This document shows positions 1 through 64,000 of a DNA stretch of 64,000 nucleotides, in pieces. The translations under genes were made by a program, and so were the position numbers. The notes below the pieces were generated by a model. That model searched no databases, was not told where the DNA came from, and saw nothing but the letters and a program-made list of their open reading frames with translations. How positions within the stretch are numbered: position 1 is the first letter of the stretch; each line of letters begins with the position of its first letter. This DNA comes from Psychrobacter sp. JCM 18900 (GTDB lineage: Bacteria; Pseudomonadota; Gammaproteobacteria; Pseudomonadales; Moraxellaceae): contig NZ_CAJHBL010000003.1 in assembly GCF_904846625.1 (NCBI RefSeq), positions 496,001 through 560,000 on the forward strand, given 5' to 3'.

Positions 1-1505
1 CTGACTTTTTTGATTAGCTCGTTTTCATGTGGACGGTATGGGTCTAACCAGAAGATTACAGGCGTATCTGATTCACGAGCACGGCGTACGGCAAGTTTTA
101 CCCAGTCTTGGATAGGCTCATCTTTGACCTGACACATGCGCCAGATATCACCTTTCTCAACACGTTTTTCGAGTAGCACTTCATCCGTATCAATATCGAC
201 GATACGTGCAATACCAGCATCGCTAGACTCAAAAGTCTTGTCATGCGAGCCGTATTCTTCAGCTTTTTGAGCCATTAGGCCAACGTTAGGAACGGTGCCC
301 ATCGTTTTTGGATCAAAGTTACCATGCCATTTGCAGAAGTTGATCATTTCTTGGTAAATACGCGCAAAGGTAGACTCTGGCATGACGGCTTTACAGTCAT
401 ACATTTTGCCATCAGCGCCCCACATTTTACCGCCTGAACGAATCATCGCTGGCATAGAAGCATCAACGATTACATCACTTGGAGAATGGAAGTTGGTGAT
501 ACCTTTTGAAGAGTCAACCATTGCCAGACGTGGGCGATGCTCTTGACACGCATGTAAATCACGCTCAATTTCTTCACGCTTTGAAGCTGGTAGCGTTGAG
601 ATCTTGTCGTATAGATCTGCCATACCGTTGTTGACGTTGATACCTAGCTCATCAAAGAAAGCGCCATGTTTCTCGAAAGCTTCTTTATAGTAGATTCTAA
701 CTGCATGACCAAAAACGATAGGATGCGAGACCTTCATCATAGTCGCTTTTACGTGCAATGAGAACAAGATACCAGCTTCGCGGCAATCTTCCATTTCACG
801 CTCATAAAACTCTAATAGTGCTTTTTTGCTCATGACCATCAGGTCGATGACTTCTTTATCAAGCAAAGCAATTTTAGGCTTTAGTACTTTTTGAGTACCA
901 TCATCAAGTAACAACTCCATACGTACTGTACGAGCTTTATCTAATGTCATAGATTGCTCGCCATCGTAGAAGTCGCCGCCATGCATGTGTGATACGTGCG
1001 TGCTTGACCATTGCTTCCATTCACCCATAGAGTGTGGGTGCTTGCGTGCATAGTTTTTAACTGCTTTAGGAGCGCGGCGATCTGAGTTACCTTCACGCAG
1101 TACTGGGTTCACTGAACTGCCTAAGCTTTTGCCATAGCGCTTGCGTAGCTCTTTTTCTTCGTCAGTTTGTGGATCTTCTGGGAAGTTAGGGATGGCATAG
1201 CCTTTGCTCTGTAGCTCTTTGATAGCGGCTTTCAACTGCTGTACAGAAGCACTGATGTTTGGCAGTTTGATGATATTGGTGTTTGGATCTTGAGTCAGAC
1301 GACCTAGCTCAGCTAAGTTGTCCGGAACACGTTGCTCTTCGGTCAAGTATTCAGGGAATTCAGCCAATATACGCGCTGCAACAGAGATATCGCTGGTTTC
1401 AACTTCAACGCCTGCTGTTTTTGTGAATGCTTCGACAATAGGTAAGAACGACAGAGTCGCCAGCGCTGGGGCTTCGTCAGTTTTTGTATAAATAATTTTT
1501 GACAT
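1..1505 (-). CDS. icd: NADP-dependent isocitrate dehydrogenase, monomeric type (3' end outside window)
   Basis: Oxidative decarboxylation of isocitrate to 2-oxoglutarate in the TCA cycle, giving NADPH in the cytosol. The reading frame is open from an ATG at 1505 down to the window edge, giving about 501 residues of a family that is usually near 740, so the C-terminal third is missing only because the window ends. The protein starts [20 protein letters not shown] and contains [17 protein letters not shown] and the [15 protein letters not shown] stretch, all typical of the monomeric (Vibrio/Azotobacter-type) enzyme and unlike the homodimeric E. coli Icd. A GGAAGATC sequence lies just upstream of the start on the minus strand and can serve as ribosome binding site. 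It is transcribed divergently from the next gene. Family assignment is firm; the missing part cannot be checked. Confidence 0.93.
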
Positions 1506-2112
1506 TTTAGTTAGATCTTCCTTTAGGCTGTAGTTAATAATAAAGCTCAAATATAGTGTTGAATATGCGTCAATGATACTATGCAATAATCCATGATATG
1601 GTTAGAACAAGTACTTCATATGTAGCTTCTTAGAAATTTTTAAGACAGGTCAGACATTTTCTTTTAATAATATTCATGAAAAAAGCATTTAAAGGCAACA
1701 CGTTAACGGTCGGTGCAAAACTGCCTAAAAGTGAATCACTGACGCTACATTATAATCAATCCACTATAAATCCGATAGGATGTCAATCGTATACCATGAA
1801 CTAAGTATACTGTTTTAGCTCGTATCCTATGGTTTCGAATTATACTAAGCTAATAACAACCTTATTCTACCAGTCATCGGCTTCGATATCATCTTTTCCA
1901 TACAACTACTGTTTTTTCATGACGTTTTATATTGACCTTACTGCCCATGAGCGCATTCTTACAAACCACCCGCGTTATCGTTGGTGGTTTTTTATTGGAT
2001 GCAGATAAGTTTTTGCAAATTGTGACAGCAATGACGTAAAAATTTGCTAGTCTAGGTCATCAATAGATTGGTTATCGATAAATATATCGCGATTATAATA
2101 GTGACGGTGAAT
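1506..2112. other. Intergenic region between icd and the COG3146 gene
   Basis: About 600 bases without a convincing gene. It must hold the divergent promoters of icd and of the gene at 2113, but I see no clear -35/-10 pair. The only well-defined element is the hairpin plus T-run at 1962-1994, listed separately. A 42-codon ORF at 1676-1804 has no ribosome binding site and is not called. Confidence 0.5.
1962..1994 (+). terminator. Rho-independent terminator with no obvious upstream gene
   Basis: AAACCACC (1963-1970) pairs with GGTGGTTT (1983-1990) and a T-rich run follows on the plus strand. No plus-strand gene lies upstream in the window, so it either ends an unannotated short transcript or acts as an attenuator in the leader of the gene at 2113. 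Confidence 0.6.
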
Positions 2113-3498
2113 ATGAGTTTAGAGTATGCGCTGATTAATGATACCAGCTGGCAGAGCCAAACAGAGTGGCAGACGCCAGATACCCCTTTTATGTCATTTG
2201 CTTTTTGGCAAGCGTTGACTGACACCGGAGCAATTGGTGAGCAGGCAGGGTGGCTACCAATATTTATTTTGGTACATCGTGTCGCTGATGCTACTAACAG
2301 TGCCGATAGTGAAGGTAACACCGATACCTTAGTAGATAGCGCGGCAGAAAATACATTGCAGCCTGTGGCCGTCATGCCAGTATTTATAAAAGGCCATCAT
2401 CGTGGTGAGTTTGTATTTGATCATGCATGGGCTGAAGCTTATGCACGCTATGGTGTTGATTATTATCCGCGATTGGTCACTAGCGCACCATATACACCGA
2501 TTACTGGTCAAAGGATTTGGTTGGCAAAAGGTGAAATATTAAATGAAGATATCCTCAAAACAGCCATCGCAGGTATCGATGATATCGCTCAACAAGTGGG
2601 CGCCTCAAGCTGGCATGGGCTATTTGTGACACCTGAGCTTGCCTCTATTGCCACTACATCTATGCCAACTGAAATTGATGTAGAGCTTGCGATAGCAGCT
2701 CAAGAAAGCGGCGTAGAGTCAGCTGCTATTGAGCTACCGATATTTGAGCGTCAAGGTTGCCAGTTCTTATGGCAAAATAAAGACTTACTGAATGACCGTA
2801 AGCCATTTGCAGATTTTGATGCGTTTTTGATGACCTTAAAAGCCAAAAAACGCAAAACCATTCGGGCTGAGCGCCGTAAAGTTTCTGAGCAAGGCATTAT
2901 TTGCCAGCGAAAATGCGGCGATGCTATTAGCGACGCAGACTGGAAGGCCTTTTATCATTGTTATGTGATGACCTATGCAGTACGCGGACAGCAACCTTAT
3001 TTGACGATAGACTTTTTTATGGCTTTGGCAGCGAGCATGCCTGAGCATATAATGCTTGCGCAAGCACTTGATGCCAGTGGTGAGATTATCGCGAGTAGTT
3101 TGTTCTTATATGACAGACCTGATAGCGACAATGTTGATGGTGACAAGGCTGATGTTGATAATAATAATGCCACCTTATATGGTCGTTACTGGGGCGCGCT
3201 AGGTGAATATGACAGCTTGCATTTTGAGCTGTGCTATTATCAAGGTATTGAGTTTGCTATTGAGCAAGGGTTGTTATCCTTTGATCCGGGTACGCAAGGC
3301 GAGCATAAGCTGGTACGTGGCTTTATTCCAACGACGACGCATTCTATCCACCGTATTTATGATCCGCGTTTTGTACCAGCGATTGGTGATTTTTGTGCTA
3401 GAGATCGGCTGCATATGGCGCAGTATCGTCAGCAGGCATTCGAAGCTTTGCCTTTTAACGCAGACAATATGCCTGCATTAAAAGGCATTGACTCATAG
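2113..3498 (+). CDS. COG3146/DUF482 family GNAT-like protein
   Basis: A 461-aa cytosolic protein of the COG3146 (PF04339, FemAB-like) family, annotated elsewhere as a GNAT-type N-acyltransferase or 'peptidoglycan biosynthesis' protein; substrate unknown. Family features visible are the basic segment FLMTLKAKKRKTIRAERRKV near residues 240-260, the LYGRYWGALGEYDSLHFELC region and the C-terminal FDPGTQGEHKLVRGFIP motif. The frame opens upstream with a TTG at 2068, but the ATG at 2113 (MSLEYALINDTSW) begins where family similarity starts and is preferred; neither start has a strong Shine-Dalgarno. Low-complexity acidic inserts occur around residues 70-85 and 335-345. It stands alone, 100 bases before ubiC. 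Family call good, function uncertain. Confidence 0.82.
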   Translation: MSLEYALINDTSWQSQTEWQTPDTPFMSFAFWQALTDTGAIGEQAGWLPIFILVHRVADATNSADSEGNTDTLVDSAAENTLQPVAVMPVFIKGHHRGEFVFDHAWAEAYARYGVDYYPRLVTSAPYTPITGQRIWLAKGEILNEDILKTAIAGIDDIAQQVGASSWHGLFVTPELASIATTSMPTEIDVELAIAAQESGVESAAIELPIFERQGCQFLWQNKDLLNDRKPFADFDAFLMTLKAKKRKTIRAERRKVSEQGIICQRKCGDAISDADWKAFYHCYVMTYAVRGQQPYLTIDFFMALAASMPEHIMLAQALDASGEIIASSLFLYDRPDSDNVDGDKADVDNNNATLYGRYWGALGEYDSLHFELCYYQGIEFAIEQGLLSFDPGTQGEHKLVRGFIPTTTHSIHRIYDPRFVPAIGDFCARDRLHMAQYRQQAFEALPFNADNMPALKGIDS

Positions 3499-3597
3499 CA
3501 GTAATTTATAACGGTAGTCAGCTGTGACTAACTTTGCTTTTATTCGTATGTACCTTTTAACTGTTAAATACTCTCTAAAAAATACTAGCCATAAACT

Positions 3598-4086
3598 ATG
3601 ACCAGCAATTCTTTTAGTTCTACCAATGATCTACCTCCTACTGAACTCATACCTTGGCTCAATGCTGAAGGTTCTCTCACTGCGATATTAGAAGAGAAGG
3701 CAGGGCAGCCGCTGCGCGTAAAACGCAGCTTTGAAGGCTATCGTTTGCTGACTTTAGGTCAAAAAAAACAGTTGGGTGTACGAGGCATGATGCTAAATCG
3801 TCCAATGCTGGCATGGATACGGGAAGTGCAGCTATATGGCAATGATGACATGCCATGGGTGCAAGCACAGAGTATCTTTCCTTTAAACAGTTTGAAGGGT
3901 CAGTCTCGTCGTCTTCAGCATTTGAAGAACACACCTATTGGCTACGTGCTATTTAAGCGTCGCCGTACCTTGCCAAATGAGCGTTTTATCAGTCATACCA
4001 GTGACGGTTGGCAACGACAAACCCGTTATGACTGGCATGGTCGTAAAATAATGATTAGTGAAACGTTCCTGCCGGCGTTCTTATAA
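3598..4086 (+). CDS. ubiC: Chorismate--pyruvate lyase
   Basis: Converts chorismate to 4-hydroxybenzoate and pyruvate, the first committed step of ubiquinone synthesis, in the cytosol. The 162-aa length matches the family. Alignable landmarks with E. coli UbiC are AWIREVQL (substrate-binding Arg), PWVQAQSIFPLNSLKG, NTPIGYVLF and the C-terminal ISETFLPAF, which carries the conserved glutamate. The ATG at 3598 is the first in frame. No ubiA follows, which is unlike the enterobacterial ubiCA arrangement; downstream is a 690-base spacer with two repeat elements. The call rests on several separate motifs in the right order. Confidence 0.88.
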   Translation: MTSNSFSSTNDLPPTELIPWLNAEGSLTAILEEKAGQPLRVKRSFEGYRLLTLGQKKQLGVRGMMLNRPMLAWIREVQLYGNDDMPWVQAQSIFPLNSLKGQSRRLQHLKNTPIGYVLFKRRRTLPNERFISHTSDGWQRQTRYDWHGRKIMISETFLPAFL

Positions 4087-4099
4087 TCACTTCACTATA

Positions 4100-4205
4100 A
4101 TAGTCACTCCACTATAAAAGTATTACTGCGTTAACCTCGCTTGAGGTGTTTAATATACATCTACATTCAGCTGCCTTGTACCATTTTTAAATTGAATCGA
4201 CTATA
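4100..4205 (+). repeat. Dispersed ~100-bp inverted-end repeat, copy A
   Basis: First of two copies lying back to back. Its left end ATAGTCACTCCACTATAAAA is an imperfect inverted match to the right end TTTTTAAATTGAATCGACTA. The internal part (GCGTTAACCTCGCTTGA then CTGCCTTGTAC) recurs in the copies near 33,779, 35,600 and 56,495. MITE-like; no coding capacity. I do not recognise it as a named family. Confidence 0.7.
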
Positions 4206-4310
4206 TAGTCAAGTCTATATAAATCCGCTACATCGTCATCCTCGCTAAGCATACTAATGTATAACTTGCACTCGGTTTCCTTGTATCGAAATTATATTAA
4301 ATTGACTATA
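4204..4310 (+). repeat. Dispersed ~100-bp inverted-end repeat, copy B
   Basis: Bounded by TATAGTCAA (4204-4212) and its exact inverted partner TTGACTATA (4302-4310). It abuts copy A, the junction being the palindrome GACTATATAGTC. The right two-thirds is nearly identical to the copy at 56,495-56,602 (shared CTCGCTAAGCATACTAATGT and CTTGCACTCGGTTTCCTTGT), so B and E form one subfamily, A and D another. Confidence 0.75.
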
Positions 4311-4434
4311 TCTAGCCACGCTTAAAAATATTTTATGCCTAAAACAGCATAAAAGTGCAAGCAAGAGAAAAAAATCAGCGGATAAATCCTTTATTTTATT
4401 GGCTATTTATCTGTGTTATATAGTCATTTAATTC

Positions 4435-4459
4435 CCTCATCTTAAGGTGAGGTTTTTTT
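4435..4459 (+). terminator. Rho-independent terminator upstream of glyA
   Basis: CCTCATC pairs with GGTGAGG (one G-T pair) around a short TTAA loop, followed by seven T. It lies some 350 bases after ubiC, past both repeats, and 315 bases before glyA. It may end the ubiC transcript. Confidence 0.6.
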
Positions 4460-4507
4460 GCGCTCACAGCACAAATTTTCATGTTACACTTAATCTTTCG
4501 CGATGAT

Positions 4508-4529
4508 ATCGATGCAAATGTACATCGAT
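4508..4529. promoter_or_regulatory. Perfect 7-bp inverted repeat upstream of glyA
   Basis: ATCGATG, 8 bases, CATCGAT. It could be an operator for a dimeric regulator or a short hairpin in the glyA upstream region. No regulator is identifiable from the sequence. Confidence 0.3.
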
Positions 4530-4773
4530 TTTATTGACGAATCAGTCAGGTTAATAACAGGTCAGTCGCCTGTATTTATTCTTATTTCAATCTTTGCTAA
4601 TAGACTCCATTCACAATAAGGGTCATACCATAAAACAGACTGCAGAAAAACAGCGTGCAGAGGTATTAATAGTACTTCAGCGACGTTGACGCAGTAGTTG
4701 TTTTATTGTGGGCAGGCTATAAGCTTCTTTTCAATGACGTTTTTTAATGACAGTCACTACTTAGGACATCACT

Positions 4774-6030
4774 ATGTTTAAAGATATTTCTATCAAAGAT
4801 TTTGATCCAGTACTTGCTGAAGCGATGGCCGCAGAAAGCGTTCGTCAAGAAAACCATATCGAGCTTATCGCCTCTGAAAACTACTGCTCACAAGCAGTGA
4901 TGGAAGCACAAGGTACTGACCTTACCAATAAATACGCAGAAGGCTATCCTGGCAAGCGTTATTATGGTGGTTGTGAGCATGTGGACGTAGTTGAGCAATT
5001 GGCTATTGACCGTGCTAAAGAGTTGTTCGGTGCAGAGTATGTGAACGTTCAGCCGCATTCTGGTAGCCAAGCAAACTCAGCCGTATTTTTAGCATTGCTA
5101 GAAGCAAATGACACTGTACTAGGCATGAGCTTAGACGCTGGTGGTCACTTGACGCATGGCGCACACATCAACTTCTCAGGTTTGAACTACAATGCCGTAC
5201 AGTACGGATTGGTAGATGGCACTGGCCTTATTGATTATGATCAAGTAGAGAGCTTGGCGCGTGAGCATAAGCCAAAAATGATCATCGCGGGTTTCTCAGC
5301 ATACTCACAAGTAGTTGATTGGCAGCGTTTCCGTGACATCGCGGACGAAGTAGGCGCGTATCTATTGGTCGATATGGCACACGTTGCTGGTCTAGTTGCT
5401 GGCGGTGTTTATCCAAACCCAGTACCTTTCGCTGATGTGGTTACAACGACGACGCACAAAACTCTACGTGGCCCACGCTCAGGTATGATTTTGGCACGTG
5501 ATGAAGTATTGGCTAAGAAGCTAAACTCAGCTGTATTCCCAGGCAACCAAGGTGGCCCGTTGATGCATGTCATCGCTGCAAAAGCGGTTTGCTTTAAAGA
5601 AGCGTTAGAAGATAACTTCAAAACGTATCAGCAGCAAGTAGTGAAAAACGCGCAAGCCATGGCAAAAGTGGTTCAAGAGCGCGGCTATGAAGTTATCTCT
5701 GGTGGTACTGAAAACCATCTAATGCTGATCAGTCTCGTTAAGCAAGAGATGACGGGTAAAGAAGCAGACAAATGGCTTGGTGAAGCACACATCACTGTCA
5801 ACAAAAACGCTGTACCAAACGATCCAAAATCACCATTCGTGACTTCTGGTATTCGTATCGGTACGCCAGCGATTACTACTCGTGGCTTCAACGAAGCACA
5901 AGCGGGTGAGTTGGCAGGTTGGATCTGTGACGTACTAGACAGCCGCGGTGATGAAGTGGTTGCGACTGAAGTACGCGCTAAAGTAGAAGCTATCTGTGCA
6001 GAATTACCAGTCTATGCTAAAAATCAGTAA
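4774..6030 (+). CDS. glyA: Serine hydroxymethyltransferase
   Basis: PLP enzyme interconverting serine + tetrahydrofolate with glycine + 5,10-methylene-tetrahydrofolate; cytosolic, main one-carbon source. At 418 aa it is full length. It shows [11 protein letters not shown] near the N-terminus, [15 protein letters not shown], the DMAHVAGL segment and the PLP-lysine motif [12 protein letters not shown] around residue 230. The ATG at 4774 is the start expected for the family. A strong terminator follows at once, so it is monocistronic. The next gene downstream is an alanine/glycine symporter, a sensible neighbour for glycine metabolism although separately transcribed. Confidence 0.97.
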
Positions 6031-6050
6031 ACTTTAGAATGGTAATAAAA

Positions 6051-6083
6051 AAAACCGCTAAGCTTTTGCTTAGCGGTTTTTTT
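6051..6083 (+). terminator. Rho-independent terminator of glyA
   Basis: AACCGCTAAGC and GCTTAGCGGTT form a perfect 11-bp stem with a TTTT loop, followed by a T-run. It sits about 20 bases after the glyA stop codon. Confidence 0.92.
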
Positions 6084-6439
6084 GTTATTGCTCTCTATGA
6101 ATATTATGTCATTTAACGCAAACCTATGTTGATATTGCCATTGAGCTCTTTTAATTATATTTAAGTCCGTTATTTAACCTGAAAATTACTACCGACATTT
6201 TTCGATAAGTGTAGTGAGCTTGATTGAGTTCCGCTATTAGTTTTAAAGAGCTAAGTTGATGTTTAATTAAGAAAAATGTGTAAATCTCTTTGTTTATACA
6301 AAAATATTAGTATATAGTCAGTATTGAACATTTAGTAATAATACTAATACAAATTATAATAAATAGTTACACTTTGTATTAGTATCGCTGTAATTGATTG
6401 AATAATTATATAAATATTATTTTCAATAAAGGGATTTAC
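6084..6439. other. AT-rich leader region of the alanine/glycine symporter
   Basis: Very AT-rich 356-base spacer. I see no gene, no clear hairpin and no recognisable glycine-riboswitch core. It presumably carries the promoter of the symporter gene. Confidence 0.4.
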
Positions 6440-7975
6440 ATGAAAAAACAATCTTTAGTCGCAACGATGCTATTACTCAGCACGACTCTTGCGCAAGCAG
6501 CAGAACAATCAGGTTTAGCAGCATTTGGAGCAGGTCTTGATGGCTTTATGGCCAATATATTTGGCTGGTTCGTCGATCTTATTTTCTTTTCAGTACCTCT
6601 TGGAGACGTCAGCTTCCCGCTCATTGTAGGTTGGTTATTAGTTGCTGCACTCATCTTCACCTTTTACTTTGGATTTATTCAATTTCGCCAAATAGGCTTG
6701 TCTTTAGATATTGTCAGAGGCAAATATACCGATCCCAATCCGGCCAACAAAGAAGAAGGCGAGGTCAGCCACTTTCAAGCCTTAGCTACTGCATTATCAG
6801 GTACCGTTGGTCTTGGTAATATCGCAGGTGTTGGTGCAGCACTTGCTATTGGTGGACCTGGCGCTACCTTTTGGATGATTATGGTCGGCCTATTCGGTAT
6901 GGCGACTAAGTTTGTAGAATGTACGTTAGGCGTCAAATATCGTACGGTACTACCATCTGGTGTCGTATCAGGTGGCCCTATGTACTACCTAAGCCGCGGC
7001 ATGGCTGAACGTGGTATGGGCGGATTAGGTAAGTTTCTGGCTGTTGGGTTTGCACTCATGTGTATATTGGCGACCTTTGGTGCTGGTAACATGTTCCAAG
7101 GTAACCAAGCCTTTGCAGTCATGAGCTCTACTTTTAGCATTCCAACGGATTACAGTGTGTTCTTTGGTATTGGCTTAGCATTTTTAGTCGGTATGGTTAT
7201 CATTGGTGGTATGCCGCGCATCGCAACCGTTACCGAAAAAGTCGTACCTTTTATGGCTTTGTTATACATTACTATGGCGGTAATCGTACTGATTGCTAAC
7301 TTTAATCATATCGGCACTGCATTTGGCGAGATTTTCACAGGTGCCTTTACTGGTGCTGGCGTGGCTGGTGGCTTTATTGGCGCATTGATTCAAGGTTTAA
7401 AACGTGCAACTTTCTCTAACGAAGCGGGCGTTGGTTCAGCCGCTATTGCTCACTCAGCAGTAAAAACCAAAGAGCCTGCTACTGAGGGTCTAGTAGCGCT
7501 ATTAGAGCCTTTCATTGATACGGTTGTTATCTGTACGATGACGGCGCTTGTTATTACTATCTCTGGGGTGAACACTGCCGCAAACTTGCAAACCCAAGCA
7601 CTTACTGGTGTGGATCTAACCCGTGCAGCCTTCATGGAAACGGCTCCTATCTTCCAGTATTTCTTAGCTGTCGCGGTATTATTGTTTGCTTTCTCAACGA
7701 TGATTTCATGGTCATATTATGGTCTAAAAGCTTGGACTTACCTCTTTGGTGAAGGTAAAGGCGGCGAGATGATATACAAACTTATCTTCTTAATCTTCGT
7801 TGTTATCGGTACCATCGTACAGTTCAGCTTCGTTATCGACTTCTCAGATGCGGCTCTGTTCGCTATGGCGATCTTCAACATCATCGGTCTGTACTTCTTG
7901 ATGCCAATTGTGAAAAGAGAGGTTAATTCTTTCATAGCGCGTGTGAAAAGTGGTGAAATTAAGAAGTATAAATAA
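6440..7975 (+). CDS. Alanine/glycine:cation symporter (AGCS) family protein
   Basis: Inner-membrane sodium-coupled uptake of alanine or glycine. The 511-aa protein has about ten hydrophobic segments and the family motif GTVGLGNIAGVG near residues 115-125, plus SNEAGVGSAAIAHS around residue 335. The ATG at 6440 is chosen because AAAGGGA sits about 5 bases upstream; an in-frame ATG at 6398 lacks such a site. The chosen start gives MKKQSLVATMLLLSTTLAQAA, which reads like a cleavable signal peptide ahead of the first membrane helix. Position after glyA hints at glycine as substrate, but that is inference. It ends at a terminator shared with gltS. Confidence 0.9.
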   Translation: MKKQSLVATMLLLSTTLAQAAEQSGLAAFGAGLDGFMANIFGWFVDLIFFSVPLGDVSFPLIVGWLLVAALIFTFYFGFIQFRQIGLSLDIVRGKYTDPNPANKEEGEVSHFQALATALSGTVGLGNIAGVGAALAIGGPGATFWMIMVGLFGMATKFVECTLGVKYRTVLPSGVVSGGPMYYLSRGMAERGMGGLGKFLAVGFALMCILATFGAGNMFQGNQAFAVMSSTFSIPTDYSVFFGIGLAFLVGMVIIGGMPRIATVTEKVVPFMALLYITMAVIVLIANFNHIGTAFGEIFTGAFTGAGVAGGFIGALIQGLKRATFSNEAGVGSAAIAHSAVKTKEPATEGLVALLEPFIDTVVICTMTALVITISGVNTAANLQTQALTGVDLTRAAFMETAPIFQYFLAVAVLLFAFSTMISWSYYGLKAWTYLFGEGKGGEMIYKLIFLIFVVIGTIVQFSFVIDFSDAALFAMAIFNIIGLYFLMPIVKREVNSFIARVKSGEIKKYK

Positions 7976-8012
7976 ATGGTTTGATTGAACATTCTCTTAT
8001 AACTTGATAATT

Positions 8013-8048
8013 AAAAAAGCCCACCAAGATGAGTCTTGGCGGGCTTTT
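8013..8048. terminator. Bidirectional terminator between the AGCS gene and gltS
   Basis: AAAAGCCC-A-CCAAGA pairs with TCTTGG-C-GGGCTTTT, with one internal mismatch and a TGAG loop. There are A residues on one side and T residues on the other, so it can work for both convergent genes. Confidence 0.85.
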
Positions 8049-8110
8049 CGATGGCTAGTATTTGTTATTTGCTAGATGGCTATTAAGTTTTAATCTGGGA
8101 CAGTATCAGC

Positions 8111-9385
8111 CTACATAAACGGCAACTTCGTAAAAATCTGCAATATCGTGGCATTAACGATATCAACGAAGAACGCACCAACCATTGGCACGATTAGGAA
8201 TGCTTTAGGTGAAGGCAGATAGCGATCAGTGACTGCCTGCATATTTGCAATCGCTGTCGGTGTTGCACCCATACCAAAACCACAATGACCCGCTGACAAT
8301 ACAGCTGCGTCATAGTCTTTACCCATAATTTTAAAGGTAATCAGGTAAACGTAGATAATCATAATGATGGTCTGTACAACCAATATGACTAATACAGGAC
8401 CCGCCAAATCGGTCAGCTGCCAAAGTTTTAAAGACAATAATGCCATCGCTAAAAATAGGCTTAAAGATGCATTACCAAGTACATCAATTGAGCGGTCAAA
8501 CATATCAAAATTGAAGACCATCGTCAGTACATTGCGAATGATGACACCACCTGCCAGTGCCCATACGAACGTCGGCAACTCAAACCAGGTGCCTTCAGCA
8601 ACTATGGCCATTACATCGGCAAAAGCCAAAGCACCTGCGAATAGTGCCAAAGTCTCGATAGTAGAGGACGCTGTGATAAAGCGCATGCTATCAGGTCTTT
8701 CAAAGATATCTTTATTACTACCTGCAGACTCCTCATCGTGTTTGGTGCTATATAACGACTGTGCACCAGCAACTTTTTCGATATCGCTAGGATCAGGGTT
8801 GGCTAGCGTTGGTTTTAACCCAAGTCGGTTAATCAAGCGACGGGCAACAGGACCCCCAACGATACCACCTGCGACCAAACCATAAGTAGCAACCGCGATA
8901 CCAAGCGTCGTCGCACCGACCACGCCGTAGTCTTGTTCTAACGTAATACCCCAAGCGCCTGCTGTACCGTGACCACCAGTTAGAGCGATAGACCCTGTCA
9001 CCAGACCGAGCAGAGGATCAAGTCCTAACGCACTTGCCATGGCCACACCAACGACATCCTGCAATACAATGAATACTGAAACAACGATAGTAAAAATCAA
9101 TAATGGTGTGCCGCCTGCTTTTAATCGACTGAAATCAGCACTCAGACCGATGGACGCAAAGAACATCAACATGGTGGCGGTCTGTAATCCTTGATGAAAG
9201 TTAAAACTATATCCCCAAACCATATTGAGAGCATAGACAACAATCGCCGCGACCAGACCACCAGCAACAGGTTCTGGAATATTAAAGTCTTCTAAAAACT
9301 TGACTCTCCGCACCAAAAACCGCCCAAGCAGCAGCACTAAGGTGGCCAATATCAGGGTGTAATAACCGTTTAAGGTAATCTCCAT
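8111..9385 (-). CDS. gltS: Sodium/glutamate symporter
   Basis: Inner-membrane Na+-coupled glutamate uptake. At 424 aa it is slightly longer than E. coli GltS (about 400). It has ten or more hydrophobic stretches and the two inverted halves typical of the family: FIPEP-like NIPEPVAGGLVAA near residue 37, TGGHGTAGAWG near residue 138, and GHCGFGMGATPTAIANM near residue 370. The central cytoplasmic loop (about residues 205-235) is hydrophilic. The ATG at 9385 has AAAGGATT 5-6 bases upstream. A long hairpin lies in its leader (see 9415-9454). Confidence 0.94.
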   Translation of the reverse strand: MEITLNGYYTLILATLVLLLGRFLVRRVKFLEDFNIPEPVAGGLVAAIVVYALNMVWGYSFNFHQGLQTATMLMFFASIGLSADFSRLKAGGTPLLIFTIVVSVFIVLQDVVGVAMASALGLDPLLGLVTGSIALTGGHGTAGAWGITLEQDYGVVGATTLGIAVATYGLVAGGIVGGPVARRLINRLGLKPTLANPDPSDIEKVAGAQSLYSTKHDEESAGSNKDIFERPDSMRFITASSTIETLALFAGALAFADVMAIVAEGTWFELPTFVWALAGGVIIRNVLTMVFNFDMFDRSIDVLGNASLSLFLAMALLSLKLWQLTDLAGPVLVILVVQTIIMIIYVYLITFKIMGKDYDAAVLSAGHCGFGMGATPTAIANMQAVTDRYLPSPKAFLIVPMVGAFFVDIVNATILQIFTKLPFM

Positions 9386-9414
9386 AGGTTAATCCTTTCT
9401 ATAAAATAAATTAA

Positions 9415-9454
9415 CCTGAATTCGGGATAAATATGGCTTTATCTCGAATTCAGG
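9415..9454 (-). terminator. 17-bp stem hairpin between the barstar gene and gltS
   Basis: Arms at 9415-9431 and 9438-9454 are inverted copies (CCTGAATTCGGGATAAA) with one mismatch and a 6-base loop. On the minus strand it is followed by TTAATTTATTTT, so it can end the RNase-barstar transcript. It also lies about 30 bases before the gltS start and could influence gltS translation or read-through. Confidence 0.6.
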
Positions 9455-9521
9455 TTTCTATGATGACGAATAATTATCGGTGACTATCGGCGGTCGGGCT
9501 TGCAATATAGGCTTTCAACGA

Positions 9522-9926
9522 CTAACTTTCTAACTTATAAGCTTCATCCTCAGATGGCACGATGATCCACAATTGTGGTTTGCCAAATTCTCTAAAGGCA
9601 TCCTCAATGATGCTTTTAAAGACATTGAAGTCCTCAGTATTTATCCTTTTGACGTCTGTTAAATCCAGCCTCAAATAAATTGCCTCACTGTCTGTTAGAC
9701 AATCCCATGCACTGTCCCAGTTGTGTGAAAAATAACTAGGAAAGTCACAGGCCTTGGCCAAACTCGTCAATAACTCAGTTTTCTCGAGCGTGTCACCTAC
9801 GGCTATAGTAACAGCCTGCGCAGGAATGCTAGTACCCAGTGCTGTACCGTTTTGGTTAATGTGGTCTTGATTAACATGGCTTTGATTAACGTAGTGGATG
9901 GCTTGTTTCATATCAGCTCGTTTCAT
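9522..9926 (-). CDS. Barstar-family ribonuclease inhibitor
   Basis: Cytosolic inhibitor predicted to neutralise the RNase encoded just upstream. Of 134 aa, the C-terminal 90 residues match the barstar fold: leader VGDTLEKTELLTSLAKACDF, then YFSHNWDSAWDCLTD, which corresponds to the barstar inhibitory helix and loop, then a strand-helix-strand ending in LWIIVPSEDEAYKL. The ATG at 9926 is chosen: it lies one base after the RNase stop (TAATATG on the minus strand) and AGGTG sits 7 bases before it. An upstream in-frame ATG at 9959 would overlap the RNase by 32 bases and lacks this site. The first ~40 residues are Asn/His/Gln-rich (QSHVNQDHINQN) and are not part of the barstar fold. Stop-start spacing implies translational coupling. 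Confidence 0.88.
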   Translation of the reverse strand: MKRADMKQAIHYVNQSHVNQDHINQNGTALGTSIPAQAVTIAVGDTLEKTELLTSLAKACDFPSYFSHNWDSAWDCLTDSEAIYLRLDLTDVKRINTEDFNVFKSIIEDAFREFGKPQLWIIVPSEDEAYKLES

Positions 9927-9927
9927 A

Positions 9928-10680
9928 TTAAGGCACCTGTAGTCTTTGAAAGCTATCATAGTGGTCGATAGTCAAGTAATAGACGGTAGGTGGGTTACCA
10001 CCTGTGACGATACGCCGTGCGCCGCGATGAGAGACACCAGGGGTGGGTACGGTATATTCGCGGTAGTAGCCTTGTGACTGGGCGGGTAGTCTGCCTTCAC
10101 GGTTATAAAACGTCGTGCCATCTTTATTTGGATAAGGAAACGGGCCGCCTTGCTGAATAAGCGCAATCGTATTATCGACCTGTGCATCACCTGTTATACC
10201 AGCACGGGCGACTTGGCTCGTATTATTATTTACGTCCTGCGATACCGTTGTCGACTCGATGCTATCAGCAAACAATGTCGAATTTAAATCACCAAAGAAA
10301 TAGAAAGCGACAGCGATTATAGCGATAAGGCTAAATAGCGTAGAGCCTAAGCTTCTTTTATTGGGTCTGCTGTTTTGACTGCTACGATTTGAGTTACGAG
10401 TGCTATGATGGCTATTTCTATTGGCATTAGTAGGTGTATAGCTTGGAACATCTGATGCAGTATCTTGGTCAAGGCTCAACGAAGATGAGGTCACTTCAGT
10501 AGCTCTCAATTGATTTTTGTCGTTACGAGCACTGTTAAAATAGACACTTTGACCAACCGTTATAGGCTTTGCCAATCGTGCTTTGCTAATATGAAAGAAC
10601 ACATCTTCACTTTGATTATCTACATCGATAAAGCCATAGCCTTTATCTTCGTTCCAGTGCTTAATCTTGCCACTTTGCAT
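9928..10680 (-). CDS. Cold-shock domain / transmembrane / guanyl-specific RNase (RNase Sa-barnase type) fusion
   Basis: A 250-aa three-part protein. Residues 1-65 are a cold-shock domain with RNP1-like KGYGFIDV and RNP2-like VFFHIS. Residues 66-110 are a Ser/Asn/Arg-rich linker. Residues 111-130 (LGSTLFSLIAIIAVAFYFFG) form one membrane helix preceded by RPNKRS, so by the positive-inside rule the N-terminus is cytosolic and the rest outside. Residues ~160-250 match microbial guanyl-specific RNases: GGPFPY, FYNREGRLP, YYREYTVPTPG, RGARRIVTGG and IDHYDSF. The catalytic set aligns as Glu208, Arg219, Arg223 and His240 (RNase Sa E54, R65, R69, H85), so the enzyme looks active. It is followed and coupled to a barstar gene. 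GGGAGCGG lies upstream of the ATG. The biological target is unknown. Confidence 0.87.
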   Translation of the reverse strand: MQSGKIKHWNEDKGYGFIDVDNQSEDVFFHISKARLAKPITVGQSVYFNSARNDKNQLRATEVTSSSLSLDQDTASDVPSYTPTNANRNSHHSTRNSNRSSQNSRPNKRSLGSTLFSLIAIIAVAFYFFGDLNSTLFADSIESTTVSQDVNNNTSQVARAGITGDAQVDNTIALIQQGGPFPYPNKDGTTFYNREGRLPAQSQGYYREYTVPTPGVSHRGARRIVTGGNPPTVYYLTIDHYDSFQRLQVP

Positions 10681-10740
10681 GGTCGTACCGCTCCCTATAA
10701 TTTAAATGCCTTAACTAAAATACTTGTGATTTAAACGAAG

Positions 10741-10766
10741 AAACGCCAGCATAATTGCTGACGTTT
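10741..10766 (-). terminator. Terminator of proA
   Basis: AAACGCCAGC (10741-10750) and GCTGACGTTT (10757-10766) form a 10-bp stem with one G-T pair. On the minus strand it is followed by CTTCGTTT. It sits 35 bases after the proA stop codon. Confidence 0.65.
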
Positions 10767-10801
10767 CTGATTACTCGTTTCGATAGTCGATGCTAGTATG
10801 A

Positions 10802-12103
10802 TTAAGCACGGGTTTCGCCATGACCATAAACGATCCATTTTTGCGAAGTCAGACCTTCGAGACCGACAGGACCACGCGCATGGATTTTGTCCGTTGAGAT
10901 ACCAATCTCAGCACCGAGACCGTATTCGAAACCATCAGCAAAACGGCTAGAAGCGTTAATCATAACGCTGGCCGAGTCCACTTCACGGATGAAGCGCTGC
11001 GACTTGGTATAGTTATCAGTGATGATGACATCGGTATGATGGCTGCCGTGCGTATTGATATGTTCAATCGCTTCGTCAATACCTGAGACCACTTTTACCG
11101 CTAGGATAGGAGCTAAATATTCAGTATCCCAATCCTCAGAAGTGGCAGCTGATAGATGACCTTCAAGCTTAGCACTCTCATTTAGAATAGCTTGTGATTT
11201 GTCATCAAGGCGTAGTTGCATTGCGTTATCAGCAGCGACGATGGCCTCTGCTATTTTAGGCAATAGCTCATCTGCGACTGTTTCATCGACCAGTAGCGTC
11301 TCCATCGTATTACAAGTGCCGTAGCGATGTGTTTTGGCATTGACACTGACCTTAATCGCAATCTCAGGATCTGCATTGCTATCAATAAAGGTATGGCAGT
11401 TACCATCTAGATGCTTGATCACAGGGACTTTGGCATCGTTGCTAATACGCGCAATCAGACCTTTACCACCACGTGGTACGATGACATCGACATATTCAGT
11501 CATAGTAATCAGCTCACCGACGGCTGCACGATCGGTCGTCTGTAGCACTTGCACGCTATGTTCCGATAGATCAGTATGGCTAAGACCTTTGATGATGCAT
11601 TTGGCAATGGCTTGGTTAGACTCAAAGGCTTCAGAACCACCGCGTAAAATAATGGCATTGCCTGACTTGAGTGCCAGTGAGGCAGCCTCCAATGTTACGT
11701 TAGGACGCGACTCATAAATCATACCGACTACGCCAAGTGGCACCCGCATTTTACCCAAATGAATACCCGATGGCTGATAAGTCATGTCAGTGACTTCACC
11801 AATTGGGTCAGGAAGGCCAGCGACGTCTTTAAGACCTTGTAGCATACCGTTAAATCGTGCTTCGTTTAGCTCCAAGCGGTCGAGGAGTGCACTATCAAGA
11901 TTGTTTTTTTGACCGTTGTCCATATCGATTTTATTAGCTGCCAAGATGTCTTGTTTGGCATTGACCAGCTCATCATGAATGGCTAATAGTGCTGAATTTT
12001 TATCGCCAGTGTTGGCAGCAGCCAGCGCGCGAGAAGCAGCTCGTGCTTGCTTGCCGACAGACTGCATATAGGTCGTAATATCCGTAGTATTCGATTGACT
12101 CAT
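10802..12103 (-). CDS. proA: Gamma-glutamyl phosphate reductase
   Basis: NADPH-dependent reduction of gamma-glutamyl phosphate to glutamate-5-semialdehyde, second step of proline synthesis, cytosolic. At 433 aa it is slightly longer than E. coli ProA (417). Aldehyde-dehydrogenase-fold landmarks are visible: [41 protein letters not shown], the catalytic-cysteine region [15 protein letters not shown] and the C-terminal [18 protein letters not shown]. The ATG at 12103 has AAGGAAAA upstream. No proB is adjacent. It has its own terminator. Confidence 0.96.
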
Positions 12104-12534
12104 AAATTATTTTCCTTATGTGATACAGGTTTTTTATAACTAAAAGCGCCCAATTTTATATAGGTAAAAGTACCTAAAAAGGCGAAAAGTGTCGCAAAAA
12201 AAGAAGTTTTGAATGCCTACTCAGATAGTGAGAGGTCATTATGCTATTTAACATAGAGCAGATTGGGACGATAGTAAAGATGATTTTGTGAACAGAATCC
12301 GCTTTGCGATGCTCTTGTAAGGGCTTATTCAAAGTAATATTATTCATGCTAAGCGGTGTTTATTTAAAATAACTGCGTTATCAGTACTCCACTATATCTT
12401 TACGTGTTTTTAACAGAATTGCGCTGTAAATACTAAGGTAGCTGCGAGATATCCTCAGTATAGTAAGCATTAAAACAGCAAGGCTATCAGTAGATAGTAC
12501 TTAATCTTATTATGATGAGTGATGGAGAACGAAC
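12104..12534. other. Intergenic region between proA and the acidic lipoprotein
   Basis: 431 bases with divergent genes on either side, so both promoters should be here. I see no gene, no long hairpin and no confident promoter. ACTGCGTTATCAG near 12,370 faintly recalls the dispersed repeats but has no recognisable ends. Confidence 0.4.
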
Positions 12535-12840
12535 ATGGCTACGAAAAATACGACTTATAAAAATTGGTTAACGGTTGGCTTGGTAGCAGGTGCTTTGGCA
12601 TTAGGCGCTTGTAGCAAAAAAGACGACACACCGATGGAAACTGAAGCTGACACTACTGTAGACGCTCAAACCTCTGTAGAAGAAAGTGCGACAGCGAGTG
12701 ACAATGATGATGTGGCCGTTGCTAGTGCCGATGATGAGGGTATGGACGTTACCAATAACGATGATGTAGCAGTGGCGACAGCAGAAGATGCGGATATGAT
12801 GGATGGTACTGAAGACTCAGAGCATGTATCGACGTACTAA
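12535..12840 (+). CDS. Small acidic lipoprotein, unknown function
   Basis: A 101-aa protein with a signal peptide and lipobox LALGAC, so the mature part begins at Cys26 and is lipid-anchored. The mature region is almost entirely Asp, Glu, Ala, Thr and Val with no hydrophobic core, and carries two near copies of NDDVAVA(S/T)A(D/E)D about 20 residues apart. That composition suggests a disordered, strongly negative tail. GGAG lies 8-10 bases before the ATG. A terminator follows about 110 bases downstream, so it is a single-gene unit. I do not recognise a family. Confidence 0.75.
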   Translation: MATKNTTYKNWLTVGLVAGALALGACSKKDDTPMETEADTTVDAQTSVEESATASDNDDVAVASADDEGMDVTNNDDVAVATAEDADMMDGTEDSEHVSTY

Positions 12841-12946
12841 TCGCATACTATAGAATGCACTAGCTACATATTAGATGTACTAAGCACATACTATAAATAG
12901 GCAGTTATCAGATAACACAACGTCTCGTATTCTAAAGTGATAAAAT

Positions 12947-12982
12947 AAAGCCCAGAGCGATAAATGCAGTCTGGGCTTTTTT
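12947..12982 (+). terminator. Terminator of the acidic lipoprotein gene
   Basis: AAAGCCCAGA (12947-12956) pairs with TCTGGGCTTT (12970-12979), followed by T residues. Confidence 0.88.
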
Positions 12983-13188
12983 GTATTCGCGGTTTGTTAG
13001 AAGCTGATTAACCCGTTGGTTAAATACAATATTTGCCTTTTTACTGCGTAATAAGAGACAATATGGCATTTTTCTCTTTGCCTCATCAGGCATATTACGA
13101 TAATGCATCTAGATGCTTGTACTATATATAGATATAGCTCTTATTTTATTCGTGTTTTCACTCATATTTATTGGAAGTCTGCTGAACC

Positions 13189-13986
13189 ATGCTTGATACT
13201 GCAAAAAACCCGACTCGGCCTATCGCCCTAGACTTACAAGACATCCATAAAAGCTACGGCTCATTAGAGGTATTAAAAGGGGTATCCCTGACTGCCTATG
13301 ATGGCGATGTTATCTCTATTTTGGGCTCATCTGGCTCAGGTAAGTCGACGTTGCTGCGTTGTATTAATCTTCTAGAAAACCCCAATCATGGTCGTATCTT
13401 GATCGGTAACGAAGAGCTGATGCTAAAACCTGCTAAATCAGGTGAGCTACAAGCAGCAGACGTGAAGCAGCTAGAAAGCTTGCGCGCACGCGTGGGGTTT
13501 GTCTTTCAGAACTTTAACCTATGGCCGCATAAGACAATTCTACAAAACATCATCGAAGGGCCAACGCAGGTCTTAAAGATTAAAAAAGACCAAGCGATTA
13601 GCGATGCAGAAAAATTGCTCGATAAAGTAGGCCTACTAGACAAAAAAGATGCATATCCTGCGAACTTATCTGGTGGTCAGCGTCAGCGTGTCGCAATTGC
13701 CCGTGCACTTGCTATGCAGCCACAAGTTCTACTATTTGATGAACCAACCTCTGCGCTAGATCCTGAACTGGTTAACGAAGTGCTTGCGGTAATGCGCGAG
13801 CTAGCAGAAGAGGGACGTACGATGCTTATCGTTACTCACGAAATGCGCTTTGCCCGTGAAGTATCAAGCAAAGTCGTCTTTTTACATCAAGGTGTGGTTG
13901 AAGAAATTGGCACACCTGAGCAAGTCTTTGATAACCCTACCTCTGAGCGTGTCAAAGACTTTATGGCATCACACCGTCCTACTTAA
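13189..13986 (+). CDS. Polar amino acid ABC transporter ATP-binding protein
   Basis: Cytosolic ATPase of a HisP/GlnQ/ArtP-type importer. The 265-aa protein shows Walker [10 protein letters not shown] (about residue 45), the Q-loop [12 protein letters not shown], signature [15 protein letters not shown], Walker [14 protein letters not shown] and the switch histidine in VTHEM. It heads a cluster with three binding lipoproteins and two permeases on the same strand, so these very likely form one transporter. A 330-base spacer with a hairpin separates it from the first binding protein. Substrate cannot be fixed; basic amino acids are the best guess from the binding proteins. Confidence 0.93.
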
Positions 13987-14020
13987 TTATTAATTTTTTG
14001 CTTAATATCATGTCCAATAT

Positions 14021-14049
14021 AAATGGTGGCAACACTCTTGTCACCATTT
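14021..14049 (+). other. 12-bp stem hairpin after the ABC ATPase gene
   Basis: AAATGGTGGCAA and TTGTCACCATTT pair with one G-T pair around a 5-base loop. No T-run follows, so it is more likely a 3'-end stabiliser or weak attenuator than a full terminator. The remaining 270 bases up to the binding-protein gene show nothing I can name. Confidence 0.5.
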
Positions 14050-14316
14050 GCCCTGCCAAACGTAAAATCACTGTAACGTAACCATTGTTGACTGTTTATT
14101 GCTTAATGATAACTCTGAGTATGCAAAACGTTTGTTTTTGATATTTTACTCAGGTATTATCAAAAGGTTTATAGGCCGTCACGTCTCGTGGCTGTCTGTT
14201 ATTCTGCTATCTATATTGCTTGTCTGGCAGGGACGTCAGAGAACAAAATATCAGAACCCTAAGTCAGAAAATCCTGTCAAAAACTTATGTAAAACCCATC
14301 AGAATTTAAGGAACGT

Positions 14317-15117
14317 ATGATGTCGAATTCTCGCCTATTGTGGTCATCAATGACCGTTACTGCTGCATTGATGTTGAGCGCTTGTAGCCAACCTGCCGAT
14401 GAAACTACCGATACCAACGCTGACGCCCCTGCAGCAGAAACCACTGGTAAAACCATTCGTATCGCCACCGAAGGCGCTTACCCTCCATTCAACTACACCA
14501 ACGCTGACGGCAGCTTGGCAGGTTTTGATATCGATGTTGCCAATGCCTTGTGTGATCAAATGCAAGCAAAGTGTGAAATCGTTGCACAGGACTGGGACGG
14601 TATCATCCCTGGTCTATTGGCACAGAAATATGATGCTGTGATTGCAGGTATGTCTATTACTGCTGAGCGTCAAGAAAAAGTTGATTTCAGCGAGCCGTAC
14701 TTTGCCAATACGATGGTATGGTTGACCAATACGGATGGTGGTTTTGATCCTATGACGATTAAAGATGCAACGCTTGGTGGTCAACGTTCTACTACGCCAG
14801 GTGCTTATCTACAGGATAACTACGAAGGTAAAGAAGGCAACACAGTTCAATTGTATGACAACTATGACAATGCCTATCTAGATCTAAAATCTGGTCGTAG
14901 CGATGCCGTATTGGCCGAAAAAGTTTCTGCCAAATCATGGTTAGCAGAAAACGCAGCGGGCTTCGGTATCGTTGGTGATGAAATTGATAACGATGACAAT
15001 ATTGCCATTGCTGTACGTAAAGGTGACTCACTCAAAGCTGACTTTGACAAAGCATTGAGCGAAATCCGTAGTAACGGTGAGCTTGCACGTCTTGAGCAGA
15101 TGAACTTTGGTCAATAA
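14317..15117 (+). CDS. Amino acid ABC transporter substrate-binding lipoprotein, paralogue 1
   Basis: Periplasmic, lipid-anchored type II binding protein (PF00497, HisJ/ArtJ-like). Of 266 aa, the signal ends in lipobox LMLSAC. Visible family segments are IRIATEGAYPPFNYTNADG, GFDIDVANALC, DWDGIIPGLLAQKYDAVIAG, MSIT-ERQEKVDFSEPYF and the C-terminal repeat-lobe strand NDDNIAIAVRKGD. Two ATGs in tandem (14317, 14320) follow AAGGA; the second has the better spacing and differs only by one Met. It is the shortest of the three paralogues and lacks the acidic tail of the other two. Arginine/lysine/histidine-type specificity is inferred from family only. Confidence 0.92.
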   Translation: MMSNSRLLWSSMTVTAALMLSACSQPADETTDTNADAPAAETTGKTIRIATEGAYPPFNYTNADGSLAGFDIDVANALCDQMQAKCEIVAQDWDGIIPGLLAQKYDAVIAGMSITAERQEKVDFSEPYFANTMVWLTNTDGGFDPMTIKDATLGGQRSTTPGAYLQDNYEGKEGNTVQLYDNYDNAYLDLKSGRSDAVLAEKVSAKSWLAENAAGFGIVGDEIDNDDNIAIAVRKGDSLKADFDKALSEIRSNGELARLEQMNFGQ

Positions 15118-15269
15118 TGACTCACTGAAGATTTATGCTTAGAACACATAACGTTTGATGCGAGTAATGCTTAAAACTGGGCATATTTTAAATAAACGGT
15201 GTTTATAAGCATAAATCAGCAAGCAGTGATTGACGATACAGCTGGTAAATATATTAAGGAATAAAACTT

Positions 15270-16166
15270 ATGACAATTTCAATGACATCATCAATGAGCA
15301 AAAAAGCATTGTGGCTAGCACCACTTAGCGCAGCAATGCTAATGTTGGCAGGCTGTAACAATAGCTCAGCACCAGCAGAAAATGCTGAAGCTGACACCGC
15401 TACTGAAGCGCCTTTAAATATCAAAATTGCGACAGAATCAAGCTATAAGCCTTTTAGTTATACCGATGCAGATGGCAAACTGATTGGTTACGAGATTGAG
15501 CTGGTTGACGCACTATGTGCACAAATGAAAGCTGAGTGTGAAGTCATCTCTCAAGATTGGGATGGTTTGATTCCAGGGCTTAACGCACAGAAATTTGATG
15601 CAGCTATCGCAGGTATGTCTATCACGCCTGAGCGTAAAGAAGTGGTTGATTTCAGTGATCCTTACTTCCATAGCGGTATCATCTTGATCGGCAAAAAAGG
15701 TGATGACTTAAGCGTAGAGTCACTAACAGGTCTACCAATTGCCTCACAGCGCTCAACTGTTGCCTCGCAATACCTACAAGACGAGCATGCAGATGCTGAT
15801 ATCAAATTATATGATACGCAAGACAATGCTTATCTAGATCTGACCTCAGGTCGTGTGCGCGGTATGATGTCTGACAAAGTAACGGGTATTGACTGGTTAA
15901 AAACAGACGCAGGCAAAGGTTACGAAGTCAAAGGTGAAGAAATCAGCACCAATGACGACGCAATGGGTATTGCCTTCCGTAAAGGCGATCCGTTAGTTGC
16001 TAAGTTCAATGCGGCATTGGCTGAGCTAAAAGACAACGGCACCTATGATCAAATCACGGGTAGCTATTTTGGTACTAGCTCAACTGCTGCTGCTCAAAAA
16101 GCGGTCGCAACAACTGATAGTGTCGAAGAAGTAGTGGTCGCTGAAGAAGAAGCACCAGCTAACTAA
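15270..16166 (+). CDS. Amino acid ABC transporter substrate-binding lipoprotein, paralogue 2
   Basis: Second tandem binding protein, 298 aa, lipobox LMLAGC. It keeps the ligand-lobe segments IKIATESSYKPFSYTDADGK, CEVISQDWDGLIPGLNAQKF and MSITPERKEVVDFSDPYF. Compared with paralogue 1 the first-strand motif changes from EGAYPPFNY to ESSYKPFSY, which lies where ligands are bound and may signal a different substrate. After the conserved end of the fold (TGSYFGTSS) there is an added tail of about 28 residues rich in Ala, Val and Glu. AAGGAATAAAACTT precedes the ATG. Confidence 0.92.
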   Translation: MTISMTSSMSKKALWLAPLSAAMLMLAGCNNSSAPAENAEADTATEAPLNIKIATESSYKPFSYTDADGKLIGYEIELVDALCAQMKAECEVISQDWDGLIPGLNAQKFDAAIAGMSITPERKEVVDFSDPYFHSGIILIGKKGDDLSVESLTGLPIASQRSTVASQYLQDEHADADIKLYDTQDNAYLDLTSGRVRGMMSDKVTGIDWLKTDAGKGYEVKGEEISTNDDAMGIAFRKGDPLVAKFNAALAELKDNGTYDQITGSYFGTSSTAAAQKAVATTDSVEEVVVAEEEAPAN

Positions 16167-16238
16167 TACGATATCTAGTAGTTTGACTGCTGTTGTGTAA
16201 AGACGTGTTGTTTACTCAAGCAAAAACCAAGGATGATC

Positions 16239-17186
16239 ATGAGCAACCATTGTGCCCCAATATGTGCCACGACTAGCAAATCTAACATTAATGTAGCCAG
16301 TCGTCTGTCTATGTCATTGTTTGCACTAGCGACGGCCTTTACCGTTGCTGGCTGTAGCAATAGCCAAGAGAGTGCGGCTGATACCAATCCAGATGCTAAC
16401 GAAGCAACGGCAGCCTCTACAGGTGATGTATTACGCATCGGTACAGAAGGGGCCTATGCACCTTTTAACTATACCAATGCCGATGGGACACTGGGTGGTT
16501 TTGATGTTGAGATAGCAAATGCACTTTGTGCGGATATGCAGGTTACTTGTGAGATTGTAGCGCAGGACTGGGACGGTATTATTCCTGGTCTAAAAGCAGG
16601 TAAGTACGATGCGATTGTGGCGGCGATGTCTGTTACTCCAGAGCGTTCGCAGCAGGTGAGCTTTACCGATCCGTACTTTAGCAATGCCTTGGTTTTTTTG
16701 GCCAAAAAAGACAGCAGTTTTGACTCTAGTAACAACAGTGATATTGACTCGCATTCTATTGCTGCACAGCGTTCAACCATTTCATCGCAGTGGCTAGAAG
16801 ACACGTATCCAAAAGCCGATATGAAGCTTTATGATACGTTGAGCAATGCGTTTTTGGATCTCGGTTCAAACCGTGTCGATGCGATGATTTCTGATAAGCT
16901 GCCTGCCATAGAATGGCTGAGCTCAAATGCTGGTAGCAAATATGCGCTCAAAGGTGATGAGATCGATATTAATGATAACTTTGCAATAGCAGTACGCCCA
17001 GGCGATCCGCTACAAGCAAAGATTAATCAGTCTCTTGCTAATATAAAAGCTAATGGTACTTACGATAAAATTAATCAAAAGTACTTTGCGGTACCAGCGT
17101 CTGCAACGAGTACAGTTGGTGAAGATGTAGATAAGGGTGCAGATGCAGACATTAGCGAGCAACCAACGACAGAAAGCACTAGTTAA
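16239..17186 (+). CDS. Amino acid ABC transporter substrate-binding lipoprotein, paralogue 3
   Basis: Third tandem binding protein, 315 aa. AAGGA at about 16229 gives better spacing to the ATG at 16239 than to the in-frame ATG at 16233. The signal region is unusually long and polar before the hydrophobic core, with lipobox FTVAGC (Cys39). Family segments LRIGTEGAYAPFNYTNADG, DWDGIIPGLKAGKYDAIVAA and MSVTPERSQQVSFTDPYF resemble paralogue 1 more than 2. A polar tail of about 28 residues (ending EQPTTESTS) follows the fold. A strong terminator comes next, before the permease genes. Confidence 0.91.
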   Translation: MSNHCAPICATTSKSNINVASRLSMSLFALATAFTVAGCSNSQESAADTNPDANEATAASTGDVLRIGTEGAYAPFNYTNADGTLGGFDVEIANALCADMQVTCEIVAQDWDGIIPGLKAGKYDAIVAAMSVTPERSQQVSFTDPYFSNALVFLAKKDSSFDSSNNSDIDSHSIAAQRSTISSQWLEDTYPKADMKLYDTLSNAFLDLGSNRVDAMISDKLPAIEWLSSNAGSKYALKGDEIDINDNFAIAVRPGDPLQAKINQSLANIKANGTYDKINQKYFAVPASATSTVGEDVDKGADADISEQPTTESTS

Positions 17187-17237
17187 TAGCTAACAGTAGT
17201 CAAAGATAGCAGTCAAAAAATATTGTTTTGATTAATA

Positions 17238-17271
17238 AAAGGATATCGCCACCATGGTGATGTCCTTTTTT
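17238..17271 (+). terminator. Terminator after the third binding-protein gene
   Basis: AAAGGA/TCCTTT plus an inner ATCGCCA/TGGTGAT stem (one G-T pair) around a 3-base loop, followed by a T-run. It would separate the binding-protein transcript from the permease genes 520 bases downstream. Confidence 0.87.
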
Positions 17272-17794
17272 ATTTGTCGTTATATCAACGAATATACATA
17301 ATAGTCACCTATCATTTTTGCTCAAATTTAGTCGGCTCATTGTGTATTTCTAGAGGCAAGTGTCTGTTTAAGTACGGTTTAGGCACAGCTTTTACGCGTC
17401 AGTATTAACATCACGGCGAGTGAATATGATAAAATCAGCGCTCATTTCTACTGTGTCAATTATCGCAGCGTTAATCGTATTCTTCTGACGTCATTTTTTG
17501 ACGCCGACCATCCCTATTGATTTGGTATAAAATACGGTGTTTCGCCGCGTTCAGCTATTGATGCTGATTCTTTTAACTCATATTTTGCTAGGGCGTGTCT
17601 TCATTTTAAAAATGGTAATAAAAATGAGATAAATTGCAGTCAAACAAGAAAAATAGCGCAAATAATATCGAGATATTAGTCAGCTATTTGACGCCGTTTG
17701 GCAAGATTTAGCCGTTTTTAAACCATTTAGATGTCTATCGATTGAATTGAAGACATGCCTTAATTGCTAATATAAAGAGACTGAGTGGATAATC
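17272..17794. other. Intergenic region before the permease genes
   Basis: About 520 bases with no gene. It should hold a promoter for the two permeases because a terminator precedes it. TATAAAAT at 17526 is a candidate -10, but the nearest TTGACG (17498) is 22 bases away, too far to be convincing. Confidence 0.35.
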
Positions 17795-18529
17795 GTGTTT
17801 GACTTACAAGGATTTGGCGCGCTTTTATTGAGCGGCGCTACCGTCACCATACAGCTAGCTGTGACCAGTTTAATCATTGGTCTGGCTTTAGGCTTGCTCG
17901 GCGCAACCGCAAAGATGTCCAATATCTGGTTGCTGCGTAAACTTGCGACTGTCTATACTGCGACGATGCGCGGTATTCCTGAGCTGCTATTGGTGCTCTT
18001 TATTTACTATGGCGGCTCTATTTTATTGATGAGCATCCTCAAAAAGTTCGGCTATAACGACTATGTCGAAATTAGCGCTTTTTGGGGTGGTGTCATGGCA
18101 CTGTCTATTGCTTTTGGTGCGTATGCGACTGAGATTTTTCGCATGTCCATTCAAGAGATTCCAGTAGGGCAGCGAGAGGCTGCGCAAGCGATTGGTATGC
18201 GTCCTTTTCAGACTTTTTATCGCATCACTTTGCCGCAAGTGTGGCAGATTGCTTTACCAGGTCTGGGAAATTTATTTCTGGTACTGCTTAAAGATACCGC
18301 ATTGGTATCGGTCGTGGGTCTCAAGGACATCATGTATCAGTCATCGCGTGCGGCACAGTCTACACAGCAGCCATTTACCTTTTATATGGCAGCAGCGATT
18401 ATTTATTTGGGTCTGACCATGTTGATTACTGGCTTTATGATGTGGCTTGAGTGGCGTGCCAATCCTGCGGCACGCTATGCCAAAAAGATAAGCCGTCAAT
18501 CCACTCACAGTCAATCGACCATAGGGTAG
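17795..18529 (+). CDS. Polar amino acid ABC transporter permease 1 (HisQ/ArtQ-like)
   Basis: Inner-membrane subunit, 244 aa, with about five membrane helices. Family features are SGATVTIQLAVTSLIIGLALG at the N-terminus, RGIPELLLVLFIYYGG (the RG-P pattern of this permease group) and the EAA loop GQREAAQAIGMRPFQTFYRI with LPQVW. The frame starts GTGTTTGAC; no ATG is better placed. It ends 12 bases before the second permease, so the two are co-transcribed and probably form a heterodimer. Confidence 0.92.
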   Translation: MFDLQGFGALLLSGATVTIQLAVTSLIIGLALGLLGATAKMSNIWLLRKLATVYTATMRGIPELLLVLFIYYGGSILLMSILKKFGYNDYVEISAFWGGVMALSIAFGAYATEIFRMSIQEIPVGQREAAQAIGMRPFQTFYRITLPQVWQIALPGLGNLFLVLLKDTALVSVVGLKDIMYQSSRAAQSTQQPFTFYMAAAIIYLGLTMLITGFMMWLEWRANPAARYAKKISRQSTHSQSTIG

Positions 18530-18541
18530 AGGAGAGTTACT

Positions 18542-19267
18542 ATGGATTGGAATTGGCAGGTCATTTTTGACCATATCCCTGATTTACTAGGCGGCGCGGT
18601 GTTGACCGTACAGCTGGTCTTGTTTTCAGGTGTGATTGGATTGCTGTTTGGTTTGGTTTTGGCGTTATTACGACTGTCTAAGAACTGGGTGGTACAGATA
18701 CTACCGTTTCTGTATATCTTCTTTTTCCGTGGTACGCCGCTGCTGGTACAGATATTCCTGATTTATTACGGTTTGGGTCAGTTCGAGGCCGTACGCGAGT
18801 CGTTCTTATGGGAGCCAGTACTCAGCCAAGCATATTGGTGCGCCATCATCGCCTTTACCCTCAATACCAGTGCTTATCTAGCCGAGATTATACGCGGTGC
18901 GATTCAGACGATTCCTATTGGAGAGCTTGAAGCTGCTGATGCGCTTGGTATGTCTAAATGGCAAAAGTTAACACGCGTTACGCTGCCGCGCGCATTTGGT
19001 ATTGTGATTCCAGCATACAGTAACGAAGTTATCTTTATGCTAAAAGGTAGTGCGCTCGCTTCGACTATTGCATTGATGGATATCACAGGTGTTGCTCGTA
19101 CGATTAGTGCGCGTACCTATACCTTGATGGAGCTATTCTTTGCCGCTGGTATCGTCTATTTATTGCTGTCGTGGGTTATCTTGTTTAGCTTTAGAATGTT
19201 TGAAAAGCGTATGAACCGTCATGCCAGTTATGTACCACCAGATGTGGTGACCAATACGATTCCATAG
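18542..19267 (+). CDS. Polar amino acid ABC transporter permease 2 (HisM/ArtM-like)
   Basis: Inner-membrane partner permease, 241 aa, about five helices. It has FFRGTPLLVQIFLIYYGLGQ and the EAA loop GELEAADALGMSKWQKLTRV followed by LPRAF. Its length and motifs match HisM/ArtM. AGAGGAGAG lies just before the ATG, overlapping the end of the upstream permease. The stop codon TAG is itself the first unit of the heptanucleotide array at 19265-19320. Confidence 0.93.
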   Translation: MDWNWQVIFDHIPDLLGGAVLTVQLVLFSGVIGLLFGLVLALLRLSKNWVVQILPFLYIFFFRGTPLLVQIFLIYYGLGQFEAVRESFLWEPVLSQAYWCAIIAFTLNTSAYLAEIIRGAIQTIPIGELEAADALGMSKWQKLTRVTLPRAFGIVIPAYSNEVIFMLKGSALASTIALMDITGVARTISARTYTLMELFFAAGIVYLLLSWVILFSFRMFEKRMNRHASYVPPDVVTNTIP

Positions 19268-19320
19268 TTAATAGTTAATAGTTAATAGTTAATAGTTAAT
19301 AGTTAATAGTTAATAGTTAG
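19265..19320. repeat. Heptanucleotide tandem repeat (TAGTTAA)8
   Basis: Eight head-to-tail 7-base units: seven exact TAGTTAA and a last TAGTTAG. The array starts inside the permease stop codon and ends 83 bases before the FAH-family gene. Perfect short tandem arrays are prone to copy-number change by slipped-strand replication. Confidence 0.97.
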
Positions 19321-19403
19321 CAACTAAAAATCGTCAAAGTCACTGTAGACAATATAGTATGGACTGCTGATAAAATAGCCATCATTTACAGGGAGAGTTT
19401 AGT

Positions 19404-20120
19404 ATGAGCCAATCGCCACACGAGTCATTAGCGAACGCCATTGCAGCTGGTGTCAATGCCGAGCAGGGCGCTATCAATCATAATGAAAGATTACGTGCTT
19501 CTATTGGTAAAGTTGTCTGTGTCGGTCGCAACTATGCGGCACATGCTGCAGAGTTGGGCAATGAAGTACCAACCACACCGATACTGTTTATGAAACCTGC
19601 GTCTTCAGTGGTCTCTATCCGTGGTGATGTGGTTCGCCCAAGTCCAGAGTTATTTGGCGAGACTCACTACGAGGCCGAGCTATGTATTCAGCTATCAGCT
19701 GATTTATCTAGGGCGACGATTGAGCAAGCTAAGCAAGCCATTGGTGGCGTGACATTGGGACTGGATTTGACCTTGCGTGATTTGCAAAGCAAGCTAAAAG
19801 AAAAAGGTCATCCGTGGGAGCGTGCTAAGTGTTTTGACGGAGCTTGCGTCCTTGCTGATTGGCTCGACCCACAAGCGTTTGGCAATCTGCAAAGTGTACA
19901 GTATCAGCTATCTATCAATGATAAGTTAACGCAAGATGGCGATAGTGCCTTAATGCTATTTCCTGTCTATGAATTGCTGGTCAATATCAGTCATGCCTTT
20001 AGCTTGCAAGCAGGGGATGTAATTATGACTGGTACGCCAAGCGGCGTTGGTGTGTTGCAAGCAGGCGATCAGCTTAAACTAAAACTGGGTGCTCATGAGT
20101 GGGTGTCGCAAGTACAGTAA
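19404..20120 (+). CDS. Fumarylacetoacetate hydrolase (FAH) family protein
   Basis: A 238-aa cytosolic hydrolase/decarboxylase of the FAHD1/YcgM type, often acting on acylpyruvates or oxaloacetate with Mg2+. Visible are KVVCVGRNYAAHAAELGN, PILFMKPASSV, the metal ligands in HYEAELCIQL, and C-terminal GDVIMTGTPSGVG. Length fits the single-domain family. AGGGAGAG precedes the ATG by about 7 bases. Exact substrate is not deducible. It stands alone between the heptamer array and its own terminator. Confidence 0.9.
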   Translation: MSQSPHESLANAIAAGVNAEQGAINHNERLRASIGKVVCVGRNYAAHAAELGNEVPTTPILFMKPASSVVSIRGDVVRPSPELFGETHYEAELCIQLSADLSRATIEQAKQAIGGVTLGLDLTLRDLQSKLKEKGHPWERAKCFDGACVLADWLDPQAFGNLQSVQYQLSINDKLTQDGDSALMLFPVYELLVNISHAFSLQAGDVIMTGTPSGVGVLQAGDQLKLKLGAHEWVSQVQ

Positions 20121-20147
20121 GCTTGATTGCAATAACAAACACATATT

Positions 20148-20177
20148 AAAAACCCCGAGCAATTGCTTGGGGTTTTT
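20148..20177 (+). terminator. Terminator of the FAH-family gene
   Basis: AAAAACCCCGAGC and GCTTGGGGTTTTT form a 13-bp stem (one G-T pair) with an AATT loop and 3' T-run. Confidence 0.93.
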
Positions 20178-20275
20178 GCTTTTAAGCCTTTATATTTATT
20201 TTTTGAATTTGCTAACTGCCAAACAATGCTAACTATCTAACCATTCTATTTTTCAATAATCATCAGTACAGTCGA

Positions 20276-20319
20276 TTGTCATCAGTTTGTCACCTATTGT
20301 TCAGCGTGCTGTCATAAAG
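20276..20319 (+). promoter_or_regulatory. Tandem Pho box (PhoB-binding half-sites) upstream of phoX
   Basis: TTGTCAT at 20276 and TTGTCAC at 20287 are 11 bases apart, and CTGTCATAAAG begins at 20309, another 22 bases on; a degenerate TTGTTCA lies between at 20297. This matches the PhoB pattern of 7-base TGTCA half-sites with 11-base spacing. TAGACT at 20326 is well placed as a -10. The gene downstream is a phosphatase, as expected for phosphate-starvation control. Confidence 0.78.
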
Positions 20320-20417
20320 GTTGAGTAGACTTAAGCGGAATTCGTATTTTTGTGGTCGTAATTATAAAGCCGCGATCAACTCTCTGCCAATCTAGCCTAA
20401 TAGCAAGGTGACTGATA

Positions 20418-22634
20418 ATGACATTATTGAACAATGAGCGAACGCTTGCCCACGAAGTGGTTGAAGACTCAAATCCTACTAATAATACTGACTTTCAGAC
20501 GATTATCAATCGTCGATTGAACCGCCGTAGTATCCTAAAAGGTGGCACAGGGTTGACGGCTGCTGCGTTTTTTGGCGCATTACCTTTGGTCGGTTGTAGT
20601 GAAGACGATGATAACAGTATTGTTGGTAATGACGATAATGCCGCTATCCCTGCACAAGGTGATTTGAAGCGTCCTAATACCTTAAAGTTTGAGGCAGTCG
20701 CGCATTCAACAGCGGATACGATGACCGTAGCAGCAGGTTACAAGGCAGAGATGATATTACCGCTTGGTACACCGCTGAACTCTGGTATCGAGGATTGGAA
20801 AGACAATCGCGAGCAATCAGCAGAGTCATTTGAATGGCGTATGGGTGACAACCATGATGGGATGTGGTTCTTTGGCAAAAACGGTAACGCTTACGATGCT
20901 AAAGCGTCAGAAAATAGCTTGCTAGTCATGAACCATGAATACGTTAATAGCAGTGAGCTTAGCCCATTTGGCTATTACGTCACTCAAGATAACGATGCTG
21001 CGCCTATTTTTCAAAACCGTCGTCTCGCGAGCGACGTCCGCCGTGAAGTCAACTGTCATGGCGTCTCGGTGGTTGAGTTAACTCGCCGTGCAGATGGTAT
21101 GGGTTATGAGATGGTACCTGATTCTAAATACAATCGCCGTATCACCAGTAGTACAACAGCACAATTGGCTGGCCCTGTGGCAGGCTCTGCTCTGGTCAAG
21201 ACCAAGTTTGATCCGACAGGCTATCAGACTCGCGGTATCAATAACAATTGCGGCGCAGGTCTGTCACCGTGGGGTACTTATCTGACTACCGAAGAGAACT
21301 TCTTGGGTGTGTTTGCCCGTGGACAGGATGCTAGTCAATTGAGCGCTGGTGATAACTATGCGCGCGAGCGCTACGGTGCGGTGGAGGACTTCCCAGGATG
21401 GGAGTATCTATGGCATACCCCAGAGGCAAAGGATGCTAAAATAGCAGACGAGTTCTCACGCTGGGATATGACCGCAGTCGGTGCCAGTGCTGCGGAAGAT
21501 TATCGCTACGGCTTTAACACCTTCGGTTATATTACTGAAATTGACCCATTTGACCAAAACTCTATACCGCAGAAACGCACTGCACTGGGCCGATTCGCTC
21601 ATGAAAACTGCGCGTATGCTCCTGTCGAGCAAGGTAAGCCAGTAGTTTTCTACATGGGTGATGACGCCCGAGGTGAGTACATTTATAAGTTTGTCTCCAA
21701 AGCGATGTGGTCAAACTCGGACATCGGCGGCGGACTAAAAGCAGGTGACAAATATCTGAATGACGGCACGCTATATGTGGCGGTATTTAACGAAGATGGT
21801 AGCGGTGAGTGGAAAGCCCTTGTCCACGGTCAAAACGGACTGGATGCTTTTAATAGTGTACTGCCATTCAATGGACAAGATGAAGTATTGATCTTCGCCC
21901 GTGCCGCTGCCGATGCTGCTGGTGCTACTAAGATGGATCGACCTGAATGGGTATCGGTCAGTCCTATGACGGGCGATGTCTATGTGACATTGACCAATAA
22001 TAAATATCGCGGCGTACGTGACGATCAGCCTGTCTCAGCTTCCAATCCGCGTAGCTATCAGTCAAGCGGAAAAGCACTTGGTAATGACAATGGTCACATT
22101 ATTCGCTGGGCAGAAGCAGGCGGTGACCATGCCGCAACGAGCTTTGAATGGGATATTTATCTGTTTGGTGCGCCAAGTGACTTATCAGCAGAAAACCTTT
22201 CTCAATTAAATGATAATAATGACTTTTCTTCACCTGATGGGCTATATTTTGACCCGCGCGGTGTCTTATGGATTCAGACAGATGACGGCGCTTATACCGA
22301 TACCAGTAGCTGTATGTTGCTTGCGGCTCTGCCGGGTAAGGTCAGTGATGGCTCGATGACGACCACATCGGCAGGGCAGTCAACCCGAGTCGGCACATCT
22401 GCTAGCAATGACAATATCAAACGATTCTTTGTCGGTCCTGAAGGATGCGAAGTAACAGGTATCACCATGGCGCCAGATTTCAAAACGCTGTTTATCAATA
22501 TTCAGCATCCTGGCAACACATGGGGCGCTGTCGCTGGTGGTAGTATACCTCGTTCAGCGACTGTGATGATTACTCGCGAGGATGGTGATGTCATACTGGC
22601 AGAGTCATTTGATACGGCTGATAGCACGACATAG
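20418..22634 (+). CDS. phoX: PhoX-family alkaline phosphatase (Tat-exported)
   Basis: Releases phosphate from organic esters outside the cytosol; PhoX enzymes (DUF839) use Ca2+ and Fe. Of 738 aa, the N-terminus has the twin-arginine motif RRSILKGG at about residue 37, then a hydrophobic stretch ending LPLVGC, which also reads as a lipobox, so it may be a Tat lipoprotein. Family segments include LLVMNHEYVN, NNCGAGLSPWGTYLTTEEN, GRFAHENCAYAP, FYMGDDARGEYIYKFVS and DNFSSPDGL-like NDFSSPDGLYFDPRGVLWIQ. Upstream Pho boxes support phosphate-starvation control. Length is in range for the larger PhoX group. Confidence 0.92.
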   Translation: MTLLNNERTLAHEVVEDSNPTNNTDFQTIINRRLNRRSILKGGTGLTAAAFFGALPLVGCSEDDDNSIVGNDDNAAIPAQGDLKRPNTLKFEAVAHSTADTMTVAAGYKAEMILPLGTPLNSGIEDWKDNREQSAESFEWRMGDNHDGMWFFGKNGNAYDAKASENSLLVMNHEYVNSSELSPFGYYVTQDNDAAPIFQNRRLASDVRREVNCHGVSVVELTRRADGMGYEMVPDSKYNRRITSSTTAQLAGPVAGSALVKTKFDPTGYQTRGINNNCGAGLSPWGTYLTTEENFLGVFARGQDASQLSAGDNYARERYGAVEDFPGWEYLWHTPEAKDAKIADEFSRWDMTAVGASAAEDYRYGFNTFGYITEIDPFDQNSIPQKRTALGRFAHENCAYAPVEQGKPVVFYMGDDARGEYIYKFVSKAMWSNSDIGGGLKAGDKYLNDGTLYVAVFNEDGSGEWKALVHGQNGLDAFNSVLPFNGQDEVLIFARAAADAAGATKMDRPEWVSVSPMTGDVYVTLTNNKYRGVRDDQPVSASNPRSYQSSGKALGNDNGHIIRWAEAGGDHAATSFEWDIYLFGAPSDLSAENLSQLNDNNDFSSPDGLYFDPRGVLWIQTDDGAYTDTSSCMLLAALPGKVSDGSMTTTSAGQSTRVGTSASNDNIKRFFVGPEGCEVTGITMAPDFKTLFINIQHPGNTWGAVAGGSIPRSATVMITREDGDVILAESFDTADSTT

Positions 22635-22685
22635 ATAGATAAGCTATAGGCGAATAATAGAAACAACTAAAATGCTCACAACCAT

Positions 22686-22716
22686 AAAAATCCCAAGTTA
22701 AGACTTGGGATTTTTT
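22686..22716 (+). terminator. Terminator of phoX
   Basis: AAAATCCCAAGT and ACTTGGGATTTT form a perfect stem around TAAG, followed by further T residues. Confidence 0.93.
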
Positions 22717-22870
22717 ATTATTATATTGATTTGATGGCTAACGAGACCGTCTATCAGTAATCTGGCTCTGCTAGTCGTCATCCCGATCTAAAGTCAAACC
22801 ATTCACTTCTCTTTGCTGCAGTTACAGGATAATATAGACCATTACTTTTCTCGCTGAATGTGCAAATATT

Positions 22871-24364
22871 ATGAGCAGTCCAAATGTGTTTTATAACGAC
22901 GGTGTTAGTGACAGCGACGCTCAAAACGATAGCAGCTATACTCGTACTCATCATGAGCTCGATGCGCATTTTGTCCCAGATGCGAGTGTACCGCTACACA
23001 GTCATCTATATGAGCAAATCGACCAACTCGAAGCCATCGATATGGATGAGCTGGTCAAGCTACTGGCAGATTCGGATGACAGCGATGAAATCAACAAAAC
23101 ACCTGTGTCTTTGGCTAATTTTTTTGAAGGATTGGCCCAGCTCGCTACCATGGGTGTGGTTGAGATTACAGAAATCGTAGAAGCCATTCATCGTGAAGTT
23201 ATTCTGCGTCCGCTAGGCCGCTTCAATGACAAACATTTAAATAAATGGTCGCGCGGATTTACTGGACGTATATATGGCACGATACGTCATGTGATGCAAA
23301 TGGTCGGTAATAATCTAGCGTCTGTACTACGCATATACAAAAACCTGATTCTCCAAAAGTCAGTGCAGCCACTACCGGACTCACTAAAAAAACTGGTCAA
23401 TGTGCTCAATGGTGTCATAGGTGATCATTTGGTCAACAACCAAAATGCGCTCGCCATTCCGATGATGCTATACACTCAAGACGGCAAACCACAGAATGAA
23501 GTGCTATCAGGCCGTATCGTTATTTTGTGCCATGGTCTATGTATGAGTCATTTAAGCTGGCAAGCACAAGCAGGTAATGATTTAGGCGAGGCCATTCATG
23601 TTAGCCAGCCTGATACCACGGTGCTGTATTTGGATTACAATACAGGTCGCCGTATCTCACGTAGCGGTCGCAAGTTCTCTCAATTACTACAAGCGCTGGT
23701 CGATGACAATCCAAATATCAGTCAGATAGATCTGGTCGGACATAGTATGGGTGGTTTGGTCTCTCGCAGTGCACTGTTTTATGGCGAGCAAGACCGCCTA
23801 GATTGGATAAAACGCGTGGGCAATCTCATCACGCTAGGTTCGCCGCATCATGGGGCAGTGCTTGAGCGTATCGGTAATTATGTACAAGACATCATTGCCA
23901 AGCTGCCGTTTGCAGGCTCACTGGCTAAGCTCGGGGATATGCGCAGTGCCGGTATTATCGATCTGCGTCATGGCAGTATTCGGGATGCAGATTGGAAAGC
24001 ATTAGAAGGACGTAGCGTGTTGCCACAAGACTTTCGCCATCCTGCACGGTTGCCAAGTGGTATCAAGACTTACTTTGTCGCCAGTGCTTTGCTTGAGACG
24101 CATTATGATTCTAAGGTAACGGATCTGCTAGGAGACAGTTTGGTATCGGTGGCTTCAGCCTTAGGTGAAGATGACGCTGAGCATGCTTTGTTTGTGCCAG
24201 ATGGTCATAAAGCAGTGTTTTATGGCGTCAATCATATGAACTTAATTCATAGTAGACGAGTACGCGAACAGGTTGTTGAATGGCTACTTGATAATGGTCG
24301 AAGTGACTATGCGGGACGTCCGCGCATACACTCTTATCCCAGAAGTTTAGATGTAGCGGTGTAG
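22871..24364 (+). CDS. Alpha/beta-hydrolase, lipase/esterase-like
   Basis: A 497-aa protein with a hydrolase domain from about residue 215 on: oxyanion segment IVILCHGLCMSHLSW, nucleophile elbow LVGHSMGGLVSRSA (Ser in GHSMGG), TLGSPHHGAVLE, and a C-terminal histidine in FYGVNHMNLIHS. This pattern resembles PGAP1/triacylglycerol-lipase-like proteins. The first 210 residues are predicted helical, acidic at the start, with no signal peptide, so the enzyme looks cytosolic or membrane-associated. Substrate unknown. It stands alone, with a terminator shared with hslO. Confidence 0.85.
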   Translation: MSSPNVFYNDGVSDSDAQNDSSYTRTHHELDAHFVPDASVPLHSHLYEQIDQLEAIDMDELVKLLADSDDSDEINKTPVSLANFFEGLAQLATMGVVEITEIVEAIHREVILRPLGRFNDKHLNKWSRGFTGRIYGTIRHVMQMVGNNLASVLRIYKNLILQKSVQPLPDSLKKLVNVLNGVIGDHLVNNQNALAIPMMLYTQDGKPQNEVLSGRIVILCHGLCMSHLSWQAQAGNDLGEAIHVSQPDTTVLYLDYNTGRRISRSGRKFSQLLQALVDDNPNISQIDLVGHSMGGLVSRSALFYGEQDRLDWIKRVGNLITLGSPHHGAVLERIGNYVQDIIAKLPFAGSLAKLGDMRSAGIIDLRHGSIRDADWKALEGRSVLPQDFRHPARLPSGIKTYFVASALLETHYDSKVTDLLGDSLVSVASALGEDDAEHALFVPDGHKAVFYGVNHMNLIHSRRVREQVVEWLLDNGRSDYAGRPRIHSYPRSLDVAV

Positions 24365-24382
24365 TGATTTAATGATAAATAC

Positions 24383-24417
24383 AAAAACCCCTCAAGCATC
24401 ATGCTTGAGGGGTTTTT
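24383..24417. terminator. Bidirectional terminator between the hydrolase gene and hslO
   Basis: AAAAACCCCTCAAGCA and TGCTTGAGGGGTTTTT are perfect inverted 16-base arms with a 3-base loop; A and T tracts on both sides allow use by both convergent genes. Confidence 0.93.
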
Positions 24418-24458
24418 ATATTTCTACAAAGGCTGATTTATAGCAAATAAGAAAAAAC

Positions 24459-25439
24459 TTACTCAGCAAATATTGCTGCTACATCATCTTTATTGAACTT
24501 ATAGACTTCACCGCAGAATCCACAATCCATCTCAAATGTACCGCCTTGCTCTTCGACGATATCTAATGCTTCTGCTTCACCGATTTGTTCGATTGCCATT
24601 TCACACTTCTCGCGTGAGCAAGTGCAACCAAATGACAGAGGGGCAGGCTCAGGGGCCACGATGTTTTCTTCGTGATACAAGCGATAAAGGATTTCGTTAG
24701 CATCCAGTGTCGTTAGCTCTTCTGCTTTTACCGTGCGCGTCAATACAGACAAGCGCGTCCATAAATCATCGTCGATACCTGCATCTTGGTTTTGCTCAAC
24801 TTCAGACGTTTCTTCAGCAGTACGCGGTAGCATTTGTACCAAGATACCACCGGCTTGCAGGCCATCAGATGCCAAGTTAATCAATGTTGGAATCTGGGCT
24901 GATTGCTTTTGATAATGCGCTAAGCAGTCCGCTAGATTGTCATGGCTACGCTCAACGATACCTTGGTATGGCTCACCGCCATCAGGCTGAATGTTGATAA
25001 ACAATACGCCTTGTCCCATCGCACCAAGCTCTGCAAAGGCTTCTTTGGCATGGGTCATATTGTCCCACGCTTGTACTTGCTCATCCGTCTCGCCTTTCCA
25101 ACTAGCAAGCGCACGAATGATACCGTCTTGATCGCATTCTGCCATCGCCCAGTTTAGTAAGCTGTCACTGTCTGATGATTGCAACTGAATAGACAGGCGA
25201 CCATTGATTTTGACCGTACTGATTAGCAAACTCGCTGCGGTCAGCATCTCACCCAATAAGCGTTTGATGGCTTCAGGGTAGGGCTTTTGTGCAATGGTGC
25301 TCGCGTAGCTGCGTGATAGGCGTACCACATCACCGCGCACGGGCGAGTCTTCAACAAAGAAACGTTGGCGAATGTCGTTGCTGCTATGGTTGCCAATAGT
25401 TTGGCTGTCCGTATTTGGGACTTGGATATCTTGAGTCAT
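24459..25439 (-). CDS. hslO: Redox-regulated chaperone Hsp33
   Basis: Cytosolic holdase activated by oxidation. The 326-aa protein begins its fold at RQRFFVEDSPVRGDVVRLS, has GQGVLFINIQ and carries the zinc/redox centre CTCSREKC...CGFC near the C-terminus, spaced as in the family (CXC then CXXC). It is longer than E. coli Hsp33 (292) because of an N-terminal extension and an acidic insert EVEQNQDAGIDDD around residue 215. A start at ATG 25439 is the only sensible one. Confidence 0.95.
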   Translation of the reverse strand: MTQDIQVPNTDSQTIGNHSSNDIRQRFFVEDSPVRGDVVRLSRSYASTIAQKPYPEAIKRLLGEMLTAASLLISTVKINGRLSIQLQSSDSDSLLNWAMAECDQDGIIRALASWKGETDEQVQAWDNMTHAKEAFAELGAMGQGVLFINIQPDGGEPYQGIVERSHDNLADCLAHYQKQSAQIPTLINLASDGLQAGGILVQMLPRTAEETSEVEQNQDAGIDDDLWTRLSVLTRTVKAEELTTLDANEILYRLYHEENIVAPEPAPLSFGCTCSREKCEMAIEQIGEAEALDIVEEQGGTFEMDCGFCGEVYKFNKDDVAAIFAE

Positions 25440-25815
25440 AAGTCATTTGTAGTATAGAGAAGTTGTTTGCTTTATGGGGATTACTGCCGATTTATCAATC
25501 TCACTTAGTAGACTGTTTTGACGATTATGAGTAGTAATTGTCAATAATGGGTTTAAAAAACCAAGCAGCTGTCTGTACAAAACTCTGAGTAGATAGCCGC
25601 TATAAGCCATCATCTTATAGTTAGAATATAAATATATTCATAAATATGTACTCTCTCAAAAAAAATTCACCCTCTACTGCAAATTTGTTGTACAGTAACA
25701 TTAAGTTGCATTGTGATAAACAACAGCAACAACCGTACGGATGCGGGGCAGTCTGGTCAATCAGACCTATGTCGTCCAAGCACTCACTCAATCTTGCGAT
25801 AAAAGGATGTATTTC
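25440..25815. other. Intergenic region between hslO and gltI
   Basis: About 375 bases between divergent genes. I see no gene and no confident promoter or operator. A frame open from 25741 belongs to the gltI frame but precedes its signal peptide. Confidence 0.4.
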
Positions 25816-26790
25816 ATGACATACTCATTTTCCAAACCGTTGACTTTAGCTGCTGTTATGGCATTAGGCTTAGCGGGATGTAATAACAGCAGCCAGACCA
25901 GCACCGATGCGCCAGCAGATGATGCAGCGACGACAGAAACCACGACTAACGGTACGCTACAGAAAATCAAAGACTCTGGCACTATTGTCGTCGGTCACCG
26001 TGATTCCTCTATTCCTTTTTCTTATATCGCTGATGATCCTAATCAGCCGATTGGCTATGCGCACGACTTGGAAATGAAAGTGGTTGAAGCCGTTAAGCAA
26101 AAGCTAAACATGCCAGACCTTAACGTTCGCTATAACCTAATCACTTCGCAAACTCGTATCCCATTGGTACAAAACGGCACGGTAGATTTTGAGTGTGGTT
26201 CAACCACCAATAACGAAGAACGTCAAAAGCAAGTTGCATTCTCTAATGGTTTCTTTGAAATTGGTACGCGTCTGTTGACCAAAAAAGACTCTGGTATTCA
26301 AGATTTTGAAGACCTAAAAGGCAAAACCTTGGTAACGACAGCAGGTACGACTTCAGAGCGTTATATCCGTCAGTACAACGATGATAATAAAATGGATACC
26401 AATATCATCTCAGCAAAAGATCATGGCGAAGGCTTCCTAATGCTAGAAAATGGTCGCGCTGATGCCTTTATGATGGATGATGTATTGCTTGCAGGCGAAA
26501 AAGCCAAAGCAAAAAATCCTGATGAGTGGGTCATCGTCGGTACGCCGCAATCGTTTGAAATCTATGGTTGTATGATGCGTAAAGATGATCCTGAATTCAA
26601 AGCTGTGGTCGATGAAGCACTTGCTAATGTCTTTAGCTCAGGCGAAATCAATAGCATTTATGACAAGTGGTTCTTGAACCCAATCCCACCAAAGAACGTC
26701 AATCTAAACTTTGAGATGTCAGACAACTTAAAGGCCTTGATTGCCAATCCGCATGACAGCGCTCAGCCTAAAGAAGCAGCAGCGCAGTAA
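25816..26790 (+). CDS. gltI: Glutamate/aspartate ABC transporter substrate-binding lipoprotein
   Basis: Periplasmic binding protein of a GltIJKL-type importer. At 324 aa from the chosen start it has a signal peptide with lipobox LGLAGC. The sequence LQKIKDSGTIVVGHRDSSIP, PIGYAHDLEMKVVEA, SQTRIPLVQNGTVDFECGST and FYDKWF-like SIYDKWFLNPIPPKN is characteristic of the glutamate/aspartate group. The frame is open from 25741, but AAGGA at 25803 with 9-base spacing and the signal peptide support ATG 25816. It is followed by two permeases and an ATPase in the order expected for gltIJKL, separated from gltJ by a hairpin. Confidence 0.93.
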   Translation: MTYSFSKPLTLAAVMALGLAGCNNSSQTSTDAPADDAATTETTTNGTLQKIKDSGTIVVGHRDSSIPFSYIADDPNQPIGYAHDLEMKVVEAVKQKLNMPDLNVRYNLITSQTRIPLVQNGTVDFECGSTTNNEERQKQVAFSNGFFEIGTRLLTKKDSGIQDFEDLKGKTLVTTAGTTSERYIRQYNDDNKMDTNIISAKDHGEGFLMLENGRADAFMMDDVLLAGEKAKAKNPDEWVIVGTPQSFEIYGCMMRKDDPEFKAVVDEALANVFSSGEINSIYDKWFLNPIPPKNVNLNFEMSDNLKALIANPHDSAQPKEAAAQ

Positions 26791-26815
26791 CGCTCATTGT
26801 CCCTCAACATAGCTT

Positions 26816-26859
26816 GCCTATACGTTCAGATAGCCAGTAATTTTATTTGACGTATAGGC
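26816..26859 (+). other. Intercistronic inverted repeat between gltI and gltJ
   Basis: GCCTATACGT (26816-26825) and ACGTATAGGC (26850-26859) are perfect inverted 10-base arms. Such a structure after a binding-protein gene typically protects its mRNA and lets the binding protein be made in excess of the membrane subunits; that role is inferred here. Confidence 0.6.
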
Positions 26860-26887
26860 TTATCAATCGTTGCTCGGAGAGACAACC

Positions 26888-27634
26888 ATGAATTATAGCT
26901 GGAACTGGGGTGTGCTCTTTGAGCAGACTGGTATTGGCAACGAGCTCTACATCCATTGGATGATCACTGGTCTTGGCTGGCTGCTATTGATTGGTAGTAT
27001 CGCATGGGCTATCGCGATGGTCGTCGGTACTATCTTCGGTATCATGCGTACATTGCCCAACAATACCGCTCGTGCAATCGGTACGGCTTATGTGACATTT
27101 TTTCGTAATATTCCACTGCTTGTTCAACTGTTCTTTTGGTTTTATATCGCGCCTGGCTGGCTCACGCCGACGATACAAGAATGGTGGTATAAGGATTTGT
27201 CTCCGAATACCTCAGCCATGTTATCAGCCAGTATTGGTTTGGGCTTATTTACCGCTGCTCGTATTGTTGAACAGGTGCGGACAGGTATTGAGTCATTACC
27301 AGATGGACAGATTAATGCGGCCTATGCGTTAGGGTTTAGCATTCCACAAGTCTATAAAGAAGTACTGCTACCGCAGGCATTTCGTATTATCTTGCCACCG
27401 CTCAGCTCTGAGCTAACGAACTGTTTCAAAAACGCTTCTGTGGCCTCGCTTGTGGGGGTAATGGAGCTGATTAGCCAAACCAAAACCATCAGCGAATATA
27501 CTCAAAATAGTATCGAGATATATACTTACGCGACGATTATTTACTTAGTTTTCAATTTATCCTTGATCGCTATTATGGGGTTGATTGAACGTAAATTGCG
27601 TGTGCCTGGGCTTATTGCGGGAGGTCAGAAATGA
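26888..27634 (+). CDS. gltJ: Glutamate/aspartate ABC transporter permease GltJ
   Basis: Inner-membrane subunit, 248 aa. It starts MNYSWNWGVLFEQTG, typical of GltJ, and has FFRNIPLLVQLFFWFYIAPGW and the EAA loop GQINAAYALGFSIPQVYKEV with LPQAFRIILPPL. ATG 26888 is preferred over the upstream in-frame start at 26870 because GGAGAGAC lies 5-8 bases before it and the family begins here. Its stop overlaps the gltK start (ATGA). Confidence 0.94.
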   Translation: MNYSWNWGVLFEQTGIGNELYIHWMITGLGWLLLIGSIAWAIAMVVGTIFGIMRTLPNNTARAIGTAYVTFFRNIPLLVQLFFWFYIAPGWLTPTIQEWWYKDLSPNTSAMLSASIGLGLFTAARIVEQVRTGIESLPDGQINAAYALGFSIPQVYKEVLLPQAFRIILPPLSSELTNCFKNASVASLVGVMELISQTKTISEYTQNSIEIYTYATIIYLVFNLSLIAIMGLIERKLRVPGLIAGGQK

Positions 27635-28299
27635 ATATGACCGAATTGGCAACAGCCTATCCTGGTTTGATGGGTGGCATGCTTACCACTTTAAAAGTGC
27701 TGTTTTTGGCTATTTTAGGCGGTATCAGTTTAGGAACTGTACTGGCATTGATGCGCTTGTCAGGCATTAAATTGCTTGAAATTCCAGCAAAGCTATACGT
27801 CAATTACTTCCGCTCCGTACCGCTGCTACTGGTATTGCTATGGTTTTATTTTGCCGTACCGATGATTTATCTTTGGGTAGCGGGTAAGTACCTGCAGCTC
27901 GATGCTGCGTTTGCCTCTTGTGTGGTCGCCTTTATGATGTTTGAGGCCGCTTATTTCTCAGAAGTGGTGCGTGCTGGTATTCAATCGATTGGTAGCGGGC
28001 AGGTCAATGCGGCAAAAGCGCTTGGCATGACTTATGGGCAGACCATGCGTCTGGTCATTTTGCCACAAGCCTTTCGTAAGATGCTGCCATTGATTTTGCA
28101 GCAGTGTATTATCTTATTCCAAGATACGACACTGGTATTTGCGATTGGTTTGACCGACTTTTTCCGCGCAGCCTACGTTCGCGGTGAGCTAATGGGATTA
28201 CTCACGCCGTATATCTTAGGTGCTGGTGCTGTCTATTTTGTGATTAGCTTAAGTGCTTCTATTGGTGTGCAACAATTACAAAAGCGTTTGCGGTTTTAA
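27631..28299 (+). CDS. gltK: Glutamate/aspartate ABC transporter permease GltK
   Basis: Second inner-membrane subunit, 222 aa, about five helices. It has GGMLTTLKVLFLAILGGISLG, YFRSVPLLLVLLWFYF and the EAA loop GQVNAAKALGMTYGQTMRLV with LPQAFRKMLP. Overlap of four bases with gltJ implies translational coupling and equal amounts. GGGAGGTCAG provides its ribosome binding site within gltJ. Confidence 0.94.
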   Translation: MNMTELATAYPGLMGGMLTTLKVLFLAILGGISLGTVLALMRLSGIKLLEIPAKLYVNYFRSVPLLLVLLWFYFAVPMIYLWVAGKYLQLDAAFASCVVAFMMFEAAYFSEVVRAGIQSIGSGQVNAAKALGMTYGQTMRLVILPQAFRKMLPLILQQCIILFQDTTLVFAIGLTDFFRAAYVRGELMGLLTPYILGAGAVYFVISLSASIGVQQLQKRLRF

Positions 28300-28417
28300 T
28301 ATAGTTATTTTGATACGCTTATCGCTTGCGCTTTTGAGTGTTGAGAGCTTGGATTGAGCGTTTGATTTACCTTTTTTAAATAATGATTATCGAAAATAAT
28401 GTGGTTAGGAGCCAGTG

Positions 28418-29221
28418 ATGAGCAATGCTGATACGTACTTAAATGCCTTTGGCGGGCTGGTTACCAATAGTGGTCATGCTAGTGATGAGATGGTCATTGA
28501 GATATCTAATGTCAGCAAATGGTATGGAGATTTTCAAGTACTGACTGACTGTACAGCGCATGTACATAAAGGTGATGTCGTTGTTGTTTGTGGTCCATCG
28601 GGCAGTGGTAAATCAACTTTGATTAAGACAGTGAATGGACTTGAGCCTTTTCAAAAGGGTGACATCATGGTCAATGGCATCTCTGTCGGTGACCCAAAGA
28701 CTAATTTACCTAAGTTACGTAGCCGTGTCGGCATGGTGTTTCAGCATTTTGAGTTGTTTCCACATTTGACTATTATTGATAATTTGACTGTGGCACAAAT
28801 CAAAGTGTTGGGTCGTAAAGAGTCTGAGGCCAAACAAAAAGCGATGGCCTATCTAGACCGTGTTGGTCTGACGGTACAAGCGGCGAAATATCCAGCGGAG
28901 CTCTCTGGTGGTCAGCAGCAGCGTGTTGCGATTGCACGAGCGTTAGCCATGGATCCCGTCGCAATGCTGTTTGATGAGCCAACCTCCGCGCTTGATCCTG
29001 AGATGATTCAGGAGGTGCTAGATGTGATGGTCGAGCTGACTCGTGATGGTATGACCATGATGTGTGTGACGCATGAGATGGGCTTTGCCAGTCAGGTAGC
29101 CAATCGTATCATCTTTATGGATGAAGGGCATATCGTAGAAAACTGTAGTAAGGATGAGTTTTTTGAAGGCGCGAAAAGTGACCGTGCGCAGATGTTCTTG
29201 TCGAAGATTTTAAATCATTAA
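28418..29221 (+). CDS. gltL: Glutamate/aspartate ABC transporter ATP-binding protein GltL
   Basis: Cytosolic ATPase, 267 aa. Walker A GPSGSGKST, Q-loop GMVFQHFELFPH, signature [15 protein letters not shown], Walker [14 protein letters not shown] and VTHEMGFA are all present. An N-terminal extension of about 25 residues precedes the usual start of the domain (EISNVSKWYGDFQVL). ATG 28418 has AGGAG 6 bases upstream; the GTG just before it at 28415 would be too close. A 115-base gap separates it from gltK. A long terminator follows. Confidence 0.93.
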   Translation: MSNADTYLNAFGGLVTNSGHASDEMVIEISNVSKWYGDFQVLTDCTAHVHKGDVVVVCGPSGSGKSTLIKTVNGLEPFQKGDIMVNGISVGDPKTNLPKLRSRVGMVFQHFELFPHLTIIDNLTVAQIKVLGRKESEAKQKAMAYLDRVGLTVQAAKYPAELSGGQQQRVAIARALAMDPVAMLFDEPTSALDPEMIQEVLDVMVELTRDGMTMMCVTHEMGFASQVANRIIFMDEGHIVENCSKDEFFEGAKSDRAQMFLSKILNH

Positions 29222-29310
29222 ATACACTTTGATTTACGATTGTTTATAGCAGTATTTCTAAGATAAAGACATGTTCTAAAGCTTACTTTTCTTTCCACTG
29301 CTAATAATTA

Positions 29311-29365
29311 TACAAAGCGCCCTATTAAAGACGGTTAAACGCTATCTTTAATAGGGCGCTTTGTA
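29311..29365 (+). terminator. Long palindromic terminator of the glt ABC operon
   Basis: Perfect inverted 21-base arms (29311-29331 and 29345-29365; TACAAAGCGCCCTATTAAAG on the left) with a 13-base loop. The downstream sequence is moderately T-rich. Confidence 0.85.
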
Positions 29366-29409
29366 TTTAGCCTTTTTTGTATAGTTATTTGAAAAACGAT
29401 TTGGGGCTT

Positions 29410-29564
29410 ATGATATCTACACACAAGGAATTCAAAGAAGAGATCTTTGAGACTATAAAGCCGCTGAAAATAGAGCGGGAATAGTCGCCGAATTAGAGAA
29501 ATCGCAAACGGCAAAAGCAAATGAAATGTCTCATCTGATTAATCAAACAAATTTGAAAAGATAG
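29410..29564 (+). pseudogene. Possible remnant of a ~50-residue gene with a frameshift
   Basis: From ATG 29410 a 24-codon frame (MISTHKEFKEEIFETIKPLK...) stops at a TAG at 29482. A -1 shift at that point continues at 29484 as VAELEKSQTAKANEMSHLIN to a stop at 29562. Both parts have a similar charged, helical composition, as if one base had been lost near GGGAATAG. A weak GGGG precedes the ATG. I do not recognise the protein; chance cannot be excluded. Confidence 0.3.
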
Positions 29565-29624
29565 TAATCATAATATAGATAAATTTAATTTTATTTAACG
29601 TTATTAACTGAATTAGGATTGAAT

Positions 29625-30233
29625 ATGACGCTAAAACGAACCGTCGGCATACTACTGTTCAATGAAGTAGAAGTATTGGATTTTGCAGGGCCTTTTGAGG
29701 TGTTTTCGTTGGCTGAAAATGCTGCCAGTTCTAGTGATGATAAGCACTTTAAGGTTATCACTATTGCCGAGAACCAAGCAACGATATCCGCTAGGAATGG
29801 TCTGCAAGTCATTCCTGACTATAGTTTTGCCAAGCATCCAGACATTGATGTCTTAATCATCCCTGGTGGTTACGGTGCCGAAAAAACAGAAATATATAAT
29901 AAGGTGGTAATTGACTGGATTATCACTCAAGCAAGTTTGGCAGAGCTGACGCTTTCAGTGTGTACAGGAGCGTTGCTGTTGGCTAAGGCAGGTTTGCTAG
30001 CTGGTAAGTCAGCAACCACGCACTGGATGGACTTGGATAATTTAGCATCCTATCCTGATATCGATGTGATCTCGCATACGCGTTTTGTAGATGCCAGTGA
30101 TGATACTGGTAATATCGTCACATCAGCGGGGATAAGTGCAGGCATCCATGCAAGTCTATACTGTATAGAAAAATTAATAGATAGTGAAACCATGCGTGCA
30201 ACAGCACATCGCATGGAATTCGATATTGACTAA
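29625..30233 (+). CDS. DJ-1/PfpI family protein (isonitrile hydratase-like)
   Basis: A 202-aa cytosolic protein of the glutamine-amidotransferase-like DJ-1 superfamily. The N-terminus VGILLFNEVEVLDFAGPFEVFS is typical of the subgroup that includes isonitrile hydratase and the sensor domains of AraC-type regulators. The nucleophile elbow is LSVCTGALLLAKAGLL (Cys), followed by THW and TSAGISAGIHASLYCIEKL. There is no HTH domain, so it is the stand-alone enzyme form. AGGA 6 bases before ATG 29625 decides the start over an upstream TTG. Catalytic activity unproven. Confidence 0.88.
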   Translation: MTLKRTVGILLFNEVEVLDFAGPFEVFSLAENAASSSDDKHFKVITIAENQATISARNGLQVIPDYSFAKHPDIDVLIIPGGYGAEKTEIYNKVVIDWIITQASLAELTLSVCTGALLLAKAGLLAGKSATTHWMDLDNLASYPDIDVISHTRFVDASDDTGNIVTSAGISAGIHASLYCIEKLIDSETMRATAHRMEFDID

Positions 30234-30332
30234 GTGAATTGTTAGATAGGTGAGTGAATGGCTGTTTACTGATACAATAGCGGTCAATATTTTTGATAAT
30301 TAAAATAATTCATAAACCATATTGGAGTTTAT

Positions 30333-31586
30333 ATGAGCGTAGAAAACCTATCTGTAGCATCGAGCACAGCAGCAAAAAAAGGTGTGGTTATTATTGGTGC
30401 AGGACTGGCAGGCTGGCATGTCATTGATGCCATTCGTGCCAAAGACACAGAGGTTCCAATCACATTAATCACGGCTGATAGTGGCGACCGTTATCACAAG
30501 CCGATGTTGACGATGGCAATCAGCCAAAACAAACGAGCATCAGACTTAGTACGGGCATCTGGTAGCGAAGCGGCGAACACAGCAGAAGTGACGTTGTTAG
30601 CCAATACGCAAGTGACAGATATTGATCCAGTGAGCCAAACCGTACAGGTGCGCTCTACTACGCAGTCAGATGATACACTGACGACTATCGGCTATGAGAA
30701 AATGGTGCTAGCGATGGGTGCTCATCCTATCTTCCCTAAAAGTCTGCCGCAAGATTTGGTTTGGCATGTCAATCATATCGAGCGTTTTAGTCAGCTACAA
30801 GAAAAGCTAGCAGCAGGTAGTCAGCATGTTGCGATCGTTGGTGCTGGTATGGTGGGTACAGAAATCGCAGAAGACCTACTTAAAGCTGGTCATAAAGTAA
30901 CGCTCATTGATTTAAATGATGCACCGCTTTCGCAGATGCTACCAGCAAAAGCAACAGCACGTATCGCCAAAGCAATCGAGTCGCAGGGTATTCAATTCTT
31001 AGGTGGTTATCAAGTATCAGCTGTCGCTCGTGTTAGTGACGATGATAATAATGACAGCGAAGATGGCGAGAAACTACAAGTAGACTATGCACCGTTATCA
31101 TCGGATGCAGACAATACTGATACTCAGTCGCTCGAACCACTGATTGTAGATCATGTGATTGCCAGTACAGGTCTGACAGTCGATGAGCAATTACCTGCGG
31201 CGGCTGGTGTGGAGTTCGATCGCCGTACGGGTATTGTGGTGGATGCAGCGACGTTGCGTACCAATGCAGCGAATATCTATGCCATCGGCGACTGTATGTC
31301 TATCAATGGGGTGGCTTGTCGTTATGTTGCGCCATTACGCGCGCAGGCTGCGACTATCGCTGATGATATCTTAGGTCACGAGCACAGCGGTTATGATCAT
31401 AAGCCGCCGATGATTCGCCTTAAGAACAAAGCCATCTCTGTGATGGTGACGGGCGTACCGCAAGCAGCGGGCAATTGGCAAGTGAAGACTGAAAGTGATG
31501 ATGAGCTAATCATGGATTTGATCGATGATAATGAAGCCGTTAGCGCAACGGTAACGATTAAGGCGCCTGCAGTTCCTAAAGCATAA
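30333..31586 (+). CDS. Rubredoxin-NAD(+) reductase-like FAD oxidoreductase
   Basis: FAD/NAD(P)-binding pyridine nucleotide-disulphide oxidoreductase, 417 aa. The FAD motif GAGLAGWHVIDAIR lies at about residues 24-37 and the second dinucleotide fold VGAGMVGTEIAEDLLKAG near residue 170; the FAD-proximal IYAIGDCM segment is near 315. RYHKPMLT and the overall pattern resemble RubB/AlkT, which pass electrons from NADH to rubredoxin for alkane hydroxylases. An acidic insert (DDDNNDSEDGE) sits around residue 240. No rubredoxin gene is adjacent, so the partner is not shown here. Confidence 0.87.
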   Translation: MSVENLSVASSTAAKKGVVIIGAGLAGWHVIDAIRAKDTEVPITLITADSGDRYHKPMLTMAISQNKRASDLVRASGSEAANTAEVTLLANTQVTDIDPVSQTVQVRSTTQSDDTLTTIGYEKMVLAMGAHPIFPKSLPQDLVWHVNHIERFSQLQEKLAAGSQHVAIVGAGMVGTEIAEDLLKAGHKVTLIDLNDAPLSQMLPAKATARIAKAIESQGIQFLGGYQVSAVARVSDDDNNDSEDGEKLQVDYAPLSSDADNTDTQSLEPLIVDHVIASTGLTVDEQLPAAAGVEFDRRTGIVVDAATLRTNAANIYAIGDCMSINGVACRYVAPLRAQAATIADDILGHEHSGYDHKPPMIRLKNKAISVMVTGVPQAAGNWQVKTESDDELIMDLIDDNEAVSATVTIKAPAVPKA

Positions 31587-31696
31587 CGATTGCAATACCG
31601 TTTTTTGAAAAACTAATAAAAGCATATCATTTATAAGTGATTTCCTTTATTAGATGCTTTCCAGAAAATTCAGTTAAACGACAGTGTTGATGATCG

Positions 31697-31731
31697 AGCC
31701 AGCCCATTACTTATAATGTGGCTGGCTTTTT
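31697..31731 (+). terminator. Terminator after the rubredoxin reductase gene
   Basis: AGCCAGCC-C-ATTA pairs with TAAT-G-TGGCTGGCT around CTTA, followed by TTTTT. About 110 bases after the stop codon. Confidence 0.85.
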
Positions 31732-31822
31732 CGTGTCAAATATTTGCCATGATTCTATGCTACCTTTTACTAAGTAGAAAGGCAGACTGTCTAATTAAAT
31801 GATACATACTGTATTGATATTG

Positions 31823-31852
31823 TTGACAGGCTTTCATTGATGGCGTTATAGT
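31823..31852 (+). promoter_or_regulatory. Sigma-70-type promoter of the acyl-CoA synthetase/liu cluster
   Basis: TTGACA (31823-31828) and TATAGT (31847-31852) are separated by 18 bases, a near-consensus pair. It lies about 105 bases before the synthetase start, leaving an untranslated leader of about 95 bases. Confidence 0.65.
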
Positions 31853-31956
31853 AGCTGAATGCTATGTAAGACCTGCCCAAGGAAGAAGGTTTGCACGCAG
31901 GCTATCAATAAGTGCTATTTATAAATAATATAAAAAGTAAAACGAAAGGACTCGTT

Positions 31957-33732
31957 ATGACTCAAACTCCTGATTTCGATTCGACTCGCGTTGACTTCGA
32001 CACTATTTTAAACAACATTCCTAGTATCAATATGGGCGCACGCTCAGCCAACGCACCACTTACTCAAAGCTATGACAAAGGTCCTGATGTACCGCTGATT
32101 GAAGCGACAATCGGTGACTTTTTTGATGCTATTGTTTCTAAATATCCTGAGCGCGAAGCACTGGTCGTCCGCCATCAAAATATCCGCTGGACATATCGTG
32201 AGCTACAGCAGCAAGTGAATCAGCTAGCCAGTAGCATGATTGAAATGGGATTAGAGATTGGCGATCGTATCGGTATATGGTCACATAACAATGCTGAGTG
32301 GTTGCTCATGCAATTGGCTACAGCAAAAGTCGGCGTTATCCTCGTTAATATCAATCCTGCCTACCGTACTTTTGAGTTGCAATATGCCTTAAATAAACTG
32401 GGCTGCTCAGCGCTCGTACTGATGCGTCATTTCAAAACCAGTGACTATGCCAGTTTAATCCGTGAGCTGTGTCCTGAAATTTACCACAAAGACTACACTC
32501 AGCTTGATTTGGTTGAGATTCCGACGATTGAACGCATCATTTGGATTGATGAGCCAGAGTCTGAAGAGACCTTCGGTTTTATGCAAAAGTTCTCTGCGTG
32601 GATGAGCGAGGGCGATGCCAACGATCCGCGTGTTGCTGAGCGTCAAGCCCAGCTTAAAAACACCGATGCTATTAATGTACAGTTCACCAGTGGTACGACA
32701 GGTACACCAAAAGGCGCAACCTTAAGCCATCGTAACATCCTTAACAATGGCTACTTCATCGGTGAGGCCATGAACCTCACTGAAGAGGATAGGCTGTGTA
32801 TTCCAGTACCTCTGTATCATTGTTTTGGCATGGTGCTTGGTAATCTAGCGATTCTCACACATGGCGGTTGTATCGTATATCCAAACGACGGCTTTGAGCC
32901 GTTAACCGTATTGCAAGCAGTCGAAGGAGAGAAATGTACAGGTCTGCACGGCGTGCCAACGATGTTTATCGCAGAGCTTGACCATCCTGAATTTGAAAAC
33001 TTTGATTTGTCTACCTTGCGCACGGGCATTATGGCCGGGTCTAGCTGTCCGATTGAAGTTATGCGCCGTGTCATCGATAAGATGCACATGAGCGAAGTCA
33101 CCATTGCCTATGGTATGACAGAGACCAGTCCAGTATCTTGCCAGACCAATGAGCACACGCCACTTGATAAACAAGTCTCGACGGTAGGACTGGTACAGCC
33201 TGCGCTTGAGGTGAAAGTCGTCGATACAGAAACAGGTGAAATTGTCCCGTTGGGCGAGACAGGTGAGCTGCTTACACGAGGCTATTCAGTGATGAAAGGC
33301 TATTGGGGTAGCCGCTTTAAAACGCGTGAAGCTATCCAAGATGGTTGGATGCATACGGGTGACTTGGCCACAATGGATGAAGATGGCTACGTAAAAATCG
33401 TCGGCCGTAGTAAAGACATGGTGATTCGCGGCGGCGAGAATATCTATCCGGTAGAAATTGAAAATTACCTCTATCGTCATCCAAAGATTCGTGATGTACA
33501 AATCGTGGGTATACCAGATGAGCGTTATGGTGAGGTACTCGCGGCGTGGATTATTCCGAAAGAGCCTGGCTGCTTGACTGAACAAGAAGTACGCGAGTTC
33601 TGTAGTGAGCATATCGCTCATTATAAAGTGCCGACCTACTATCGTTTTGTGACTGAATATCCAATGACCATCACTGGTAAAATTCAAAAATATAAAATCA
33701 TTGAGCAAATGAAAGAAGAGTTGGGTTTGTAG
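31957..33732 (+). CDS. AMP-binding acyl-CoA synthetase
   Basis: Activates a carboxylic acid to its CoA ester via an acyl-AMP. The 591-aa protein has the AMP signature [15 protein letters not shown] near residue 245, [10 protein letters not shown] near 385, the [20 protein letters not shown] hinge near 495 and the C-terminal lysine motif TGKIQKYKI. These match medium/short branched-chain synthetases. ATG 31957 is set by AAAGGA 7 bases upstream; a longer frame from 31912 lacks this. First gene of the liu cluster, so isovalerate or a related branched acid is a plausible substrate. A repeat (copy D) separates it from liuB. Confidence 0.93.
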
Positions 33733-33778
33733 TAAGCTTACTTATCTGCTCTAAAAAACAAAAGACTAACCATATTCA

Positions 33779-33877
33779 TTTCACTATAAAAGTATTACAG
33801 CGTTAATCTCGCTTGAAGTATCACACATACATCTGCACTCGGTTGCCTTGTACTACTTTTAAATTGAATCGACTATA
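33779..33877 (+). repeat. Dispersed ~100-bp repeat, copy D
   Basis: TTCACTATAAAAGTATTA at the left and AAATTGAATCGACTATA at the right match copy A closely. The flank AGCAACGCTTAAAAATA is shared with the sequence right of copy B. It lies in the spacer between the synthetase gene and liuB. Confidence 0.75.
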
Positions 33878-33972
33878 TGTGAGCAACGCTTAAAAATAGT
33901 AGTTAGTATCATTTATATAAAAAGCTACTCACAGCTACGTATCTATCTATGTATAAGAAAAAAAGGGATATC

Positions 33973-35583
33973 ATGAGCGCTATCATAACCAGTAAACTGA
34001 GTCCAAACTCAAGCGATTTTCAGCAAAACAGTGCCGCGATGCAAGAGATAGTCGATGACCTGTATGTACACTTGCGTAAAGTTGCCCAAGGTGGCTCAGA
34101 GCGCGCACGAGCCAAACATCTAGCGCGTGGTAAGCTGTTACCACGTGAGCGCGTCGAGCGTTTATTGGATGTAGGTACACCGTTCCTAGAAGTGGCACCG
34201 ATGGCTGCACATGATATGTATGGCGAAGAGATTCCGGCGGCTGGCGTGATTGCAGGTATCGGCCGTATCAATGGCATCGAATGTATGATTGTCTGTAATG
34301 ATGCCACGGTAAAAGGCGGCACGTACTATCCAATGACGGTCAAAAAGCATCTACGTGCGCAAGAGATTGCGCAAGAAAATCATCTGCCATGTGTGTATCT
34401 GGTTGATTCAGGTGGTGCAAACTTACCGAATCAAGATGATGTGTTCCCTGATAAAGAGCATTTCGGCCGTATCTTCTTTAATCAAGCCAATCTGAGTGCG
34501 GCAGGCATTCCACAGATTGCTGTGGTCATGGGTAGCTGTACGGCTGGCGGAGCTTATGTGCCTGCCATGAGCGATGAGTCTATTATTGTCAAAGAGCAAG
34601 GTACGATATTTTTGGGTGGTCCACCACTAGTCAAAGCAGCAACGGGTGAAGAAGTTACCGCAGAAGACTTGGGTGGCGGTGATGTACATACTAGACTGTC
34701 AGGCGTGGTTGATCATCTAGCGCAAAACGATACCCACGCGTTATCGATTGCCCGTAATATCGTCAGTCATCTAAATCGCCCTGCGAAAAACATCCCTAAT
34801 CAAATCACACCACGTCCGCCACGTTACGATGCCAAAGAACTCTATGGTGTGATTCCAACGGACAAGCGCAAGCCGTTTGATATCAGAGAAATCATCGCCC
34901 GTATCGTTGATGACAGTGCCTTTGATGAGTTTAAAGCACGCTTTGGTACGACGCTAGTGTGCGGGTTTGCCCATATCGAAGGGATGCCTGTTGGTATTAT
35001 TGCCAATAACGGTATCTTATTCAGTGAGTCAGCGCAAAAAGGGACGCATTTCATCGAACTGTGCTGTAAGCGCAAAATCCCATTAGTATTCCTCCAGAAC
35101 ATTACTGGCTTCATGGTTGGCCGCAAATACGAAAACGAAGGTATCGCTCGTCATGGTGCCAAGATGGTAATGGCGGTGGCTAATGCCAAAGTACCAAAAT
35201 TCACCGTTATCGTCGGTGGTTCGTTTGGTGCTGGTAACTACGGTATGTGTGGCCGTGCTTATAGCCCGCGTTTCTTATGGATGTGGCCAAATGCCCGTAT
35301 CTCTGTCATGGGCGGCGAGCAAGCTGCATCAGTACTGGCAACGGTCAAACGTGATAACTTTGATCGCAAAGGTGAAGCGTGGAGCGATGAGGACGAAGCG
35401 GCATTTAAAGCGCCGATTCGCGAAATGTACGAAGAGCAAGGTCATCCGTATTATGCCACCGCACGTATGTGGGATGACGGCGTAATTGATCCTGCTGATA
35501 CGCGCAGTGTATTGGCTTTAGGATTAAGCGCTGCGTATAACGCGCCGATTGAAGAGACGACGTTTGGTGTCTTTAGAATGTAG
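33973..35583 (+). CDS. liuB: Methylcrotonoyl-CoA carboxylase carboxyltransferase (beta) subunit
   Basis: Transfers CO2 from biotin on LiuD to 3-methylcrotonyl-CoA in leucine degradation. The 536-aa protein shows [57 protein letters not shown] (typical of MCC rather than propionyl-CoA carboxylase), [29 protein letters not shown] and [15 protein letters not shown]. The ATG at 33973 begins [10 protein letters not shown]; the frame is open from 33949. Followed by repeat copy F and then liuC. Confidence 0.95.
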
Positions 35584-35599
35584 GAGTTCTAAGGTCTCC

Positions 35600-35698
35600 C
35601 CATAATAAGCGACTACTGCGTCAACTTCATTTGAAGTATGGTTTGTACATCTACGCTTAGTCTTTGTACTTGGTTTCCTTGTATTAACATTATTATGG
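35600..35698 (+). repeat. Dispersed ~100-bp repeat, copy F (divergent)
   Basis: Ends are CCATAATAA (35600-35608) and TTATTATGG (35690-35698), exact inverted partners. The interior (CTACTGCGTCAACTTCATTTGAAGTATG, then GTACTTGGTTTCCTTGTA) is a clear but diverged relative of the other copies. It fills most of the liuB-liuC spacer. Confidence 0.65.
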
Positions 35699-35748
35699 AT
35701 TGACCAAGAGTTTATTTGAGTATTTACATAAAAAATATAGAGAAAGTT

Positions 35749-36558
35749 ATGCAAAAAGACAGTGATAAAAATTATAAAAGCCTACTGGTTAAAGTGGAGC
35801 AGCACGTGGCGACAGTGACGTTAAATCGTCCTGAGATACGTAATGCATTTAATGATGAAATGATAGCCGAGCTAACCGATGCGTTCAATACGCTTGGTGC
35901 TGATGATGAGGTACGTGTCATTGTGCTAGCGGCTGCTGGCAAGGCTTTTTGTGCAGGTGCTGATCTCAATTGGATGCGTGCCATGGCGGACTATAGCTAT
36001 GAAGAGAATCTAGCGGATGCTGATAAATTGGCGCAAATGCTTAAGACTATTTATGAATGTCCTAAGCCGACAGTTGCGGCTATTCAAGGCGATGTGTACG
36101 CAGGTGGCATGGGTTTGGTCGCTGCTTGCGATGTGGCTATCGCGGTCAAAATTGCTAATTTCTGCCTCAGCGAAGTGCGTTTAGGGTTGGCACCTGCCAC
36201 TATCAGTCCTTATGTTATCCGCGCGCTAGGTGCTAGAGCGTCGCAGCGTTATTTCTTAAGTGCTGAAGTATTTGATGCCAAAAAGGCGCGTCAGCTTGGC
36301 TTTATCCATGAGCGTGTTAGCGAAGAGTGGCTAAGCGATGAAGTGGCTGCGTTCTGTAACAAGGTCGTCAAAAATAGCCCTGACGCGGTAAAAACCTGCA
36401 AACAGCTATTACACGATGTCGCTGGTGCACCTATTACAGATGAGCTGATTGCTGACACGGTCAAAGGTATCGCTGATATCCGCTCATCAAAGCAAGGTCG
36501 CGAGGGTGTACAAGCGTTTTTGCAAAAGCGTAAACCTGATTGGCTGACAGTAGACTAA
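35749..36558 (+). CDS. liuC: Methylglutaconyl-CoA hydratase (enoyl-CoA hydratase family)
   Basis: Hydrates 3-methylglutaconyl-CoA to HMG-CoA in leucine degradation. A 269-aa crotonase-fold protein: VATVTLNRPEIRNAFNDEMI, oxyanion segment AGKAFCAGADLNWM, GDVYAGGMGLVAACDVAIA and LSEVRLGLAPATISPYV. The ADLNWM sequence is typical of the methylglutaconyl-CoA hydratase subgroup. ATG 35749 with GAGAAAG upstream is preferred to a TTG at 35716. Genomic position between the two carboxylase subunits supports the assignment. Confidence 0.93.
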   Translation: MQKDSDKNYKSLLVKVEQHVATVTLNRPEIRNAFNDEMIAELTDAFNTLGADDEVRVIVLAAAGKAFCAGADLNWMRAMADYSYEENLADADKLAQMLKTIYECPKPTVAAIQGDVYAGGMGLVAACDVAIAVKIANFCLSEVRLGLAPATISPYVIRALGARASQRYFLSAEVFDAKKARQLGFIHERVSEEWLSDEVAAFCNKVVKNSPDAVKTCKQLLHDVAGAPITDELIADTVKGIADIRSSKQGREGVQAFLQKRKPDWLTVD

Positions 36559-36635
36559 CTAGTAGCAGAACAATGATAGGCAAATGGGTAAATAGACAAG
36601 ACGTCAAATAATAACGACAAGACACAGGGATAGTT

Positions 36636-38735
36636 ATGTTTTCTAAAATTCTAATCGCCAACCGTGGTGAAATTGCTTGCCGAGTGGCTGCGACTGCTAA
36701 GCGTCTTGGCGTCAGTACCGTTGCTGTTTATTCTGATGCGGATCGTGAGGCCAAGCATGTGGCTGTCTGTGATGAAGCTATCTATTTAGGCGGTTCGGCA
36801 CCGAAAGACAGTTATCTAAAAGGCGATGCTATTATTGCGATAGCGCTTGAGACTGGCGCCCAAGCAATCCATCCAGGATATGGGTTTTTAAGTGAGAACG
36901 CAGATTTTGCGCAGGCTTGCCAAGATGCTGGCTTGGTGTTTATTGGCCCATCGGCGGATGCTATCCGTGCTATGGGCGGCAAGTCTGAGTCTAAGCGCTT
37001 GATGGAATCGGCTGGCGTGCCGCTGATACCGGGCTATCATGGTGACAACCAAGATGCACAGTTTTTGCAGCAGCAGGCTGATAGTATTGGCTATCCTGTT
37101 TTGATTAAAGCGAGTGCAGGTGGCGGCGGTAAAGGCATGCGTATCGTTGAAAAAAGTAGCGATTTTATTGATTTGTTAGACTCATGTCGCCGTGAAGCGA
37201 TTACCAGTTTTGGCAATGATCAAGTATTGGTTGAAAAATACGCGCTAAAACCACGTCATATCGAAATCCAAGTATTTGGTGATACGCATGGCAATTATGT
37301 GCATCTGTTTGAGCGTGATTGCTCAGTACAGCGTCGCCATCAAAAAGTATTAGAAGAAGCGCCAGCGCCCGGTGTCGATACTGCCATGCGTGAAGCGATG
37401 GGTACAGCGGCAATCGAAGCAGCACGTGCGGTTGATTACGTTGGTGCAGGTACTGTTGAATTCATCGTTGAGCAGCGTGAAGACTCTATGAATTTTTATT
37501 TCATGGAAATGAACACGCGTTTGCAAGTTGAGCATCCGGTTAGTGAAGCCATTACTGGTGTCGATTTGGTCGAGTGGCAGCTGTTGGTTGCTGCGGGTCA
37601 GCCATTGCCAATGGCGCAAGACGATCTGGCTATCAACGGTCATGCAATTGAGGCGCGTATCTGTGCTGAAAACCCTGACAATAATTTCTTGCCAGCGACT
37701 GGGACTTTATTCACTTATCAAAAGCCTGAGCATAGTACCTTCAACATTACTAATGTGCGTATCGATGATGGCGTACGTGAGGGTGATGTGATTAGTCCTT
37801 TTTACGACTCTATGATTGCTAAGCTTATCGTCCATGCTCCTACGCGCGAGCAAGCGTTGGCGAGACTAGATCATGCATTGGCACAGACGCGTATCGTTGG
37901 TCTGCCAAACAACGTGGCATTTTTGCGTTATATTTTAAATACCGATTCATTTAGCAAATCCAATCTTGATACAGCCTTGATAGAGCGTGAGCAGGATAAG
38001 CTTTTTGATCAGCATCCTCTCGGATTATCGACGCTTGTGGTGACTGCTATTGCTCAGAAGCTTGCGAGTGAAGCGACCACGCAAGGTTTAGATCCATTTA
38101 GCAAGCCAACGGGTTTTCGTGCTTATAGCGATTATACTCGTTCATTTAGCTTGGTTTATGATGAGCAGGCTTATAGCGCTCGCATCAGTAATTGGCATAA
38201 TGCGAGTTGTGCTGATAGCAAAAAAGGCGGCGATAATCTCAGTAGTTTTACGCTCGTCATTAGAAGAGAAATCGCGAATACGCAGGATGATAGCAATATC
38301 AATGTGGCTGCTCAGACCGAAACAGTTTATGAAGGTCAGATCAGCTATGATAGCAGTGACGCGCACAATCATACCTTATGGTTAGAGGGTGCACGTATCA
38401 GTGCCCAAAGCTGGGTGAATAACGAGGCGGTCTACGTATTCACAGATAGCGGGCGTGATGAAATTACGCTTATTGATATCATGGCACATGTGGGTGAAGA
38501 CACAGCAGCGGTTGGCAGTTTAAAGTCACCCATGCCAGGACAAGTGGTTGCATTCAAAGTAGCTGTTGGTGATACTGTGAAAAAAGGCGAACCACTTGCA
38601 GTTATCGAAGCCATGAAAATCGAACATACGATTACCGCACCGACGGATGGAGTGGTAGCAGAGCTATTATTTGCAGCAGGTGACTTGGTCGCTGATGGTA
38701 ATGAGCTACTGCGCATCGATAGTGAGAGCGCATAG
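36636..38735 (+). CDS. liuD: Methylcrotonoyl-CoA carboxylase biotin-containing (alpha) subunit
   Basis: Biotin carboxylase plus biotin carrier, 699 aa. Residues 1-450 form the ATP-grasp biotin carboxylase: FSKILIANRGEIACRVAATA, HPGYGFLSENADFAQAC, ASAGGGGKGMRIVEK, FMEMNTRLQVEHPVSEAITG. A middle domain (about 470-620) has the low conservation usual for MCC. The C-terminal carrier domain ends with EAMKIEHT, biotin lysine about residue 661. An acidic/polar stretch around 540-580 looks loosely folded. It would be biotinylated by the BirA encoded nearby at 41,845-42,834. Confidence 0.96.
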   Translation: MFSKILIANRGEIACRVAATAKRLGVSTVAVYSDADREAKHVAVCDEAIYLGGSAPKDSYLKGDAIIAIALETGAQAIHPGYGFLSENADFAQACQDAGLVFIGPSADAIRAMGGKSESKRLMESAGVPLIPGYHGDNQDAQFLQQQADSIGYPVLIKASAGGGGKGMRIVEKSSDFIDLLDSCRREAITSFGNDQVLVEKYALKPRHIEIQVFGDTHGNYVHLFERDCSVQRRHQKVLEEAPAPGVDTAMREAMGTAAIEAARAVDYVGAGTVEFIVEQREDSMNFYFMEMNTRLQVEHPVSEAITGVDLVEWQLLVAAGQPLPMAQDDLAINGHAIEARICAENPDNNFLPATGTLFTYQKPEHSTFNITNVRIDDGVREGDVISPFYDSMIAKLIVHAPTREQALARLDHALAQTRIVGLPNNVAFLRYILNTDSFSKSNLDTALIEREQDKLFDQHPLGLSTLVVTAIAQKLASEATTQGLDPFSKPTGFRAYSDYTRSFSLVYDEQAYSARISNWHNASCADSKKGGDNLSSFTLVIRREIANTQDDSNINVAAQTETVYEGQISYDSSDAHNHTLWLEGARISAQSWVNNEAVYVFTDSGRDEITLIDIMAHVGEDTAAVGSLKSPMPGQVVAFKVAVGDTVKKGEPLAVIEAMKIEHTITAPTDGVVAELLFAAGDLVADGNELLRIDSESA

Positions 38736-38794
38736 CTGACGAAGCCTAATAAAAAAGCCTCATAAAAGGGCAAATAGCAAAAAGGACGACAAGT

Positions 38795-39715
38795 ATGAGC
38801 CATTCGTATCCAAGCCATGTCACCATCGTTGATGTCAGTCCGCGTGATGGGCTACAAAACGAATCCATGACGGTACCGACCTCTATCAAGCAAACGCTTA
38901 TCAATGATTTAATTTCGGCGGGTGTTAAAAAATTGGAAGCGACCAGTTTTGTCTCGCCAAAGTGGGTGCCACAAATGGGTGATAACAGCGAGTTGCTCGA
39001 CGCACTCGCGCCTACGCGGCAGACGGACGTTTGCTATTCGGTACTCGTGCCCAATATGCGTGGCTTTGAAAATGCTATCTTGCATCGCCCTGATGAAATC
39101 GTCATCTTTGGCTCAGCCAGTGAAACTTTTAGTCAAAAAAACATCAACTGTAGTATCGATGAGAGTATCGAACGTTTTGCGCCAGTAGCTGCTGCGGCAA
39201 AAGCACAAGGCATCAAAGTACGAGGCGTGATCTCTTGTACGGTCGGTTGTCCTTATGAAGGCGAGATTGCCCCTAGCCAAGTAGCGTATGTCACCAAGCG
39301 ATTGATTGAGATCGGTTCAGAGCAGATTGGCATTGCCGATACGATCGGTGTGGGTACACCACTCAAAGTACAACGAACGTTGCAAGCTGCACTTGAGTAT
39401 GCTGATATCTCTATGCTATCGGGTCATTTTCATGATACTTATGGTCAAGCATTAAGCAATACTTTGGCTGCATTACAAATGGGTGTGAGTGAGTTTGATA
39501 CCTCTGTCGCTGGCTTGGGCGGTTGTCCTTATGCTAAAGGCGCAACGGGCAATGTCGCGACCGAAGATGTGGTGTATATGCTGCATGGCATGGGTATCAG
39601 CACAGGCATCGATTTGGATAAATTGGTCGTGGCAGGCGAGCGTATCAGTGCGTTCTTAAAGCGTCCGAATGGCTCAAACGTAGCACGTGCTCTAATCAAT
39701 AAACGTCAGTCTTAA
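38795..39715 (+). CDS. liuE: Hydroxymethylglutaryl-CoA lyase
   Basis: Splits HMG-CoA into acetoacetate and acetyl-CoA, last step of leucine degradation. The 306-aa TIM-barrel protein starts with VTIVDVSPRDGLQNESMTV (catalytic Arg and Asp), has FGSASETFSQKNINCS, the metal ligands in SGHFHDTYGQALSN and the family signature VAGLGGCPYAKGATGNVATE with the catalytic cysteine. AAAAGGACGACAAGT precedes the ATG. It sits 60 bases after liuD. Confidence 0.95.
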   Translation: MSHSYPSHVTIVDVSPRDGLQNESMTVPTSIKQTLINDLISAGVKKLEATSFVSPKWVPQMGDNSELLDALAPTRQTDVCYSVLVPNMRGFENAILHRPDEIVIFGSASETFSQKNINCSIDESIERFAPVAAAAKAQGIKVRGVISCTVGCPYEGEIAPSQVAYVTKRLIEIGSEQIGIADTIGVGTPLKVQRTLQAALEYADISMLSGHFHDTYGQALSNTLAALQMGVSEFDTSVAGLGGCPYAKGATGNVATEDVVYMLHGMGISTGIDLDKLVVAGERISAFLKRPNGSNVARALINKRQS

Positions 39716-39758
39716 ATAATTACTGTAAAAATTAAATACTAAAATACAAGGAATGGTT

Positions 39759-40946
39759 ATGAGTTTACCTGGATTAAATTTTCAACTTGGCGAAGATATT
39801 GACGCGCTACGTGATGTCGTACAGCAGTTTGCGGCAAATGAGATCGCTCCACGTGCTGCTGAGATTGATAGCAGCGATGAATTCCCAATGGATTTGTGGC
39901 AAAAAATGGGTGACCTCGGTCTACATGGTATTACCGTTCCTGAAGAGTACGGCGGCTCCAACATGGGCTATGTTGCCCATATGGTCGCGATGGAAGAGAT
40001 TAGCCGAGCTTCGGCATCAGTCGCGCTTAGCTATGGCGCACACTCTAATCTGTGTATTAACCAAATCAAACGTAACGGTTCTGAAGAACAAAAGCAGAAA
40101 TATCTGCCAAAGCTAATCAGCGGCGAGTTCATCGGTGCCTTGGCAATGAGTGAGACAGGCGCTGGCTCAGATGTCGTTAGTATGAAGCTCAAAGCCGAAG
40201 AGAAAGACGGCAGCTATATTTTAAACGGTAGCAAAATGTGGATCACCAATGGCCCTGATGCGGACGTGATGGTGGTCTATGCCAAGACCAATCCTGAATT
40301 GGGTGCAAAAGGCATGACGGCTTTTATCGTTGAAAAAGGCATGGAAGGTTTTGGTACCGCACAAAAGCTAGATAAGCTCGGCATGCGTGGTAGCCATACT
40401 GGCGAGATGACTTTTAATAATGTAAAAGTGCCAAGCGAAAATATCTTGGGTGGTCTCAATGAAGGCGTTAAGGTACTGATGAGTGGCCTAGATTACGAGC
40501 GTGCCGTACTGGCCGCAGGTCCTATCGGTATCATGCAAGCAGTAATGGACAATGTGGTGCCCTATATCCACGACCGTAAACAGTTTGGTCAAGCGATCGG
40601 TGAGTTCCAGCTTATCCAAGGTAAAGTTGCGGACATGTATACGATACTACAAGCCGGTCGTAGCTTCTTATATACTGTCGGGAAAAACCTCGATATGTTG
40701 GACGCGCGCGGTGCCGGTCATAGTCGAGAAGTGCGTAAAGATTGCGCCAGTGTGATTCTATGGTGTGCCGAAAAAGCCACATGGATGGCAGGCGAGGGCA
40801 TTCAAATATTTGGTGGTAATGGCTACACCAATGAGTATCCACTTGGTCGCTACTGGCGCGATGCTAAGCTGTATGAAATTGGCGCAGGTACCAGTGAAAT
40901 TCGCCGTATGCTAGTCGGTCGCGAGCTGTTTAACGAGACCAAATAA
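39759..40946 (+). CDS. liuA: Isovaleryl-CoA dehydrogenase
   Basis: FAD flavoenzyme oxidising isovaleryl-CoA to 3-methylcrotonyl-CoA. The 395-aa protein has [20 protein letters not shown] at the start, [16 protein letters not shown] (typical of isovaleryl-CoA dehydrogenase), [32 protein letters not shown] and the C-terminal [20 protein letters not shown] with [10 protein letters not shown], where the catalytic Glu is at the subgroup position in [11 protein letters not shown] 39759 is preferred over 39753 because AAGGA is 6 bases upstream. Last gene of the cluster, whereas in Pseudomonas liuA comes first. Confidence 0.95.
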
Positions 40947-40987
40947 GAGACAGCTAATGATGCCTTAGCTATTTTCTAATATAAAAT

Positions 40988-41023
40988 AAAAAAGCAGCAC
41001 GTGTAAAATGTGCTGCTTTTTTT
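40988..41023. terminator. Terminator between liuA and coaX
   Basis: AAAGCAGCAC and GTGCTGCTTT form a perfect stem with a 9-base loop and flanking A/T tracts. It serves liuA and, on the other strand, probably coaX. Confidence 0.92.
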
Positions 41024-41056
41024 GTGTCGACGTCGAACCGAATTATCTACAAGCGG

Positions 41057-41785
41057 TTAAGACTTATTGCGATAATCAAAGTATCTTGCCAAACCATTTA
41101 ATAATAAATCATCACGTAAGCGCACTGGGCGATTAACGTGCTGCGAGATAATGGCTGCATCACCACCTGTCATAATCAATTCAAAATTAGGGTGACGATG
41201 GCTAATCTCATTAATCGCGCCGACGATAGAGAGCAAAATACCGCGATGTACCGCGTCTTGAGTGGTCAAGCCTTGGTTGACGCTATCAAAAGTACCGTTC
41301 GAGATAGTGATTTGCTTAGTACCAGAGAACAGTGATTCACGTTGCAGGTAGATGCTGGGGAAAATATAACCGCCCAAATGCTCAGCATGATCAATCAAAT
41401 CAATGGTCACCGCTGTACCACAACCAATCACACACTGGCGTTTTTTCTTATCGACCGCACCGAGCATCTGTAGCCAGCGATCACAGCCGAGCTGCTGATC
41501 ATTGTAAGCACTTTTCATCAGCGCGTGTGCTGCATCGACATGGACAAACTCAAACGGAATCTTCAAACGACTGAGTGTCTCTGATACTTTGGCATTGAGA
41601 TTGTCACCCAATACCGATGAGATACCAATAAAGTCAGGTGCATAACGCTCAAAGCGATCCGTCAGACCCATAAGTAGTTCGGCAGGTGCTTGCAGGTGCT
41701 GCTTGGCATCATGCGCGACTATTTGTCCGATATCATCGGTTAGCCAGTATTTTAGGCGGGTATTTCCAAGATCAAGCCAGAGCAT
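41057..41785 (-). CDS. coaX: Type III pantothenate kinase
   Basis: ATP-dependent phosphorylation of pantothenate, first step of CoA synthesis, cytosolic. The 242-aa protein starts LWLDLGNTRLKYWLTDD (the DxGNT phosphate motif), has GCDRWLQMLGA, VIGCGTAVTIDLID and LGGYIFPSI, and MTGGDA near the end. These are the ASKHA-fold motifs of CoaX. AAAGGGAC precedes the ATG. It follows birA by 59 bases on the same strand, an order common in bacteria. Confidence 0.95.
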   Translation of the reverse strand: MLWLDLGNTRLKYWLTDDIGQIVAHDAKQHLQAPAELLMGLTDRFERYAPDFIGISSVLGDNLNAKVSETLSRLKIPFEFVHVDAAHALMKSAYNDQQLGCDRWLQMLGAVDKKKRQCVIGCGTAVTIDLIDHAEHLGGYIFPSIYLQRESLFSGTKQITISNGTFDSVNQGLTTQDAVHRGILLSIVGAINEISHRHPNFELIMTGGDAAIISQHVNRPVRLRDDLLLNGLARYFDYRNKS

Positions 41786-41844
41786 AAAAGTCCCTTTATA
41801 TAGTGCTCGTTAATGATGGTGTTCATCAATATAATTGTCTAAGC

Positions 41845-42834
41845 CTAATAAATAACGTCGATGCGTCCAGTAAAAAGCGTAGAAATCTTACCGCTATCTT
41901 GGCGCAATTGCAAACAGCCATGTGTGTCGACACCGCAAGCGATTCCCGTCACGACTTTTTCTTCGTTATTATAGTCTTGCGTGACGCGCAAATGTAGACC
42001 TGATAGCGCATCCATCATCGCAAACTGCTCCAAAAAACTATCCAAATAATAAGTATGACCCGTTGGCTGTTCTATGCCCAAATGCTCAAAGCGTGTCATC
42101 GCCGCCATCAATGCTTTGCTCATCTGCTGATAGAGCATTGGTAGGTCTGGTAGGCTCGCAGATCGTGTCTCTAAAGGTAGCATCTCATTAATATCTTGTA
42201 AGCTAATCGCTTGGTAGCTCATGCCCTCAGACGTTTGCGTAGTGAGCTTTGGTGCTGCCTGTACGTTTAAGCCAATGCCTAGCACCACACCGACCAACCT
42301 GCCAGCTTTAGTCACTGGCTCTATCAAAATTCCAGCCAGTTTATTAAAAGGTAGCGTACGCTGATTTGCTACATCACTATTCAATGCTGATTCCAATACC
42401 GAGCTGTCCGTTATAGATTGTTCTTTAGATAGCTCTTTACATTGGCTCTGAGCTTGCTGATAAAAACCCAAGTCATTTGCCCATTTCACACCGATTGGTG
42501 TCAGTCCCTGCGCTTGCAGTTGCTCGTTCAGTGTTTGAATGACGGGCATTTTTGCCAGTTCAAGGCCAATGATGAGCGATAGCAGGCCACTGATCGGCAT
42601 ATGCACAGGATGATATAGCGACAGATAGACATTGCCGCGCGGTGATTGCCACGAGCGTCCGTGCTGTCCACGACCTGCGCTTTGGGCTTCCGCGGTCAAA
42701 ACGTGTACGGTGGTGACATCTAACGACCCGTTTTGCAAGGCTTCTATCAGCTCGCTATTGGTCGAGGCGCTACTAGCCACATGACGGTGATTGAGCTCGG
42801 ATAAATAGGGAGAAAAACTAGTGAGTGGCGGCAT
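41845..42834 (-). CDS. birA: Biotin--[acetyl-CoA-carboxylase] ligase
   Basis: Attaches biotin to carrier proteins, here acetyl-CoA carboxylase and probably LiuD. The 329-aa protein begins directly with the catalytic domain: ASSASTNSELIEAL, the biotinyl-AMP loop GRGQHGRSWQSPRGNVYLS, VKWANDL and KLAGILIEP, GIGLNV, and a C-terminal SH3-like domain. It lacks the N-terminal helix-turn-helix of E. coli BirA, so it should not act as a repressor. There is an insert of about 40 polar residues between the VKWANDL and KLAGILIEP segments. No good ribosome binding site is visible before the ATG. Confidence 0.94.
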   Translation of the reverse strand: MPPLTSFSPYLSELNHRHVASSASTNSELIEALQNGSLDVTTVHVLTAEAQSAGRGQHGRSWQSPRGNVYLSLYHPVHMPISGLLSLIIGLELAKMPVIQTLNEQLQAQGLTPIGVKWANDLGFYQQAQSQCKELSKEQSITDSSVLESALNSDVANQRTLPFNKLAGILIEPVTKAGRLVGVVLGIGLNVQAAPKLTTQTSEGMSYQAISLQDINEMLPLETRSASLPDLPMLYQQMSKALMAAMTRFEHLGIEQPTGHTYYLDSFLEQFAMMDALSGLHLRVTQDYNNEEKVVTGIACGVDTHGCLQLRQDSGKISTLFTGRIDVIY

Positions 42835-42988
42835 AAGTTTAGTCGATGTGGTTAAAGGAAACTTTGATATACTGAGCGATTGTTGCGGTCAGACAGTACC
42901 GAGTAAACAGCATAAAGGTCACGCTGAGATTTGGCAAATACAATTAAGCACGCCTAAGCGCCAGTCAGTATTATAAAAGGTTCGTTCT

Positions 42989-43795
42989 ATGATGTTATAT
43001 GTGTGGTTTGTGATTGCAGGCGCGCTTGCGGGTGTCAGCGCGGGCTTGTTTGGCGTCGGCGGTGGCATGATTATCGTGCCCGCATTGGTCTGGATTTTTA
43101 CCGCATATGATTTTTCGCCAGAAGTAATCACCCATTTGGCCATCGGGACGTCACTGGCGACCATCGTCGTGACCTCGATCAGCTCACTGACGGCACATAA
43201 CAAGCGCGGCGGCGTGCGCTGGGAAGTATGGCGCAAGATGGCGCTTGGATTGGTCATCGGTAGTTTGGTCGGCGCTGGTATCGCGGATATGATTGATGGA
43301 CAAGCACTACAGGCTATCATTGGTTTCGGTGCACTATTGGTTGCTCTAAAAATTCTGTTCTTTTCGAATAAAGAACAAGTGGGTAAACCGTTACCATCGG
43401 CCGGTGTCCAGTTTGGTGCAGGTACTGGCATTGGGATGGCGTCATCTATTTTTGGCATTGGTGGCGGCAGCTTGACCGTACCGTTCTTGAACTGGGCAGG
43501 ACTGCCGATGAAGCAATCGGTCGGCACGTCAGCAGCATGCGGCCTACCGATTGCATTGGCTGGAGCAGCGGGCTTTGCTTGGTTCGGTCAAGACGTGGTC
43601 AATCTACCTGAGGGTACGATAGGGTTTGTCCACGTCACAGGATTCTTGTTTATTTCAGTCGCCAGCTTTGCGATGGCAAAAGTCGGTGCCAAGCTTGCCC
43701 ATGTCTTACCTGCGCTGATGCTTAAGCGCGCATTTGGTGTGTTGTTAATATTTGCTGGAGGGCAGTTGTTGTTGAGTGGGTTGGGTGTGATTTAG
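42989..43795 (+). CDS. TauE/SafE family membrane permease
   Basis: Putative inner-membrane exporter of sulfite or organosulfonates, 268 aa, with seven to eight hydrophobic segments. The duplicated family motif is visible as GVSAGLFGVGGGMIIVPAL (residue ~15) and GMASSIFGIGGGSLTVPFLN (~150). AAAAGG about 8 bases upstream supports ATG 42989. Substrate is not predictable. The gene is transcribed divergently from birA. Confidence 0.9.
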   Translation: MMLYVWFVIAGALAGVSAGLFGVGGGMIIVPALVWIFTAYDFSPEVITHLAIGTSLATIVVTSISSLTAHNKRGGVRWEVWRKMALGLVIGSLVGAGIADMIDGQALQAIIGFGALLVALKILFFSNKEQVGKPLPSAGVQFGAGTGIGMASSIFGIGGGSLTVPFLNWAGLPMKQSVGTSAACGLPIALAGAAGFAWFGQDVVNLPEGTIGFVHVTGFLFISVASFAMAKVGAKLAHVLPALMLKRAFGVLLIFAGGQLLLSGLGVI

Positions 43796-43841
43796 TTTTG
43801 GTGTAGCGAGGTAGTTACTAATAATAAATTGAGGGTTTAAT

Positions 43842-44783
43842 ATGGCTGTTACTGACTTATTCCATAAAAGGCAGAAAAGAATTCGAGGCGAATATCCTGA
43901 TGTTTATCAATACGATGAATTACCAAATAAACTAAAAGTCCAAATAATTCACTTATGGGATGAAACAATAGAAGCGGACTATTCTGGCGGTGGTTGGAAT
44001 CCTAGCAGTTTAAATCGTGAATATTTGAAAAAATGCTACAAGAGTCTATGCAAAGAAATAGGTGTGTTTAAACTAAATGAAGAAGATAGCGATGATGAAA
44101 TTTACATTACCTACTTTGAAAGTATCTCTAGCTATTTTTTAAGTGAGGATAATATTGAACAAGCTCTAAGTATTATAGAGTTGATGGCGCAAACTATTTC
44201 TAGCTTCGCTAGAGAATATAGGTATAAGGTTTCTATAAACATTGACGAAGCTATCAATGAATTGAACCAACGTTTCCGCGAACATGGTGTAGGTTATCAG
44301 TATGAGAGCGGTCAAATCGTTAGAGTAGACTCTGAGTTTATCCACGCTGAAGCAGTTAAACCTGTTTTACAGTTATTAAGTAACCCTACATATATAGGTG
44401 CTCAAGAAGAGTTTCTAAACGCTCACGAACATTATCGTCATAGTCGTTACGATGCAGCTCTAACAGATTGTTTAAAAGCTTTTGAAAGTACAATGAAAAT
44501 CATAATTCATAAGAGAAGTTTGGTATGTGATAAAAATGCAACTTCAAAGAAGCTTGTAGATTGTTGCTTAAGTAATGAATTGATACCGAAGTTTTGGACT
44601 GACCAGTTTAACTCATTAAGCAATATACTTACTTCAAGCATAGGTACACCTCGAAATAAATTAAGTGGTCATGGTAAAGGTAACGATGAGATAGAAGTTC
44701 CTGAACACCTTATTCAGTATGTGCTACATATGACCGCATCTACGATCGTATTTTTAATTAAAGCTGAAGAATCATTGGACTGA
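43842..44783 (+). CDS. AbiJ/HEPN-type abortive-infection-like protein (STM4504/CBY_0614-like)
   Basis: A 313-aa soluble protein. The N-terminal 80 residues (DLFHKRQKRIRGEYPDVYQY, then LPNKLKVQIIHLWDE) match the AbiJ N-terminal domain type 4 found in the STM4504/CBY_0614 group. The C-terminal half is helical and resembles HEPN domains: RYDAALTDCLKAFESTMKII followed by RNKLSGHG, which fits the RX4-6H RNase motif as Arg271 to His277. Such proteins are thought to cleave RNA in phage defence. Codon usage is more AT-rich than in flanking genes. It lies between a TauE permease and an unknown gene, just upstream of smc. No antitoxin partner is obvious. Activity is inferred. Confidence 0.8.
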   Translation: MAVTDLFHKRQKRIRGEYPDVYQYDELPNKLKVQIIHLWDETIEADYSGGGWNPSSLNREYLKKCYKSLCKEIGVFKLNEEDSDDEIYITYFESISSYFLSEDNIEQALSIIELMAQTISSFAREYRYKVSINIDEAINELNQRFREHGVGYQYESGQIVRVDSEFIHAEAVKPVLQLLSNPTYIGAQEEFLNAHEHYRHSRYDAALTDCLKAFESTMKIIIHKRSLVCDKNATSKKLVDCCLSNELIPKFWTDQFNSLSNILTSSIGTPRNKLSGHGKGNDEIEVPEHLIQYVLHMTASTIVFLIKAEESLD

Positions 44784-44819
44784 GTAAAGTAAGTAAGCAA
44801 ACCGTGAGACATTATTAGT

Positions 44820-45761
44820 ATGAAAGCTGCAGAAAAATACCGCCGTGTTTTCGGCTCAATGAATCATCTAAAAGACCAGTTATCATGGACGACGGGTCTC
44901 TCTAATATGGTAGAGTTTTTGGCATGGGAGCCACAGCGTATTTTAGGCATCACTAAAAAGCAATACGTACGCCAAATCATTGAGTGGGCGGCCCACCCAG
45001 AGTTAAAAGACAAAAATATAGAAGAGATTGAGCAATCAGTCATCAAAAAGCTCAATACGAAAATGAATGAAACTGAGCAGCTAGAGACGTATTCAACGCA
45101 AACGATGGGTATCTGTAATGCGAGAGAAGCCGTGCGCCGCGTAACGTTCTTTTCTGAAGACTATCTAAATAAAGAATTCGATATTTTTTTGAGTTTGTGC
45201 AGTGATGTTTATCTGAACTTATTTTATCAGCAGTTTATCAACTTTGAGACAAGCGGCTCATGGTCGACACATGGCAACAGCGGCATGTTTGAAAACAGTA
45301 CAGAGCTAAAAGCAATGTATATGGACAACCTAGCCTATAACCATCAGGCGAATGTGCTGATAGCCAATGAGTTAAAACTCGTTGGTCGGAAAAACCCAGA
45401 CCCAATCCTAAAGTACTGCTTAATGTACGAGCATTTATTAGCAAAAGGCTTTATCGAGAAAGGGGCAAAGTTTTTGCTGTTATTTATCGGTGGTGACGCG
45501 CTAAAGCAAAACAAGCAAACGCTCGTAGATCGGGAGCTGGCTCTATGTCATAAACGGCCAAGAAAGTATCAGCATTTGCTAAGACCAGAGCTGTTAAAAA
45601 TAGTTAATCATTTAGAAGTGGCAAGTATCTCTTGGTCAGCCTTTATCGAGTTTAATAATCGCTACTTAGCAGAAAATAGCGTCTGCCAAGTGGAGCAAAA
45701 ACTGCTGCGAGGGTTCCATCAAAGCCTTGAATCAAAATCGTTTATGCAGTTAGCCGTTTAA
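44820..45761 (+). CDS. Hypothetical protein, 313 aa, next to the AbiJ-like gene
   Basis: I do not recognise this protein. It has no signal peptide, no clear membrane helix and an even mix of helix-forming residues; the N-terminus AEKYRRVFGSMNHLKDQLSW and a WEPQRILGITKKQYVRQII stretch look structured. The C-terminal half is rich in Leu and Lys. Its base composition is closer to the core genes than the AbiJ-like gene's. It starts 36 bases after that gene with no strong ribosome binding site and ends 66 bases before smc. It may belong to the defence insertion or be a lineage-specific gene. Confidence 0.75.
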   Translation: MKAAEKYRRVFGSMNHLKDQLSWTTGLSNMVEFLAWEPQRILGITKKQYVRQIIEWAAHPELKDKNIEEIEQSVIKKLNTKMNETEQLETYSTQTMGICNAREAVRRVTFFSEDYLNKEFDIFLSLCSDVYLNLFYQQFINFETSGSWSTHGNSGMFENSTELKAMYMDNLAYNHQANVLIANELKLVGRKNPDPILKYCLMYEHLLAKGFIEKGAKFLLLFIGGDALKQNKQTLVDRELALCHKRPRKYQHLLRPELLKIVNHLEVASISWSAFIEFNNRYLAENSVCQVEQKLLRGFHQSLESKSFMQLAV

Positions 45762-45827
45762 CCCTAAAAACCCACTACAATTTCAGGTAGAATAGCCGCC
45801 TGTTTTTGCTAAGTTTATTGACTCTTC

Positions 45828-48800
45828 ATGCGTTTAAAATCTCTAAAGCTGGCAGGCTTCAAATCCTTTGCCAATCCAACCACTTTTACTTTTCGTCATG
45901 GTATCACCGCCATCGTCGGGCCGAACGGCTGTGGCAAATCCAATGTGATTGATGCCATCCGCTGGGTGCTAGGCGAGACCTCGGCCAAGCAGTTACGCGG
46001 CGGGGCGATGAGTGATGTTATCTTTGCTGGTACGCAGGATAAGACAGCCAAAAGTGTCGCCAGTGTCGAGCTAACCTTTGAGCATACCCAAGATGAGCAG
46101 ACTGGTATTCGCCACGAGTTTAACTTGTACCAAGAGCTATCGGTTCGCCGTCAGGTAAATAAAGATGGCCGCTCAGATTATTTTATCAATGGTACGCGTT
46201 GCCGCCGCCGTGATGTGGTCGATGTGTTTTTAGGTACAGGGCTGGGTGCACGTAGCTATGCGGTGATTGAGCAAGGCATGATTGGGCGCATTGTTGAGTC
46301 TAGTCCTGTGCAGCTGCGTGAGTTTATTGAAGAGGCGGCAGGTGTCTCACGCTATCAGGCTCGCCGTGAAGAAACGCAAAAGAAATTAGAGAAAACGAAA
46401 GACAATCTAGCGCGTCTGCATGATATGCAAAGCGAATTACTACGCCAGCAGAAAACACTGTCTAAACAGGCAGCGAGCGCGCAGCGTTACGAAGAATTGG
46501 CATTAACACTAGGTGATATCGAACAGCAGCTCGCCATTCAACAGCTCTATCAAGCGAAGCAAACGCATCAACAGCAGAAAGTAGCGCATGAACGTAGTGC
46601 TGCTGAGGTGTCGTCACTACAGGCTGACTATGACACGCTCAAAGCTCAGCAAGACAAGCTCACTGCGCGTATCAATCAAGAGCAATGGCTCAAAGACGAT
46701 GCTCAAAGCGCTCACTATCAGCAGCAGCTCGGCTATCAACAAGCGGAACATCAATTGAGCGATGCTAAGTCACAGCTGACTACTATCGAGCAGCAATTGT
46801 CAGGCTTGGCTCAGCAGCGTGTGCAATCACTCGCTGATATCGAGCGGCTCAACGCTGAACAAGCTGAGCAGAATCAAGCGTTAGAAGCGTTACGTCCGCA
46901 GCTGACTGAGCTGACAGATAAACGCAATAACTATAAGCGTAATGAGCAGCCACTACAACGTGCGTGGCATGAAGCGCAAAACAATCTGTCACGCTTACAA
47001 GATAAAGCCCGTTCGCTTGAACAGCAGCAAGCCATTAATGCTCAAGCACAGAAACGCCATCAGCAAAGCCATGATAAATGGCAACGCCGCGAGCAAAACT
47101 GGCAAAACCTGTGGCAGCAATTACAGCAGTCTATAGCGCCATCTGCATCTGACAGTACTGATGTGAGTAAGACGGATAAGGTGCAAGATCTCAGTCAGGT
47201 GCTAGAACAGCAAGTCACTGAGCTAAGCATGCAGTTGCAGCAGGTTGAGCGTCAATACGAAGCCGTCGATGAACGCTTGTCCGAGATACAACCGCAAGCG
47301 CATAGTTTGCAGCAGAGACTAAACACACAACAGAGTAAGTTGAGCGATTATGAAAAGCGTCATGCGCTACTGGCAGGCGAATACGATACCCTGCATCAGA
47401 TATTGCATCCGAAACCTATAAAACAGCAATCAGCAAAGACCCAAACTACTGCGACGGATAATGCAGATAACGATGGCATACATCATCAGCCGTTAGCCAT
47501 CGCGACGCTACGTGAGCAGATTGAGCTAAGTGCCAAAGGGCAGGAGTATGCGCCGCTACTCGATAGTATCTTGGCATTATGGCTAGACAGCCATGTGCTG
47601 ACATCTAATCCACAAGCTAATCAAATCAAGCAATCAGACGTTAACAACGCTAATAGCATTTCTCAGAAAACTGATAGCCTCTGGCAAGTGCTTGAGCATG
47701 ACGTTGCAGACTTACTGACTTATCAGACGGCACAAAATACGCCTGCCAGTGCAAAAGATAAAACTCTAATAGAGACAGGTCATAGCTTATGGTTGCCAAC
47801 TGCGAAAAGTGATATTAGTGACCAAGAATTTGTCAGCGAATTGCCAGACAATTTGATTGATAAAGTGTTGCCATTATCGCAGTTGATTACTCAGCCGCTA
47901 CTCTCGCTATGGCAGCAGTGCTATATATATACGGCGCAGTTTGAGACCAGTCAACAGAATGAGATTGACACACTTACTGATGTACTAAAATTATTACCAT
48001 CGTCCGCTATCCTACTTACCGCAGATGGTTGGCTCATCAGTCGTCATGGAACGATTAATTTAAGCAAATTCGCTGGTGCGCAAGATAATCAAAGTGATAG
48101 CAGCAGTCAATTTCTCACTCAGCGTTTGCAGCAGCGCACTCGTTTGCAAGCGTTAGAAGACTTGCTTGATGAGTTTGAAAGCAAAATACAAGAGCAGCAA
48201 AAGTTTATTGCAAAAGACCAGCGCGATTATGATGCGTTGATGGTTAGCTTGGAAGAAACGCGCGCGCAAGCTGAGCAGTTAACCCGTGATAAGCATCAAT
48301 ACCAGCAGCAACTGACGACCGAGCGAGCCAATGCTGAGCGGTTGCAAGCGGATAGCCAGCGTTTGAACGCTGATAAAGCAACGCTTGAGCAAGAAAAGCA
48401 AGAACTGGTACAAGAGCAACAAACCCTTGAGCAAGAACAACAGCACATTGAAAGTGAGATCGCCACACTCACTCTGCAAATAGCAGAGGCACGAGCGACA
48501 ACTCAGCAACTGCAAGCTGAGCGCAGCGATCTAAACCGCGCGCGTCAAGTCGATGATGACGCGTGGCAAGCATTGCAGCTGCGTATTCAGCAGTATGAGA
48601 TGCGTTTAGAGCATAGTGTTAGCAGTCTGGCTCGTACGACTGAGCAACATGATAAGTCGTTAGAGAATGAGCAAAGTCTACAGACACGTCACGAGCAGCA
48701 GCAGGCCAAATTGCCAGAGCTACAAGCAGCTTTGCAGTCTGCACAGGTAACGCGCGATGAGCAGCAAGTGCTATTGAACGAGCGCGATACTGCGCTAACA

Positions 48801-49772
48801 GCACTAAAACAAACGTACGCTGAGCAGCAGACAGCATTTGATACATTGCAAAATACGTTACAAACGCAGCAAAGCGAGCTTGCCCGTCATGCTACTGAGC
48901 TGGCACTGAGTGCTGCACGGTTAGAGGATGCTAGCGCACACACGCAGAGCGCTTTAGATGCTTATTATCGTGTAAGTCATAAATATAAAGCGCAAGCAGA
49001 ACAGCCACAACAAAGCATGAGCGTCTCAAACCTGCTAGCAGATTTTATCGCTCATGATCGCCGCGTCCGTCCAGACAAAATCGTTGAGCTAGAGTCCGAG
49101 CGAGCCAAGTTGACCCAGCAGTTGAGCAAGATTGGGCCAGTCAATTTGGCAGCGGTCGCAGAGTTGGCCGAAGTGAACGAACGCCTAGAGCCACTCGCAC
49201 AGCAGACGGCAGATATCGCGGCCAGTATGCAGACATTGACTGAAGCGATTGCCTCTATTGATGAGACGACCAAGACGCTGTTTATGCAGACACTTGACGC
49301 AGTCAATAATGAGTTGGCCAATTTATTTGCCAAAGTCTTTGGCGGTGGGCAAGCCAGTCTGACACTGAATACTGAGGAGATGCCAGCCAATACGCCAAAG
49401 TCGGAACAATGGCGGGCAGGGCTTACCTTGATGGCGCAGCCGAAGGGTAAACGTAATAGTCGCTTAGCGGTATTATCGGGTGGTGAAAAAACCCTTACTG
49501 CATTGAGTTTGATTTTTGCGATATTTAAGCAGCATCCTGCACCGTTCTGTGTCCTTGATGAAGTTGATGCACCGCTTGATGATGCCAACGTCGCGCGCTT
49601 TACCAGTCTCATCCATGAGCTAGCAGATGATTTGCAGTTTATTTTTATCAGTCATAATAAATTAACGATGCAAATTGCTGATGAGCTAAAAGGTATTACC
49701 ATGCCAAGTGCAGGCATTTCTACACTCGTCAGTGTGTCGCTCGACGAAGCTGCGCGTTACGTAGAGAGCTAA
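45828..49772 (+). CDS. smc: Chromosome segregation ATPase SMC
   Basis: Long coiled-coil ATPase for chromosome compaction, 1314 aa against about 1150-1190 usual. Head parts: Walker A GPNGCGKSNVIDAIRWVLGE (residue ~32) at the N-terminus; signature LSGGEKTLTALSLIFAIF and Walker B FCVLDEVDAPLDDANV at the C-terminus. Gln-rich coiled coils run from about 165 to 500 and 760 to 1060. The central part (about 530-760) is a divergent hinge with long polar inserts (e.g. SNPQANQIKQSDVNNANSIS) and lacks the glycine pattern of standard hinges. The start is the first ATG (MRLKSLKLAGFKSFANPTTF), as in the family. First of the conserved smc-zipA-ligA set. Confidence 0.96.
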   Translation: MRLKSLKLAGFKSFANPTTFTFRHGITAIVGPNGCGKSNVIDAIRWVLGETSAKQLRGGAMSDVIFAGTQDKTAKSVASVELTFEHTQDEQTGIRHEFNLYQELSVRRQVNKDGRSDYFINGTRCRRRDVVDVFLGTGLGARSYAVIEQGMIGRIVESSPVQLREFIEEAAGVSRYQARREETQKKLEKTKDNLARLHDMQSELLRQQKTLSKQAASAQRYEELALTLGDIEQQLAIQQLYQAKQTHQQQKVAHERSAAEVSSLQADYDTLKAQQDKLTARINQEQWLKDDAQSAHYQQQLGYQQAEHQLSDAKSQLTTIEQQLSGLAQQRVQSLADIERLNAEQAEQNQALEALRPQLTELTDKRNNYKRNEQPLQRAWHEAQNNLSRLQDKARSLEQQQAINAQAQKRHQQSHDKWQRREQNWQNLWQQLQQSIAPSASDSTDVSKTDKVQDLSQVLEQQVTELSMQLQQVERQYEAVDERLSEIQPQAHSLQQRLNTQQSKLSDYEKRHALLAGEYDTLHQILHPKPIKQQSAKTQTTATDNADNDGIHHQPLAIATLREQIELSAKGQEYAPLLDSILALWLDSHVLTSNPQANQIKQSDVNNANSISQKTDSLWQVLEHDVADLLTYQTAQNTPASAKDKTLIETGHSLWLPTAKSDISDQEFVSELPDNLIDKVLPLSQLITQPLLSLWQQCYIYTAQFETSQQNEIDTLTDVLKLLPSSAILLTADGWLISRHGTINLSKFAGAQDNQSDSSSQFLTQRLQQRTRLQALEDLLDEFESKIQEQQKFIAKDQRDYDALMVSLEETRAQAEQLTRDKHQYQQQLTTERANAERLQADSQRLNADKATLEQEKQELVQEQQTLEQEQQHIESEIATLTLQIAEARATTQQLQAERSDLNRARQVDDDAWQALQLRIQQYEMRLEHSVSSLARTTEQHDKSLENEQSLQTRHEQQQAKLPELQAALQSAQVTRDEQQVLLNERDTALTALKQTYAEQQTAFDTLQNTLQTQQSELARHATELALSAARLEDASAHTQSALDAYYRVSHKYKAQAEQPQQSMSVSNLLADFIAHDRRVRPDKIVELESERAKLTQQLSKIGPVNLAAVAELAEVNERLEPLAQQTADIAASMQTLTEAIASIDETTKTLFMQTLDAVNNELANLFAKVFGGGQASLTLNTEEMPANTPKSEQWRAGLTLMAQPKGKRNSRLAVLSGGEKTLTALSLIFAIFKQHPAPFCVLDEVDAPLDDANVARFTSLIHELADDLQFIFISHNKLTMQIADELKGITMPSAGISTLVSVSLDEAARYVES

Positions 49773-49987
49773 GCGTGAAATAACCGACACTAAAAGTGCT
49801 ATGAGAATCAGCGCGATGCAAATATAATCAATCAATTGGCATAAATGCAAATAAGCTTGACCTCAGTCCAGCATACTGGTTATAAAGTACACAATGTGGT
49901 GACGATATAGGTCAGCCATGCTAGAATATTGCCATTTATGCTCGTTTGTGTATTCCCTTTTGTTATATATACTAGGATGTATTTATC

Positions 49988-51004
49988 ATGACCGTTATTC
50001 AGTTTATATTGATTGCCATTGCCGCGTTTATCGTGCTCGCAGGGCTGTTTATGGTCATTCGTAGCTTTAAGCGCCGCGGTGCTACCGAAGCTGCTGCGGT
50101 CAATTATGATAAAAATGGTATTCCGATCATACCGCGTCACGAGCGCAACATCGTCGATCAGCCAGATCTTGATGATACAGTCGCAGGCGAGACGAGCATC
50201 GGTCCAGATCGTAGCTACTTGGATGCCGTGGTTGAAGAAGAGCCATTGACGCAAGCACATACCAACGTTGATGCTCAACTAACAGCTGAGCGTGACCATG
50301 TAGCAGCTGACGATCATGACGTCATCGATGAAGCAGACTACGCTCGCTGGCAAGAAGAGCAACGCCGTGCCGATAGTGCTGAGTTTGTAGAAGTCGCCGA
50401 TCAGATGCATATCGAGCAAGAGCCTGATGCGTTCTCTAGCCTAATGTCAGCGACCGATAGCCTAATGCCGACCATCGATACGGCAGAAGAGCCAAGCTTC
50501 GATGACAATAGCCCGATACTGGATCAGCATCTATCAGAGTCGGGTGATGATGCGCAAAACGGCCCCTTGATCAATGCCAAAGACAATATCAATATCACCA
50601 TCTTGCCGCACCAATATCGCGATCGTCCAGCGGCGATTATCCGTGGTCGTGACCTGCTAGCGTTGATTGATAAATACGGCCTACGCTATGGCGCGATGAA
50701 TATGTTCCATCGCTATGAGCAAAAAGACGGCACCGGTATGTTGTGGTTTAGCATGATGGGCATTACTGATAGTGGTATCGCGCCATTTGATCCGCATAGT
50801 GTCGCGACCAACACTTATAATGGTGTCGTCGTATTCTTGTCGTTGCCACATCCACAGGCCGTGCGTAGCTTTGATAGTATGATGAGTATTGCTTATATGA
50901 TGGCAAGCGACCTTGACGCGATTATGCTTGATGAAGAGAACGAACCAATCACGCCTGAATACAAGCAGCAGCTACGCAACCAAGTCCGTGATTATGAGGG
51001 TTAG
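49988..51004 (+). CDS. zipA: Cell division protein ZipA
   Basis: Inner-membrane anchor for FtsZ, 338 aa. An N-terminal helix (VIQFILIAIAAFIVLAGLFM, residues 3-22) is followed by a basic patch RSFKRRG, a long acidic linker (about 50-195) and the C-terminal FtsZ-binding domain from about 200: INITILPHQYRDRPAAIIRG, LRYGAMNMFHRYE, GVVVFLSLPHPQAVRSFDSM. Its place between smc and ligA is as in Pseudomonas. A terminator lies between it and ligA. Confidence 0.94.
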   Translation: MTVIQFILIAIAAFIVLAGLFMVIRSFKRRGATEAAAVNYDKNGIPIIPRHERNIVDQPDLDDTVAGETSIGPDRSYLDAVVEEEPLTQAHTNVDAQLTAERDHVAADDHDVIDEADYARWQEEQRRADSAEFVEVADQMHIEQEPDAFSSLMSATDSLMPTIDTAEEPSFDDNSPILDQHLSESGDDAQNGPLINAKDNINITILPHQYRDRPAAIIRGRDLLALIDKYGLRYGAMNMFHRYEQKDGTGMLWFSMMGITDSGIAPFDPHSVATNTYNGVVVFLSLPHPQAVRSFDSMMSIAYMMASDLDAIMLDEENEPITPEYKQQLRNQVRDYEG

Positions 51005-51036
51005 AAGGCTAAAAGCTACTTAATAGCAGAAATCAT

Positions 51037-51075
51037 AAAAAAGGCAAATAGCGATTAACGTTATTTGCCTTTTTT
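51037..51075 (+). terminator. Terminator between zipA and ligA
   Basis: AAAAGGCAAATA and TATTTGCCTTTT are inverted arms around an 11-base loop, followed by T residues. ligA therefore probably has its own promoter. Confidence 0.88.
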
Positions 51076-51200
51076 AATGGGCTATAGTTTCTGCAAAATG
51101 CTAACCATAGTAGACTGAGCAAGCCTGACATGGTATTTGATTTATATAGGATTGACTATACCGAGCTTCCTACAAACTTGTTATCATATCGACATCTTGA

Positions 51201-53345
<2,145 letters not shown>

Positions 53346-53389
53346 GTGAGGTCAAAGTAAAACTTTATAAAGTATGAATTGTGTTCTTA

Positions 53390-53427
53390 AATAACCCTAA
53401 AATTTATTTTAAAATATTAGGGTTATT
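53390..53427. other. Inverted repeat at the ligA / methyltransferase 3' ends
   Basis: AATAACCCTAA and TTAGGGTTATT are perfect 11-base arms. The right arm encodes the last codons of the methyltransferase. It could act as a shared terminator of the two convergent genes, but no T-run follows on either strand. Confidence 0.4.
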
Positions 53428-54669
53428 AATTAAAACATCTTTAGTGAGTGCTTTGATTACTGGTACGCTGACTGCGTTACCCAATTGTTTGTAAGCAAAG
53501 TTATCTTTAGGATGTAGTTTATACGAGTCAGGAAAACCCTGTAACCTTGCACACTCTCTGGGAGTTAGACGACGTACACGTCCATTATGATATACTCCTA
53601 ACCTATTAGAGTCAGAGGCAGTTAAAGTTATTGAAATACTATCAGGGTCAAGAAATTTGAATACCTCAAATGACATGTTCCCTGCTACTAAGTTGTATAG
53701 ACCGTCGTTCTCTTTAATATAACGCTTTAATAGTAACGAGTTGATAATCGCATCAATATCATCGTATAGATAGAAAGTGCTAATTTGTTCTTTACTTAAT
53801 GCTTTCCCATCTTGATGTGTACCAAAAATATTTTTTCGACGATTGGCAATTAACAAATCCATAAATTCAATTTCATGATTGTTACACTCTCCCCTTAATC
53901 CTAAATCCCAAGAATGTATAGAGTTTCCACCTCGACTATCAATTAGACGTATACCATGTAGCTTACTTAAGTCTCCTTTTAATACTTTTTTTAATTGATT
54001 TGTGAACTCTTCAGAACAGTCATAATGGGAACTAGGATTAGGTTCTAAAATATCTCTGACTAATATTGATTTGTTGTCATGAAATAAATCATTGTTTATT
54101 AAGTTTTCTTTAAATGCGTGTGAATCTACAGCCCCAACATCGCTTGGTAGTGTTATTTTAGGAATAGTACCTTTAACTGCTACTATGTAGATCCTTACAC
54201 GATTTTGAGCTACGCTGTAGTTGCTTGAGTTAAGTAATCTATATTCAAATTCATAACCTAAGTCACTCAAAACATTTTTAATAGTAGCAAATGTTTTGCC
54301 TTTGTTATGGTTTACTAAACCTCGCACGTTTTCAAGGATACATAAAGACGGCTGATTGCTTTCTATTAAACGTGCTACATCGAAAAACAGCGTACCTCTC
54401 GTATCTTCAAAACCTAATCTTTTACCAGCTGAAGAAAAAGCTTGGCAAGGAAATCCTGCCAATAGCACATCAAAGTTTTTCACATTAGATAATTGTGTAA
54501 TATCACAATATGGGTTTTCGCCAAAGTTTTCTTCATAAGTCTTACATGCTTCTTTGTCTATTTCTGCACTGAGAACGCATTCAGAGTTTATATCCAGCTC
54601 ATGCAAAGCTTGTTCGAAACCAAGTCTAATGCCACCTGTTCCAGCGAATAAATCAATAAATCTAATCAT
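53404..54669 (-). CDS. DNA (cytosine-5) methyltransferase of a type II RM system
   Basis: Modifies the recognition site to protect host DNA. The 421-aa protein carries the C5-methyltransferase motifs in order: I FIDLFAGTGGIRLGFEQ, IV FPCQAFSSAGKRLGF (catalytic Cys), VI CILENVRGL, VIII QNRVRIYIVA, IX RRLTPRECARLQGFP and X YKQLGNAVSVPVI. The variable target-recognition part is about residues 190-345. The start overlaps the endonuclease stop by one base (TAATG). Codon usage is AT-rich relative to ligA. Recognition sequence cannot be read from the protein. Confidence 0.95.
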   Translation of the reverse strand: MIRFIDLFAGTGGIRLGFEQALHELDINSECVLSAEIDKEACKTYEENFGENPYCDITQLSNVKNFDVLLAGFPCQAFSSAGKRLGFEDTRGTLFFDVARLIESNQPSLCILENVRGLVNHNKGKTFATIKNVLSDLGYEFEYRLLNSSNYSVAQNRVRIYIVAVKGTIPKITLPSDVGAVDSHAFKENLINNDLFHDNKSILVRDILEPNPSSHYDCSEEFTNQLKKVLKGDLSKLHGIRLIDSRGGNSIHSWDLGLRGECNNHEIEFMDLLIANRRKNIFGTHQDGKALSKEQISTFYLYDDIDAIINSLLLKRYIKENDGLYNLVAGNMSFEVFKFLDPDSISITLTASDSNRLGVYHNGRVRRLTPRECARLQGFPDSYKLHPKDNFAYKQLGNAVSVPVIKALTKDVLINNPNILK

Positions 54670-55685
54670 TAAATGTTATCTTTTATATAATTAACCATTT
54701 GCAGTAACCCAGCATCAGAAAAATTCACAGTACAATCACTATAGTTTAATATATTTTGTACAGCGCTTTTTCTTTGGAAGTTACCTGAACCATCTATAAT
54801 GTACCCAACCTTATGATTATGTTGGTGTGCAAGTTGCTGTCTGTTATTAGCATTCTGTGCTTTTCTCTCAATCACAGAGTTAGTAGTAACTTGGAAGCTA
54901 ACTTCTATACCTATAGAGCGATTAGTGTTTGAATTAGAAACAACTATATCGAATTTAGTTAGCTCCGAATCATTCAAGGTAACATTTACTAATGTATGCC
55001 CATCAAAATTATAGTAATCAGGTAGCATCTTTTGTAGTTTATTTTTGATATAGGCTTCGCAAATATACCCCAAGTCATTAGCTGTAGAACCACCAATCTG
55101 TCGACTAACAAAGAGGTAGCGTTCTTTGACGTATTTTTCTAATTTATCAGGGCTGCCTATCATGCTGCCGATAATAGCTTTTTCTAATATCTCATCTGGT
55201 AAGTTAGAAGGGTCTATAGTATTTGAGCCCCAGATCAACAGCATGCAGACATCAAGCATATCTTCACTGAAGCTTTGACGGTTCTCAAGCAGTAGGGACT
55301 TTTCAATCCTTAACTTTTTATTGTTCCAAACACGTTTGTCAGTTTTACTAAATTCATGAGTATGAACAACATTATCGAACTTGTATTCTAGTTTTCGTTC
55401 AGGGAATAGTTGAAAAAAATCTTTTGAATAGCGTTGTAGGCGCTCTCCACCAATATCTGTAAGTACCATGAGGTGCTTTAAGAACAGGTTAGCTGATAAT
55501 GCTTTATTTTGGATAAGCGCCTCTTTCCATGCATAAGGACTAGCATCAGCTACTTTTAATAAATTTAAGAAGGTATCTTGTGTCTCAAGAAGAGGAATTA
55601 AAGTACTTTTATCAGCTGCCTCTTTAATTAACTCTGATGGCCAGTAATTACATGCGTTTTGGGCTAGATCATCAACTGTTTGCAT
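54669..55685 (-). CDS. Putative type II restriction endonuclease
   Basis: A 338-aa protein coupled directly upstream of the methyltransferase. The last 120 residues look like a PD-(D/E)XK nuclease core: LTKFDIVVSN (Asp) followed by IGIEVSFQVTTNSVIERK (Glu, Gln, then Lys), a variant in which E-x-S-x-Q may stand in for the usual E-x-K. The N-terminal part is helical and unlike anything I know. AT-rich base composition, shared with the methyltransferase, suggests acquisition as a unit. Role inferred from pairing as well as motif. Confidence 0.8.
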   Translation of the reverse strand: MQTVDDLAQNACNYWPSELIKEAADKSTLIPLLETQDTFLNLLKVADASPYAWKEALIQNKALSANLFLKHLMVLTDIGGERLQRYSKDFFQLFPERKLEYKFDNVVHTHEFSKTDKRVWNNKKLRIEKSLLLENRQSFSEDMLDVCMLLIWGSNTIDPSNLPDEILEKAIIGSMIGSPDKLEKYVKERYLFVSRQIGGSTANDLGYICEAYIKNKLQKMLPDYYNFDGHTLVNVTLNDSELTKFDIVVSNSNTNRSIGIEVSFQVTTNSVIERKAQNANNRQQLAHQHNHKVGYIIDGSGNFQRKSAVQNILNYSDCTVNFSDAGLLQMVNYIKDNI

Positions 55686-55852
55686 AGAATAGTATAGTCT
55701 CTATTTAAGAAGCATGAATTTTAGCATTAAATCTACTAAGTATGTACAAGTCATAGATATCTAACGTAAATCATAGTCAGTAGCAGACTAGTTCTAGTAG
55801 CTAATATAATAGCTCCTACCTCTTCCGCTGACAGGAGCATAGATCCAATATG

Positions 55853-56389
55853 CTACTCCACCATCTCACCATGCGCCTTCACATCACCTTTCTTACCGTC
55901 TGGCTGAATTACGATAGGTAGTACCAGCCCTTTAGCAAAGTCATCAGACAGCACATAATCATAGCGACTGGCAGAGACATCAGGCGTGGTATGAATGATA
56001 AGCGTCATCTCATTGCCATCGGTTAGCTCATGTGAGACATACGTTTCGCTGAGTTGATCTAACGCTTTCGATAGCGCTTCGTTACTTGCCATGCTCACTG
56101 TCAGATTATGCTGAGCGGTCGCAGCGTCCACTTTGAAGTAATCTGCATAGTCTCGGACGTTTTGACTGTCGATGGCAAACGGATACTTATAATTGGTAGG
56201 GTCAGCAGGTTTTGTACCACTGTCTACCAGTGACCAGTCGATGGTGTCGGCTGCTGGTGCGGATGGATCTGCTGCTGTCTCCGCAGTTTGCTCAGTGGCA
56301 TCGACAGAATCGGTAGCGTTATCGCAGCCTGTCAGCGCCCACATGCTTGCCGTTGCAATTACCATCATACTTATCAGACGCTTTGCCAT
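55853..56389 (-). CDS. Lipoprotein, unknown function
   Basis: A 178-aa lipoprotein. ATG 56389 is chosen because AAGGG lies about 8 bases upstream and it gives a standard signal peptide MAKRLISMMVIATASMWALT ending at lipobox ALTGC; the longer frame from 56416 would add nine polar residues. The mature part starts with a Thr/Glu/Ala/Asp-rich linker and then a folded region (YKYPFAIDSQNVRDYADYFK, AQHNLTVSMASNEALSKALD). I do not recognise a family. Confidence 0.78.
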   Translation of the reverse strand: MAKRLISMMVIATASMWALTGCDNATDSVDATEQTAETAADPSAPAADTIDWSLVDSGTKPADPTNYKYPFAIDSQNVRDYADYFKVDAATAQHNLTVSMASNEALSKALDQLSETYVSHELTDGNEMTLIIHTTPDVSASRYDYVLSDDFAKGLVLPIVIQPDGKKGDVKAHGEMVE

Positions 56390-56494
56390 CGAGTTACCCT
56401 TTTGATTGTCGGTCATGATTGATTTGCTCTATCTACTATTTTGACAGCTTTCTTTGTGCTTCTCTAGCGAAATACATCAGATGGCAAGTTTTGA

Positions 56495-56602
56495 TATAGT
56501 CTAATCCTCTATAAAAGAATGACAGCGTTAACCTCGCTAAGCATACTAATGTATAACTTGCACTCGGTTTCCTTGTGTCGAAATTATATTGAACTGACTA
56601 TA
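56495..56602 (+). repeat. Dispersed ~100-bp repeat, copy E
   Basis: Ends TATAGTC (56495-56501) and GACTATA (56596-56602) are inverted partners. The interior is almost identical to copy B from CTCGCTAAGCATACTAATGT to the right end. It lies between two minus-strand lipoprotein genes. Confidence 0.75.
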
Positions 56603-56665
56603 CAATTATCTATCTGATACTGATTTTTATAGCCATTTCTATAAAAATATCAAACGAACACGCAT

Positions 56666-56698
56666 AAAAAAGCAGCCACTATTTAATGACTGCTTTTT
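56666..56698 (-). terminator. Terminator of the MliC-like lipoprotein gene
   Basis: AAAAAGCAG (left) and CTGCTTTTT (right) arms with a 14-base loop; on the minus strand a T-run follows. Located 50 bases after the gene's stop codon. Confidence 0.75.
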
Positions 56699-56747
56699 GT
56701 CTATTACGACTATTTGTCTATTACGATATGAGCGTATTTTTAACTGA

Positions 56748-57158
56748 TTAGATTTGGCAGTTTACTTGGTATTCTTTACCATCAGCCCACTTCATCGCAA
56801 AGATACCTTTGTCACCTTTCATGTGCCATGCATAGACGACCTCTGGGTTTGAGTCGTTTACATAGCTTGCGACTTCGCCTTTCACTTTACCGTTTAGGAT
56901 GATTGGCTGCTCGGCCCATTTTACTTTTGGTAAGGTAGCGTTGAGCATGACTTGTTCTTTATTGATAGATTGCTTTGCCATGATCTTGCTGTCATCGGTA
57001 CAGGTGTATGGTGCTGGTGCCATACGATCATAGGCGGCGGTTACTTTCTCTGGAACTGGTGTATCAGTTGCATCTGGGGTAGTTGGTGCGGTAGTCGCAC
57101 AAGCGCTCAATAGGGCAAGGACTGGTAGGGTAGTCGCAATTTTAGTTATCATTTTCAT
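56748..57158 (-). CDS. Lipoprotein, possibly lysozyme-inhibitor-like
   Basis: A 136-aa lipoprotein: signal MKMITKIATTLPVLALLSAC with lipobox LLSAC, a Thr/Pro-rich linker, then a domain of about 85 residues beginning YTCTDDSKIMAKQ and ending KWADGKEYQVNCQI. Two cysteines frame the domain, and the YAWHMKGDKGIF segment recalls the KGD region of MliC/PliC c-type lysozyme inhibitors; the match is loose. ATG 57158 has GGAGAG upstream and is preferred to 57170. Has its own terminator. Confidence 0.75.
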   Translation of the reverse strand: MKMITKIATTLPVLALLSACATTAPTTPDATDTPVPEKVTAAYDRMAPAPYTCTDDSKIMAKQSINKEQVMLNATLPKVKWAEQPIILNGKVKGEVASYVNDSNPEVVYAWHMKGDKGIFAMKWADGKEYQVNCQI

Positions 57159-57380
57159 AGTGCTCTCCAAAGCTTTTCGCTGATGTCATTTACTTGTTCT
57201 TAATGATGCGTTTAGCATATGAGGGTTATAGTAGCGAAAACGAACCATTTCAATGTTAGAAATTGTTCATTACCTGTTAGCTTCGTTACCCAACCGCTGT
57301 CTAATGTAACTTGTAATCTGCGACATGCTGAAAAGTAAGTCGTATTAATTATGAGATGTGCAACTATAAAATTAGCGCGT

Positions 57381-57421
57381 AAAAAAGCACCTATCAACGA
57401 GTGGCTGATAGGCGCTTTTTT
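57381..57421 (-). terminator. Terminator of the ygiQ-family gene
   Basis: AAAAAGC-A-CCTATCA and TGATAGG-C-GCTTTTT are arms with one mismatch and a 9-base loop; a T-run follows on the minus strand, 65 bases after the stop codon. Confidence 0.85.
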
Positions 57422-57487
57422 GTTTTACTTAACACGCTCTATATTGAGCATGTATTTTTATACTATGAACATTAACTGCTATGAACA

Positions 57488-59950
57488 CTACTTCGTTTTA
57501 CGCGGTGGTAGACCAGTATGCTGAGTCTGGAAATTGCCTTTGCTGACTTTCTTCTTACTGTTTTTACCGACAGCATTTTTACCCGCTGCACCTTTAGCTG
57601 ACACACTGTTGTTTGACGAGCCATTACTACGCTTCACTGAGTCATTGCCAACACGGCTATTCTTTTTGCGCGCTGACTGATAAGTATCTTGCGCGGCATC
57701 ACGCCCCTCTAAACTGGCGTTAAATGGCGGAATCAAGCAACCACGGTTTTTACCAATCAAGTCACTACGACCCATGTCTTGTAAGGCTTTACGTAGTAAT
57801 ACCCAGTTTTTTGGATCATGATAGCGTAAGAATGCTTTATGTAGTTTGCGCTGCTTGCCAGACTTGACGATATCCATGTCACCTTCATCACGACTAACCT
57901 TGTGTAGCGGATCTTTGTGCGTGTGATACATGGTAGTCGCGGTCGCCATCGGGCTTGGATAAAACGCCTGCACTTGGTCAGCACGGTAGCCATTACTTTT
58001 GAGCCAAAGGGCAAGGTTCATCATATCTTCATCTTTGGTTCCCGGATGGGCGGCGATGAAGTAAGGAATCAGATATTGCTCTTTGCCTGCTTCTTGACTG
58101 AACTGTTCAAACATGGCTTTGAACTGATCATAACTGCCCATGCCCGGCTTCATCATCTTCGATAGCACGCCTTCTTCAGAATGCTCAGGCGCAATCTTGA
58201 GGTAACCACCGACATGATGACTGACCAACTCTTTCACATATTCAGGATCTTTCACTGCCAAGTCATAACGTAAGCCTGAAGCAATCAGGATCTTTTTCAC
58301 GCCTTTGATATCACGCGCTTTGCGGTATAGCTTGGTTAAGTTACTGTGATCGGTGATCAAATTTTCACAGACATCAGGATAGACACAAGATGGCTTACGG
58401 CAGTTCTTCTCAATCGTTTCATCTTTACAGCTTAGGCGATACATATTGGCAGTAGGGCCACCAAGGTCAGATATCACACCAGTAAAGTTCGGTGCGGTAT
58501 CACGAATTGCTTCTACTTCGCGCAAGATTGAATCTTCTGAACGGCTTTGGATAATACGGCCTTCATGCTCAGTGATCGAGCAGAAAGTACAACCACCAAA
58601 ACAGCCGCGCATGATATTGACCGAAAATTTAATCATATCATAAGCTGGGATGCGCGCATCGCCATAGCTTGGATGCGGCAAGCGCGCGTACGGCAAGTCA
58701 AACACATAATCCATCTCTTCAGTTGAGAGTGGCACTGGTGGTGGATTGAGCCAAACATCGATAGAGGTATGTGAGTTACCAGCACCGCTACTATGACGCT
58801 GTACAAGCGCACGGGCGTTACCTGGATTGGTTTCTAAATGCAGGATACGACTTGCATGAGCATAAAGTACAGGGTCAGATTTGACGTGCTCGTAGTCAGG
58901 CAGACGAATCACCGTCTTTTCACGTGGTGGCATTTTTAGCTTATGCTTACGTGCGGTCATTGGCTTATCAAAACCACGCATTTGTACCACCTGCGTCTCT
59001 TCGTCGACTTGTTCAGCGTTGATGACTTTATTGGCAACTGGCTCAGCGACAAAACCCTGATATTGCGATGACATAGATGAAGGCATGGCTTGGCCAACAG
59101 GCGAGTCCGATGGTTTGTTCTGCTCAATTGAACAGCTATCAACGTCTTCGGTCATCACATAAGGGTTGATGATTGGATCGACACGGCCAACGGTATCGAC
59201 ATCGTTACTCGCAACCTCAGTCATATCTTCTTGCCAATGACGACGAGTCGGGGTCAATAAGTAAGCCGTACCACGCAGTTTGCTCATCTGCTCAAAGCTA
59301 TAGCCTTTAGACAGACCATGTACCACGTCGACGATCGCACGCTCAGCATTACCATATAGTAAGACATCAGCACGTGCATCCAGCAAGATACTACGGCGGA
59401 CTTTGTCTGACCAATAATCATAATGAGCGATACGGCGTAAGCTACCTTCAATACCGCCTAAGATAATTGGCACATCAGGATAGGCTTCACGGCAGCGCTG
59501 GCTATATACGATAGCCGCACGATCAGGGCGTTTGTTTGCCACGTTGCCTGGAGAGTAAGCATCATCGCTACGGATTTTACGATCGGCGGTATAGCGGTTG
59601 ATCATGCTGTCCATGTTGCCCGCGGTCACGCCGTAAGCATAGACAGGTTTGCCAAGTTCCATAAAGGCGTCTTTGCTCTTCCAATCTGGCTGAGCGATGA
59701 TACCAACACGGAAGCCTTGCGACTCTAATAGACGACCGATGATGGCCATACCAAAGCTTGGATGATCGACATAGGCATCACCTGAGATGATGATAACGTC
59801 ACAAGCATCCCAGCCTAGATCGTCCATCTCTTTGCGGCTCATCGGTAGATAAGGCGCCGGCTCGTAGCAGCTCGCCCAGTGTTTGTCATAATCATAAAGT
59901 GGCTTGGTGCCTTGTTTAAAGGCAGTGCGGGCGATGGTATCGGCAGACAT
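57488..59950 (-). CDS. YgiQ-family radical SAM protein
   Basis: An 820-aa cytosolic radical SAM protein of unknown reaction. It has the family N-terminus [40 protein letters not shown], and the [4Fe-4S] motif [17 protein letters not shown] (Cys-X3-Cys-X2-Cys) in the middle; later ASGLRYDLA and [20 protein letters not shown]. It exceeds E. coli YgiQ (739) through an insert of about 80 polar residues between residues ~250 and 330 and a basic Ser/Asn/Lys-rich C-terminal tail. The ATG at 59950 matches the family start. Stands alone with its own terminator. Confidence 0.93.
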
Positions 59951-60344
59951 GGGCGGACCTGTTAATTAGAAAAATGGCACTAAAAATACAGCCCTTATTA
60001 CCCAATGATAATAAAGGCGAATTTAAAAGCGCTCATTTTAACATGAATCGCCTTCACTATGCGACCTATTCTATGAGGGGCGATTGCCGATAAGTTATTG
60101 ATAGCGTGAGATAAACTGCTCATGCAAAGCAAGCTATCCGCACAGCAAAATAATGGCAAAAACAGTCTAGACAGAACAGTCACATTATTAGTTCAATAAA
60201 ACTTACTTCCAACAATCATTCTCTACCCTAGTTCAATTTATAGCCACGTCCACGCAAGCATAATTATCAAAATACCGACTTGGCTGATACTGGTCATTTG
60301 TTTTCTTATATTTATGACTTCCTTCAATTTCTAATGATAGGTTT
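59951..60344. other. Intergenic region upstream of the amtB promoter
   Basis: About 390 bases between divergent genes. I see no gene. NtrC sites would be expected 100-200 bases before the sigma-54 promoter, but no clear TGCACC-N5-GGTGCA match is visible. Confidence 0.4.
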
Positions 60345-60360
60345 TGGCACAGGTTTTGCT
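60345..60360 (+). promoter_or_regulatory. Sigma-54 (RpoN) promoter of amtB
   Basis: TGGCACAGGTTTTGCT matches the -24/-12 consensus TGGCACR-N4-TTGCW at every defined position, with correct GG-to-GC spacing. Transcription would start near 60,372, about 80 bases before the amtB ATG. It implies control by RpoN and an activator such as NtrC under nitrogen limitation. Confidence 0.88.
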
Positions 60361-60451
60361 CCACCCTTATTAGGGCTTATTTGTGTGCATTAATGAGTAA
60401 AAATAGTGCACCGATAACATTTGAACGGATAGATAAGTGTTTGGAGATAAA

Positions 60452-61849
60452 ATGAGAACATCATCTGTTGGACTGGACACGGTAAAGGCATTATTAAAAC
60501 TATTACAACCATTAAAACTATCGCTAAGCAATAGGCTGGTGCTAAGTACATTATTGTTTGCAATGATGGGTAGCGCCCAAGCTGCTGAGGCCGACACATT
60601 GACCGTGGCACAGTTGCTCGAATATCAAAATATCGCTTGGATTATCTGGGGCGGGGTATTGGTGTTCTTTATGCAGGCAGGTTTTGCTCTACTTGAGAGC
60701 GGATCGGTACGTGCGAAAAATACGGTAAACGTAATGATGAAAAACTATACCGACATGTGTATCGGTGGTCTAGCGTTCTACTTGGTTGGTTTTGGGCTAA
60801 TGATGGGTACCAATCACTCAGGATTCATCGGCACGGATCACTTTATGCCAGTCGCGTTGTCTAATATGGACTGGGCGTTGATGTTCTTTCAGATGATGTT
60901 TGCAGCGACAGCGGTGACGATTGCTAGTGGTGCAATGGCAGAGCGCGTTTCCTTTATCGGCTATGCAGTGGCGGCATGTTTGATTTGTTTGTTCATTTAT
61001 CCTGTGTTTGCCAGTTGGGTGTGGGGTGGTTACTTCGGCGGTACTGGTTGGCTAGCTGAGCTTGGCTTTATTGATTTTGCTGGGTCTACCGTCGTGCATT
61101 CTATCGGTGGCTGGTTGGCATTGGCAGGTATCTTGGTCATTGGCCCAAGGTTAGGTCGCTTTGCCCCTGATGGCACGCCAAGACTCATCGCAGGGCATAA
61201 CATGACGTTGTTAGCGCTTGGTGGATTTATCTTATGGTTCGGCTGGTTCGGTTTCAATGCTGGATCGACCTTATCTATCACGGGCAATATTGGCTTAATC
61301 GCAGTCAATACTTTTGTCGCAGCAGTCAGTGCGGTGGTGAGCTATATGCTTATCTCCCGATCGCTTAACAAAGCCATTTTACTGAGCGATAGTGTTAATG
61401 CCAGCTTGATTGGTCTCGTATCGATTACTGCAGGTTGTGCGACCACAACGCCTGTATATGCCATTATCATCGGTGCGGTTGCTTCCGTGGTTTATATCCT
61501 ATCGTCGCAAGCATTATTAAAATTCAAAGTAGACGATGTGGTCTCGGCAGTGGCAGTACATGGCTTTGGCGGTGCATGGGGTACGCTCGCCGCAGGATTG
61601 TTTTATACAGGAGATTTGTTTAATTTATCGCGGCTAGGCGTGCAAGCGCTGGGCGTCGGCGTGGCGTTAGGCTGGGGACTGGGATTGGGTCTGGTGATGT
61701 ATAAGCTTATCGATCTAAGCTTTGGGTTAAAAGCCAGCCGCTTACATGAGCAGCGCGGCCTTGATTATACTGAGCATGCAGAGCTTGGTTACCCTGAGTT
61801 TCAGAAGCAAATGTTTGATTCCAAGAGTTTAACCGAGCGGCATTTATAG
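60452..61849 (+). CDS. amtB: Ammonium transporter
   Basis: Inner-membrane ammonium channel, 465 aa, about eleven membrane helices after a signal peptide (RLVLSTLLFAMMGSAQAAEA). Family motifs: AWIIWGGVLVFFMQAGFALL, ESGSVRAKNTVNVMMKN, the ammonium transporter signature DFAGSTVVHSIGGWLALAG, and HGFGGAWGTLAAGLF with the pore histidine. ATG 60452 is set by TTGGAGAT 5 bases upstream; a GTG at 60437 would be longer. Preceded by a sigma-54 promoter. Unlike the usual glnK-amtB pair, no PII gene is adjacent; an unknown gene follows after 10 bases. Confidence 0.95.
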   Translation: MRTSSVGLDTVKALLKLLQPLKLSLSNRLVLSTLLFAMMGSAQAAEADTLTVAQLLEYQNIAWIIWGGVLVFFMQAGFALLESGSVRAKNTVNVMMKNYTDMCIGGLAFYLVGFGLMMGTNHSGFIGTDHFMPVALSNMDWALMFFQMMFAATAVTIASGAMAERVSFIGYAVAACLICLFIYPVFASWVWGGYFGGTGWLAELGFIDFAGSTVVHSIGGWLALAGILVIGPRLGRFAPDGTPRLIAGHNMTLLALGGFILWFGWFGFNAGSTLSITGNIGLIAVNTFVAAVSAVVSYMLISRSLNKAILLSDSVNASLIGLVSITAGCATTTPVYAIIIGAVASVVYILSSQALLKFKVDDVVSAVAVHGFGGAWGTLAAGLFYTGDLFNLSRLGVQALGVGVALGWGLGLGLVMYKLIDLSFGLKASRLHEQRGLDYTEHAELGYPEFQKQMFDSKSLTERHL

Positions 61850-61859
61850 GAGAGAGCTG

Positions 61860-62510
61860 ATGAATATTGATACTCAATCCGTAGACCAAGCTGTGACTGC
61901 GATGGCAGAAGTGCTTGCCGATTATCTACATCCTGAAGAGGTGCGACTGCTTAAATCACAGTGGCAGCGATACTCGACTGTCTCTGTAAAAATGATGCAG
62001 CAGTGCGTCTTGGACGCGACACGGCGCTATCCTGAGCTGCAAGCTTATAAGTCTGATATTAGGAAAGGTTTTTGGGCTACGTTGCAAGCGGGGAGTCAGC
62101 AGACAGTCGAGGCTGATAATCATAATGGTTATAATAGTCACAATAGCCATAATGAAACAGTCAAAGCGTCAGTCCCTGTCTCTGAGTTGGTTTTGGCATT
62201 TTATACTGTCATAGAAGCGCTGCGCAGTCAGCTATCAGAAACAGAAAGTCGCAACCTATTTCTGACCATGCACCAAACTGTTTCGCAAGAGCGCACCTTC
62301 AAAGGGCATAGTCTTAACATCAGTCAGTTTTTGGAAGGCAATCGCCCGTCTGTACCTGATAATGAGCACCTGTTAAATAATTTGATGCAGTTGGCTTATG
62401 TATGCTTATGCGATGTTGCAGGCCCTGTTGAAGCAGATGAGATGATGTTTCGAGCAGCGGAAACAGCGAAACAGAGCTATCCGAAAACATTGGTCGAAAA
62501 GTTATTCTAA
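61860..62510 (+). CDS. Hypothetical protein co-transcribed with amtB
   Basis: A 216-aa cytosolic protein I do not recognise. It is mostly helical, in two parts: residues 1-80 (AMAEVLADYLHPEEVRLLKS, KMMQQCVLDATRRYPELQAY) and 105-216, joined by a His/Asn-rich linker NHNGYNSHNSHNE around residue 90. No membrane segment or signal. AGGAGAG lies just before the ATG, and the start is 10 bases after the amtB stop, so it is surely in the same RpoN-driven transcript. It is not a PII protein (no T-loop). A nitrogen-related role is inference only. Confidence 0.8.
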   Translation: MNIDTQSVDQAVTAMAEVLADYLHPEEVRLLKSQWQRYSTVSVKMMQQCVLDATRRYPELQAYKSDIRKGFWATLQAGSQQTVEADNHNGYNSHNSHNETVKASVPVSELVLAFYTVIEALRSQLSETESRNLFLTMHQTVSQERTFKGHSLNISQFLEGNRPSVPDNEHLLNNLMQLAYVCLCDVAGPVEADEMMFRAAETAKQSYPKTLVEKLF

Positions 62511-62522
62511 AATGTTTAGTGG

Positions 62523-62566
62523 GCACGTTACGGTTGGGTACGGAAAACCTTTCGATAACGTGCTTT
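62523..62566. terminator. Hairpin between the amtB operon and the convergent lipoprotein gene
   Basis: GCACGTTA (62523-62530) and TAACGTGC (62556-62563) are inverted arms, with an inner GGTT/AACC pairing, followed by TTTATAT. It is probably a weak terminator for the plus-strand operon. Confidence 0.5.
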
Positions 62567-62681
62567 ATATAAAGGGGCTTTTATAACGTAGCTTTCATTA
62601 TTTAGCTGTCATGACGCAGCCTTCATAACGTACCTTGAAACTTGATACTAGGCGATGAGCTGTCTAATAGTATTTAGCTAT

Positions 62682-63440
62682 CTAGTCCAATAGCTGAAGC
62701 GGGAAAGTAACCACGTCAAAGGCGAGGGCAAAAGGTAGCAGTACTAGCTTTTGTGCGCCATTTGGACCGCTACGAGTGACGACATCTTGCTGAGTCTGTG
62801 TATAAAAACTCACCGTATATGGTTTGGTCAGTGCGCGATAGTTTGACTGAATCAACCCTAAATTACTAACTTGCGGATAGATAGCGCCTTTGACAGGAAC
62901 GCTAAAACAAAAGCGCTGAGCATTGATACGTTGATCACTCGCTGAAGTGCACTCTTTACCGTTATTTTGCAAAAAGAACTGATAGTCTGAACGCCCAAAC
63001 TCATCTTTTAATTTGGCATAAGACAGTTTCATCTCACCTTGGAAGTGCCCATCATTATTGGGTACATGAAAGCTCATATCGTTATCCACTTGAATATTTT
63101 TTTGAGACAGATTACTCAGTAAGTTCACCATTTCTGTCCCACCTTGGGTGAGGACGTAGCTGTTTTTTTCTCCTACGATAACCATTGACGCGTTTGGCAT
63201 TTTTGGTAACGCCTGCGCAGGGCGACCAAAAGCAACAATTTGATCTTCAGACAATATTTGCTTCGTCGTGTTCGTAGTGACGTGTCCACTATTGTCTAAT
63301 AGTGAGCTAGTCGCACAGCCCGAGCTGGCTAGTACTGTGGCAAACAAAGCGGCTGCTATTATCTTTTTTGAATTTAATGGTTTTAACGGTTTTAGTAACT
63401 CTTGCATATTCTTGTTAGTAGCGTTTGTATGGTCAGTCAT
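62682..63440 (-). CDS. Lipoprotein, unknown function
   Basis: A 252-aa lipoprotein. The signal has a long polar and Lys/Pro-containing n-region (about 27 residues) before IIAAALFATVLASSGC, with lipobox ASSGC. The mature part contains YVLTQGGTEMVNLLSNLSQK, two further cysteines (ECTSAS and RFCFSVPVKG) that may form a disulphide, and a hydrophobic C-terminus LLPFALAFDVVTFPLQLLD, which may be a membrane or surface contact. AAGGAAG lies 10 bases before ATG 63440. Family not recognised. Confidence 0.78.
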   Translation of the reverse strand: MTDHTNATNKNMQELLKPLKPLNSKKIIAAALFATVLASSGCATSSLLDNSGHVTTNTTKQILSEDQIVAFGRPAQALPKMPNASMVIVGEKNSYVLTQGGTEMVNLLSNLSQKNIQVDNDMSFHVPNNDGHFQGEMKLSYAKLKDEFGRSDYQFFLQNNGKECTSASDQRINAQRFCFSVPVKGAIYPQVSNLGLIQSNYRALTKPYTVSFYTQTQQDVVTRSGPNGAQKLVLLPFALAFDVVTFPLQLLD

Positions 63441-63602
63441 GATTAGGCTTCCTTGTCTAAAAAATGGGCTTACGAAATGAGTGATTAAAGCTTAATTTCC
63501 ATCAAATATTTGGTGATATCGTACAGGGTTTAGAGGTAACTTAGCTACTTATCATCCATTGTCATATGATAGGCAACTTCAGCTTAGACTAATTAATTAT
63601 AG

Positions 63603-64000
63603 TTAATCTAGCGTGATTTTGGTTCCACTCTTAGTAAAGTTCATCACAAACTGGCTTTTGAAATTGCGTACGTTATTTTCGTAAGTCAGTAAGCTGCGAG
63701 TGAACTGATGATAGTCGCTCATGTTTTTTGCATTGACCATCAACATAAAATCAAAATCGCCCGATACTTCATAACAGCTCATGATACGTGATTGCGCATC
63801 CATTAGGCGCTCAAACCGATGCTGCATTGAGGTATTAGAGCGCTCCATTTCTATCATCACTACGGCTGTCAGACCGTAGCCCACTTTGTCAGGATTGACG
63901 ATAGCTACTTGTTTGGTAATCACGTCACTATCTATCAGCGCCTGTATACGCCGCTGCGCCGTCGCAATAGATACATGCACCCGCTCTGCGACAGTTTTAA
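63603..64000 (-). CDS. Lrp/AsnC family transcriptional regulator (5' end outside window)
   Basis: DNA-binding amino acid-responsive regulator. The frame is open to the window edge, giving the last ~132 residues; the N-terminal helix is missing. The remaining HTH part reads LKTVAERVHVSIATAQRRIQ, where the recognition helix is VSIATAQRRIQAL. The RAM/ligand domain follows: VGYGLTAVVMIEM, YEVSGDFDFMLMVNAKNMSD and FTRSLLTYENNVRNFKSQFV. The C-terminus is complete. Full family length is about 150-165 aa, so only some 20-30 residues are off the window. Its targets are unknown. Confidence 0.92.
   Translation of the reverse strand, partial: KTVAERVHVSIATAQRRIQALIDSDVITKQVAIVNPDKVGYGLTAVVMIEMERSNTSMQHRFERLMDAQSRIMSCYEVSGDFDFMLMVNAKNMSDYHQFTRSLLTYENNVRNFKSQFVMNFTKSGTKITLD

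What the first reader, a model, noticed from the sequence alone, without database searches (positions are those of the whole stretch)
9522..10680. Membrane-tethered cold-shock-domain RNase with a coupled barstar: possible under-described toxin-immunity or RNA-processing system
The upstream gene joins an RNA-binding cold-shock domain, a single membrane helix and an RNase Sa/barnase-type catalytic domain with the full catalytic set (Glu208, Arg219, Arg223, His240). The next gene is a barstar inhibitor, starting one base after the RNase stop (TAATATG) with its own AGGTG. Known barnase-type RNases are secreted via a signal peptide; here an RNA-binding domain stays on the cytosolic side and the RNase would face outside by the positive-inside rule. 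This raises the question whether it is an envelope-anchored toxin, a contact-dependent weapon, or a cytosolic RNase recruited to cold-shock RNAs with the helix as a localiser. Family identities are by motif recognition; the function is inference.
Basis: partly seen in the sequence, partly recalled or inferred. Interest (0 to 1): 0.75.

Follow-up and report, generated by a model that had tools for sequence, protein, structure and literature searches.

The report
Membrane-anchored cold-shock RNase with barstar
Many Psychrobacter species carry a two-gene pair in which an RNase predicted to face outward from the inner membrane is fused to an RNA-binding-type cold-shock domain on the inside, followed by the gene for its likely inhibitor; it is a rare, conserved variant of the known barnase-barstar kind, and what the cold-shock domain does is not known.

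Summary
Window 9928-10680 (minus) encodes a 250-aa protein: cold-shock domain, one hydrophobic helix, RNase Sa-type domain. A barstar gene starts one base after its stop. All three domains pass Pfam cut-offs. Of 82 non-CdiA Psychrobacter loci examined, 76 are intact; Glu208, Arg219, Arg223 and His240 are invariant in 74 of 74 distinct proteins. A barstar homologue lies just downstream in 82 of 82, its frame broken in two. Flanking charges predict N-in/C-out in 76 of 76: cold-shock domain in the cytosol, RNase in the periplasm. Both domains are under strong purifying selection, the linkers are not. The RNase diverges about as slowly as neighbouring housekeeping genes, unlike a polymorphic toxin tip. 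The same fusion occurs in one genus of another order; one species there keeps the RNase with no barstar found in its genome. Most other proteobacterial relatives looked at have a plain export-type segment instead, many with a barstar. I read it as a variant of the simple exported-RNase/barstar pair with an added cytosolic RNA-binding-type module. The pair is known; my searches found no paper on the fusion. Topology, activity and inhibition are predicted, and the role of the cold-shock domain is open.

The parts
9928..10680 (-). gene for the 250-aa cold-shock-domain / helix / RNase protein (stop codon included)
10486..10680 (-). cold-shock domain, residues 1-65, with KGYGFI and VFFH motifs
   Evidence: PF00313 46.9 bits; motif conservation; model pLDDT 90 or more over residues 1-60
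10294..10347 (-). hydrophobic helix, about residues 112-129, predicted membrane-spanning, N-in/C-out
   Evidence: mean Kyte-Doolittle over 17 residues 2.35, minimum 2.05, and charge asymmetry in 76 of 76
9931..10194 (-). RNase Sa-type domain, residues 163-250
   Evidence: PF00545 76.5 bits; RNase Sa3 and Sa2 best solved matches
9934..9938 (-). AGGTG ribosome-binding-like site of the barstar gene, inside the end of the RNase gene
   Evidence: read from the sequence
9522..9926 (-). barstar gene, 134 aa (stop codon included)
   Evidence: PF01337 44.4 bits; barstar folds lead the fold search

Best explanation
An operon for an inner-membrane-anchored, periplasm-facing RNase of the RNase Sa type together with its cytosolic inhibitor. 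The protein would be inserted N-in/C-out, so that the RNase domain crosses the membrane unfolded and acts in the periplasm, most likely on RNA from outside or from lysed neighbours. Barstar, translated from the same message right after the RNase, would neutralise RNase that folds in the cytosol by mistake. The cold-shock domain stays in the cytosol as a nucleic-acid-binding module, perhaps holding mRNA or ribosomes at the membrane so that insertion is co-translational. Shown: domains, catalytic residues, pairing, selection, distribution. Inferred: topology, RNase activity, inhibition, substrate, and everything about what the cold-shock domain does.
For: Domains above cut-offs; catalytic residues in 74 of 74; charge asymmetry in 76 of 76; relatives without a cold-shock domain carry a hydrophobic export-type segment before the RNase (37 of 45 loci outside Psychrobacter over my threshold, two of the 45 having a cold-shock domain too); L101 has apparently lost the cold-shock domain in frame and keeps helix, RNase and barstar; G670 keeps the fusion with no barstar found, which is easier if the RNase is normally outside; barstar Asp35 and Asp39 kept in 76 of 76 distinct frames; dN/dS 0.075 and 0.062 in the two domains; Zhang et al. 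2012 (PMC3482391, section 41) argue that outward trafficking removes the need for premade inhibitor.
Against: No experiment; topology is from charge and hydropathy only. Two further loci (L026 stop after the cold-shock domain, L027 frameshift in it) look broken, so loss of the domain may be plain decay. No conserved partner gene points to a substrate. Barstar Glu80 is replaced (Gln in 72 of 76), so tight inhibition is not certain. Eight of the 45 outside loci show no export-type segment over my threshold.
Confidence: 0.6

Rival explanations
1. Self-directed toxin-antitoxin or abortive-infection device: the RNase acts inside its own cell when barstar falls short or export is blocked.
For: Abutting RNase-inhibitor pair in 82 of 82. 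At four of 20 empty proA loci barstar traces remain while at most a 20-residue RNase tail is left, as if the RNase had to go first. Cold-shock domains occur in RNA-targeting CoCoNuT systems (PMC11090510, passages).
Against: Predicted RNase-outside topology; G670 keeps the RNase without a barstar found; intact RNase with broken barstar at L085 (genome only 84% complete). Three of the four loci with traces belong to one loss. PADLOC gave only a generic cold-shock-domain model, CSD_V, 33.2 bits. The neighbourhood is housekeeping (proA, gltS).
Confidence: 0.13
2. Long-signal secreted RNase: the helix is cut after insertion and the RNase is set free.
For: Some relatives look like cleavable secreted RNases (for example L164, L172, by eye).
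Against: The stretch after the helix is poorly conserved (dN/dS 0.46) and by eye shows no shared cleavage motif; no signal-peptide program was run.
Confidence: 0.12
3. Contact-dependent or other interbacterial weapon.
For: Same RNase and inhibitor families form the tip and immunity of a CdiA-like protein in another Psychrobacter genome, G083, and of an RHS-like protein on a plasmid.
Against: No delivery domain in the protein; no tip polymorphism: RNase median 87.9% identical over 12 divergent loci, between proA 91.2% and gltS 87.5%.
Confidence: 0.06
4. Cytosolic RNA-processing enzyme: both ends inside, the cold-shock domain brings RNAs to the RNase and barstar tunes it.
For: An RNA-binding-type domain and an RNase on one chain.
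Against: One helix with a positive N side and a negative C side in 76 of 76 puts the ends on opposite sides.
Confidence: 0.05

Closest known systems
Simple exported barnase/RNase Sa-barstar gene pairs (Zhang et al. 2012, PMC3482391)
   Same: RNase of the same Pfam family, export-type segment, barstar directly downstream, no tip polymorphism
   Different: A cold-shock domain and a long linker stand before the helix, so the protein has a cytosolic half
CdiA- or RHS-type toxins with an RNase Sa-like tip and barstar-like immunity
   Same: Same RNase and inhibitor families
   Different: Large proteins with repeats; here no delivery domain was seen
CSD-DUF1294 membrane proteins
   Same: N-terminal cold-shock domain before hydrophobic segments; one is encoded in the same genome
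   Different: No RNase and no inhibitor; the cold-shock domains fall in another part of the tree
CoCoNuT RNA-targeting systems (PMC11090510, passages only)
   Same: Cold-shock domains associated with nucleases
   Different: Built around McrBC-type GTPases; no barstar; not membrane-anchored RNase Sa proteins

Membership tests
RNase Sa-type guanyl-specific RNases (PF00545) | family score above curated cut-off | tested here: met
   76.5 bits against 24
RNase Sa-type guanyl-specific RNases (PF00545) | catalytic Glu, Arg, Arg, His | tested here: met
   invariant in 74 of 74 distinct intact proteins; residue roles recalled
RNase Sa-type guanyl-specific RNases (PF00545) | RNase Sa fold | tested here: inconclusive
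   fold search finds RNase Sa2 and Sa3, but model pLDDT there is only 54-70
RNase Sa-type guanyl-specific RNases (PF00545) | guanyl-specific RNA cleavage | not testable with these tools
   needs an assay
Barstar inhibitors (PF01337) | family score and active-site-plugging acidic residues | tested here: met
   44.4 bits against 23.4; Asp35 and Asp39 in 76 of 76, but Glu80 replaced; roles recalled
Simple exported RNase-barstar pair | RNase first, inhibitor directly downstream | tested here: met
   82 of 82 non-CdiA Psychrobacter loci, two with broken barstar frame; not met in G670
Simple exported RNase-barstar pair | RNase exported from the cytosol | tested here: inconclusive
   predicted by hydropathy and charge in 76 of 76, no experiment
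Polymorphic or CDI toxin | delivery domain or secretion partner | tested here: not met
   Pfam finds only CSD and Ribonuclease above cut-off; neighbours proA and gltS
Polymorphic or CDI toxin | fast-changing toxin tip | tested here: not met
   RNase dN/dS 0.062; 87.9% median identity
Type II toxin-antitoxin | inhibitor indispensable while the toxin is intact | tested here: not met
   G670: fusion with catalytic residues, no PF01337 match in the genome; one species
Retron Se72-type cold-shock effector | NCBIfam equivalog score above cut-off | tested here: not met
   28.4 bits against 82

The most novel reading that the evidence does not exclude
It would be an RNase-barstar pair with its own cytosolic RNA sensor, a kind my searches did not find described.
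Probability: 0.07. Interest if true: 0.8.

Novelty: new variant of a known kind. Interest (0 to 1): 0.45.

Why it matters
An RNA-binding-type domain and an RNase apparently kept on opposite sides of one membrane, both under strong selection across a genus, is an arrangement that the usual view of exported barnase-type enzymes does not explain. It gives a concrete case for asking what membrane-bound cold-shock domains do, a question that also applies to CSD-DUF1294 proteins. Natural variants (cold-shock domain missing in one species, barstar missing in another) are ready-made comparisons for experiments.

Tried and rejected
Weapon reading: not preferred, no delivery part and no tip polymorphism. 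Mobile element: no phage match at E 1e-5; 17 plasmid records match the RNase domain, the cold-shock domain, or the cold-shock domain plus helix region, none covering 80% of the query. Decaying gene: not preferred, dN/dS low in both domains. Convergent fusion in the distant genus: a cold-shock-domain tree of 31 rows puts the 14 CSD-RNase rows in one clade (95/89, 96% of 200 bootstraps), with a long-branch warning and with only the rows my pattern caught (two free cold-shock proteins, 15 long ones); the RNase-domain tree of 28 rows does not resolve it (5% of bootstraps; L173 was missed by my pattern). Strict dependence on barstar: not upheld. Promoter and terminator scan: 4 found against 4.1 expected, 2 against 1.2. 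Literature: no paper held barstar with cold shock domain, Psychrobacter with barstar, Psychrobacter with ribonuclease and cold shock domain, or the four-term sets; some searches gave listings, from which I read passages of PMC11090510 and passages and section 41 of PMC3482391. The library lacks most subscription journals.

Full report
What is there. Minus strand, 9928-10680: 250 aa with a cold-shock domain (residues 3-65), a variable linker, one hydrophobic helix, a second variable linker and an RNase Sa-type domain (165-247), both domains above Pfam cut-offs. The closest solved structures by sequence are RNase Sa3 and Sa2 (E 8.7e-24 and 1.5e-21), then cold-shock proteins. A 134-aa barstar (PF01337, 44.4 bits) starts one base after the RNase stop, with AGGTG seven bases before its ATG. 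The own genome has one PF00545 and one PF01337 match and five cold-shock-domain matches; one of the other four sits in a long protein, a CSD-DUF1294 protein.

Distribution in the family. PF00545 was found in 84 of 299 genomes of the family: 83 in the window's genus and one in another (G029), whose gene is a short RNase with a hydrophobic N-terminus plus a barstar. In the named collection 28 of 32 loci found bear the title Psychrobacter. Twenty same-genus genomes without a match were listed; 195 more unmatched genomes were not listed, so the genus total is unknown. One genus member (G083) has the domain only as the tip of a haemagglutinin-repeat, CdiA-like protein and is set aside. That leaves 82 Psychrobacter loci. 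76 are intact. The other six: L030 contig edge, L115 interrupted by Ns, L026 stop after the cold-shock domain, L027 and L072 frameshifts in the cold-shock domain, L101 apparent in-frame loss of the cold-shock domain with helix, RNase and barstar kept.

Barstar. A homologue lies downstream on the same strand in 82 of 82. Its frame is broken in L072 and L085; both genomes are rated only 84-85% complete, so sequencing error is possible. L081's barstar runs off its contig. A start codon lies one base after the RNase stop in 76 of 82.

Topology and selection. In 76 of 76 intact proteins the 20 residues before the helix are more positive (mean +4.6) than the 20 after (mean -2.4): predicted N-in, C-out. 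Three of 76 contain a cysteine, none of these in the RNase domain. Among 40 divergent sequences, median pairwise dN/dS is 0.075 for the cold-shock domain, 0.062 for the RNase, 0.16 for the helix, 0.58 and 0.46 for the linkers; dS is high, so values are rough, and saturated pairs were dropped, leaving 218 to 470 of 780 pairs. In 12 of the 28 named loci (those with proA under 95% identical and all five queries found) the RNase is a median 87.9% identical to the window, against 91.2% for proA, 87.5% for gltS, 84.0% for the cold-shock domain and 62.6% for barstar. So the RNase is not a fast-changing toxin tip; barstar changes faster.

Structure. AlphaFold2 on 42 rows: cold-shock domain confident, most of the linkers and helix region under 50, RNase 54-70. 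The fold search found cold-shock proteins and RNase Sa2/Sa3. Barstar model mean 79.5, barstar folds lead the list, one under E 0.001. The RNase fold thus rests mainly on sequence.

Place and history. In 27 of 28 named Psychrobacter loci both proA and gltS flank the pair; the other is a 3-kb contig without proA. Of 81 loci in the wider set (L115 left out), 73 gave a proA match in the short flank; of the other eight, one is at a contig edge, five have proA within about 3.2 kb in a shuffled order, and two lie elsewhere. On a proA tree of 93 rows, from which those eight are missing, absence needs four changes, which fits one gain and three losses. At four of 20 empty proA loci (L144, L145, L148, L149) barstar traces remain, with a 20-residue RNase tail at L144 only; 16 show no trace. 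Barstar traces outliving the RNase suggest the RNase went first, but L144, L148 and L149 belong to one loss.

Outside the genus. PF00545 was found in 15 of 369 class genomes, 14 of 390 order genomes, 35 of 398 phylum genomes, the window's own counted each time, samples overlapping. Of 45 loci outside Psychrobacter that I checked (8 matches got no locus and were not), two have a cold-shock domain, both in one genus of another order (G446, G670); 37 have a hydrophobic segment over my threshold before the RNase; 26 a detected downstream barstar. That detector missed barstars I read by eye at seven loci (L061, L166, L169, L170, L171, L175, L181), so at least 33 of 45. G446 has CSD-helix-RNase plus barstar. 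G670 has CSD-helix-RNase, a tRNA-Gly starting 57 bases after its stop, and no barstar beside it or found in a genome rated 100% complete. In that order 3 of 32 genomes have PF00545. The cold-shock-domain tree groups Psychrobacter and this genus, which favours one fusion; the RNase tree does not resolve it.

Interpretation. Zhang et al. 2012 (PMC3482391; passages, section 41) describe widely distributed simple barnase-barstar pairs as an incipient toxin-immunity order without notable polymorphism, and argue that outward trafficking removes the need for premade inhibitor. The present pair fits that, with a cytosolic cold-shock domain added. Absence of barstar in G670 and of the cold-shock domain in G172 (L101) both fit an RNase that is normally outside. 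What the cold-shock domain does is the open point: its constraint says it matters in most species, its loss in one says the pair can persist without it. The passages seen of PMC11090510 show cold-shock domains in systems predicted to target RNA, which keeps the sensor reading alive.

Noticed in passing
L116 (G083) 6056-10429 and 5646-6056, minus strand: A haemagglutinin-repeat, CdiA-like protein of 1457 aa with an RNase Sa-like tip (39.2 bits), followed by a weak barstar match (21.5 bits, just under the 23.4 cut-off), in another Psychrobacter genome.
   Followed up: partly
L188 2279-4246 and 4243-4650: An RHS-like open frame with an RNase Sa-like tip and an annotated barstar gene behind it on an IncC plasmid of Citrobacter freundii; the RNase frame is not in the PLSDB gene table.
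   Followed up: partly
L187 2495-3157: Halomonas plasmid protein with a cold-shock domain, a hydrophobic stretch and weak zinc-ribbon-like matches under cut-off.
   Followed up: no
L195 2812-3510 and counterparts in L196, L197, L201: A ZIP-like gene (24.6 bits in L195, under the 35.1 cut-off) sits behind proA in deeper Psychrobacter lineages; by eye similar sequence lies there in some genomes without the pair (L150, L151).
   Followed up: partly
window 9840-9926: The N-terminal part of the barstar is repetitive (NQSHVNQDHINQ) and varies in length between close relatives, in steps of about five residues.
   Followed up: no
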